From Pseudomonadota bacterium (GTDB taxonomy: Bacteria > Pseudomonadota > Alphaproteobacteria > Rickettsiales > SXRF01): DNA of 42,082 nt. A program made the translations under genes and the position numbers. The notes under the pieces are model-generated. The model did no database searches. It was not told the origin of the DNA and saw nothing but the letters and a program-made list of their open reading frames with translations. Of the stretch, positions 1-42,082 are shown piece by piece (position 1 is the stretch's first letter; every line of letters begins with the position of its first letter). The stretch lies in the NCBI GenBank assembly GCA_963205245.1, contig CAUJIB010000004.1, forward strand, positions 1-42,082, written 5' to 3'.

Positions 1-2281
1 CTAGTGCCTTATGGACAATATTACCAAAGTCCGAAGCATCAGGCTCACGGTCTATTTCTTCTAATTTTCTTAAGTTCAAAATATAGCGGGAATATATATT
101 GTAAGGGTTACGCAACCAGCTATCAATAGCTGTAACCCGCAGTTTGCGAGGGCGAGCTTCAAAGGGAGGAGTTGGTGCCGGTGCAGTTAAAGTCGGCAAT
201 AAAACAGGCTGTTCTAAAATATTTCTGGCTACTGAAAAATATTCTTCCTCATTCATAACCGCAAAAAATTCTGGCACACGTACGGCAAGCAAGGTTTTCA
301 TCCGTACCAACCAGCGTGAGGGAATAGTTGGAGTACCCTCGATTTTTCTGGATCTGGTAAGCAGCACTTCCGGTGCTGATAGCTGCATTATAAAATCATG
401 CGCACTTTGGCCAATTGCCATCTCCTGAGAAGGCAGCCCAAAGCTTGACCGCTGCGGACGACTCATCCATGGGTCTGCTTGCGAATTTTTAGGCCAAGTC
501 CCTTCATTAAGGCTGCCTAAAATTACAACATCATAGCTTTGCAGGCGAGCTTCCAGCGGCCCTAAAATATGCAAACGCGGATGCAACCCTATTTGCGAAT
601 GATAAGTTTCAGGAGAAAGCAAAGTTTCAAATAATGCCGGATAGGTAAGCGCATCAATAGGCGGCAATATAGAAGCATGTATACTCCAATTGGCAATAAT
701 ATCGGCCAGCTTATTACCTGCCTCTCCTGCCCATAAACGCTGCGCACCGCTTTGCGTATCGCTAGTTGCCAGCCATTCGGCAAATTTTATATGTGCAGCA
801 AGCAAATTTTCCAAAGCTGCATTATAATGTGGCGCAAATAATGCTGAAAATTCTGCCGAATTGTCCTTTAATTTATTCAGCAGCTCTATTAACTCCGGCG
901 ATGTTTTAGTATTTTCCATCGCTGCTTTGTGCAAACCGGATATGCTGTCATCACGGCGGATGCCGCGTAACAACAATAATTCCAATTCCCGTGACAGGCT
1001 GCGGCATTTGGCAGGGTTAATCCCTGCTGCTGCCAAAGGATGGCGAAGTAATGCCAGTAAAGCAGTTGGCGCAAAACGCGTGGCTACTGCATCCACCACC
1101 AAGCGCAAAAAACAAGCAGGTGCAGAAGCAGGAATAGGCTTTCCTACCGAATCATCAACCATAATGCCAAAACGCTGCAACTGGCTTGATACCATTCGCG
1201 CCAGTGTACGATCCGGCGTTACCAAAGCCACTGTTTTTTCTGCTGTGTTTAGTGCTTTACGCATATAAATAGCGATTGCCCGTGCTTCATCAAGCTGGGT
1301 ATCTGCCTCCAGCAATTTGATTCCTACCAAATCATCAATTTTCGGCAATTCACAATTAGCCCAATTAGCTGTTATCTGTGGTGGGGCAAAAATAGAACGG
1401 ATATAATCCACACGCGAAATTAATTTTTTAGATTGTGAAAAAAATTCTAAATCGGGGATTGTAGAAATATCTACATCAATTTTTCCCAGTAATTTTTTTA
1501 GGCCATATTGTGGGTGGGTTTCGCTGGTTTGCTCCCAATGCCCGCCATCCATATCACTATCTAAAGCCGGAAGTATTATTTTACCTTGCGGCAGGCTGGC
1601 AATAACTTTGAGTAATTCGGCTATGGCAGGTTGACTGCCTGTCGAACCAGCGGCGATAACCGGATAATCAGGAGGTGATTTTTTCCATATTTTGGCAATT
1701 TCTAAAATGAGCTGATTGCGATGGATAACAATATCAACAGCTCCTTCTTCTGCCAGCACTTCCGGCCATTTTCTGGTTATGATAGTAAGAAAATCCAATG
1801 TTTGCTGCCAATGCCCTGCCAGATTTTCAGGCGCAAGCTTAGAAAGAGAGTCAAAACTAACTCCCTCGCGCTGTACCTCGTCCATAAAATTTGCCAGTTG
1901 TAGTGCAAGTTCTGCCGCCTGCTTGGCACTTCCACTCCCCCTCCCTCCTAGTTGAAATCGCATAATTAATTTCATCAGGAGGAAATGACGTCGTATGGGG
2001 TCAATAGGCTGCAAAACCGGCATTTCTGCACCTGTTATATCTGATAGGAATATTTCTTCTTCTATTTCACCAATAGGCTGGATGCGGGGTAAAAGCAGCG
2101 GTTTCCCATCCGTACATTCTAAAAAAACATCGCGCAAAGAACGACAGGAACGACGATTAGGAAGTAATATCAATATTTTAGCATATTGCTCCTGATCATA
2201 AGAATGTAAAATAAAATCAGCTAAACTATGTAAAAAGCTGCTATTTTGTGGTATGGTAAAACAATTTTTAGCTGGATTCAT
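1..2281 (-). CDS. addB: AddB-type double-strand break repair protein, N-terminal part (runs off the left edge)
   Basis: The minus strand is open from an ATG at 2281 to the window edge, about 760 codons with no stop. Translation gives the pattern of alphaproteobacterial AddB: an N-terminal degenerate nucleotide-binding segment near residues 37-53 (ILILLPNRRSCRSLRDVF), then LPRIQPIGEIEEE near residue 70 and, late in the visible part, a helicase-like stretch VILGSLNEGTWPKNS. Known role of the family: AddAB resects DNA ends at double-strand breaks and loads RecA; AddB supplies a nuclease and Chi-reading scaffold. AddB proteins are about 1000 residues, so the C-terminal nuclease domain with its iron-sulfur cysteines, and the usual neighbour addA, lie outside the window. 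It is divergent from the ATPase gene at 2341 with 59 bases between starts. Confidence 0.88.
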   Translation of the reverse strand, partial: MNPAKNCFTIPQNSSFLHSLADFILHSYDQEQYAKILILLPNRRSCRSLRDVFLECTDGKPLLLPRIQPIGEIEEEIFLSDITGAEMPVLQPIDPIRRHFLLMKLIMRFQLGGRGSGSAKQAAELALQLANFMDEVQREGVSFDSLSKLAPENLAGHWQQTLDFLTIITRKWPEVLAEEGAVDIVIHRNQLILEIAKIWKKSPPDYPVIAAGSTGSQPAIAELLKVIASLPQGKIILPALDSDMDGGHWEQTSETHPQYGLKKLLGKIDVDISTIPDLEFFSQSKKLISRVDYIRSIFAPPQITANWANCELPKIDDLVGIKLLEADTQLDEARAIAIYMRKALNTAEKTVALVTPDRTLARMVSSQLQRFGIMVDDSVGKPIPASAPACFLRLVVDAVATRFAPTALLALLRHPLAAAGINPAKCRSLSRELELLLLRGIRRDDSISGLHKAAMENTKTSPELIELLNKLKDNSAEFSALFAPHYNAALENLLAAHIKFAEWLATSDTQSGAQRLWAGEAGNKLADIIANWSIHASILPPIDALTYPALFETLLSPETYHSQIGLHPRLHILGPLEARLQSYDVVILGSLNEGTWPKNSQADPWMSRPQRSSFGLPSQEMAIGQSAHDFIMQLSAPEVLLTRSRKIEGTPTIPSRWLVRMKTLLAVRVPEFFAVMNEEEYFSVARNILEQPVLLPTLTAPAPTPPFEARPRKLRVTAIDSWLRNPYNIYSRYILNLRKLEEIDREPDASDFGNIVHKAL

Positions 2282-2340
2282 GGTATTTTAACCTCTACCT
2301 GCTATAAATAGTCCATTATTTTAATAATATACACAAATTT

Positions 2341-3981
2341 ATGAACGCACTTACGAGTAAAATAACCAATATCATCTCTACTGAACTATCTTTACTATGG
2401 GCAGCTCATAAAAATGTTGGGCTGGAAGGCTATATGTGCCTTTATACTAATACCGAACAAGTACCTTTCCGTTCTAAAGAATCCGGATTGCAATTCTGGT
2501 TTAATGCTCAGGAAAACCAGACTGCAATTGAAGAAATAATAAAACATTACAATAATGGTCACCTGCCCAATAGCCCTCTATTGCTTAATCCTATAATCCA
2601 TAGAAAAGAAGAAGATGGCAGCTATACCCCAATAGGATCTGGGTTAGCATGGTGCAGCGCACTGGCACTTGGCGTTGATGTTCTTAACGATTTCCCTATA
2701 GAACGGCTTACGGGAATTGGTGCATTCGTCAGCTACTTCCAACGTGGCGGCAATGAGCGCAGCGGTCTTAAGGTGTTAGCTTTTTGTAATGAGATACAGC
2801 TACCAGAGAAAGACGGAAAATCAGTTTCCTGCTGTAGGGAGCTTTATGAAATAGCTGATATTAAGAGTGATTTATATTCTTATGCTTATTTTCTATCAGG
2901 CATTTCCTATCTTACTAATAACGGCTTATTTGAGCACCCAGACATCACCAACCTATTCCCACATGAGGTTGATTTAGATGCTAGTTTTATAGAAAAACAT
3001 ACAGCTTCTAAGAAAATAATCAAAGATACTGCTGAATGTTGGAATTCTTATGACCGTCATCACTCGCTATATAGAAAATTTGGCAACAATATCCAAAATA
3101 TTGAAAGCAACTTACGCTTCTTTAACATGGTGGCGCGAGATGTATCGCTGTTTGATGCCACTGGTTCAGCAAGACAGGAAACAGAGAATAAAATTGATTT
3201 CCTTGTACCTGGTCTTATCCCACGCGGAGCAGTGACCCTGCTTGCCGGTGCTGGCGGAACAGGTAAAAGTTCTATAGCCCATCAGCTAGCTATTTTTGCT
3301 TCTACTGATTATCCTGAAGACACGGAGCCACCAAAATGGTTAGGACAGCCTATAGACTTAACAAAATGCACAGGTGTTAATCTTTATTTCTCCGGTGAGG
3401 ATGGATTGCAGATTTTTAATGCTCGTGCAGAAATGCTAGACCCAGAAAATCAAGCGACAAGGCTAGTATTTCAACGCACAGATTTCGGTGAAAAAGTTAC
3501 TTTTGCCCAGCATATAAGAAATCTACGTAAGATTCCACAAGTTCCGCTTCTTATTGTAGATCCGGCACGGAAATATTTAGTAGGCGATGAAAATGATGCA
3601 AGCGTAGTAAGCGATTTTTTTGATGCTTTGGAAGATTTTGCTATTGAGAAAAATTCGGCTGTAGTAATTGTCCATCATCTACAAAAAGGATCACGCCCTA
3701 AAGATTCACGCGAAGTTATTGATTGCCTAAGCGGTTCTCAGGTATTTGTTGATAGGCCGCGCGTGGTGATTGGTATGTATCGCGACGGAGCATACGCTGT
3801 AGCAGGGCTTGCTAAAAACAATATTCCACCTAATCTTGGTATGGTTCTAGAAGAACGGGTTTTTGCCCGTGACCCCAACAATTTATCACTAGTCTGGCTT
3901 CCTGGAGAAGATGGAATAAGAAACGCTCCGTTAAGTAACGCAGAATTAGAAGAAATTTCTTCTAAAACAAATGATAAATAA
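2341..3981 (+). CDS. RepA-like AAA ATPase / hexameric helicase-type protein
   Basis: A 546-residue protein with a clear RecA-fold ATPase in its C-terminal half. Walker A is GAGGTGKS at residues 303-310, Walker B is LLIVDP ending in D407, and a later VVIVHHLQKGS around H445-H446 matches the sensor region of AAA_25/RepA-type helicases. The first 280 residues or so have no fold I recognise. RepA-like proteins in plasmids and phages unwind DNA at replication origins; chromosomal versions often sit in decayed mobile elements. No replication genes, integrase or primase lie beside it, so its role is open. It starts at ATG 2341 with no good ribosome-binding site, divergent from addB. It could act in repair with AddB, but only the position suggests that. 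Confidence 0.7.
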   Translation: MNALTSKITNIISTELSLLWAAHKNVGLEGYMCLYTNTEQVPFRSKESGLQFWFNAQENQTAIEEIIKHYNNGHLPNSPLLLNPIIHRKEEDGSYTPIGSGLAWCSALALGVDVLNDFPIERLTGIGAFVSYFQRGGNERSGLKVLAFCNEIQLPEKDGKSVSCCRELYEIADIKSDLYSYAYFLSGISYLTNNGLFEHPDITNLFPHEVDLDASFIEKHTASKKIIKDTAECWNSYDRHHSLYRKFGNNIQNIESNLRFFNMVARDVSLFDATGSARQETENKIDFLVPGLIPRGAVTLLAGAGGTGKSSIAHQLAIFASTDYPEDTEPPKWLGQPIDLTKCTGVNLYFSGEDGLQIFNARAEMLDPENQATRLVFQRTDFGEKVTFAQHIRNLRKIPQVPLLIVDPARKYLVGDENDASVVSDFFDALEDFAIEKNSAVVIVHHLQKGSRPKDSREVIDCLSGSQVFVDRPRVVIGMYRDGAYAVAGLAKNNIPPNLGMVLEERVFARDPNNLSLVWLPGEDGIRNAPLSNAELEEISSKTNDK

Positions 3982-3996
3982 TATTATTTAACGATA

Positions 3997-4152
3997 TTAG
4001 ACGTTACCATTATTCACTGGTCTACGGTCACAAGGGCTACCTTCTGCACCAACACATGGGCTTTTAAGATCAAGATGAGGATTAGAACAAGCAGAAAGCG
4101 CACTAAGAACAACTGCAATTAATAAAAATCTAGCTGTAATAATTTTAGGCAT
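3997..4152 (-). CDS. Small lipoprotein, VirB7-like candidate
   Basis: A 51-residue open reading frame starts at ATG 4152 with a strong ribosome-binding site (AAAGGAG) 8 bases upstream. Residues 1-22 form a lipoprotein signal: Lys3, a hydrophobic core, then the lipobox LSAC with the acylated cysteine at position 22. The mature part is about 30 residues and contains SPCVGAEGSPCDRRPVNN, so two further cysteines and a Pro-Val-Asn motif. VirB7 proteins of type IV secretion systems are small lipoproteins whose tail carries a P-x-N type motif that contacts VirB9, and the pattern here fits that. This is inference from a very short sequence; other small entericidin- or TrbK-like lipoproteins are possible. 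The gene follows the Trm112-family gene by 18 bases and is probably co-transcribed with it. No other secretion gene is in the window. Confidence 0.7.
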   Translation of the reverse strand: MPKIITARFLLIAVVLSALSACSNPHLDLKSPCVGAEGSPCDRRPVNNGNV

Positions 4153-4170
4153 AAACACTCCTTTTATAAT

Positions 4171-4368
4171 TTATTTCTCAATATTTTGTGCATCTTCATC
4201 CAATCTTCTAGCTTCTTCAACCAGCATAATCGGTATCCCCTCACGGATAGGGAAAGCAAGCTTCGCCTGTTCACTGATAAGTTCTTGTTTATCAGAATCA
4301 TAACGTAGCCGTCCTTTTGTTAAAGGACAAACCATGATTTCCAAAAGCTTAGGATCAAGTTTACTCAT
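4171..4368 (-). CDS. Trm112 family protein (UPF0434/YcaR type)
   Basis: A 65-residue protein beginning [19 protein letters not shown], the hallmark of the bacterial Trm112p-like (YcaR, UPF0434) family. The end of the domain is also typical: [18 protein letters not shown] around residues 37-54. Eukaryotic Trm112 is a small zinc-binding partner that activates several methyltransferases; the bacterial role is not settled. Only one cysteine of the zinc site is visible (C14), as in many bacterial members. Full length for the family. It is upstream of the small lipoprotein gene on the same strand. Confidence 0.9.
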
Positions 4369-4450
4369 ATTTATTTCTATATTTTATAAGTACAAATAGC
4401 AATTTTTTATATTTTTTACTCTATCATTGTTTTTTATGCAAAGTAAATAC

Positions 4451-4478
4451 TTGCAAAGTGAAAAAGAATGAATATTAT
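4451..4478 (+). promoter_or_regulatory. Probable sigma-70 promoter of tRNA-Gly
   Basis: TTGCAA (4451-4456) and TATTAT (4473-4478) are separated by 16 bases. The start of transcription would fall near 4485, about 27 bases before the mature tRNA. Read by eye only. Confidence 0.5.
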
Positions 4479-4511
4479 GCACCTCCTCATTACCCAGTAA
4501 TTATCTCTCAA

Positions 4512-4586
<75 letters not shown>

Positions 4587-4604
4587 TTTCCTCTAAATAA
4601 ATTG

Positions 4605-5759
4605 CTATCTTTGCGATGAAGGCTGATTATAGGGGTTTCTTGTGTCCTGCGGCTCGAGTTCTGGCTGCTGTGGATTCAACGGCTGCGGCTGGGTACGCTG
4701 CCCCCATCCTCCCCATATACTGCGCTGCTGCTTCGGTTGCTCAACAATACTAGTAGCATTACTTTGCTCACTAGCAATAATACGGCAACGTTTATTCATA
4801 TCCTCCAGAGTACCTACCCCTGCTTCTTTACGCGCATCATTAGAACCAAAATTTACCAATTGCTTGTTTATTTTATTTCCAGAAGTTGTCACAATATTTT
4901 GGATAACATCTGCGCCAACACGATAATTATTACTTAAATCTCCAGCTATTTTACTTGCATATTCCAACTGGGTACTGGAAATATTTGTTAAATTCTGTGT
5001 ACCAAATTCTGTCAGCTGCCCAGCAGTGCTACAAAATTGCCAGTAACTGGCAGCACAATTGGCAAATGATGCTTTATATATAAGATCTTTTATATTAGCT
5101 TTTTCTAAATCTGGCTCTACCAACTTAGATTTAGTATCATCATTGGTATCTTTTTGTTTTTGAGCCTGTACAGTCTCATTATAAGCTTTATAATAATCTC
5201 CTAATTTTTTATTTAATTCCTCGTACTGCTTACGGCTTGCTTCATTTTCTCCACGCACAAATTCGTCAATTACTTCTACTATCTCATTATGTCCAGTCTG
5301 ATAAGCTGCTATACGTGCGTTATTCCCTGAGCTATCAATTGCTGTATAACGTATTTTCTGCGCCAAAAGATATTTTACAATTTCTTTATTACCGGTTTTA
5401 GCAGAATAAAATAGGGCGTTCTGCCCACGGGCATCAGTTTTATTAATATCCGCTCCAGCTTCTGTTAATATTTTTACTACTTTCATAGCTTCGCTGTCAG
5501 TGCGTCCGGCAGCTAAAGCAATAACCGGCACTCCAGCATCATTAGTTTCATTAACCGATGCGCCTTTTTTTATAAGGATTTTAATATCGTCTGCCCGCCC
5601 TAAATTAACACGATAGACCATATCATCACGATATTGGTTCTTTACATCTTTAACTTCCTCAACAGTTCCAAAATCTTCTGTTGCATAACAAATATATGGA
5701 ATTCCAGATAATAGGCTGGTAGCCAGCAATAAAAAACATAGATTTTTATTCATATTCAT
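4605..5759 (-). CDS. Exported ankyrin-repeat protein
   Basis: A 384-residue protein from ATG 5759; a TTG at 5774 and an ATG at 5753 are alternative starts, and none has a good ribosome-binding site. Residues 1-26 look like a Sec signal peptide (hydrophobic core CFLLLATSLLSGIPY). Ankyrin repeats follow in the first half, for example GADINKTDARGQNALFYSAKTGNKEIVKYLL, about three to four units. After them come a charged helical stretch (ENEASRKQYEELNKKLGDYY), a segment with several cysteines (FANCAASYWQFCSTAG), and a Pro/Gln-rich tail. Ankyrin repeats bind proteins and are frequent in secreted effectors of host-associated alphaproteobacteria, but a signal peptide points to the periplasm or surface. 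The exact target is unknown. Confidence 0.75.
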   Translation of the reverse strand: MNMNKNLCFLLLATSLLSGIPYICYATEDFGTVEEVKDVKNQYRDDMVYRVNLGRADDIKILIKKGASVNETNDAGVPVIALAAGRTDSEAMKVVKILTEAGADINKTDARGQNALFYSAKTGNKEIVKYLLAQKIRYTAIDSSGNNARIAAYQTGHNEIVEVIDEFVRGENEASRKQYEELNKKLGDYYKAYNETVQAQKQKDTNDDTKSKLVEPDLEKANIKDLIYKASFANCAASYWQFCSTAGQLTEFGTQNLTNISSTQLEYASKIAGDLSNNYRVGADVIQNIVTTSGNKINKQLVNFGSNDARKEAGVGTLEDMNKRCRIIASEQSNATSIVEQPKQQRSIWGGWGQRTQPQPLNPQQPELEPQDTRNPYNQPSSQR

Positions 5760-5788
5760 AAACTTATAAAGCAAAAATTATAATCAAC

Positions 5789-5818
5789 CTTGAAATTTAT
5801 TCAATAATCACCATATTT
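5789..5818 (+). promoter_or_regulatory. Heat-shock (RpoH/sigma-32) type promoter of htpG
   Basis: CTTGAAA (5789-5795) and CCATATTT (5811-5818) are separated by 15 bases, close to the sigma-32 consensus CTTGAAA and CCCCATnT. It lies about 75 bases upstream of the htpG start, and htpG is a classic RpoH target. Proposed from the pattern and the neighbour; no start site is known. Confidence 0.5.
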
Positions 5819-5892
5819 GCATATGATACACGAACATCATAACATGAATTATACGATAAATCATATACTAAAACATTAATAATAGGAAAATT

Positions 5893-7767
5893 ATGACCAA
5901 TAAAAATGAAGAAAAACTTAAATTTAGCGCGGAAATCAGTAAAGTTCTTCAACTAATGATTCATTCTTTATATACCAATAAAGATATTTTCCTACGTGAG
6001 CTTGTCTCCAATTCTTCAGATGCCTGCGATAAGTTGCGCTACGCTGCCCTCACCGAATCTTCCTTAATGGAAGGCGATAGCGACCTTTCAATCACTATTG
6101 AGGCAAATAAAGAGCAGAAAACCGTAACTATCACTGATAATGGTATCGGCATGAGCCGTGAGGAATTAATTGCTAATCTTGGCACAATAGCCAAATCCGG
6201 AACGCAAGAATTTGCAAGCAAGTTAACCGGTGACGACAAAAAAGATATGCCTTTAATTGGTCAATTTGGCGTGGGCTTTTATTCATCCTTCATGGTTGCC
6301 GATAAAGTGACGGTAGTTTCTACCAAAGCGGGTGCGAGTGAAAGTTTTATATGGGAATCTGAAGGATTAGGGGAATTTACTGTAACATCCACTGAAAAAA
6401 CCACACGTGGCACAAAAATAACCCTATATATTAAAGAAAATGCCGATGATTATCTGGATAATTTCCGCATCCGCCACATTGTACAAACTTATTCCGACCA
6501 TATCTCATTCCCGATTTATTTGCTGGACGAAGATAAAAACAGAGAACAGATAAATACCGCTTCTGCCCTATGGATGCGCTCTAAAAATGAGGTAAGCGAG
6601 GAAAAATATACAGAATTTTACCATCATGTTTCGCATATGATGGGAAGCCCATGGCTTACCCTGCATAATAAAGCCGAGGGAAAATTGGAATATACCAGTT
6701 TGCTATTTGTCCCATCCAGCAAACCGGTTGATTTATTCCACCCTGATCGTAAATCACGGGTAAAACTTTATGTAAAAAGGGTCTTTATTACTGAAGAGCA
6801 TGCCGAACTCGTGCCTTCTTACCTGCGTTTTTTGCGTGGCGTGGTAGATTCAGAGGATCTACCACTTAATATCAGCCGTGAAACTTTACAGCAAAATCCG
6901 CTAATTACTAAAATACGCGATGCAGTAGTTAAAAAATTCCTGTCTGAACTTAAGAAAAAAGCGGAAAGCGATGAGAATGAATATAAGAATTTCTGGAAAA
7001 ATTTTGGCGCGGTGGTAAAAGAAGGATTATGCGAAGCCTACAGTCCGCGCGAACAAATTCTGGAAGCATGCCGTTTCAACTCCAGCAATTTTGATAATGA
7101 CACTTTGGCAAGCCTTGACAGCTACATCTCTCGCATGAAGGAAGGTCAGGAAAATATTTTTTACCTGACGGGGGAAAATATCAACTCCATTCGCCAAAGC
7201 CCGCAGCTTGAGGGATTTACCTCACGTGGGATTGAAGTGTTATTGCTTAGCGACCATGTGGATGATTTTTGGGTGAATGTAGTGCTTGATTATAAGGGTA
7301 AACAATTCAAATCCATCACCCGTTCCGACATAAATCTGGAAAGCATCAAAAGCGAAAAAACAGATAAGCCGGAAGAAGAAAAAGCTGAAGCACCAAAGGA
7401 AAATATTGAAAAACTTTGTGAGCGCATAAAATCCATTTTAGGAAATGCGGTTGGCGAAGTACGCACCACGCAAAAATTGGGGCAAAGTGCGGTATGCCTT
7501 GCCACTAAAGAAGGCGGGATGGATTTCCGGTTGGAGCGTTTCCTGATTGAGCAAAAACAAATTGCCGCTGCTGCTGCCAAAATTCTGGAAATCAATCCTA
7601 AGCATCCAATAATCAAACATCTGGCAGAAAAAGGCAATGCCAATATTGATGATGCGGTATGGCTGCTGTTTGACCAAGCGCGAATTTTAGAAGGTGAAGA
7701 AATAACCGACCCCGCTGCCTTCACCCGCCGCCTGCAAAGCTTTGTAGAAAAAAGTCTGGCTGCTTAG
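5893..7767 (+). CDS. htpG: Chaperone HtpG (bacterial Hsp90)
   Basis: A 624-residue protein, the same length as E. coli HtpG. The N-terminal GHKL ATPase shows its motifs: IFLRELVSNSSDA with catalytic Glu36 and Asn40, DNGIGM at 82-87, and the lid glycines GQFGVGFYS from 123. Middle and C-terminal dimerisation domains follow, ending in FTRRLQSFVEKSLAA. Hsp90 is an ATP-driven cytosolic chaperone that remodels late-folding client proteins, usually with DnaK. The start is ATG 5893 with AGGA upstream. A sigma-32-like promoter precedes it. Its last 53 coding bases recur 800 bases downstream with only silent changes (see findings), which suggests that this 3' end was exchanged or rebuilt by an insertion. 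Confidence 0.97.
   Translation: MTNKNEEKLKFSAEISKVLQLMIHSLYTNKDIFLRELVSNSSDACDKLRYAALTESSLMEGDSDLSITIEANKEQKTVTITDNGIGMSREELIANLGTIAKSGTQEFASKLTGDDKKDMPLIGQFGVGFYSSFMVADKVTVVSTKAGASESFIWESEGLGEFTVTSTEKTTRGTKITLYIKENADDYLDNFRIRHIVQTYSDHISFPIYLLDEDKNREQINTASALWMRSKNEVSEEKYTEFYHHVSHMMGSPWLTLHNKAEGKLEYTSLLFVPSSKPVDLFHPDRKSRVKLYVKRVFITEEHAELVPSYLRFLRGVVDSEDLPLNISRETLQQNPLITKIRDAVVKKFLSELKKKAESDENEYKNFWKNFGAVVKEGLCEAYSPREQILEACRFNSSNFDNDTLASLDSYISRMKEGQENIFYLTGENINSIRQSPQLEGFTSRGIEVLLLSDHVDDFWVNVVLDYKGKQFKSITRSDINLESIKSEKTDKPEEEKAEAPKENIEKLCERIKSILGNAVGEVRTTQKLGQSAVCLATKEGGMDFRLERFLIEQKQIAAAAAKILEINPKHPIIKHLAEKGNANIDDAVWLLFDQARILEGEEITDPAAFTRRLQSFVEKSLAA
7714..7767 (+). repeat. Direct repeat copy 1: 3' end of htpG
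   Basis: The last 17 codons plus stop of htpG (AAFTRRLQSFVEKSLAA). They match 8514-8567 at exactly 800 bases offset. Four of 54 bases differ, all at third codon positions, including TAG against TAA. The two copies flank the hypothetical gene at 7771-8403. Confidence 0.9.
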
Positions 7768-7770
7768 GAT

Positions 7771-8403
7771 CTAATCAGCTGCGGTTCGCGTACGCCCAGT
7801 TCTTAGTGATAGCTTTGCCTGCACAGAATTTGAAACACCTAGCTCTTTAGAATAATTCTGAAGAGTTAGTATTGCCGTAGCTATTGCTGATGCAGTATCT
7901 TCTTTAAGGTTGTCATATGCTTCCCCATTGTCTTTCAATGAAAGGCTTTCATTCATAGCAGCTATAATTTTTTTATCGTATAGTGGATGCTTATCAAGTA
8001 ATTTTCCTAAATTGGTAGAAAAATTTTCTTGAGAAACATCTACCAACAAACGGGTTATACTTCCGTCACCATTTTTTCTACAATCTTTTATTTCGCTTTC
8101 TATACCAGATTGCTTTAGAATATCTGCCAATTGTTTTACATTATCGTATAAATTTTCACGTACTACTGCATGATCACTGTCGCCGCTTGTATTTTTAGCC
8201 CGTAAATCTAACATGCTTGGTTTAACAGTTGTTTCTATTCCTTCTACATTCTGCATAGGAGCAGAACCTGCACCAGCTTCAATATGATGTGAACCAACTG
8301 TAGATACTGTGTATTCCTTCCCAAGGCTTTTTAAAACTCTATTTATATCCTGATAAGCTTTTTCTTTTTTTTGTTCTAAAGATTCAAATGATAGAAAACT
8401 CAT
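7771..8403 (-). CDS. Hypothetical protein, cargo of the htpG-end insertion
   Basis: I do not recognise this 210-residue protein. It has no signal peptide, no membrane segment and no known motif. It is soluble, mixed alpha/beta in look, with a charged N-terminal helix (SLEQKKEKAYQDINRVLKS), a Gly/Ala-rich stretch near residue 43, and an Arg/Thr-rich end (SLRTGRTRTAAD). The start at ATG 8403 is supported by GGAG 9 bases upstream. It is convergent with htpG, the stops being only 3 bases apart, and it lies inside the DNA bounded by the two htpG 3'-end copies. That position suggests it arrived with, or was trapped by, the duplication. Confidence 0.6.
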   Translation of the reverse strand: MSFLSFESLEQKKEKAYQDINRVLKSLGKEYTVSTVGSHHIEAGAGSAPMQNVEGIETTVKPSMLDLRAKNTSGDSDHAVVRENLYDNVKQLADILKQSGIESEIKDCRKNGDGSITRLLVDVSQENFSTNLGKLLDKHPLYDKKIIAAMNESLSLKDNGEAYDNLKEDTASAIATAILTLQNYSKELGVSNSVQAKLSLRTGRTRTAAD

Positions 8404-8513
8404 AAAAACTCCATAAATATTAATTTATATCAATATATCAGAAAAACCTATAATAACAAGATATTAATAAAAACAAAAAAATCTTGCGCATTATCTTAGT
8501 ACAGAACGCAGAG

Positions 8514-8567
8514 GCCGCCTTTACCCGCCGCCTTCAAAGCTTTGTAGAAAAAAGTCTGGCTGCTTAA
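8514..8567 (+). pseudogene. Direct repeat copy 2: orphan htpG 3'-end fragment
   Basis: The sequence codes AAFTRRLQSFVEKSLAA and a TAA stop, in the same strand as htpG, but has no start or upstream htpG sequence. Upstream of the Ala codon at 8514 the similarity to htpG ends abruptly. The protein is identical to copy 1 over these 17 residues while the DNA has silent differences, so the two copies were separated and kept under coding constraint before ending up side by side. It is probably the displaced native htpG tail, or the tail carried in by an insertion. Confidence 0.8.
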
Positions 8568-8573
8568 GAAGCG

Positions 8574-8622
8574 GATGGCGGAAACAGATGACTGATGACA
8601 AGCATATCTGTCATCCGCCATC
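8574..8622. repeat. Inverted repeat after the htpG-tail copy
   Basis: GATGGCGGA (8574-8582) pairs with TCCGCCATC (8614-8622), with a 31-base loop that itself carries GATGA/TCATC-like pieces. It lies between the orphan htpG tail and the end of ssb. It could be a palindromic intergenic element or a weak terminator; there is no T run. Confidence 0.45.
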
Positions 8623-8647
8623 TGTTATCCGTCACCTTTTTTACAAA

Positions 8648-9115
8648 CTAAAACGGTATTTCGTCATCCATTAATTCAGCGGGTGCTTTTTGCCCTGATG
8701 AAGATGGTTGTGAATAGCTATTGCCATAATTTCCACCGCCAGAACTTTCGCCAGAGCCTGCATTTTTACCATCAAGCATGGTAAGGACACTGCTGAAACC
8801 TTGCAGCACCACCTCGGTTGAGAATTTTTCGTGACCATCTTTATCTGTCCATTTGCGGGTTTGCAGCTGACCCTCAACATAAACTTTTGAACCCTTTTTA
8901 AGATAGTTTTTTACAACATTCACCAAACCATCATTAAAAATTACCACGCGGTGCCATTCAGTTTTTTCTTTACGCTCGCCAGTATTTTTATCTTTCCAGC
9001 TTTCAGAAGTTGCAATGGCAAGGTTAGCAATTTCCCGACCATCCTGCGTCGAACGTATTTCAGGATCGCGCCCCAAATTACCAATTAAAATCACTTTATT
9101 TACACTGCCAACCAT
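8648..9115 (-). CDS. ssb: Single-stranded DNA-binding protein
   Basis: A 155-residue SSB. The N-terminal OB fold begins [19 protein letters not shown] and contains the [20 protein letters not shown] segment. A Gly/Ser/Gln-rich linker follows, and the C-terminus is DDEIPF, the conserved acidic tip that recruits repair and replication partners. SSB coats single-stranded DNA as a tetramer. The start at ATG 9115 has GAGAGGTGAT directly upstream as ribosome-binding site. Length is normal for the family. Confidence 0.97.
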
Positions 9116-9199
9116 ATCACCTCTCCCTAAATTTTTTATATTTTAGCCAAATTTATTAAGAGAGATAACTATAACCACAAACTTAATTCAAGAACAAAC

Positions 9200-9559
9200 T
9201 TAGCCCTGTTTACCTGCGCTTGTGAATTCTTGACGTTTTTGCTGAACAAAAGCAGCATTATTTTCTGCCCAAATAGAAATTTCTTCTATGGGCTTTAATA
9301 AGGAATGACCTATATCGGTTAATTGATATTCTACACGTGGTGGAATTTCTGGATATACTGTACGCTTTACTATCCCAGCTTTTTCAAATTCACGTAAATG
9401 CTTAGTTAATTCACGCTGGGTAATACCAGACAAACTTTTTTGCAATTGTCCAAAACGTAGAATATTATTTTCAGCATGCAATAAATTATGTAAAATACGA
9501 ACCGACCATTTATGGGCGATAATTTGCAGTGTAAGGAATACTGGACAATTTTTAGACAT
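9200..9559 (-). CDS. HxlR-family winged-helix regulator
   Basis: A 119-residue protein covering a complete HxlR domain. It begins CPVFLTLQIIAHKWSVRILHNLL, the standard start with the conserved cysteine at position 5, then shows the recognition helix region GITQRELTKHLREFEKAGIVKR and the wing PEIPPRVEYQLTDIG. In related proteins (YodB, HypR) the N-terminal cysteine senses quinones, aldehydes or oxidants and changes DNA binding. The gene is divergent from the DUF4142/cupredoxin pair, and a perfect palindrome at 9591-9610 lies in front of it, so autoregulation and control of the neighbours are likely. The ligand is not known. Confidence 0.9.
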   Translation of the reverse strand: MSKNCPVFLTLQIIAHKWSVRILHNLLHAENNILRFGQLQKSLSGITQRELTKHLREFEKAGIVKRTVYPEIPPRVEYQLTDIGHSLLKPIEEISIWAENNAAFVQQKRQEFTSAGKQG

Positions 9560-9590
9560 ACATAAGAATCAAATTTTTTATTCTAACTAA

Positions 9591-9610
9591 TAGTATCTAT
9601 TATGATACTA
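9591..9610. promoter_or_regulatory. Palindromic operator candidate for the HxlR regulator
   Basis: TAGTATC and GATACTA form a perfect 7-base inverted repeat with a 6-base AT spacer, 32 bases upstream of the HxlR start. On the minus strand it sits just upstream of a possible -10 (TAGAAT). Size and spacing resemble operators of HxlR/YodB-type dimers. Confidence 0.55.
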
Positions 9611-9670
9611 ACCCACATAAACACATTCTATATATATAATTATTCCCTACTTTACAATATATACTAATAT

Positions 9671-9685
9671 TATTATGCCATAATA
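9671..9685. promoter_or_regulatory. Second AT-rich palindrome before the DUF4142 gene
   Basis: TATTATG and CATAATA flank a single C. It lies 65 bases upstream of the DUF4142 start, in the same divergent intergenic region as the stronger palindrome. It could be a second regulator site or chance in AT-rich DNA. Confidence 0.3.
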
Positions 9686-9749
9686 CTATTATTAGCCATT
9701 AAATCTAATAATATTGCTAAAACAACTAATTTAACTAGGGAACAACAAT

Positions 9750-10280
9750 ATGAAAAAAATAAAATTACTACTTACGGCTGCTTCAATTGCAATATTTGCT
9801 ACTTCAATGGCTCAAGCTGGAGATACCACAAAATTGACTGATCCACAAATTGCCCATATAGCGTACACTGCTGGTGATATTGACATTAAAACCGCTGAAC
9901 TTGCATTAAAGAAAACTTCTAATAAAGAAGTGAAAGCTTTTGCAGAAGGCATGGTTCGTGACCATAAAGCAGTTAATGACCAAGCACTGGCTTTAGTAAA
10001 AAAATTAAACGTAACACCTGAAGACAATGACACCAGCAAAAGCCTAGTTAAGCAAGCGGATGAAACCCGCGCTAAACTTGAGAAATTAAATGGTGCAGAT
10101 TTTGATCACGCTTATGCGGCCAATGAAGTTGCATATCACCACACTGTAAACAGCACTTTGGAAACTGTTTTAATTCCTTCTTCAAACAATAAAGAATTAA
10201 AAGATTTTTTATCAACTGGCCTAAAGCTTTTCAAAGGTCATGAAGAACATGCCAATAAAGTTGTAACCCAAATAAAATAA
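9750..10280 (+). CDS. Exported DUF4142 (ferritin-like fold) protein
   Basis: A 176-residue protein with a signal peptide cut after AQA at about residue 23. The mature part is a four-helix DUF4142 domain: DPQIAHIAYTAGDIDIKTAELALKK, a second helix AFAEGMVRDHKAVNDQALALVKK, and later VAYHHTVNSTLETVLIP and FKGHEEHANKVV. The recurring His and Glu residues are those seen in this family, which is predicted to be ferritin-like; the biochemical role is unknown. It is a periplasmic protein by its signal. Ribosome-binding site TAGGGA lies 11 bases before the ATG. It forms an operon with the cupredoxin 10 bases downstream and is divergent from the HxlR regulator. Confidence 0.87.
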   Translation: MKKIKLLLTAASIAIFATSMAQAGDTTKLTDPQIAHIAYTAGDIDIKTAELALKKTSNKEVKAFAEGMVRDHKAVNDQALALVKKLNVTPEDNDTSKSLVKQADETRAKLEKLNGADFDHAYAANEVAYHHTVNSTLETVLIPSSNNKELKDFLSTGLKLFKGHEEHANKVVTQIK

Positions 10281-10290
10281 GGCACATCAA

Positions 10291-10614
10291 ATGAAGCAAT
10301 CCTTAAAACTTACTGTTTTGGGATGCGTAGCATTGTCTTTAGCAGCAACCTCTCCGGTTGCTGCTAAAGTGATACGCGTTGAAGTAAAAGACCTTGAATT
10401 CAAACCCGCAAAGATATCGGTAAAGGTTGGAGATACAATTGAATGGTCAAATAAAGACCTTATTATCCATACAGCTACTGAAAATAATGATAAATGGAAT
10501 GTAGAACTGGCAGAAAACAGTGCTGGTAAAATGACTGTCAAAGACGCAGGAGTTATAAAATATTATTGCCGCTACCATCCAAATATGCATGGTGAAATAA
10601 CCATCAGCAAATAG
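10291..10614 (+). CDS. Periplasmic cupredoxin (plastocyanin/amicyanin-like)
   Basis: A 107-residue protein with a signal peptide ending in VAA at residue 25 and a single cupredoxin domain. The type 1 copper ligands are all present: His60 in the IIHTAT segment, then Cys93, His96 and Met99 in YYCRYHPNMHG. The strand EWSNKDLIIHTAT is typical of amicyanin- and pseudoazurin-like proteins. Such proteins carry single electrons in the periplasm or help handle copper. It follows the DUF4142 gene by 10 bases with AAGG overlapping that gene's stop, so the two are co-expressed. No partner dehydrogenase is nearby, so the electron donor is not known. Confidence 0.9.
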   Translation: MKQSLKLTVLGCVALSLAATSPVAAKVIRVEVKDLEFKPAKISVKVGDTIEWSNKDLIIHTATENNDKWNVELAENSAGKMTVKDAGVIKYYCRYHPNMHGEITISK

Positions 10615-10684
10615 CAAAACACTGTAAATATATAAATTTATAAAAGTTCTTTGCAACTTCTCCGTCTACCCTTATCATCCGTTC

Positions 10685-12466
10685 ATGGATAAAGCATATA
10701 ATATAATTTATCATACCCATGATATTCTGGTTGTTGGAGCTGGCGGGGCTGGTTTGCGCGCTGCAGCAACTGCAAGCGCAGCAAATGCAAATGTCGCCTG
10801 TATTAGCAAAGTATCCCCTACCCGCAGCCATACGGTTGCTGCACAAGGTGGTATCAACGCAGCTCTTGGGAATCGTGGGAAGGATAACTGGCAATGGCAT
10901 GCTTATGATACTGTACGAGGATCTGACTGGCTGGGGGATCAAGATGCTATCGCCATAATGTGCGAAAAAGCACCGGAAGCAATAATTGAACTTGAACAGA
11001 TGGGAATGCCGTTTACCCGTGATGATGAAGGACAAATTTACCAGCGAGCCTATGGCGGTCAAAAAACCGACTTCGGCAAAGGCGGACTTGCTTACCGCGC
11101 CTGCGCTGTAGCAGATAGAACCGGACACGCACTTTTGCATACTCTGTATAGTCAGGCATTGCAGCAAAATGTTGAATTTTTTGTTGAATATTCTGCGCTG
11201 GATTTGATTTTTGATGAACAAAGAAAATGCCTAGGTTTGCTCGCGTGGGAGATGGAAAGCGGTGATTTACATGTTTTTCAAGCACATATAACTATTCTTG
11301 CGACAGGAGGTTTTGGACAAATTTATGAAGCCACTACTGCTTCTACGATTTGTACAGGCGATGGAAATGCCATGGTTTTACGTGCCGGCCTTGCATTACA
11401 GGATATGGAATTTATTCAATTTCACCCTACTAGCTTATATGGCTCTGGAATCCTTATAACTGAAGGCGCACGTGGTGAGGGAGCTTATCTTACTAATGCC
11501 AATGGTGAACGCTTTATGGAACGATACGCCCCTAATTATATGGAACTGGCATCACGTGATGTAATTTCACGGGCAATGATACAGGAAATATTAGCTGGGC
11601 GCGGTTGCGGTGATAAAAAAGACCATCTGCATTTGCGGCTTGAGCATCTTGATGCGAACATGATTGACGGAAAACTCCCCTCAATAAAGGAAATTGTAAA
11701 AACTTTTGCAAGGCTTGATATTCATAAACATTCCATCCCTATCATTCCGGCGGTTCATTACACTATGGGTGGAATACCTACTAATTCACAGAGCCAAGTA
11801 ATAGATGGGAATGGAAATATTGTAGAAGGGTTGCTTGCCATAGGGGAAACTGCCTGCACTTCTGTGCATGGGGCAAACCGGCTAGGCTGCAATGCTTTAT
11901 TAGAGCTGGTAGTATTTGGAAAATCTGCCGGAGAAATGGCTGCATCCATTACCGCCAAACCAAAATCCCATAAGGAAATCACAAATGCAATGCTGGAAAA
12001 AGCCCTAAGTCATTTAAGTAATTTGCAAAATCTAAAAGGAAACACCACTCCCAATAAATTACGTAAAGAACTTCAAAAAACAATGCATGAATACGGGAAT
12101 ATTTTCCGTACCCGAGAATTATTGGAAAAGGGCAATAAAAAATTAGGTGATTTATGGCAAATTATGAATAATGACCTAAAAATTGCTGATAATTCATTGA
12201 TCTGGAATAATGACTTATTAGATGCTGTAGAAACCGACAATCTCCTGCGCCTTGCTATTGCAACCCTCAATTCTGCCCTTAACCGTACTGAAAGCAGAGG
12301 TGCGCATTTCCGTGCCGATTTTCCCAAACGAGATGATGAAAACTGGCTTGTCCATAGCCTAGTTTCTTTGAATGAGGCTGGCAAAGTTAGCCTTGCCGTC
12401 CGCCCCGTCCGCCTTGAAAATGAAGAAAAAACCATTTCTTTCCCGCTGGAAGAAAGAGGATATTAG
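10685..12466 (+). CDS. sdhA: Succinate dehydrogenase flavoprotein subunit
   Basis: A 593-residue flavoprotein with the full SdhA pattern: the FAD dinucleotide fold GAGGAG (18-23), the flavin-linking His49 in [21 protein letters not shown], the substrate region [25 protein letters not shown], and the C-terminal [18 protein letters not shown]. It oxidises succinate to fumarate and passes electrons to SdhB and on to quinone. Length matches alphaproteobacterial SdhA. The odd feature is its isolation: no sdhC, sdhD or sdhB is next to it; a cupredoxin lies upstream and the atp operon downstream. No ribosome-binding site is obvious before ATG 10685. Fumarate reductase or L-aspartate oxidase are less likely because the SDH-type motifs are complete. 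Confidence 0.93.
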
Positions 12467-12525
12467 GGATAGAGAGGAACATTATATAAATATAGTAAAA
12501 AATGTATTTAATATTAAACTCGCCC

Positions 12526-12554
12526 TTGACATAACCATTCTCTATCCATAGATT
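12526..12554 (+). promoter_or_regulatory. Sigma-70 promoter of the atp (F0) operon
   Basis: TTGACA (12526-12531) and TAGATT (12549-12554) with a 17-base spacer, ending 27 bases before the atpI start. The -35 is a perfect consensus. Confidence 0.6.
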
Positions 12555-12581
12555 GCCGGAGTTCTGAAAACTGGGTTTTTT

Positions 12582-12920
12582 ATGAAAAACAATGATCGCC
12601 TGCCTTCACTTGATGAACTCCAAGCGAAAATTGATAAGATTAAGAAGCCGGAATCTTCCAATTCCAAGGAATATTCTACCGCAGATTTGTCGCAAGCTAC
12701 GCGCTTAGTGATTGATTTATCGGCAGGAGTTCTGGTTGGAACAATTTTTGGATATTTGCTGGATAACTGGCTTGGCACCACCCCTTGGGTGATGATAACT
12801 GGGCTTTTTTTTGGCATGGCGGCAGGTGTAAAAAATATGGTGCGAAGTGCAGATTTAATTGATAAAAAGCTGAATGAACAACAAAAAGACGATGAAAAAA
12901 GAGTGAGTAAATATGAGTGA
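12582..12920 (+). CDS. atpI: ATP synthase protein I
   Basis: A 112-residue small membrane protein with two hydrophobic helices (around residues 44-61 and 68-86) and a basic, polar tail. The segment GVLVGTIFGYLLDNWLGTTPW is typical of AtpI. AtpI assists assembly of the c-ring of the F0 sector and may bind magnesium. It is the first gene of the F0 operon, behind a sigma-70 promoter, and its end overlaps the atpB start by 8 bases, which implies translational coupling. Confidence 0.9.
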   Translation: MKNNDRLPSLDELQAKIDKIKKPESSNSKEYSTADLSQATRLVIDLSAGVLVGTIFGYLLDNWLGTTPWVMITGLFFGMAAGVKNMVRSADLIDKKLNEQQKDDEKRVSKYE

Positions 12921-13662
12921 AGGACATGGCGGACACAGCCCATTAGAGCAATTTCAAATCACCCCTCTTTACCCTATAAATATTGCTGGGTATGATTTGA
13001 GTTTTACCAATTCTGCATTATGGATGGTGATTGTTGTAACTGCTATTATCGCATTTTTGCTACCAGCTTCAAGAAAAGCTGCCCTTATTCCCAGCCGTCT
13101 GCAGGTTGCTGCAGAAATGCTTATAGGGTTTGTCAATAACACTATTTTAGAAGCATCCGGCAAGGAAGGTCTTAAATATTTTCCTATAATATTTAGTTTG
13201 TTTACATTTATCCTTACCTGTAATTTATTCGGGATGATCCCTACTTCTTTTACTGTAACCAGCCATATTATTGTTACATTTGCCCTTGCTGCCTTTGTTT
13301 TTATCGGCGTTACCCTTATTGCTATCTTCAAGCATGGAATTGGCAAATTTCTACATTTTTTTCTACCGGAAGGAACTCCTGTCATTATGGCACCCCTTCT
13401 ATTTGTTATTGAGTTTTTTTCTTACCTTTCCCGTCCTGTAAGTCTTTCTATTCGTCTTGCCGCAAACATGATGGCTGGTCACGTTACCATGAAAGTTATA
13501 GCCGGACTTATTATAACATTCGGCATGACCATCGGTCTTGTGAGCATGTTCCCTTTATTACTGTTTCTCACAGGCTTTGAAATCGCAATTGCTGTTATTC
13601 AGGCTTATATTTTTACAATTCTTACTTGCGTTTATCTTAATGATGCGCTTCATTTGCACTAG
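12913..13662 (+). CDS. atpB: ATP synthase F0 subunit a
   Basis: A 249-residue polytopic membrane protein. It has the subunit a signature SLSIRLAANMMAGH with the essential Arg of the proton path, followed by the conserved last helices (LLLFLTGFEIAIAVIQAYIFTILTCVYLNDALH). The N-terminus GHGGHSPLEQFQITPLYP is typical of alphaproteobacterial AtpB. Subunit a forms the two proton half-channels against the c-ring. It overlaps atpI and is followed by atpE after 61 bases. Confidence 0.97.
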   Translation: MSEGHGGHSPLEQFQITPLYPINIAGYDLSFTNSALWMVIVVTAIIAFLLPASRKAALIPSRLQVAAEMLIGFVNNTILEASGKEGLKYFPIIFSLFTFILTCNLFGMIPTSFTVTSHIIVTFALAAFVFIGVTLIAIFKHGIGKFLHFFLPEGTPVIMAPLLFVIEFFSYLSRPVSLSIRLAANMMAGHVTMKVIAGLIITFGMTIGLVSMFPLLLFLTGFEIAIAVIQAYIFTILTCVYLNDALHLH

Positions 13663-13723
13663 AGTATGGATTATAAATATTTTTCTTTAATTAACTAACC
13701 AACTAAACAAAAAGGATAAAAAC

Positions 13724-13975
13724 ATGGAAGTTGAATCATACAAATATCTTGCTGAAGGTCTTAAATTCGTAGGCGTTGGTCTTACCGCTTTTGGCTTTCT
13801 TGGTGCTGCTCTTGGGGTTGGTAAAATTTTCGCCGCTCTTTTAGAGGGTATTGCCCGCAATCCATCTGCTAAAGGTGCCCTTATGACGCCAGCCTTCATC
13901 GGCGCTGCTTTCGCTGAATTCATGGGCTTACTAGCACTTGTAGTAGGCATGGTTCTAATTTTCGTTGTTAAATAA
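13724..13975 (+). CDS. atpE: ATP synthase F0 subunit c
   Basis: An 83-residue hairpin of two membrane helices. The first has the glycine-rich pattern GAALGVGKI, the polar loop is ARNPSA, and the second contains the proton-binding Glu65 in [10 protein letters not shown]. These subunits form the rotating c-ring. The binding site lacks the extra polar residues of sodium-type c subunits, so proton coupling is expected. AAAAGGA lies upstream of ATG 13724 as ribosome-binding site, suiting the high copy number needed. Confidence 0.97.
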
Positions 13976-14005
13976 CTAATACTATAAATTAGAAGGCTAT
14001 TTCCT

Positions 14006-14485
14006 GTGCCACAGTTAGATCCTACATGGTTTGCATCACAGCTTTTTTGGCTTTTTGTAACTTTCAGTATTTTATATTTGCTGCTTTCACGTTTGGCATT
14101 ACCACCGTTGCAGCATATTATTACCTCGCGTAAAGCGACTATTGACAATGATCTGTCTGTAGCACAGGAACTTAAACAAAAAGCAGAGCTTTCTAAACAG
14201 TCTTACGAAGAGACTTTAGTTAAGTCCCGTGCGTCTGCTCAGGCTTTAATTACCGAAGCAGAGATAAATTCTAAAAAACGTGCAGAGGAAGCAATAAAAG
14301 CTCTGGATGCACAAACAGCTATACAATCTGCTAAGGCAACTGCAGCACTTACTGCTAAAAAACAAGAACTGTTAAATGAACTTGCTCCGACAGCAGCTGA
14401 ATTTTCGGCTTTAATCGTTGAAAAACTGACTATGCATGCCCCAAGCCAAGACCAAATCAAAAAAGCTTTGGAACAAAATCAGTAA
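14006..14485 (+). CDS. atpF': ATP synthase F0 subunit b'
   Basis: A 159-residue protein with one N-terminal membrane helix (WFASQLFWLFVTFSILYLLLS) and a long charged coiled coil. It is the first of two b-type genes in a row, and PQLDPTWFASQLFWL is the usual start of alphaproteobacterial b' (also called AtpG or AtpF2). b and b' form the heterodimeric outer stalk that holds F1 against F0. The start is GTG 14006, with AGAAGG upstream. The next gene is 29 bases away. Confidence 0.92.
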   Translation: MPQLDPTWFASQLFWLFVTFSILYLLLSRLALPPLQHIITSRKATIDNDLSVAQELKQKAELSKQSYEETLVKSRASAQALITEAEINSKKRAEEAIKALDAQTAIQSAKATAALTAKKQELLNELAPTAAEFSALIVEKLTMHAPSQDQIKKALEQNQ

Positions 14486-14514
14486 TTTTTATAACAAGTT
14501 AAATAGGAAAAAAT

Positions 14515-15003
14515 ATGTTTGATTTTTCTAATCCACAATTCTGGGTGACTTCTGCTTTTATATTATTGGTGATTTTAGCTTATAAAAAAGTTACCAAAGC
14601 AATAGCTGTTTTTTTAGATTCTCATTCTGCTAAAATCAAAGCTGAGCTTGACGCTGCTAGCATTTTACGCAAAGAAGCCGAGGAAACTCTTGCTTTATAT
14701 AAACAGAAACAGGCTGAATTCACTAAAGAAGCAGAAAATATTTTGGCTAAAGCACGTGATGATGCTGAAGCTAATAGCATACGTGCACAAGAAGAGCTTA
14801 AAATATCGCTTGATGTAAGACTTAAACAAGCTATGGACAAGATTGCACAGGAAGAAGCAGCTGCTATTGCTGATGTACGCAACCGTATAATAGATATAAC
14901 TCTTGCTGCAGCCCGCAGTGTAATTATTGAACAAATGGCTGTAATATCCCAAGAAGAGTTTGTAAAACTCGCTATGGCGGATGTTGAACGCAAGATTCAC
15001 TAA
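14515..15003 (+). CDS. atpF: ATP synthase F0 subunit b
   Basis: A 162-residue protein with a single N-terminal helix (FWVTSAFILLVILAY) followed by a long Ala/Glu/Lys coiled coil (ILRKEAEETLALYKQKQAEF and on) ending near EEFVKLAMADVERKIH. It pairs with the b' subunit to form the outer stalk. TAGGAAAA precedes the ATG. The F1 genes (atpHAGDC) are not in the window and, as usual in alphaproteobacteria, sit elsewhere. Confidence 0.93.
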   Translation: MFDFSNPQFWVTSAFILLVILAYKKVTKAIAVFLDSHSAKIKAELDAASILRKEAEETLALYKQKQAEFTKEAENILAKARDDAEANSIRAQEELKISLDVRLKQAMDKIAQEEAAAIADVRNRIIDITLAAARSVIIEQMAVISQEEFVKLAMADVERKIH

Positions 15004-15021
15004 TAATATTTGAGGGGCATA

Positions 15022-15864
15022 ATGAGGTTGAGGTTGAGCTTGGGCAGACTAATAACCAAGTCAGCTTTTACCCCCGTTTTATGCCTAATTGCTAGTATTG
15101 CCTATGCTGGAGCATGGACACAAAAAGCAAGCAATATTCTTTTAATAAACAATTTTTCTTATTATATTAATGATAGATATTTTGATAATTCTGGAAAAAA
15201 ACAACATATCCCTGATTATCAGAAATATGAAATAAATCCTTATATAGAATACGGATTACGTGATGGGCTAACTATAGGAGCTAATCTTTTTTTTCAACGT
15301 GTTTCACAAGATAATATCGCTGGTTCTCACACTAATAGCAATATAGGTATTGGTGATACTGAGCTTTTTATCCGCAAAAGATTATGGCAAGAAGATGGTT
15401 GGATATTTTCTGCCATGCCACTCATAAAATTACCTTCTCTAGAAAGTAAATATGCACAACCCAATATTGGCAGCAACAATTATGATATGGAGCTGACATT
15501 ATCAGGAGGTTATGGTTTTAAGGCATTAAATCTTAACCATTTTATTAATATTGATGCTTCTTACCGCCACCGCTTCGGTTCACCTCATGACCAATTAAAA
15601 TTAACGACTAGTGCTGGCATTTCTGTATCAAAAAACACTATGCTCCTTACCCAGATTTTTACCACTACCAGAGTAAATTCCAACACAAATCCTTTATTCA
15701 CTCAATCCTCCGGTGATGATTACGACCTCACCAAATTGCAAATCTCCACTATCTATAAAATAGATAATAAATTATCTCTGCAAATAGGAGCTTTTCATAA
15801 TCTTGATGGTCGCAATATCGGAAATGGTAATGGGTTTAATTTTGCCGTTCATAAATTTTTTTGA
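15022..15864 (+). CDS. Outer-membrane beta-barrel-like protein (transporter/MetA-pathway phenol degradation-like fold)
   Basis: A 280-residue protein with a signal peptide ending in AYA near residue 29 and a mature part rich in alternating polar/hydrophobic strands and aromatic residues, ending in Phe (VHKFF), as outer-membrane barrels do. I chose ATG 15022 because GAGGGG lies 6 bases before it; an upstream TTG at 15010 overlaps that site. Repeated strand pairs such as YIEYGLRDGLTIGANLFF and TAGISVSKNTMLLTQIFTTT suggest about ten to twelve strands. It starts 18 bases after atpF and may be read through from the atp operon. The substrate is unknown. Confidence 0.65.
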   Translation: MRLRLSLGRLITKSAFTPVLCLIASIAYAGAWTQKASNILLINNFSYYINDRYFDNSGKKQHIPDYQKYEINPYIEYGLRDGLTIGANLFFQRVSQDNIAGSHTNSNIGIGDTELFIRKRLWQEDGWIFSAMPLIKLPSLESKYAQPNIGSNNYDMELTLSGGYGFKALNLNHFINIDASYRHRFGSPHDQLKLTTSAGISVSKNTMLLTQIFTTTRVNSNTNPLFTQSSGDDYDLTKLQISTIYKIDNKLSLQIGAFHNLDGRNIGNGNGFNFAVHKFF

Positions 15865-15880
15865 CTAAAGCTTCTTAATT

Positions 15881-16378
15881 ATGGAACAGATTGGCAAAAT
15901 TCTACGCAGACGTGAGCTTATTTCTGAGGATCAGCTTTGCCATGTTATTAACCTGCAGAAACGAAGCCATATACGCCTAGGAGATATTCTGATCGCAGAA
16001 GGTATACTTACTTATTTAGAATTATATAATGCTATTGCCGAACATTATGGTTTTGAGTTCGTAAATTTATTTGAAAGACCGCCCACTGAGAAATTACTTA
16101 GCATTTATGATATAGAAGATTATATTTATTTTCGCGCCATTCCTTGGCGGAAAGATGGAAATAAAACCATTATAGCTACAGCAGAATATTCTGAAGCAAC
16201 CAAACAGTGGATAAAAGATAATTTTGGAGATGATACTGAAATAGTAATCACCTCGCCACTTGATATACGTAAAACTATAGAAAGGATATTTGGAAGCTTC
16301 CTTGAAGAAGAAAGTAAATTACGGCTATGGAAAAAAACCCTAAAGAATCAGCCCGTACATCAGATAATAATCTTCTAG
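15881..16378 (+). CDS. MshEN (T2SSE_N) c-di-GMP-binding domain protein, probably 5' half of a split XagB-like gene
   Basis: A 165-residue protein carrying the double MshEN motif: residues 3-26 (IGKIL...L19...I23...Q26), a five-residue spacer KRSHI, then RLGDIL from residue 32 with L48 and I52. This spacing is the known c-di-GMP-binding signature of MshE-type N domains. The rest of the T2SSE_N fold follows (IYFRAIPWRKDGNKTIIATAE). It overlaps the glycosyltransferase gene by 52 bases in another frame, and one extra A in the A7 run at 16331-16337 would join the two into one protein of about 608 residues, the architecture of XagB-type glycosyltransferases. The natural reading is a frameshift, slippage or a sequencing error; two separate polypeptides remain possible. 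Confidence 0.75.
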   Translation: MEQIGKILRRRELISEDQLCHVINLQKRSHIRLGDILIAEGILTYLELYNAIAEHYGFEFVNLFERPPTEKLLSIYDIEDYIYFRAIPWRKDGNKTIIATAEYSEATKQWIKDNFGDDTEIVITSPLDIRKTIERIFGSFLEEESKLRLWKKTLKNQPVHQIIIF

Positions 16379-17709
16379 GAAAAATATTTTACAGCATATT
16401 AATTACAGTATTTACGATGCTGGTTATTTTCCCAATTCAATTAGCTATAATCTTTATCGCAGTTTGTAACATCATATATTTTATTAACTGTATAACGAAG
16501 ATGATAATTTTTATAGCAGGCGCAAAACAGCGTACTTCAATAGATTGGGAAGATGAATTAGAAAAATTAGATGAAAAATACCTGCCGATTTATACTATCC
16601 TTGTTCCTATGTATCAGGAAGTAAATAGTATTCCTAAGCTTCTTGAGGCAATAAAGCGTATCGATTACCCACCTGAAAAATTGGATGTAAAATTAATCCT
16701 AGAATCTGACGATAATGATACTATAGAGGCTGTAACGATTCTTAAGCCAAGTCATAATTTTGAAATTATTTGTGTACCAGCCGGACAAATACGTACAAAA
16801 CCTAAAGCCTGTAATTATGCACTGCGCTTTGCCCGTGGTGAATATGTAACAATTTTTGATGTAGATGATTTGCCTAATATATTACAGCTTAAAAAAGCTG
16901 TTATAGCATTTAGGTTACAACCAAAAGATGTGGTTTGCCTGCAAGCAAGGCTTGGCTACTATAATATGGAAGATAATTTCCTTACACGCTTCTTTGCATT
17001 GGAATATAGCATATTATTTGATGTGATGTTGCATGGGCTGGAACGTCTAAATATTCCGTTACCACTAGGTGGTACAAGCAATTATATATCCATTGAAAAA
17101 TTATATGAACTCGGTGAATGGGATCCTTATAATGTAACAGAAGATGCTGATTTAGGGGTACGGCTTTCGGCTTATGGCTTCCGCACCGTAATGCTTGATT
17201 CACATACATTAGAAGAAGCTCCCAACACAATATCCGCATGGATCCGTCAACGCTCACGCTGGATTAAAGGCTATATGCAAACTTGGCTGGTGCATATGCG
17301 TAGTCCTATTACCCTATATAAAAAACTAGGTAAAAGGGCTTTTTGGGGATTCCAATTTTTTATAGGTTTTTCCAGTATTACGTTTCTTAGCGCACCAATT
17401 TTATGGTTTTTTACCATATTATGGTTCTTTTTACCGAGAGATATAAGTGAAAATTTACTTCCAAACTGGTTGGTATTTATTAGTTTTATAAATTTATTAC
17501 TAAATTTTGCAACCCATTGGATGATGATGATATATTGTGTCTCCCTACGTGAAGAATCTTCACCAGAATATAAAATATCAGCATTATTTTACCCATTTTA
17601 TTTAATTTTACACTCTATAGCCAGCTACAAATCGTTACACCAACTTATTGTAAAACCTCATTTTTGGGAAAAAACCACGCACGGGCTCGCCAAAAAGATA
17701 TTGTCATAA
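16327..17709 (+). CDS. Processive family 2 glycosyltransferase, membrane-bound (XagB-like)
   Basis: A 460-residue cellulose-synthase-like GT2. Two N-terminal membrane helices lie around residues 18-64. The catalytic domain has YTILVPMYQE, the DxD region FDVDD (D178-D181), the catalytic TEDAD (272-275) and the processivity motif QRSRW at 308-312. Three or four C-terminal helices follow. Such enzymes polymerise a sugar at the membrane and thread it outward for exopolysaccharide or adhesion. The MshEN domain just upstream would make it respond to c-di-GMP. ATG 16327 has no ribosome-binding site, which supports reading the two frames as one gene joined at the A7 run. The sugar and product cannot be told from the sequence. 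Confidence 0.85.
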   Translation: MEKNPKESARTSDNNLLGKIFYSILITVFTMLVIFPIQLAIIFIAVCNIIYFINCITKMIIFIAGAKQRTSIDWEDELEKLDEKYLPIYTILVPMYQEVNSIPKLLEAIKRIDYPPEKLDVKLILESDDNDTIEAVTILKPSHNFEIICVPAGQIRTKPKACNYALRFARGEYVTIFDVDDLPNILQLKKAVIAFRLQPKDVVCLQARLGYYNMEDNFLTRFFALEYSILFDVMLHGLERLNIPLPLGGTSNYISIEKLYELGEWDPYNVTEDADLGVRLSAYGFRTVMLDSHTLEEAPNTISAWIRQRSRWIKGYMQTWLVHMRSPITLYKKLGKRAFWGFQFFIGFSSITFLSAPILWFFTILWFFLPRDISENLLPNWLVFISFINLLLNFATHWMMMIYCVSLREESSPEYKISALFYPFYLILHSIASYKSLHQLIVKPHFWEKTTHGLAKKILS

Positions 17710-17875
17710 AACTTTAATAATTAAAATTATATATTCTGGTAAAATACTTAAACAACAAATAGGCTTCACTATGCACAAAACGCATGGAAGCAGTCTTTTT
17801 CTTGCAATTGTATATTATTAAAAAAATGTTAGAAGCGACAGCAAATATAATGTAGCGAAAACGGATTCAGGTTTC

Positions 17876-19042
17876 ATGGCAACAAATGATAGTAATCTAG
17901 TACCAGCGCAGAAACCACAGCTTCAGGCAGATCATACTTGGTATAATTCGCTATTTACCCAATTGCTAGCACCGTTAGTTGCTACACGTTATATCTGGCT
18001 GGCTATAGAAGAAATTAATCCATTCAATTTTCTAGGTAAAACTCCGCCCGCAGATAAACCAAACCAAAAAATTTGGAAAGAACCTAGCTTCCTGCGTTAT
18101 GCTTCCCGCAACTTTGCCGCCTTCGGCATGGGAACAACCTTCCTTGCCATTGTCGGAACATATAGCAAGAATACATTAAAGGATATTAAATCCATTTATG
18201 CAGAAGCTGTTGGTTATGAGTTAGGCAAAAAAACAGAAGATGTAACGCTTACTGATGTTTTTATTAAAAGTAACAATGAAGCCATTAAAACAACCTGTAA
18301 TTCTTATCTAACCAGAACATTGCTGAGAATGACTACCGCCTCGGCTTTTTTTATCCCATGGCATAAGTTAAGAAGCAAAGAATTTCAAGCGATCAAACCT
18401 AAATATGATGTAAACGCCAATGCTGGTGTTGGTGCAATCGGTATCCACATTTATGGGGAAGGTTTTTTACGTGAACCATCATTTTTTGATATTGAACAAA
18501 AAATAGTGAGCAGCAAAATCAACCACAAAGATGTTAATCCTTACGCAGAAATTCAAATTGATGATATTCAATCTTTACTTGCCCTGCATAGAAAACATCT
18601 GGATAAAAATTATGTACCACCTCTGGGTGCATCCCCTGAAGGGCAAAATGATGTAAAGCTTGCCAAGCGTATCACAGAATTATTTAATTGTACTTATGAC
18701 AATATCCCTCCAGTGGATAATAATAGCTTTACTTTGGGAAAACTTAATTATCTTGTTGGTTTTGGCTTGCTGGATAAATTTCCGGAAAGCCTTGCTTATG
18801 TAGAACTGGCAAATAAATCAGTTAATATGAAGGAAGTAAAGCAGGCCGCTACCGCTATTAAGGATGGACAAGACCCACAGGCAGTATTCTTACAATTTGG
18901 AATAGATATGCATAAAACTATGGATAAGGCACAAGCATCCATTGATACAGAAATGGCATTAGAAAAATTCACAAAAAAAATCCAACCAAAAAGCTTTATG
19001 GATTTTGCAACAAGACAATCTGAACCATCCCTCAAAATATAA
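17876..19042 (+). CDS. Hypothetical protein, 388 residues
   Basis: I do not recognise a family. The N-terminus is soluble with no signal peptide. A weakly hydrophobic segment (NFAAFGMGTTFLAIVGTYS) lies near residues 80-98 and a second (MTTASAFFIPW) near 150, so it may be membrane-associated. The remainder is mixed alpha/beta with a Gly-rich stretch (NANAGVGAIGIHIYGEGF) and a helical, Lys-rich C-terminus. It is preceded by 166 bases without a gene and followed by the cyclotransferase gene after 8 bases, so the two are probably one operon. It looks like an intact gene with normal codon use, not a remnant. Confidence 0.6.
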   Translation: MATNDSNLVPAQKPQLQADHTWYNSLFTQLLAPLVATRYIWLAIEEINPFNFLGKTPPADKPNQKIWKEPSFLRYASRNFAAFGMGTTFLAIVGTYSKNTLKDIKSIYAEAVGYELGKKTEDVTLTDVFIKSNNEAIKTTCNSYLTRTLLRMTTASAFFIPWHKLRSKEFQAIKPKYDVNANAGVGAIGIHIYGEGFLREPSFFDIEQKIVSSKINHKDVNPYAEIQIDDIQSLLALHRKHLDKNYVPPLGASPEGQNDVKLAKRITELFNCTYDNIPPVDNNSFTLGKLNYLVGFGLLDKFPESLAYVELANKSVNMKEVKQAATAIKDGQDPQAVFLQFGIDMHKTMDKAQASIDTEMALEKFTKKIQPKSFMDFATRQSEPSLKI

Positions 19043-19050
19043 GGAAACGC

Positions 19051-19452
19051 ATGAAGATATTTGCTTACGGCACCCTGAAAAAAGGTGGAATTTTACATAA
19101 ACACATGGATAGTGCTAAATATCTCCGCAAAAAAAAGCTGGTTGGCTATGTGCTGTATCTTGCACTTGATGAAACCTACCCACTGCTTTACTATACCGGT
19201 AAAAAGAAAGACGTGGTTATAGGAGAAATATGGAAAATAAATAAAAAACTCAAGAAAAAACTGGATAAATACGAAGAAGGGTACGTACTGAAAAAATTGA
19301 TGGATTCACCGATAATGACTTATTATCCGAATTTTGACATCACCCATATTTGTAAAAAAATACCTAAGAATAAAAATGATAAATATGAATTCAATATAGA
19401 ACCTGAATTTTACAAAGGTTTCTATAGCCCGAAGATACTCCGCGCTTCATAA
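19051..19452 (+). CDS. Gamma-glutamylcyclotransferase-like (AIG2/GGCT fold) protein
   Basis: A 133-residue protein opening with MKIFAYGTLKKGG, the YGTL motif that binds substrate in the GGCT fold. Further family features are LVGYVLYLA, YPLLYYTGKKKDVVIGEIW, and KLDKYEEGY, whose acidic pair matches the region of the catalytic glutamate. Members release 5-oxoproline from gamma-glutamyl amines or peptides; the substrate of this one is unknown. The C-terminus is unusually Lys/Tyr-rich. AAGGAAA is the ribosome-binding site. A symmetric terminator follows. Confidence 0.8.
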   Translation: MKIFAYGTLKKGGILHKHMDSAKYLRKKKLVGYVLYLALDETYPLLYYTGKKKDVVIGEIWKINKKLKKKLDKYEEGYVLKKLMDSPIMTYYPNFDITHICKKIPKNKNDKYEFNIEPEFYKGFYSPKILRAS

Positions 19453-19461
19453 GGCGTAAAT

Positions 19462-19494
19462 AAAAAAGGATGGCTAAAATAGCCATCCTTTTTT
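19462..19494. terminator. Bidirectional rho-independent terminator
   Basis: GGATGGCTA (19468-19476) and TAGCCATCC (19480-19488) form a perfect 9-base stem with a 3-base loop, with six A before and six T after. It can stop transcripts from the cyclotransferase gene (plus) and from pnp (minus), which converge here. Confidence 0.92.
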
Positions 19495-19512
19495 ATTCAA
19501 TTAAATCTTCTA

Positions 19513-21654
19513 TTAAGCCGGCTTTTTCTCACGGTTAGTAATACGATCTGAAATATCTTCACCTGTTTCTTGATCTACCATACGCATAGAAAGGCGAATT
19601 TTGCCACGGTTGTCAATATCCACAACTTTTACTTTCACACCATCACCTTCTTTAACTATATCTTCTACTTTTCCAACACGGTGATCAGCAAGTTCGCTAA
19701 TATGTACCAAGCCATCTTTAGCACCAAAGAAATTAACGAATGCGCCAAAATCAACAATGCGGACAACTTTACCAGTATGGATTTGTCCAACTTCTGGTTC
19801 AGCTACGATTGAATAAATCCAGTCATAGGCTTTTTTACCGGATTCTTCGCTAGTTGCGGCAATACGCACTGTACCGTCATCTTCAATATCAACTTTCGCG
19901 CCAGTAACTTCACAAATCTCGCGAATTACTTTACCGCCTGAACCAATAACTTCACGGATTTTATCTTTCGGAATGGTCATAGAGGTGATGCGCGGTGCGG
20001 TGCTGCCAACGGAATCGCGCGGGGCAGAAAGGGCTTTTGCCATTTCACCAAGAATATGGTTACGGCCTGCATGCGCCTGGGTAAGCGCCACCTGCATAAT
20101 TTCTTCAGTGATACCATCAATTTTAATATCCATCTGCAAAGCTGTGATACCTTGGCTGGTACCTGCTACTTTGAAATCCATGTCACCTAAATGGTCTTCA
20201 TCACCAAGAATATCGGAAAGAACAATAAATCCTGATTTTTCTTTAATAAGCCCCATCGCAATACCAGCTACCGGACGTTTCAGCGGAACACCGGCATCCA
20301 TAAGCGCAAGCGAGCTACCGCACACAGTCGCCATGGAAGATGAACCGTTAGATTCAGTAATTTCTGACACGCAGCGCAGTGTATATGGGAACTCTTCTTT
20401 GGAAGGAAGCATTGGGTGAACTGCACGCCAAGCAAGTTTACCATGACCGATTTCACGGCGGCCCGGGCTTCCCAAGCGACCAACTTCACCAGTTGAATAA
20501 GGAGGGAAATTATAATGCAGCATAAAGCCTTCACGGTATTCACCTTCAAGTGCATCTATCACCTGTTCATCCTGGCTGGTGCCAAGGGTTGCCACCACAA
20601 CTGCCTGTGTTTCTCCACGGGTAAAGAGTGCTGAACCATGGGTCATTGGCAACACGCCAACCTCACCAATGATCTGACGGATATCAGCCGCACCACGACC
20701 ATCAATACGAACTTTATTTTGTACATAGTCAGTACGCACAATATCCTGCTCAAGCTTTTTAAGCTGGTTACCAAGAGTTTTATCATCATAACCATTTTCG
20801 CCAGAATCTTTACCAAGCTTAGCTTTTACAGCAGATTTAATTTCATCAAGGCGGTTTGAACGCTCTTGTTTAGCGGTAAGTTTATAAGCAGCACGAAGAT
20901 CCGCTTCTGCCAATTCACGAACTTGTGATTCAAGTACGCTGTTTTCAGGTTTTTGGAAGTCCCAAGGTTCTTTCGCTGCCTCTTCAGCAAGGGCAATAAT
21001 AAGCTTAATTACTGCCTGCATTTCCTTATGACCATAGCTTACCGCACCAAGCATAACTTCTTCAGAAAGTTCCTGCGCTTCTGATTCAACCATAAGCACT
21101 GAACGGCCAGTACCAGAAACCACTAGATCAAGCTGGCTATCCAACAATTCCGCGCGGGTTGGGTTAAGCAGATACTCACCATTTACATAACCAACGCGGC
21201 AACCAGCAACCGGCCCCATAAAAGGAACGCCAGAAAGGGTAAGGGCAGCAGACGCGCCAATCAGGGATACAACATCAGGGTCATTTTGCAAATCATGAGA
21301 AAGCAAAGTGCAAACCACTTGGGTTTCGTTATAAAAACCATTTGGGAAAAGAGGACGTATTGGACGGTCAATCAAACGGGAAGTAAGAACTTCTTTCTCG
21401 GTCGGACGACCTTCACGCTTAAAAAATCCACCAGGAATTTTACCGGCAGCGAAGGCTTTTTCCTGATAATTTACAGTCAGAGGGAAGAAATCAACATCCG
21501 CCTTTGCAGATTTTGCTGCAACCACAGTGCAAAGCACCACGGTACTCCCATAAGTTACCATAACCGCGCCATCCGCCTGACGGGCTACTTTACCGGTTTC
21601 CAACGTTAGTGTACGACCACCCCATTCAATTGATTTCTTTGTTACATTAAACAT
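19513..21654 (-). CDS. pnp: Polyribonucleotide nucleotidyltransferase (PNPase)
   Basis: A 713-residue PNPase from ATG 21654 ([16 protein letters not shown]). The frame is open further upstream to 21735, but that extension covers the leader hairpin and is not protein-like; GAGAG lies before ATG 21654. Domains in order: first RNase PH core, helical linker, second RNase PH core with the active-site acids in [19 protein letters not shown] domain ([14 protein letters not shown]), and C-terminal S1 domain ([13 protein letters not shown]). It degrades RNA 3' to 5' with phosphate, usually within the degradosome. It follows rpsO, the usual order, and ends at the bidirectional terminator. Confidence 0.98.
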
Positions 21655-21687
21655 GTTTATATCTCTCTTTCCTATTTTTAAGTGCAG

Positions 21688-21707
21688 ATCACCGCCTTTG
21701 CGGTGAT
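21688..21707 (-). promoter_or_regulatory. Stem-loop in the pnp leader (RNase III-type site)
   Basis: ATCACCGC and GCGGTGAT form a perfect 8-base stem with a 4-base loop in the 90 bases between rpsO and pnp. There is no T run on the minus strand, so it is a processing hairpin and not a terminator. In enterobacteria an RNase III-cleaved hairpin at the same place lets PNPase control its own mRNA; the same use here is an inference. Confidence 0.55.
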
Positions 21708-21744
21708 AGCGACATCCTAAGCAACAAATTGCCAAGGCTTACCC

Positions 21745-22011
21745 TTACTTACGAATTCCTAGCTTTTTAATTAGAGTATCATAACGCGCGAAGTCTCTTT
21801 TTTTCAAATAATCCAACAAACGACGGCGGCGACCTACCAGAATCAACAACCCACGACGGGAATGATGATCTTTAGCATGCTCTTCGAAATGTTTGGTTAA
21901 GTGGTTGATACGACTAGTAAGCAAAGCCACCTGTACTTCCGGTGAACCGGTATCATCCTTTGTGGTTGCAAATTTTTTAATTACGTCTTGTTTTTCAGCT
22001 TGAGGCGACAT
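21745..22011 (-). CDS. rpsO: 30S ribosomal protein S15
   Basis: An 88-residue S15, nearly the exact family length (89 in E. coli). It shows [35 protein letters not shown] in sense order and ends with the usual short basic C-terminus (IKKLGIRK). S15 binds the central domain of 16S rRNA early in 30S assembly. AAAGGA lies before the ATG. It sits between truB and pnp as in most alphaproteobacteria. Confidence 0.98.
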
Positions 22012-22060
22012 CGTAGCATTCCTTTCAATAAATCATTAAACACGGACAATCCTGTTTCTT

Positions 22061-22828
22061 TTATGCCAAGATGTCGTCCAGCACAAATTCCACGGGTTGC
22101 AAAAAATCAGAACCGCCTTTATGCACCATATTTTCTAAGATTTCTAGTGAAATCGCATTATTTTCAGTAAATTTTCCAACCCTCGTACGACGCAAAGCAG
22201 AAACATAGCCATAGCAGCCCAGAACCCGCCCCATATCCCGCGCCAGCGAGCGGATATAGGTTCCTTTGCCGCAATGACAGATAAAGCTGGTTATTAATTG
22301 CCTGCCATCAGTTATTTTCTCAATTTTTAATGATTTTACAAATACTTGCCGAGGCTTTATTTCTACGGCCTGCCCAGTTCGTGCTAAGTCATAAGCCCGC
22401 TTACCTTCCAACTTTATCGCCGAATAGTTGGGGGGTATTTGAGAAATATCGCCTGTAAATTGTGGAAGTATAGATAAGATTTCTGCCATATTGGGGCGTT
22501 CATCAGAGCTTGCTACCACCTCCCCTTCGGCATCATCAGTCGCCCGCTCCTGCCCCCAAGTTACTTCAAATTCATAGTATTTTTCTGAATCCATCATAAA
22601 TTGCACAGTTCTAGTAGCCTTACCCAGTGCCAGAGGCAATATGCCAGAGGCTAACGGATCTAGAGTTCCGGCATGTCCTATTTTGATTTTACGTTTTATT
22701 CTTTGCCCAGCAGTGGAAGGCATAATGACAGCACCATAATTGTTGCTGAGTAATAGCCACTTAACTTTGGCAACTGCATTGGCAGAAGTAATGCCGAGCG
22801 GTTTATCTAGATTTATCCAGCCATCCAC
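22061..22828 (-). CDS. truB: tRNA pseudouridine-55 synthase
   Basis: A 255-residue protein beginning MDGWINLDKPLGITSANAVAKVK and carrying the catalytic motif GHAGTLDPLASGILP with nucleophile Asp57. It converts U55 of the T-loop to pseudouridine in most tRNAs. The C-terminal region is short compared with E. coli TruB (314 residues) because the PUA extension is missing or reduced. The start is GTG 22828, 5 bases after the rbfA stop, so the two are translationally coupled. Confidence 0.95.
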   Translation of the reverse strand: MDGWINLDKPLGITSANAVAKVKWLLLSNNYGAVIMPSTAGQRIKRKIKIGHAGTLDPLASGILPLALGKATRTVQFMMDSEKYYEFEVTWGQERATDDAEGEVVASSDERPNMAEILSILPQFTGDISQIPPNYSAIKLEGKRAYDLARTGQAVEIKPRQVFVKSLKIEKITDGRQLITSFICHCGKGTYIRSLARDMGRVLGCYGYVSALRRTRVGKFTENNAISLEILENMVHKGGSDFLQPVEFVLDDILA

Positions 22829-22833
22829 GATTT

Positions 22834-23241
22834 TTAATTCTCAATTTCCGGTTTCAAATCCCGTACTACTTCTGGCTTATTTAGAAGATTGCTAATGCGC
22901 TCAGCTTCATCATAGGAATCATCAAGAGCAAAGGAAATCCGTGGAACATGGCGCAATTTTACTCGTTTAGAAACAAGATGTCGTAGTTCAGGCGAAGATT
23001 TTTTAAGGGCTTCTAGCAAGCTTTCTTTATTTTTACCAGCAAGCGGCATAACGAAAGCCGTAGCATTCTTCAAATCAGGGCTGACCCGTACTTCCGACAC
23101 GGTGATAGATGCACCGAATAAATCCATAGAATGGACTTCACCACGCATAAAAATATCAGCAAGGGCATGGCGTATTTCTTCACCAACCCGTAAATTACGT
23201 TGCCCACCGTTTGCTTTTTTATCTGAGAATAAATTATGCAT
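22834..23241 (-). CDS. rbfA: Ribosome-binding factor A
   Basis: A 135-residue RbfA: RVGEEIRHALADIFMRGEVHS near the N-terminus, then the KH-like core (ITVSEVRVSPDLKNATAFVMPL) and VKLRHVPRISFALDDSYDEAERI at the end. RbfA helps mature the 5' end of 16S rRNA and late 30S assembly, and is needed in the cold. It lies between infB and truB, the usual neighbours. Confidence 0.96.
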   Translation of the reverse strand: MHNLFSDKKANGGQRNLRVGEEIRHALADIFMRGEVHSMDLFGASITVSEVRVSPDLKNATAFVMPLAGKNKESLLEALKKSSPELRHLVSKRVKLRHVPRISFALDDSYDEAERISNLLNKPEVVRDLKPEIEN

Positions 23242-23263
23242 AATATAAGGCTTACGGTTTGCG

Positions 23264-23295
23264 GCTTATGGCTTAAGTTATCATAAGCCATAAGC
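23264..23295. repeat. Perfect intercistronic inverted repeat between infB and rbfA
   Basis: Two 12-base arms (GCTTATGGCTTA and TAAGCCATAAGC) flank an 8-base loop. It lies inside a single operon, without a T run, so it is not an obvious terminator. Nearby are further imperfect copies of the same word (GGCTTACGG, ACCTTAAGCC), which makes a small repeated palindromic element or mRNA-processing site likely. Confidence 0.55.
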
Positions 23296-23318
23296 TTTAC
23301 ACCTTAAGCCAAAACTCC

Positions 23319-25928
23319 CTATACCGTTCTAGCTGTTTCCTCAATTTCAAAAGCCTCTATCTGGTCACCAACGCGGATGTCTTCGTAGTTTTCAAATGCC
23401 ATACCGCATTCCAGACCACTTTTAACTTCTTTTACCTCATCCTTGAAGCGTTTAAGAGTTTTCAATGCTCCTTCATGGATAACAACGTTATCCCGCAGCA
23501 AGCGCACTTTCGCACCACGTTTAATCAAGCCGTCAGTAACCATACAACCAGCTACTTTACCGGCTTTGCTAATATTGAATACTTCACGGATTTGGGCATA
23601 GCCAAGGAAGCTTTCACGCAATGTCGGTGACAACATACCAGAAAGCGCGGCTTTTACATCATCCACCACATTATAGATAATGGAGTAATAACGGATATTG
23701 ACCTTTTCACGCGCTGCCATTTCCTTTGCTTTTGGCGCTGCGCGCACGTTAAAGGCAATAATCATCGCACCTGTAGCTTTAGATAAGGTGACATCAGATT
23801 CGGTAATCCCGCCAACACCGCTATGTAAAATGCGTACGGTTACTTCCTCACCGGAATATTTGCTGATAGAACCGGCAATCGCCTCTACCGAACCATGCAC
23901 GTCACCTTTAATAATAACCGGAAGTTCTTTAGCATTTGTACCAGCTGCTTCACCAAATAAATTCTCTAGGGTACGGGTAGAAAGAACTGCGTTTTTCTCG
24001 CGGATACGGCGTTCACGATATTCAGCAATGTCACGCGCAGTTTTTTCACTTTCCACTACTGAAAAACTATCTCCAGCATCAGGAGAAAGGCTTAACCCCA
24101 GAATAACTACCGGCATTCCAGGAATAGCCTGCTTCAGGTTATTACCTTTGTCATCAATCAGCATACGCACCTTACCGTACGCTGCTCCTGCCACCACAAT
24201 ATCGCCGACTTTAAGAGTACCCTTTTGCACAAGGATAGTTGCCACTACCCCTTTTCCCTGATCCAGTTTAGCCTCAACCACCACACCAGAAGCTAAGCGG
24301 TTCGGATTAGCTTTTAATTCTAAAACTTCCGCCTGAAGAAGCAATGTCTCCACTAATTTATCAAGATTTTGTCCGGTCTTAGCTGAAACTTCAACCACCA
24401 TAATATCACCGCCAAATTCTTCCGGCACAAGCTCATATTGCATAAGTTCTTGTTTCACGCGGCTGGAATCAGCACCTAGCTTATCTATCTTATTTACTGC
24501 TACCACAATCGGAACCGCTGCTGCTTTCGCATGGCTTATAGCCTCTTTGGTCTGCTCCATAATCCCATCATCAGCGGCAACCACCAATACTACGATATCG
24601 GTGATTTTCGCACCACGGGCGCGCATCGCCGTGAAGGCTTCATGCCCAGGTGTATCAAGGAAAGTGACTTTCTGACCACCTTCTACTTCTACCTGATATG
24701 CACCAATATGTTGGGTGATACCACCAGCTTCCTTAGCAGCAACATCAGTTTTACGCAAAGCATCAAGAAGCGAGGTTTTCCCATGATCAACGTGTCCCAT
24801 GATCGTTACAATAGGCGGACGTGATAATAAACTCCCCTCTTCTTCTAATTCATCCGTCTTCAGTACATTTTCTACGTCACCTTCAGTAACGCGCTTGAAT
24901 TTATGACCGAATTCTCCAACCACCAGCTCGGCAGTATCCGCATCTATAGATTGGGTGGCAGTTGCCATAATCCCAAGTTTCATGAGGGTTTTAATTACAT
25001 CTACTGTACGCTCCGCCATACGGTTGGCAAGTTCTCCAACACTAATAGTTTCAGGAATTACAACGTCACGAATAACTTTTTCGCTCTCACCTGCACTGCC
25101 CATGGCTTTTTTAATGGCTTTTTCGCGGGCACGACGGATAGAAGCCAATGAGCGCACACGCTGATCTTCAATACTGGATAAAGCTTGGTGTACCGTAATT
25201 TTGCCGGAAGAACGCCTATCCTCACCGCCACCACTGCGTAATTTTAATTTACCTGCTTTTTCTTTTGGTTCAGCTTCTTCAATCACAGAAGTATGATGAT
25301 GCAATTTATTTTGTAACTTAGGAGAAAGGGTAATACCGGAATTAGAAGGTGCAGACTGCGACTTGGTTGGATTTGTCTTTACTTCTACAGCCTTACTTTC
25401 AGGTTTAGCTTCTACTTTTTTATTAGGGGTTACAATACCAGAAGGAGCATAAATAACATCATTGGATTTGGATTCTTTTGCCCTAGGATTCACTACCTCT
25501 TTTTGTGACTGCGATTCACTGGACTGTTCAGAATCTATTTCTTCCTCATTTTTGCCTTGTAGTGCATTTAACTGTCTTTCAGCTTCTACAATCTTAGCTT
25601 TTCGCTCTGCTTCCTGCTTCATATGATCTTCAGCAAGTTTCAACGCTTTAAGGCGACTTTCTCTTTCACCAGATGTTAAATGACGCATTGATTCATCGTC
25701 AAAACCACCTCCCAAAGCACCACTATCCTGTTTAATTTCTACCATCGTTCCACCCGTAGTACCTTGAGTAAAAGTACGAGTTTTACGAACTTCAACCGTA
25801 ACGGTTTTAGAGCGACCATGGGTAAAATTTTGCTTCACCTTCCCGCTCTCAACAGTTTTGGTTAGTTGCAACCTGCCTGGATTTGCTACTTTTAAAGTAT
25901 CTTTTTTTGTGTTGTCGTTATCAGTCAT
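23319..25928 (-). CDS. infB: Translation initiation factor IF-2
   Basis: An 869-residue IF-2. A basic, low-complexity N-terminal region (residues 1-300, including the Lys/Glu-rich stretch around 95-135) precedes the IF2_N module. The GTPase domain has G1 GHVDHGKT at 378-385, G3 DTPGHE and G4 NKID. Domains II, III and IV follow to [10 protein letters not shown]. It brings fMet-tRNA to the 30S subunit and promotes subunit joining. It sits in the usual nusA-infB-rbfA series, but with an SRPBCC gene between nusA and infB. Confidence 0.98.
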
Positions 25929-25986
25929 ATAGTCCGGTTGCTAATTATTAATTACAGGAATAATCATTATTTAGATTATCATTATT

Positions 25987-26520
25987 TTATTTTTTTTCTT
26001 CAACAATATTTTTCAAATTCTCTAGCCCTTGCTCAAACATTCCACCAACCATTTTTTCACAATTAAAAACGATTCCCATAGCTTTACCTATGAAATTATT
26101 TTTTCCATACATAGACCAAGTCACCTCTGTATTATCACCTTCACTTCTGAAAGTAAACTCAGCAAGGCTTTGCCCCTGCATCGGCTCTAAAAAATCTAAC
26201 TGAAATCTAATAAATTCATTAGATTTGCTCTCAAGTATAGTAGAACTACCTTTACCTAGCTCCCAATTTCCTTCCCAACTCATCACTGCACCAACACCTG
26301 AATTAGTACCACCAAAGTCGGTTTTTCCATTCGGATCAATCTTTGCCCAAGGCGACCAAGCTTCCCATTTATGGAAATCATTTACCTGTGCAAATATTTT
26401 ATCCGCCGGAGCGGCTATTTTAAGTGAACGGGTTATGCGGAAATCATCAGGCTGCACAGCAACATATGCGCAAAAGCCAAGAATTATAAAAACCAAGCCA
26501 ATAATAATTTTTTTCAGCAT
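25987..26520 (-). CDS. Membrane-anchored SRPBCC (polyketide cyclase-like) protein
   Basis: A 177-residue protein with an N-terminal membrane segment (KIIIGLVFIILGFCAYVAVQP) and a START/SRPBCC-like domain. The start ITRSLKIAAPADKIFAQVNDFHKWEAWSPWAKIDPN and the middle segment GVGAVMSWEGN are the usual SRPBCC_2 pattern. The fold makes a deep hydrophobic pocket for lipids or other ligands; the ligand here is unknown. AGGAGGGG precedes the ATG, a strong ribosome-binding site. It lies between nusA and infB where most alphaproteobacteria have ylxR, so it probably joined the operon later. Confidence 0.85.
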   Translation of the reverse strand: MLKKIIIGLVFIILGFCAYVAVQPDDFRITRSLKIAAPADKIFAQVNDFHKWEAWSPWAKIDPNGKTDFGGTNSGVGAVMSWEGNWELGKGSSTILESKSNEFIRFQLDFLEPMQGQSLAEFTFRSEGDNTEVTWSMYGKNNFIGKAMGIVFNCEKMVGGMFEQGLENLKNIVEEKK

Positions 26521-26541
26521 AACCCCTCCTATTAAAAACGA

Positions 26542-28050
26542 TTACTCCCAAGAAGCTCTTGCAGCCATAATCAAATTTCCGGCATCTTCAGCACTAAGTG
26601 ACGAAAGTATATCTTGGAGCTCAGCAGTAGAAAGATCAGCAAAATCATCAAGGGTTAAAATTTTATTTTCCCCTAATTTTTCTAACCATTCCTGTTTCAA
26701 AGCCGAATTGTTATTCACAAAATCTATCAAAGATGATTCTACACCAATCTCCTTTAATTTCAATTCACGTTGTTTTTGTTGGTTTTCCAACCAGCTTTGT
26801 GCACGGTTATGAAGTTCTTCTGCAACATTTTCATCAAATCCCTCAATGCCAGCAAGATCAGCAATAGGTACAAATGCTACTTCTTCAAGAGAAGTAAATC
26901 CTTCGGTTACCAATAAATGTGCAATCACTTCTTCCACATCAAGAGCGTCAACAAACAGTTGAGATAGACTATTAAATTCTTCAGCACGACGTTCAGATTC
27001 AACGGCTTCGGTTAAAATATCAATACTCCATCCAACAAGCTGGGAAGCAAGACGAACATTTTGCCCACGACGACCAATAGCAAGCGAAAGCTGATCATCA
27101 GGCACAACTACTTCTATACGACCTTTATTTTCGTCAATAACTACCTTGCTAACTTCAGCAGAAGAAAGGGCATTAACTACAAAAGTTGCAGGATCCGGTG
27201 ACCATTCAATAATATCAATTTTTTCACCTTGCAGCTCGCCAACAACGGCCTGCACCCTTGCGCCACGTACACCTACACAGGAAAGCACCGGATTAACGCT
27301 GGCATCTTTAGAAATAACTGCGATTTTCGCCCGTGAACCAGGATCACGTGCTACAGCTTTAATAACAATGATCCCGTCATAAATTTCTGGAACTTCCTGC
27401 GCAAACAAGCTGGCAAGAAAATCTGGATGGGTACGGGAAAGAAAGATTTGCGGCCCTGTTTTTTCGCGGCGTACATCCGCTATATAAGCACGGATACGGT
27501 CACCAGTACGGAATAATTCGCGCGGGATTAAATCATCACGACGTATAATTGCTTCAGTACGTCCAAAATCCACTACTACATTGCCGTACTCAACACGTTT
27601 TACTACGCCGCTGATAATTTCGCCAATTTTATCCTTAAATTCAGAAAATTGTTTTTCACGTTCAGCATCGCGTACCTTCTGTAATACCACCTGTTTAGCG
27701 GTTTGTGCAGCAACACGACCAAAATCTATAGGCGGCAAAATATCTTTTATCTCATCGCCGATTTCTATTTCTTTATCAATTTTTTTAGCCTGTGCTAAAT
27801 TAATTTCAGTGGCTTCATTTTCCACGGTTTCCACCACAGTACGTACACGATACAGTTTTATTTCACCAGTTTTTTTATCTATTTCTGCACGGATATTATG
27901 TTCGTGCCCATATTTACGGCGGCCAGCGACCTGAACAGCTTGCTCCATAGCATCAATTACCGCATCTTTCGGCAGGCCTTTTTCGCGCGCAACAGCATCT
28001 GCAATCTGTAATAATTCGCTGCTTCCATAAATAGGCTGGGTGGCACTCAT
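26542..28050 (-). CDS. nusA: Transcription termination/antitermination factor NusA
   Basis: A 502-residue NusA. Order of parts: N-terminal RNA polymerase-binding domain (LLQIADAVAREKGLPKDAVIDAM in outline), S1 domain (GEIISGVVKRVEYGNVVVDFG), KH1 and KH2 (DPGSRAKIAVIS, DDQLSLAIGRRGQNVRLASQLVGW), and two C-terminal helix-hairpin-helix repeats ending in LIMAARASWE. NusA modulates pausing, termination and antitermination. It starts 4 bases after the rimP stop. Because NusA acts on terminators, the hairpin in the rimP leader may be a feedback site. Confidence 0.97.
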   Translation of the reverse strand: MSATQPIYGSSELLQIADAVAREKGLPKDAVIDAMEQAVQVAGRRKYGHEHNIRAEIDKKTGEIKLYRVRTVVETVENEATEINLAQAKKIDKEIEIGDEIKDILPPIDFGRVAAQTAKQVVLQKVRDAEREKQFSEFKDKIGEIISGVVKRVEYGNVVVDFGRTEAIIRRDDLIPRELFRTGDRIRAYIADVRREKTGPQIFLSRTHPDFLASLFAQEVPEIYDGIIVIKAVARDPGSRAKIAVISKDASVNPVLSCVGVRGARVQAVVGELQGEKIDIIEWSPDPATFVVNALSSAEVSKVVIDENKGRIEVVVPDDQLSLAIGRRGQNVRLASQLVGWSIDILTEAVESERRAEEFNSLSQLFVDALDVEEVIAHLLVTEGFTSLEEVAFVPIADLAGIEGFDENVAEELHNRAQSWLENQQKQRELKLKEIGVESSLIDFVNNNSALKQEWLEKLGENKILTLDDFADLSTAELQDILSSLSAEDAGNLIMAARASWE

Positions 28051-28054
28051 TTTT

Positions 28055-28576
28055 CTATCCTTTCGTCTTTTGTTTCTTCAAAAAATTTGCTATCAATTCA
28101 TCGGTTATAACCAGTTTTGACGTACGTATATGTGTAAAAGGTAATTTTACCTCCACCCCATCAACCATAAGAGAAACCTCATTTCCCTCAATTCCCTTTA
28201 ATATTCCACGGAAACGCTTGCGACCACCAACCGGTATAATAGTTTCTACTTTTATTTCATAATTATTAAAACGCTCGTAATCATCATGCTTTGTAAGCGG
28301 CCTATCTATCCCCGGTGAACAAACCTCTAGATTATAAGCACCTGAAATAGGCTCTTCCACATCCAGCAATGCTGAAACTGTATTGCTAATTTCTGTACAA
28401 TCATCAAAACTCATCATCACATCATCTTTACGTTCTGCCATTACCATCAATGTCTTGCGGCGTGCTCCATCAGCCAGTTTTACCTGCACCAGATTATATC
28501 CAAGTGCTTCAACTGAAGGCTCTATAATTTCTATAACACGCGACAAAATGTCCACAAAAACACCATAAATAAGCAT
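28055..28576 (-). CDS. rimP: Ribosome maturation factor RimP
   Basis: A RimP protein of 173 residues from ATG 28576. Its core is complete: IEPSVEALGYNLVQVKL, DDCTEISNTVSALLDVEEPI and YNLEVCSPGIDRPL. The start is uncertain: GTG 28555 has GGTG upstream and would give the family's usual N-terminus (DILSRVIEII), while TTG 28594 is the longest option. RimP acts early in 30S assembly. It heads the nusA-infB operon and lies about 70 bases downstream of a terminator-like hairpin. Confidence 0.92.
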   Translation of the reverse strand: MLIYGVFVDILSRVIEIIEPSVEALGYNLVQVKLADGARRKTLMVMAERKDDVMMSFDDCTEISNTVSALLDVEEPISGAYNLEVCSPGIDRPLTKHDDYERFNNYEIKVETIIPVGGRKRFRGILKGIEGNEVSLMVDGVEVKLPFTHIRTSKLVITDELIANFLKKQKTKG

Positions 28577-28646
28577 AACAAACAGCAAATCCAAGCGAAT
28601 CCGCTAATAAATTAAGCAATAAATACACATACTGGTTACTGGCAAC

Positions 28647-28669
28647 AAAAAAGGCGGGCAAACCCGCCC
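28647..28669 (-). terminator. Terminator-like hairpin in the rimP-nusA leader (attenuator candidate)
   Basis: On the minus strand GGCGGG and CCCGCC form a 6-base GC stem around TTTG, followed at once by TTTTTT. It begins about 15 bases after a likely promoter and ends 71 bases before the rimP ATG. No minus-strand gene lies upstream for it to end, so it would terminate the operon's own transcript unless read through. Confidence 0.75.
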
Positions 28670-28686
28670 ACCTTCTTAATAGTGGT

Positions 28687-28714
28687 AATATACATAATAA
28701 AATAGGGAATTCAA
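28687..28714 (-). promoter_or_regulatory. Probable promoter of the rimP-nusA-infB operon
   Basis: On the minus strand TTGAAT (28714-28709) and TATATT (28692-28687) are 16 bases apart. Transcription would start near 28680, so the terminator-like hairpin is formed immediately after initiation. Confidence 0.45.
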
Positions 28715-28816
28715 GCTTTTTTATTTATGGCTTATATTTCCATAAATATCTATAATACAACGGATAAATCATCTAATTTTATATAGGTTAATTTCTATCC
28801 AACCAAAAATTAAGCC

Positions 28817-28844
28817 TTGACCTATCAAGTTTTACCAATATATC
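28817..28844 (+). promoter_or_regulatory. Probable sigma-70 promoter of tRNA-Cys
   Basis: TTGACC and TATATC with a 16-base spacer, ending 40 bases before the tRNA. A second TTGACA at 28866 is too close to the tRNA to serve. Confidence 0.45.
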
Positions 28845-28883
28845 TAGGCACACTTAAAATACAAATTGACATATGCCATCCAT

Positions 28884-28958
28884 GGCCGAGTAGCAAAGTG
28901 GTAATGCACGGGACTGCAAATCCTGTATTCGGGAGTTCGATTCTCCCCTCGGCCTCCA
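28884..28958 (+). tRNA. tRNA-Cys (anticodon GCA)
   Basis: The acceptor stem GGCCGAG (28884-28890) pairs with CTCGGCC (28948-28954), then discriminator T and an encoded CCA. The anticodon stem CGGGA/TCCTG encloses CTGCAAA, giving GCA for Cys. The T-arm GGGAGTTCGATTCTCCC is canonical in length and sequence. Confidence 0.97.
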
Positions 28959-29047
28959 CATATTTTCCAACATAAAAAATTAAGTTGGTTTTTTTATAAA
29001 TTCTATTATAGTTTCCAATAAAATTTTTTAGGTTATACATATTTTGG

Positions 29048-30394
29048 ATGAGGCAATTAGTGAAAAAAAATCTGAAGGTTTCTGCTGTATTAGCCCTAGC
29101 AATCCTGAATTTGCCTATAGCTGATTTTTCTGTAGACAAAGCTCTTGCTGCTGATAATTTTTTTTTAGAGATAGGAAAACCAAGCAGCGCAGGAAATCTC
29201 CAAGAGTATTGGCAGGAATTATCAGAAAAATATAAAAAAACCCTCGGAAGATTAAAACTATACCCAAAATCAGTTGTAAATCAGGAAGGGGAAACTAACA
29301 GCATAATTCAGGCCGGCCCTCTAACTGATAAGAATAAAGCACAAAAAATTTGTAACATGCTATTTACAAAAGATATACCCTGCTTTGTAATTGAAGGAAT
29401 TGAAGAAAAGCCCCCAACTATGTCTATAGATATAGCTCATGCAACAAGGGGAACAGGCTCCTCCCCTTCACTTCCATGGCTGGATATTGGGGCAGCACCT
29501 CAGATTTCTGCTTATGAAGAAACTGAAGAATCATCAATCCGCAAACCTAATGGAGAGGCAGAAGTAGATGTAGCTGAAGCTATTGCTGTCCCACTTAGCG
29601 ATGCCAAACAAAGTCCCGTTGCTTCTAATCTAGAAGTAAGAAAACCAATAAATACCGCCCGCGAATTTCCATCAGTAAAATTTTCATCCAGCACCTCTGG
29701 AAAGCTCAATATAGGATATTTTGTAAGTGAGAATGAGGCCAGCAGCTTCTGGAATTATGTTAATGAAGAGCATAAAGAATTGGCAGATAACTTACATGCG
29801 CGCATTCAAAAATCCTTATCCTTTGGTAAGAATGGTGGTGTTCAATTAATGATTGGTCAATTTCCAAGTAGTGAGGCCGCTGCCAATTTTTGCAACCAAA
29901 CTATCTTAGGATTTTCGGCTAATCTGAAATGCCGTTATGACGGAGGCGACAATATATTTAGTAACACCTCCAGCAACGATAAGGGTGATACCAGCACAGC
30001 CAGAGCAGATACCTATGAAAGAAGGCGTTTACTCGCATCAGGCAGAAGGCTTCCTGCAAGGCAGATGGAACTATTACAAGCACAGGAAACTCAGGATACT
30101 ATTTCTGCGCCAGAATCTGTACAAATAAATGATGTTGAGCAAATTGACAAAAAATTCTGGGTGCAGGTGGCAATTGCTGACAGCAAAGATGAAGCTCAAT
30201 ACAGACTAAAAGAAATAAAAAAAGCCAACTCTAAAACCATCGGGAATTTAACAAGCAATATTGCCTATTCCCCGTCATCTGTACATGGTAAATACGCTGC
30301 ACAGATAGGAACCATATCAAGCGAAAGCGAAGCACAGAAGATCTGCGATAAATTGCAACAGCGCGGTGTAGATTGCCTAGTGGTTTCTAAATAA
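29048..30394 (+). CDS. Exported protein with three SPOR-like domains
   Basis: A 448-residue protein with an N-terminal signal (VSAVLALAILNLPIADFS, cut near ALA 34). Three SPOR-like units can be traced, about residues 38-118, 220-305 and 372-448, each pairing a strand such as FWVQVA or KLNIGYF with a second half such as YAAQIGTISSESEAQKICDKL. Each second half holds two cysteines in like places (KICN...IPC, FCNQ...LKC, KICD...VDC), which could form a disulfide in the periplasm. Low-complexity linkers separate the units. SPOR domains bind denuded glycan strands at the division site, so a septal or cell-wall role is likely. Three in one protein is uncommon. It follows tRNA-Cys. Confidence 0.78.
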   Translation: MRQLVKKNLKVSAVLALAILNLPIADFSVDKALAADNFFLEIGKPSSAGNLQEYWQELSEKYKKTLGRLKLYPKSVVNQEGETNSIIQAGPLTDKNKAQKICNMLFTKDIPCFVIEGIEEKPPTMSIDIAHATRGTGSSPSLPWLDIGAAPQISAYEETEESSIRKPNGEAEVDVAEAIAVPLSDAKQSPVASNLEVRKPINTAREFPSVKFSSSTSGKLNIGYFVSENEASSFWNYVNEEHKELADNLHARIQKSLSFGKNGGVQLMIGQFPSSEAAANFCNQTILGFSANLKCRYDGGDNIFSNTSSNDKGDTSTARADTYERRRLLASGRRLPARQMELLQAQETQDTISAPESVQINDVEQIDKKFWVQVAIADSKDEAQYRLKEIKKANSKTIGNLTSNIAYSPSSVHGKYAAQIGTISSESEAQKICDKLQQRGVDCLVVSK

Positions 30395-30404
30395 TATAAA
30401 TACA

Positions 30405-30530
30405 CTTGTCATTGAGAACCTACCTGACCGCCGTAGCTTTAGCGAAGGCGGAAGATAGAGCAACCTAATAATCTCAACATATTAAATAACTGGATTGCTT
30501 CCCCAACAACAAAAGCAGGGCCGTAATGGC
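30405..30530. repeat. Degenerate palindromic intergenic repeat
   Basis: The space between the convergent SPOR and rimO genes carries TGTCATTGAGAAC, a hairpin CCGCC (30428-30432) and GGCGG (30447-30451) with an inner GCT/AGC pair, and CTGGATTGCTTCC. These words resemble the widespread intergenic repeat built on TCATTGCGAG and GGATTGCTTC, here decayed. It may also end transcription of either gene. Confidence 0.45.
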
Positions 30531-30551
30531 AAAATTTATGGTGCAGAGTAA

Positions 30552-31901
30552 CTAAACCACGCTTCCGAATAAATCATATTCGTCGGATTGCTCAATTTGA
30601 ACATCTAAAAATGAGCCAACCAGCAGACGTTTTTTGCTTGAGATATGCACAACACCGTCAATCTCTGGAGCATCGGCCGCGCTACGCCCAATAATGCCTT
30701 CCGGACTAACTTCATCAATCAAGACTTTTAAAGTTTGCCCAACTTTTTTCTTCAGGCGTTTTGCGCTTATTTCTTGCTGAACCTGCATGAAGCGGTTCCA
30801 TCTATCTTCTACTACATCCTGCGGAACATGGTTCGGCAAAGAGTTAGAATCAGCCTCTGATACATTTTCGTAGCGGAAACAGCCAACACGGTCTAGCTGG
30901 GCTTCCTTGAGCCAATCCAGCATGAACTGGAAATCTTCTTCACTTTCATCTGGGAAGCCGACAATAAAAGTTGAACGTAAAGTTATATCAGGGCAAATTT
31001 TGCGCCAAGAAGCAATACGCTCCAGAACCTTTTCCTGATTAGCCGGACGGCGCATATTTTTAAGCACCTTAGGAGAAGCATGCTGGAACGGAATATCCAG
31101 ATAGGGCAGGATTTTACCATCAGCCATTAATTCCACCACCTCATCCACATGCGGATAAGGATAAACATAATGCAGGCGTACCCATGCGCCAAGCTCGCCC
31201 ATTGCTTCACATAAATCATAAAATTTAGCGCGGACTTCCCTACCCCGCCAATCGCTTTTAGCATATTTGGTATCAATGCCATAAGCACTGGTATCTTGCG
31301 AAACCACCAATAATTCTTTTACACCTGAGGCAACCAAACGCTCTGCCTCACCTAAAACATCGGAAGCAGGACGGCTTACCAAATCACCACGCAATTTAGG
31401 TATAATGCAGAACGAACAACGGTTATTGCAGCCTTCAGAAATTTTTAGGTAAGCATAATGGCGGGGTGTAAGTTTTACACCTTGTGGCGGCACAAGGTCA
31501 AGATACGGATCATGCAGTGGCGGCACGACCTTATGAACTGCATTTACTACCGATTCATATGCCTGCGGCCCTGTGATAGCAAGTACATCCGGATATTTAC
31601 TGCGAATAAGTTCAGGAGTCGCCCCCATACAGCCGGTAACAATAACTTTGCCATTTTCAGCCAAGGCTTCACCAATTACTGATAGCGATTCTTCCCTTGC
31701 ACTATCAAGGAAACCACAAGTATTGACAACAACTACATCCGCTTCCCCGTAGCCACCAGAAAATTCATAACCTTCGGCGCGAAGCTGGGTAAGAATCCGC
31801 TCAGAATCCACCAATGCCTTGGCACAGCCAAGACTTACAAAACCAACCCGAGGAGCGGGCGGGCTTATTAATTTTTTAGATATAGTGCCGGTTTTTTTCA
31901 T
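30552..31901 (-). CDS. rimO: Ribosomal protein S12 methylthiotransferase RimO
   Basis: A 449-residue radical SAM enzyme from ATG 31901; a TTG at 31916 would add five residues. The N-terminal UPF0004 domain has [17 protein letters not shown] and [11 protein letters not shown], with cysteines for the second cluster. The radical SAM cluster motif is [10 protein letters not shown]-terminal TRAM domain follows. RimO, not MiaB, is indicated by the [10 protein letters not shown] start and [19 protein letters not shown]. It adds a methylthio group to Asp88 (E. coli numbering) of ribosomal protein S12. It is convergent with the SPOR gene. Confidence 0.95.
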
Positions 31902-31969
31902 AGCAGGCTTATACAAACAAGCAAAATACTAAGCAAGTCAAAACTACCGCATATATTAGATATATCAAT

Positions 31970-32000
31970 AAAAAAGCTCGGTTTGCATCACAAACCGAGC
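31970..32000 (-). terminator. Rho-independent terminator after the CBS gene
   Basis: On the minus strand a 10-base perfect stem (GCTCGGTTTG and CAAACCGAGC) with loop TGATG is followed by six T. It closes the transcript of the CBS-domain gene and its partner. Confidence 0.9.
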
Positions 32001-32050
32001 CAAGGGGGATTAAATAAATATGAAATAAAACTAAATACTAGAAATTTTAA

Positions 32051-32527
32051 TCAATCACAATTACTGCCTGCCATAATCTTTTTTCCGGCAGCTTCACTAT
32101 GTGTGCCGCAGCCAAGCAATTCATGCAGAATTTTATTACTTTGCAATACTTCACCTTCATTACGCAGCAAACATGCAGAAGAAACAATACCGGTGATTTT
32201 CTTGCCTTTACTTACGATCAAACGTGATACTCTATTCTTACGCATCTGCTCGGCGGCCTGCTCTATATCGTCACTCTCATCACAGCCATAAACCTTTTTA
32301 GTCATTATATCCTGAACTATTGTTGTTTCAGGGTTTTTCCCTTCAGATATTGCCCTAATCACAATATCACGATCGGTTATCATCCCTATCACTTTTTCTG
32401 AATCACCAACTGGAAGTACTCCACACTCTGCTACTTTCATTAATTTTGCAGCATCCCAAACCGTTTGGGTTGGTCTTACAAAAAATGGCTCTGCCGTCAT
32501 TATATCTTTTACCTTGATTGCTTTCAT
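32051..32527 (-). CDS. CBS-domain pair protein
   Basis: A 158-residue protein made of two CBS domains: VKDIMTAEPFFVRPTQTVWDAAKLMKVAECGVLPVGD...ITDRDIVIRAI and VQDIMTKKVYGCDESDDIEQAAEQMRKNRVSRLIVSKGKKITGIVS. TDRDIV is the nucleotide-binding motif. A short Cys-containing tail follows. Stand-alone CBS pairs sense adenine nucleotides or SAM and often respond to stress. GGAGAA lies before the ATG. It is downstream of the acidic hypothetical gene by 25 bases, so one operon ending at the terminator. Confidence 0.88.
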   Translation of the reverse strand: MKAIKVKDIMTAEPFFVRPTQTVWDAAKLMKVAECGVLPVGDSEKVIGMITDRDIVIRAISEGKNPETTIVQDIMTKKVYGCDESDDIEQAAEQMRKNRVSRLIVSKGKKITGIVSSACLLRNEGEVLQSNKILHELLGCGTHSEAAGKKIMAGSNCD

Positions 32528-32552
32528 AAAAACTTCTCCTATTGGTAAATAG

Positions 32553-32855
32553 TTAGTAAGCTATTTCTTCGGAAAATTGATGATCATTACAAAACGATAT
32601 GACCTCGCCATCATAATCATCATTTGCAGATAAAAAATCCTCAACATTGATAAAATCTTCTATATCATGATCTATAGCAAACTTAATACTTGTTCCCCCA
32701 ACCAAACTGACGGATGAATAATTGTCAGGAACATGATTTTTTGTAGGTACTTTAGAACATTTTACCAATCGTAAATGCTTCTGTTTTTCAAGGTTGTTTT
32801 TTATATTTAGAGTAGATGCACCATCACCGTTTAAGTTACTTTTACAGTTTTTCAT
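32553..32855 (-). CDS. Small acidic hypothetical protein
   Basis: I do not recognise this 100-residue protein. ATG 32855 is chosen because AAGGAGGTG, a full match to the anti-Shine-Dalgarno, lies 5 bases before it; the frame is open 23 codons further but without a better site. The N-terminal half is basic and polar, the C-terminal half strongly acidic (HDIEDFINVEDFLSANDDYDGE). Three cysteines are spread along it (C4, C33 or so, C90 or so). It is expressed with the CBS protein. It could be a small regulator or partner; no function can be stated. Confidence 0.6.
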   Translation of the reverse strand: MKNCKSNLNGDGASTLNIKNNLEKQKHLRLVKCSKVPTKNHVPDNYSSVSLVGGTSIKFAIDHDIEDFINVEDFLSANDDYDGEVISFCNDHQFSEEIAY

Positions 32856-33023
32856 AAACACCTCCTTGTTTGGTTGGAGGGTCAACATAAATAAATTTGT
32901 ATAAAAAACATTGATTACAATCAAAATGGGTAATCAAAATAAAATTATCTATTTTATTATGGTTTGTGAAAACCAAATTCTATGCTAACAACCAGAATCC
33001 AACTTTAATAAATAAAAATTATC

Positions 33024-34355
33024 ATGACCCCCGGCGCAAGAACCCAAGCTTCTATAGAATTATTGGAACAAATATTTACAGCATGGCAATCAGAAAAAAG
33101 ATTTCCCGCAGATAAATTGCTAGAACAATATTTCAAAGCCAATCGTTATATAGGCTCAAAAGACCGTGGGGCGGTAGCCGAGCTGTTTTATTGGATACTG
33201 CGGCATAAAGCTCTGGTAGAGTGGTGGCTGGAAAAATATTCGCAGGAGTTAAGCGCGCGCATGTTTGTGCTAGCTTCTTTAATACTGCGCCATGATTATA
33301 ACCCGCAAACTATAACAAGCATAACTAAAGATAGCCAATACTCTCCTGACGCCCTGAATGAAACCGAGCAAAAATTTACCCATAGTCTAGTAAGGATGGA
33401 TTTAACCCATCCTGATATGCCAGCCCATGTTCGTCTTAACTATCCGCAATGGCTGGATGCGCATTTACAGGAAAGTTTTGGTGATAATCTTGATGCAGCT
33501 ATGCTTTCAATGAGTGAACAAGCTCCAACTGACCTGCGCGTAAATACTTTGAAAACCAACCGCGAAAAACTCCTTGGGCAATTACAGAAAGAAGGTTTTG
33601 ACTGTTCCACCACCCCGCTTTCACCAATTGGTATTCGCCTTACCCGTCGTGCGCCTATTTTTACTTCCAAATATTTTAAGGAAGGGCATTTTGAAGTTCA
33701 GGATGAAGGTTCACAAGCAATCGCTTTACTGGTAGATGCAAAACCAAGTCATCGCGTAATTGATTTTTGTGCTGGTGCTGGCGGTAAAACCCTTGGCATT
33801 GCTGCCTCTATGGAAAATAAAGGACGGATTCTAGCATGGGACACCTCTAAAAAACGTCTTGACCAAATAAATTTACGGCTAAGACGTGCGGGTGTGCATA
33901 ATGTCCAAACCCATGTCCTAGAATCTGAGCATGATGCTTTTATCAAGCGGCACAAAGCAACAGCTGACCGAGTACTGATTGATGTACCTTGCAGCGGTAG
34001 TGGCACATGGCGGCGTAACCCAGATCTAAAATGGAGATTCACTCAAAAAGATTTAGATGAAGTCCGAGCCATACAACAAGAAATTTTATTGAGTGCAGCA
34101 CGTCTGGTAAAAATTAGCGGCAGACTTATTTATGCTACCTGCTCTATCTTCAAAGATGAGAATGAGAAGCAAATAGAAACTTTCCTAAACACAAATAACA
34201 ATTTCAAGGTTGTATGTGCAAAAAAAATATGGGATAAAGAATCCCCTGCAGATTATGGTGATGATAAAGAGAGTTATACACCATATTTCTGCGTAAACCC
34301 GCATAAAGACGGGGTTGATGGTTTTTTTGCGGCAATCCTTGAACGCTTGCCCTAG
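33024..34355 (+). CDS. rsmB: 16S rRNA (cytosine-967-C5) methyltransferase-like protein
   Basis: A 443-residue RsmB/NOL1/NOP2/Sun methyltransferase. An N-terminal NusB-like region (ASIELLEQIFTAW, SKDRGAVAELFYWILRH) precedes the catalytic domain with SAM motif VIDFCAGAGGKTLGIAASM, the proline-cysteine motif DVPCSGSGTWRRNPDLKW (Cys323) and the nucleophile motif ATCS (Cys373). It methylates C967 of 16S rRNA in E. coli; the exact target base here is by family. No ribosome-binding site is clear before ATG 33024. Confidence 0.9.
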   Translation: MTPGARTQASIELLEQIFTAWQSEKRFPADKLLEQYFKANRYIGSKDRGAVAELFYWILRHKALVEWWLEKYSQELSARMFVLASLILRHDYNPQTITSITKDSQYSPDALNETEQKFTHSLVRMDLTHPDMPAHVRLNYPQWLDAHLQESFGDNLDAAMLSMSEQAPTDLRVNTLKTNREKLLGQLQKEGFDCSTTPLSPIGIRLTRRAPIFTSKYFKEGHFEVQDEGSQAIALLVDAKPSHRVIDFCAGAGGKTLGIAASMENKGRILAWDTSKKRLDQINLRLRRAGVHNVQTHVLESEHDAFIKRHKATADRVLIDVPCSGSGTWRRNPDLKWRFTQKDLDEVRAIQQEILLSAARLVKISGRLIYATCSIFKDENEKQIETFLNTNNNFKVVCAKKIWDKESPADYGDDKESYTPYFCVNPHKDGVDGFFAAILERLP

Positions 34356-34399
34356 TGAGACCCAAAATACAAAGGTGATAATTTTATGCGGGAGTAAGC

Positions 34400-35503
34400 A
34401 TGGTTTTTTATATTCTTCAATTTTACAAATTTCTTAAACAATGCTTTAAGCATGTAATACATACGAGAAGACTTATAATTTCATCAGAAAAAAGAATAAT
34501 TCAATTTACAATCAGCGTTCCCTTACAATTAACTGTTTTATCACTTATTGCTTTTAGTGTCCTATGGTCATCATATACTACCGGTCATTTAATTGCCGCC
34601 AACTCAAAACTGGAAGCACAGAGCAATACCATACGCTCGGTAATAACCAAACAATTTAGCGGTATATTTAATTTTTTTATACCAACACAGTTATTCCCAG
34701 ATAAATCTACTATTAGCCTTGTAAATATTGATGCCATGAACCAGTTAAACAAAAACTATATAAAAATGGCAGAATTAGAAAAACAGGTCAATGAACTAAA
34801 AATTGCCAATGATTCTATAGTAGAACGCGTACGTATTAAGACAGGCGGACAATTAGACAGTTTGGAATCTATAGTTAACCAAACTGGGCTTGATCCGGAA
34901 TCTATGAAGAAAAAAGCTGACAAATCGCAAAAATTCAGCAAACAAACTGCTGCAAATAATGAGGCTGAAGGTGGGCCTTATATACCAACAGAAATGCCTA
35001 AAATTTCTGATGAAGCCGAAGCTATGTTACACTCACTTGATGAGCTACAAACCTTGCGTAAGGTTGTTGCCAATTTACCTCTGGGCATTCCAATTAAAAA
35101 TGCTGAGGAACGCAGCCGTTTTGGACATCGTATAGATCCTTTCAATGGTGATATAGCCTTTCATTCCGGATTGGATCTTGCTGCTCCATCAGGAACAGAA
35201 GTACACAGCACCGCCGATGGGAAAGTAATAACCGCAGGGCGTGAAGGTTCTTATGGAAATATGATAGATATTGACCATGGTTTTGGAATTATCACCCGCT
35301 ACGGTCATTTAAGCGAAATTAAAGTGCAAGTTGGCGACAGAATAAAAAAAGGTTCGGTAATAGGTGTGCAAGGTAGCACTGGACGCAGTACTGGAGATCA
35401 TTTACACTACGAAGTACGCTTCAATGGTGAAGCAATAAACCCTCAAAATTTTTTACAAACAGGTAGATTGCTGGAGCTGGGAAATGGTATTTCGCAAAAC
35501 TAA
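34400..35503 (+). CDS. M23-family cell-wall endopeptidase (LytM/DipM type)
   Basis: A 367-residue protein with one N-terminal membrane segment (FTISVPLQLTVLSLIAFSVLW), a coiled coil (residues about 110-165) and a C-terminal peptidase M23 domain. The zinc ligands are present: His255 and Asp259 in AFHSGLDLA, and His336 in the HLHYE motif. It should cut peptide cross-links of peptidoglycan in the periplasm. GGGAG precedes the ATG. The stop lies 20 bases inside the following bactofilin gene, a coupling seen in many bacteria where an M23 hydrolase and a bactofilin shape the cell together. Confidence 0.93.
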   Translation: MVFYILQFYKFLKQCFKHVIHTRRLIISSEKRIIQFTISVPLQLTVLSLIAFSVLWSSYTTGHLIAANSKLEAQSNTIRSVITKQFSGIFNFFIPTQLFPDKSTISLVNIDAMNQLNKNYIKMAELEKQVNELKIANDSIVERVRIKTGGQLDSLESIVNQTGLDPESMKKKADKSQKFSKQTAANNEAEGGPYIPTEMPKISDEAEAMLHSLDELQTLRKVVANLPLGIPIKNAEERSRFGHRIDPFNGDIAFHSGLDLAAPSGTEVHSTADGKVITAGREGSYGNMIDIDHGFGIITRYGHLSEIKVQVGDRIKKGSVIGVQGSTGRSTGDHLHYEVRFNGEAINPQNFLQTGRLLELGNGISQN

Positions 35504-35921
35504 AGAAATCACAAAATCTTCTGGAAAAACCACAACAGCAACTCTTTCAGTAATTGCACAAGATACTCATATATTAGGATCATTAATAAGCGGCGGAAGT
35601 TTTGATTTTGAGGGAACAATCAATGGCAATATCAGCTGCCATACCCTTACAATTAGGAAAAATGCCAATGTCAAAGGAGATATTAAAGCCGATACGCTTA
35701 ATGTATATGGCAAAATAGAAGGAATTATCCATGCAACAAATGTTAACCTATATTCTGGATGCCATGTAGAAGGAATAATATTGCACGAGAATATTTCTAT
35801 AGAAAACGGTGCATTTATGGATGGTAAATGCAAGCGGATAGATAAAGTATCCGAAAATGATTATGAAACAGAAAATTCTGAAAATACAGTATATAACACG
35901 GCTATAAGACTTATAAGTTAG
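35484..35921 (+). CDS. Bactofilin
   Basis: A 145-residue protein with the short beta-helix of bactofilins: DTHILGSLISGGSFDFEGTINGNI, then repeated rungs LTIRKNANVKGDIKADTLNVYGKIEGII and NVNLYSGCHVEGIILHENISIENGAFMDG. The N-terminal 25 residues are basic and disordered, the C-terminal 25 acidic. Bactofilins polymerise without nucleotide and scaffold wall enzymes. The gene overlaps the M23 gene by 20 bases (GGAGCTGG as its ribosome-binding site), which supports a hydrolase-scaffold pair. Confidence 0.93.
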   Translation: MVFRKTKEITKSSGKTTTATLSVIAQDTHILGSLISGGSFDFEGTINGNISCHTLTIRKNANVKGDIKADTLNVYGKIEGIIHATNVNLYSGCHVEGIILHENISIENGAFMDGKCKRIDKVSENDYETENSENTVYNTAIRLIS

Positions 35922-36004
35922 TTAAATAACTTGTATTGTATATTGTCATATAACCGTCATAATTGATTCACTCAAGTTTAACTGCATTTCCTATAATTAT
36001 TTGC

Positions 36005-36010
36005 TATAGT
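36005..36010 (+). promoter_or_regulatory. Extended -10 promoter candidate
   Basis: TGC-TATAGT matches an extended -10 element, 26 bases before the start of the 141-residue gene. No convincing -35 is seen. Confidence 0.3.
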
Positions 36011-36036
36011 ACAATATAGTTAATACCGGAACATAT

Positions 36037-36462
36037 ATGGAACAAACTAATGGCAATAACGTAGTTGTAAACGGAGTGGTGCTACCTAATCATGTGGTGA
36101 TGGAGCTCCAACGTTTAGGACGTGCACTGGAATGGTATAATTCTGGTGAACTGCATAGCGCAGTTCTTGCCTGTGCCGTGGATAGGAAATTGATAGATGA
36201 TCCTAACGGTGTAAATTTCATGGATCAACTGGAGTTAACTGATGAAGAAAGGCGTAAAACCGAATATTATAACCATGATGGCGAACATTATTATTCAGAG
36301 TATAAGAGAAAGAAAGAAATAGAAGAAGAGCTGGAACGAGAAAAAGAACTAGAGCGCGAAACTAAAAACAAACCAAACAAAATATTGTCTTTCTGCAAAT
36401 ACCTTAGAGAAAGACGGGCAAAAAAACTAAGTGAAGAAGAAAAACTAGAATCTACATATTGA
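36037..36462 (+). CDS. Hypothetical charged protein
   Basis: A 141-residue protein without signal peptide or membrane segment. I do not recognise it. It starts with an Asn/Val-rich stretch, has a compact middle (MELQRLGRALEWYNSGELHSAVLACAV) and ends in a strongly charged helix (about residues 87-140: KKEIEEELEREKELERETK and on), probably a coiled coil. It lies alone between the bactofilin gene and the convergent ftsB. Confidence 0.6.
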   Translation: MEQTNGNNVVVNGVVLPNHVVMELQRLGRALEWYNSGELHSAVLACAVDRKLIDDPNGVNFMDQLELTDEERRKTEYYNHDGEHYYSEYKRKKEIEEELEREKELERETKNKPNKILSFCKYLRERRAKKLSEEEKLESTY

Positions 36463-36529
36463 TAAAATTATAGTCTGTACGAGATATAATAATACATCAT
36501 TATGTTTTGTGTAAGCTTGCTTCGCAGAG

Positions 36530-36569
36530 CAAAATCATGCCAGAATTTAAGTACTGGTCTATGATTTTG
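36530..36569. terminator. Imperfect hairpin between convergent genes
   Basis: CAAAATCAT (36530-36538) pairs with ATGATTTTG (36561-36569); inner CCAG/CTGG add stem. The 9-base outer arm is perfect. With no T run, it is a weak terminator or an intergenic repeat. Confidence 0.4.
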
Positions 36570-36574
36570 ATACT

Positions 36575-36916
36575 CTAATCTTTATCAATATCATTATCCA
36601 AAAATACCACTACTTCGTTTTTACCGGATATTCCCAGAACCGAGCGCGCTTGCTCATCAAGCAAGTCTAAATCCAAACTATTACTGCTTAGTTTCTTGAC
36701 TTTATTTTCCAGAGATTCACGCTTGGTTTTTATTTCTTCAAGCTCTGCCCTAAGAGTGTCCAGCTTACTGGTTTCACGCAAAAGCGCAATTACACCGCGT
36801 TCACCGCTTAGGGTATGGAAGCCAAGATAAAATAATAATAATACGCAAAAAAGCGATCCTATGGCACGTTTCTGCATAGGTGGGCGCACATCCAAATTAT
36901 TACTGTATCTAGCCAT
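36575..36916 (-). CDS. ftsB: FtsB/DivIC-type septum protein
   Basis: A 113-residue protein from ATG 36916 (the frame is open to 36928 with TTG). One membrane segment (IGSLFCVLLLFYLGFHTLSG, about 18-37) precedes a periplasmic coiled coil (LLRETSKLDTLRAELEEIKTKRESLENKVKKL). This is the layout of FtsB, which links FtsQ and FtsL in the divisome. The gene is directly downstream of eno on the same strand, the usual alphaproteobacterial context, with 56 bases between them. Confidence 0.88.
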   Translation of the reverse strand: MARYSNNLDVRPPMQKRAIGSLFCVLLLFYLGFHTLSGERGVIALLRETSKLDTLRAELEEIKTKRESLENKVKKLSSNSLDLDLLDEQARSVLGISGKNEVVVFLDNDIDKD

Positions 36917-36972
36917 ATACCTGAACAATATAGAGAATTTTTCCTGTTTTGGAAAGAGAAATAAGAAAGTTA

Positions 36973-38262
<1,290 letters not shown>

Positions 38263-38308
38263 TTAGTTTGTATGCTGCATAGCATATTTTTTGTCAGTTT
38301 CCACAAAA

Positions 38309-40987
38309 TTATTCCGCTTTTTCTTTCAACCTATACAAAGCTTCCAATGCCTCACGCGGAGTCAGGTTATCAGGAGAAATGCCTTTTATTTCTTCTGCAA
38401 GGGCGGTAAGTTTAGGCGGGATTTCAACAACTGCCTGCGGTGACTGAGGCGCATAAGAAAAAAGCGGCAGGCTTTCTGCTAAATGCGGGGCAGAGCGTTG
38501 CTCTTTTTCCAACTGATGCAAAATATCAGCGGCTCGGTTTATAACTGTGGCCGGAAGTCCAGCAAGACGGGCCACATGAATACCATAAGAACGATCAGCA
38601 CTACCTGCTGCCACCTCATGCAGGAATATAAGCTCCCCCTTCCATTCCTTAACCTTCATTGTATGGCAGGAAAGGCAGGAAAGACTATCAGTGAGTTCGG
38701 TAAGTTCATGATAATGTGTAGCAAAAAGCCCACGGCATCTAGTAATATTATGCAAATGTTCCACCACCGCCCATGCAATTGACAGACCATCAAAAGTAGC
38801 GGTGCCTCGCCCTATTTCATCAAGAATTACCAGTGATCGTGATGTGGCCTGATGCAGGATAGTTGCCGTTTCTACCATTTCCACCATGAAAGTGGAATGC
38901 CCTCGTGCCAGATCATCGGCTGCACCCACACGGCTGAAGAGCCGATCAATTACGCCAATTGTTGCTGATTCAGCAGGAACAAATGATCCTGTTTGCGCTA
39001 AAATAGCAATAAGCGCATTCTGCCGCAGGAAGGTGCTCTTACCCGCCATGTTCGGCCCTGTAAGCAACCATAAACGCTGACCGTTTTCTAGATTACAGCT
39101 ATTGCCCATAAAAGCTGCGCCGGTTTCGGCAAGACTCAACTCCACTACCGGATGTCTGCCGCCGCGAATATCAAAAACAATACCATTTTCTACTACTGGG
39201 CGCACATAGTTTTTAGCGACCGCCAGATGCGCCAGCGCAGTACTGACATCCACCTGCGCCAGAGTGCGGGCGGTTGCGATAATTTTCTCGCTGGCGGCAA
39301 TAATTTCGGCAAGAAGTTTGGCAAAAATTTCCTGCTCTAATTTTAGAGCATTGCCAGCTGCGTCATTTATTTTTCTTTCCAGATCGGACAATTCCACCGT
39401 GCTATAACGCAGGTTATTTGCAAGTGTCTGGCGATGGATGAAATCAACCGTAATTTTACTTTGGTGCTGCGCGGTTATTTCCACAAAATAACCAAGCATA
39501 TTATTGAACCGGATTTTCAGTGTGGCGATACCGGTAAGCTCAATATATTTTTGCTGCAAACCAAGTATCAGTTTCTGGCTGTCATCACGTAAGCGACGTA
39601 ATTCATCAAGGGCTGCATTATAACCGTCACGGACAAAATTACCATCACGCGCAAGAATTGGTGAATCCTGCTTTAAAATGGTACGGATATTCTCAATTAG
39701 GACTTCATTACCACCAAGAGTTGGTAAAGAAACATAGAAAGCTTCCGGCAAAAACTTGCTTTGCAATTCAAGTTCCACCCGCACTGCCTGAGCCGCGCTT
39801 AACCCTGATGCAACTAAAAGAACGTCTCTTGGCCCACCGCGCCCTAAACATAAGCGTGATAATGACCTTTCAATATCCGAACATTCTTTTAAGAATCCGC
39901 GAATAGTATCCCGCAAAAGCTGCTGTTCTACAAATAGCTGCACATTATCCAAACGCTGGTTAATTATAGAAACGCTGGTCTGCGGTGCCGAAAGCTGGGT
40001 AGCAAGCAGGCGCGCACCGGCTGAGGTGATGGTTTCATCTATCACCGAAAACAGGCTGCCTTTACGCTTGCCGGAAAGCGTTGTCATGATTTCTAAATTG
40101 CGCTGACTGGCTGCATCTATCAATAAATGCTCACCTATATCCTCACGGCGTGGGGCATCCATACGCGGCAAGTTTTCCTTTTGGGTGAGGCGCACATAAT
40201 CAAGCAGTGCACCGCAGGCAGAAAGTTCTACCGGAGAAAAATCACCGAACACATCGAGTGTAGCAAGGTTATAAATCTCTTTCAACAAGCGCTCTGCCCG
40301 CCTTGAGTCAAACAGACTATCGGGCTGCGGTGTAAAGATGCTTTTATAATCGCGCAATTCAGCAGCTATTACCAAAGTTTCAGGAATTAGCAATTCACGC
40401 GGATTAATCCGCGCCAGTTCCATGGAAACCATTTGCTCACTCGCCTTTGTTACATGAAATTCGCCTGTAGAAATATCAAGCCATGAGATGATATAGTTGC
40501 TTCCGCTGCGCTGCTGATTGTTATCAGATTTTACCACCACCGCTAAATAATTGGCCTGCCTTGAATCCAGTAAATTTTCTTCGGTAATTGTGCCTGCGGT
40601 TACTATTCTTACTACATCACGCCGGATAACAGCTTTATAGCCGCGTTTTTTGGCCTCGGCAGGGTCTTCAAGCTGCTCACATATCGCAACCCTCACGCCA
40701 GAGCGGATTAATTTTTCCAGATAAGCCTCATGCGAATGCACAGGCACGCCGCACATCGGTATATCATCGCCATTATATTTGCCGCGCTTGGTAAGGGCAA
40801 TATCAAGGATACTTGCCGCCTGTACCGCATCATCAAAAAACAGTTCGTAAAAATCACCCATGCGGTAAAATAACATGCAGTCAGCATGGCGGGATTTAAT
40901 CGCCAGATATTGCTGCATAGCAGGAGTTACACTGTCATTTTCCGGTTTTTCAGATGGGATTATATTTTGTGCGGTCGCTGTGTTCAT
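38309..40987 (-). CDS. mutS: DNA mismatch repair protein MutS
   Basis: An 892-residue MutS. The mismatch-reading motif GDFYELF is at residues 44-50 or so, followed by connector, lever and clamp domains. The ATPase shows Walker A TGPNMAGKSTFLRQ, the signature region FSRVGAADDLARGHSTFMVEM, Walker B LVILDEIGRGTATFDG and the H-loop ATHYHELTEL. It binds mispairs and small loops and starts repair with MutL. Length is normal (E. coli 853). Confidence 0.97.
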   Translation of the reverse strand: MNTATAQNIIPSEKPENDSVTPAMQQYLAIKSRHADCMLFYRMGDFYELFFDDAVQAASILDIALTKRGKYNGDDIPMCGVPVHSHEAYLEKLIRSGVRVAICEQLEDPAEAKKRGYKAVIRRDVVRIVTAGTITEENLLDSRQANYLAVVVKSDNNQQRSGSNYIISWLDISTGEFHVTKASEQMVSMELARINPRELLIPETLVIAAELRDYKSIFTPQPDSLFDSRRAERLLKEIYNLATLDVFGDFSPVELSACGALLDYVRLTQKENLPRMDAPRREDIGEHLLIDAASQRNLEIMTTLSGKRKGSLFSVIDETITSAGARLLATQLSAPQTSVSIINQRLDNVQLFVEQQLLRDTIRGFLKECSDIERSLSRLCLGRGGPRDVLLVASGLSAAQAVRVELELQSKFLPEAFYVSLPTLGGNEVLIENIRTILKQDSPILARDGNFVRDGYNAALDELRRLRDDSQKLILGLQQKYIELTGIATLKIRFNNMLGYFVEITAQHQSKITVDFIHRQTLANNLRYSTVELSDLERKINDAAGNALKLEQEIFAKLLAEIIAASEKIIATARTLAQVDVSTALAHLAVAKNYVRPVVENGIVFDIRGGRHPVVELSLAETGAAFMGNSCNLENGQRLWLLTGPNMAGKSTFLRQNALIAILAQTGSFVPAESATIGVIDRLFSRVGAADDLARGHSTFMVEMVETATILHQATSRSLVILDEIGRGTATFDGLSIAWAVVEHLHNITRCRGLFATHYHELTELTDSLSCLSCHTMKVKEWKGELIFLHEVAAGSADRSYGIHVARLAGLPATVINRAADILHQLEKEQRSAPHLAESLPLFSYAPQSPQAVVEIPPKLTALAEEIKGISPDNLTPREALEALYRLKEKAE

Positions 40988-41031
40988 AGCACAAACTTAG
41001 CAGCTAAAAATCTACACTCAAGAGGGATTTA

Positions 41032-41997
41032 TTATCGCTCTAAACTTTCACGGTATTTCTGTACGTTTTTATTATGATCGGCAAGGGTTGAGGCAAAATT
41101 ATGCCCACCATCTCCTGTCGCCACAAAATACAGCTCGTCACTTTTAAGCGGATGCAAAACTGCTTCAATAGACGCTCGGCTGGGATTTGCTATTGGTGTC
41201 AACGGCAGGGAATCTATAACATAAGTATTATATAACGTTAATGTCTTCAGATCAGATATTGTAAGAGTACGACCAAGAGGCTTACCCGTGTTTTTTTCTA
41301 TACCATAAACCACAGTTGGATCAGATTGCAGCCTCATACCTCTATTCAAACGATTTATAAATATTCCCGCTACACGCGTCCTCTCGGATGCAAGACCAGT
41401 TTCTTTTTCCACTATTGATGCCAGAATCAATGCCTGATTTTTATCTTTAATAGGTAGATTATCTTCTCTTTTTTCCCATAATTCATTTATGGTGCTACGC
41501 ATTTTTTCCTGCATCCTTGCTATGATAGAGGCGCGGGTATCACCACGAATAAAATAATACGTTTCAGGAAAAAGAGAGCCTTCATCTATATTACCGGTAA
41601 TATCGCCTTCTAGTACATTGTCTGCACGCAATATTTCCAGCATTTCGCGCAGATTTAATCCTTCGGCAAAGGTTATCTTATGTCTTACCACTTTCCCCTG
41701 TGCTAAGATTTTCAAAACTTCTTTAGGTGATATAGACGCTGAAAAGCTATATTCCCCAGCTTTAATATTAGAGGCATATCCGGTAATATACGCAATTATT
41801 TTTACCGGCAGAGGATGGGATATAATTTTATTCTCCGCCAGTATCTCCATACTTTTTATAAAACCACTACCACGCGGAAGTATAATAGTTGTTTCCTGCG
41901 CCAATTTACTAGGCAAGGTAAAATCTTGCCATGCAAGATAGGCAGCAGCAGAGGAAGAGAGAAATAGAATTATAAAAAATGATACTATAAAGCGCAC
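41032..41997 (-). CDS. mltG: Endolytic murein transglycosylase MltG
   Basis: A 321-residue protein with an N-terminal membrane segment (FIVSFFIILFLSSSAAAYLAW), a LysM-like part, and the YceG domain with the catalytic ILASIVEKETG and LQSDPTVVYG. MltG cleaves nascent glycan strands and sets chain length near the division or elongation machinery. The start is GTG 41997 with GGAG 8 bases upstream. It follows fabF, the usual alphaproteobacterial order. Confidence 0.94.
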   Translation of the reverse strand: MRFIVSFFIILFLSSSAAAYLAWQDFTLPSKLAQETTIILPRGSGFIKSMEILAENKIISHPLPVKIIAYITGYASNIKAGEYSFSASISPKEVLKILAQGKVVRHKITFAEGLNLREMLEILRADNVLEGDITGNIDEGSLFPETYYFIRGDTRASIIARMQEKMRSTINELWEKREDNLPIKDKNQALILASIVEKETGLASERTRVAGIFINRLNRGMRLQSDPTVVYGIEKNTGKPLGRTLTISDLKTLTLYNTYVIDSLPLTPIANPSRASIEAVLHPLKSDELYFVATGDGGHNFASTLADHNKNVQKYRESLER

Positions 41998-42046
41998 AAT
42001 TTATCTCCAAAAGAGAGAATCTGTACCGCGACAGCCGCACACAGAA

Positions 42047-42082
42047 TTATGAAACCTGCTTAAAAACAAGAGACGCATTAGT
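42047..42082 (-). CDS. fabF: C-terminal end of beta-ketoacyl-ACP synthase II (runs off the right edge)
   Basis: The minus strand reads TNASLVFKQVS and a stop, the characteristic end of FabF (GGTNASLVF). Only 11 residues are in the window. Its place just before mltG agrees with the common acpP-fabF-mltG order. It would elongate fatty acids as the main condensing enzyme. Confidence 0.8.
   Translation of the reverse strand, partial: TNASLVFKQVS

Follow-up and report, generated by a model that had tools for sequence, protein, structure and literature searches.

A duplicated htpG 3' end enclosing a single gene in an uncultured Rickettsiales-type bacterium, with the same arrangement recurring at core genes of a sister species

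The htpG gene (Hsp90) of an uncultured Rickettsiales-type bacterium is followed by one unrelated gene and then by a second copy of its own 3' end, which raises the question of how a gene came to lie between two tails of a core gene that is still intact. The locus is located in a window of 42,082 nucleotides, i.e. the whole stretch of DNA analysed here, a single contig from a draft genome of 1.88 Mb (G000). The nearest relatives of G000 are metagenome-assembled genomes (MAGs) labelled Rickettsiales bacterium, Pseudomonadota or Alphaproteobacteria. By taxonomy it shares one genus with SXRF01 (G002), CAUJHR01 (G003) and the sister species JAOAUZ01, a Rickettsiales MAG (G001). Every genome compared is a draft MAG, and about 2 Mb of the genus were surveyed, as stretches rather than whole genomes.

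In the window, htpG (5893 to 7767, + strand) codes for an intact protein of 624 amino acids, orthologues of which are present in 84 of 90 relatives. Its last 54 nucleotides form tail copy 1 (7714 to 7767, + strand), the working 3' end of the gene, which encodes AAFTRRLQSFVEKSLAA and ends with TAG. The stop codon of a convergent ORF of 210 amino acids (7771 to 8403, - strand) lies 3 bp from the htpG stop; this ORF belongs to no known family and has an SD-like GGAG ahead of its ATG. Its start is separated from tail copy 2 by an AT-rich spacer (8404 to 8513), for which searching detected no relative. Tail copy 2 (8514 to 8567, + strand) is the displaced htpG 3' end, with the same 17 residues and TAA as stop, without the gene body. 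Between copy 2 and ssb (8648 to 9115, - strand) lies a strong hairpin-forming repeat with a GGATGAC-type motif (8568 to 8645, z -5.1), a small dispersed palindrome of which a copy with 82% identity is found at positions 10503-10568 of contig C85 of the same genome. The next conserved gene on the 3' side of ssb in G001 and G003 is rppH and not htpG.

The preliminary description of this locus had reported a repeat at an offset of 800 with only silent differences, and the comparison bears it out. Positions 7714-7767 and 8514-8567 are identical at 50 of 54 bases with an offset of exactly 800 (52 of 56 for 7714-7769 and 8514-8569), and a chance origin is excluded because, apart from copy 2, no sequence on either strand of the window matches copy 1 at more than 27 of 54 positions. 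The two tails are separated by 746 bases with the 210-aa gene as the single ORF. They differ by GCT/GCC, TTC/TTT, CTG/CTT and TAG/TAA, and both read AAFTRRLQSFVEKSLAA up to the stop; all three sense differences are thus silent (p about 0.017), in addition to the synonymous stop. From the window locus alone the all-silent argument is modest; it becomes strong because the same structure is found in G001, where all 11 sense changes between the htpG tails are silent (p about 6.5e-8 if unselected), which indicates that two functional alleles met there. The earlier suggestion of two separate htpG alleles is supported. Divergence does not separate a native from a foreign copy in the window, and codon usage of the tail copies gave no such call either, the stop-codon fractions of G001 being spoiled by masked N bases. 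About 10 nt past the functional tail, positions 7778-7797 match part of the G001 aguA insert described below (contig C6, 382459-382440) at 14 of 20 bases (GCTGCGGTTCGCGTACGCCC and GCAGCGTTTTCGTACAACCC, respectively); this match is absent at the other two loci and may be due to chance.

The htpG tail of G001 is 77 nt long, with its copy 581 bp downstream and an enclosed 95-aa gene unrelated to that of the window. Past copy 2, the G001 locus is collinear with G003, in which htpG has a single tail and is directly followed by rplU, so that G003 shows the unoccupied state of the site filled in G001. The initial proposal, an insertion-type event affecting the 3' end of htpG with the gene kept intact, thus finds support in the single-tail site of G003 and in a second, independent filled site in G001.

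Further tail duplications were searched for by a survey anchored on the stop codons of ORFs in stretches of G000, G001 and G003 and a little of G002 (2,334 + 538 + 686 tails, about 3,560, with 72 kb of the G001 stretch masked). In the main survey set, 9 tails scored at least 15, versus 0.5 expected from mismatched pairs used as control. Two loci besides htpG were found in G001, namely aguA and leuA, names that were assigned by interpreting the protein sequences. The other strong scorers, judged from their sequences, resemble paralogues in tandem or repeats, among them pilin-like and curli-like ones. A tandem gene array at about 77,691-80,420 of contig C4 of G003 has recurring tails of the NVSNVSQPGNGNS type, which by eye are curli-like repeats. 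An earlier survey with a strict 45-nt filter had returned htpG alone, with aguA as a weaker match; this match was first taken for paralogy, an interpretation overturned by inspection of the locus and by the stop-anchored survey.

The key new result is that the same architecture recurs in the sister species at three core genes, htpG, aguA and leuA, and the view of a phenomenon specific to htpG has therefore to be abandoned. At each G001 locus the tails enclose about 0.5-1 kb with one gene, which is different each time. The aguA tail of about 37 nt is copied 926 bp downstream; the two tails enclose a convergent ORF of 216 amino acids that is weakly related to M48/DUF2268 proteases (Zn-protease-like), and the empty site is found in the genomes G003, G008 and G010, where aguA is directly followed by a yihY-like gene. 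The leuA tail of 83 nt is copied 1080 bp downstream and the intervening 267-aa ORF, P-loop-like, is codirectional. In all four cases the addition is conservative: the tails measure 37-83 nt, just one gene is enclosed, whichever its orientation, and the core gene keeps its function.

The region downstream of aguA has additional features. In G000, the 3' end of aguA is followed by a different convergent ORF of 314 amino acids, without visible copy of the aguA tail. This ORF (locus L235, contig C90, about 35,829-36,773) belongs to no known family and contains internal repeats of about 35 residues (..NISSIL..G..); their TAL-repeat-like look has no support from Pfam and is not claimed. In G001, the strand opposite to aguA encodes, between the aguA stop and the protease-like ORF (contig C6, 382330-382470), what appears to be the C-terminal part of a further protein (EDYGNILHRGWNEPSDELKQQLRQHMGC); this fragment resembles a small gene located downstream of rpmA in G001 and G003.

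Tail copies differ by 7-20%, mostly at silent positions. The leuA tails have 10 differences in 81 nt, with one amino-acid change (L/S) located outside the junction, and copy 2 of aguA carries two amino-acid changes within its 37-nt tail, as expected for a displaced, decaying end. Between G001 and G003, the last 17 codons of htpG show 16 silent changes versus about 9.5 expected (gene mean 0.56 per codon), whereas the last 13 codons of aguA show only 2 changes versus about 6.9 expected (gene mean 0.53 per codon). The windows neighbouring the tail in both genes are nearer the gene average, the anomaly in G001 being confined to the tail. These outliers, each weak singly at roughly p 0.03 (Poisson estimate), lend weak support for G001 htpG and aguA to the idea that, if an insertion took place, copy 1 would be the newcomer.

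With moderate confidence, we propose that a short DNA carrying one gene together with a core-gene tail entered by a crossover in the resident tail, and that this recurs at other core-gene ends. This proposal starts from the observed repeats, their mostly silent differences, the differing single-gene contents, the empty sites and the recurrence at three genes. The incoming DNA, probably circular, would come from a related strain or species and consist of one gene and the final 40-80 bases of a core gene (htpG in the window), and a crossover within the tail of the resident gene would bring it into the chromosome by conservative insertion. The two copies would then be attL/attR-like, because the incoming tail would take over as the functional 3' end of the core gene, with the resident one pushed downstream. 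The same process may have acted at other core-gene ends of the genus, as at aguA and leuA in G001, and the G000 locus has additionally been reshaped by a chromosome exchange placing ssb downstream. The enzyme may be RecA, using the homology of the tails, or a site-specific integrase that is distant or has been lost.

Several observations stand against insertion. As the preliminary description had stated for the window, no integrase is encoded inside any of the inserts, nor is any recognised endonuclease, and the 746-bp window insert has no PHROG match and carries no phage genes. Tyrosine recombinases, which count in favour of insertion, are present in all four genomes (G000 to G003, 5-10 matches each). 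No htpG-like tail was found in the 1.5-kb flanks of 20 of the 32 integrase matches. No common dyad or core was detected when the tails of the loci were compared, and a single dedicated integrase is hard to reconcile with three unrelated targets, for which three specificities would be needed. The htpG tail was not found in IMG/VR viral contigs or in phages, and plasmids gave only a 48% match at chance level. A literature search found no report of htpG as an integration site. One may speculate, with rather little confidence, that these Rickettsiales have a class of single-gene cassettes for which the terminal 40-80 bp of a core gene serve as recombination site, a one-tailed circle excised by tail-tail recombination inserting in the same gene of a related cell and replacing the gene end each time by a synonymous one, without an integrase of its own. 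RecA acting on short tails and one-sided homologous import (PMC3240628) are both conceivable mechanisms, the latter being disfavoured because the tail lengths are short and similar.

The strongest competitor, which we nevertheless consider improbable, is homology-facilitated illegitimate recombination, in which linear DNA of a related species, containing the end of a core gene and its neighbour, would recombine homologously within the gene at one end, while a non-homologous joint would attach the other end immediately before the resident tail. Such a process can do without an integrase and is open to any core gene, in keeping with the loci observed, and one-sided homologous import has been described for bacteria with natural competence and, although very rarely, for conjugation in E. 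coli (PMC3240628). In addition, the G001 sequence after copy 1 is weakly like the rplU leader (p 0.009-0.02), as an htpG-rplU junction of a donor would be. However, copy 2 measures 37-83 nt at all four loci, in genes of 1.1-1.9 kb, and these short and similar lengths count against an illegitimate joint because joints at random positions would be expected to leave remnants of very different length. The restriction of the divergent tract to the tail also argues against this process and agrees better with a crossover within the tail.

For the window alone, the origin of the enclosed gene has to be considered separately. The 210-aa protein has no convincing relatives in GTDB contigs, viral contigs, phages or plasmids, and no convincing match in Pfam, NCBIfam, PHROGs, PADLOC or PDB; its AlphaFold model from the single sequence is unusable (mean pLDDT 37). 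The only relative found is a 152-aa ORF of G003 (30% identity over 86 aa, E 5e-5 in a single comparison), which is the best non-self match among 4,622 ORFs, albeit with an E of 0.21 in that search, and a profile search restricted the pair to G000 and G003. The G003 ORF (L094, 4257-4715) is located between rppH and ssb on the same strand as ssb, and its stop codon abuts that of rppH (TGATCA). Because this weak homologue lies beside ssb, the 210-aa gene may be a former neighbour of ssb rather than the passenger that the preliminary description had considered possible; the G003 homologue fits inheritance of the window gene better than its import. The gene may have arrived with the insert or may already have been the neighbour of ssb. 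The same 746 bases, which the preliminary description had proposed to look for at other htpG ends, were found at none.

The gene orders around ssb differ within the genus. G001 and G003 have the orders htpG-rplU and rppH-ssb, whereas G000 has htpG-(insert)-ssb and rppH-rplU, which corresponds to a reciprocal exchange at window positions 7767/8648 and at L092:5915-6071. If the order of G001 and G003 is the older one, ssb has therefore been brought beside htpG in G000 by chromosome exchange. This explains why the empty site predicted earlier was recovered only in part: a single tail exists in G003, in front of rplU, but no relative has an htpG tail followed by the sequence from 8568 onward and ssb. 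It also raises the possibility, which we regard as unlikely, that the junction of htpG with the 210-aa gene and copy 2 are by-products of the rearrangement in the window, the gene having always been beside ssb and the tail copy having been left between them. The G003 homologue, which agrees in position and strand, as well as the reciprocal junctions rppH-rplU and htpG-ssb, are in line with this scenario, which leaves unexplained both the tail duplications at htpG, aguA and leuA in G001 and the synonymous nature of all four differences between the window copies.

That copy 2 is what is left of a tandem htpG duplication, or that the assembly is chimeric here, is very improbable. G000 is a fragmented MAG, and some genomes of the order do have two full htpG genes, but these belong to other families or genera; the family itself has no second htpG, and no tandem duplication, the observation named beforehand as contrary to insertion, was seen in it. 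Among 344 genomes of the order, a second htpG tail was found in G000 and G001 only, in the latter on a 925-kb contig of an independent genome, and the pattern extends to other genes. Least probable of all, with hardly any credence on our part, is a homing-endonuclease element that supplies a substitute gene tail, by analogy with the mORFs of fungal mitochondria, which have the same anatomy of a foreign C-terminal end, an ORF, a displaced native end and synonymous differences (PMC3630166), as the match of the 210-aa ORF to LAGLIDADG_3 (E 0.012, 16.2 bits) is below the curated cut-off of 22.5 and missing in the G003 homologue, so that the assignment was rejected, and the other inserts hold unrelated ORFs (P-loop-like and Zn-protease-like).

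Insertion by a crossover in the tail can be compared with known systems. Cis-mobilizable elements (CIMEs) occupy, for example, the 3' ends of fda, rpmG and rpsI in streptococci and measure 1.2-13 kb in their classical form or 130-220 bp as microCIMEs (PMC7563491). As in CIMEs, direct repeats at the 3' end of a protein gene flank the inserts described here, one copy on the element side rebuilds the gene, the content is cargo only, without recombinase of its own, and unoccupied sites exist, at htpG in G003 and at aguA in G003, G008 and G010. Unlike CIMEs, they are one-gene inserts of 0.5-1 kb at three unrelated targets in one genus, and no related ICE/IME or integrase was found at the same site in the 344 genomes of the order, phages, viral contigs or 20 integrase loci. 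For prophage e14 at icd of E. coli K-12, the account in PMC11148124, citing Hill et al. 1989, gives a duplicated gene end of 165 bp with 12 nucleotide changes and two conservative amino-acid changes. As far as that account goes, the upstream copy of the gene end is functional and the downstream one displaced, as here, although e14, being a prophage, brings an integrase of its own and the present inserts contain one orphan gene only. A crossover in the tail would fit what CIMEs and e14 do in an enzyme-catalysed version. The mORF-associated C-terminal hybrids of fungal mitochondria, known for atp6, atp9, cox2 and nad3 (PMC3630166), also share the fusion of a foreign end and the occurrence of several targets per genome; their ORF codes for a LAGLIDADG or GIY-YIG endonuclease, whereas the ORFs found here are unrelated to one another and lie in a bacterial chromosome. 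Integron gene cassettes are a poor fit, as the repeats here are the coding tails of different genes.

Taken together, the arrangement looks like a recurring way to add genes one at a time while the core gene stays undamaged, in an order whose reputation rests rather on the reduced genomes of intracellular bacteria. At the sequence level it would document how core genes acquire lineage-specific (orphan) neighbours without harm, and bacterial loci resembling the hybrid genes of fungal mitochondria become testable. As the tail-swap signature is easily scanned for, the frequency with which genes arrive in this way could be measured across bacteria.
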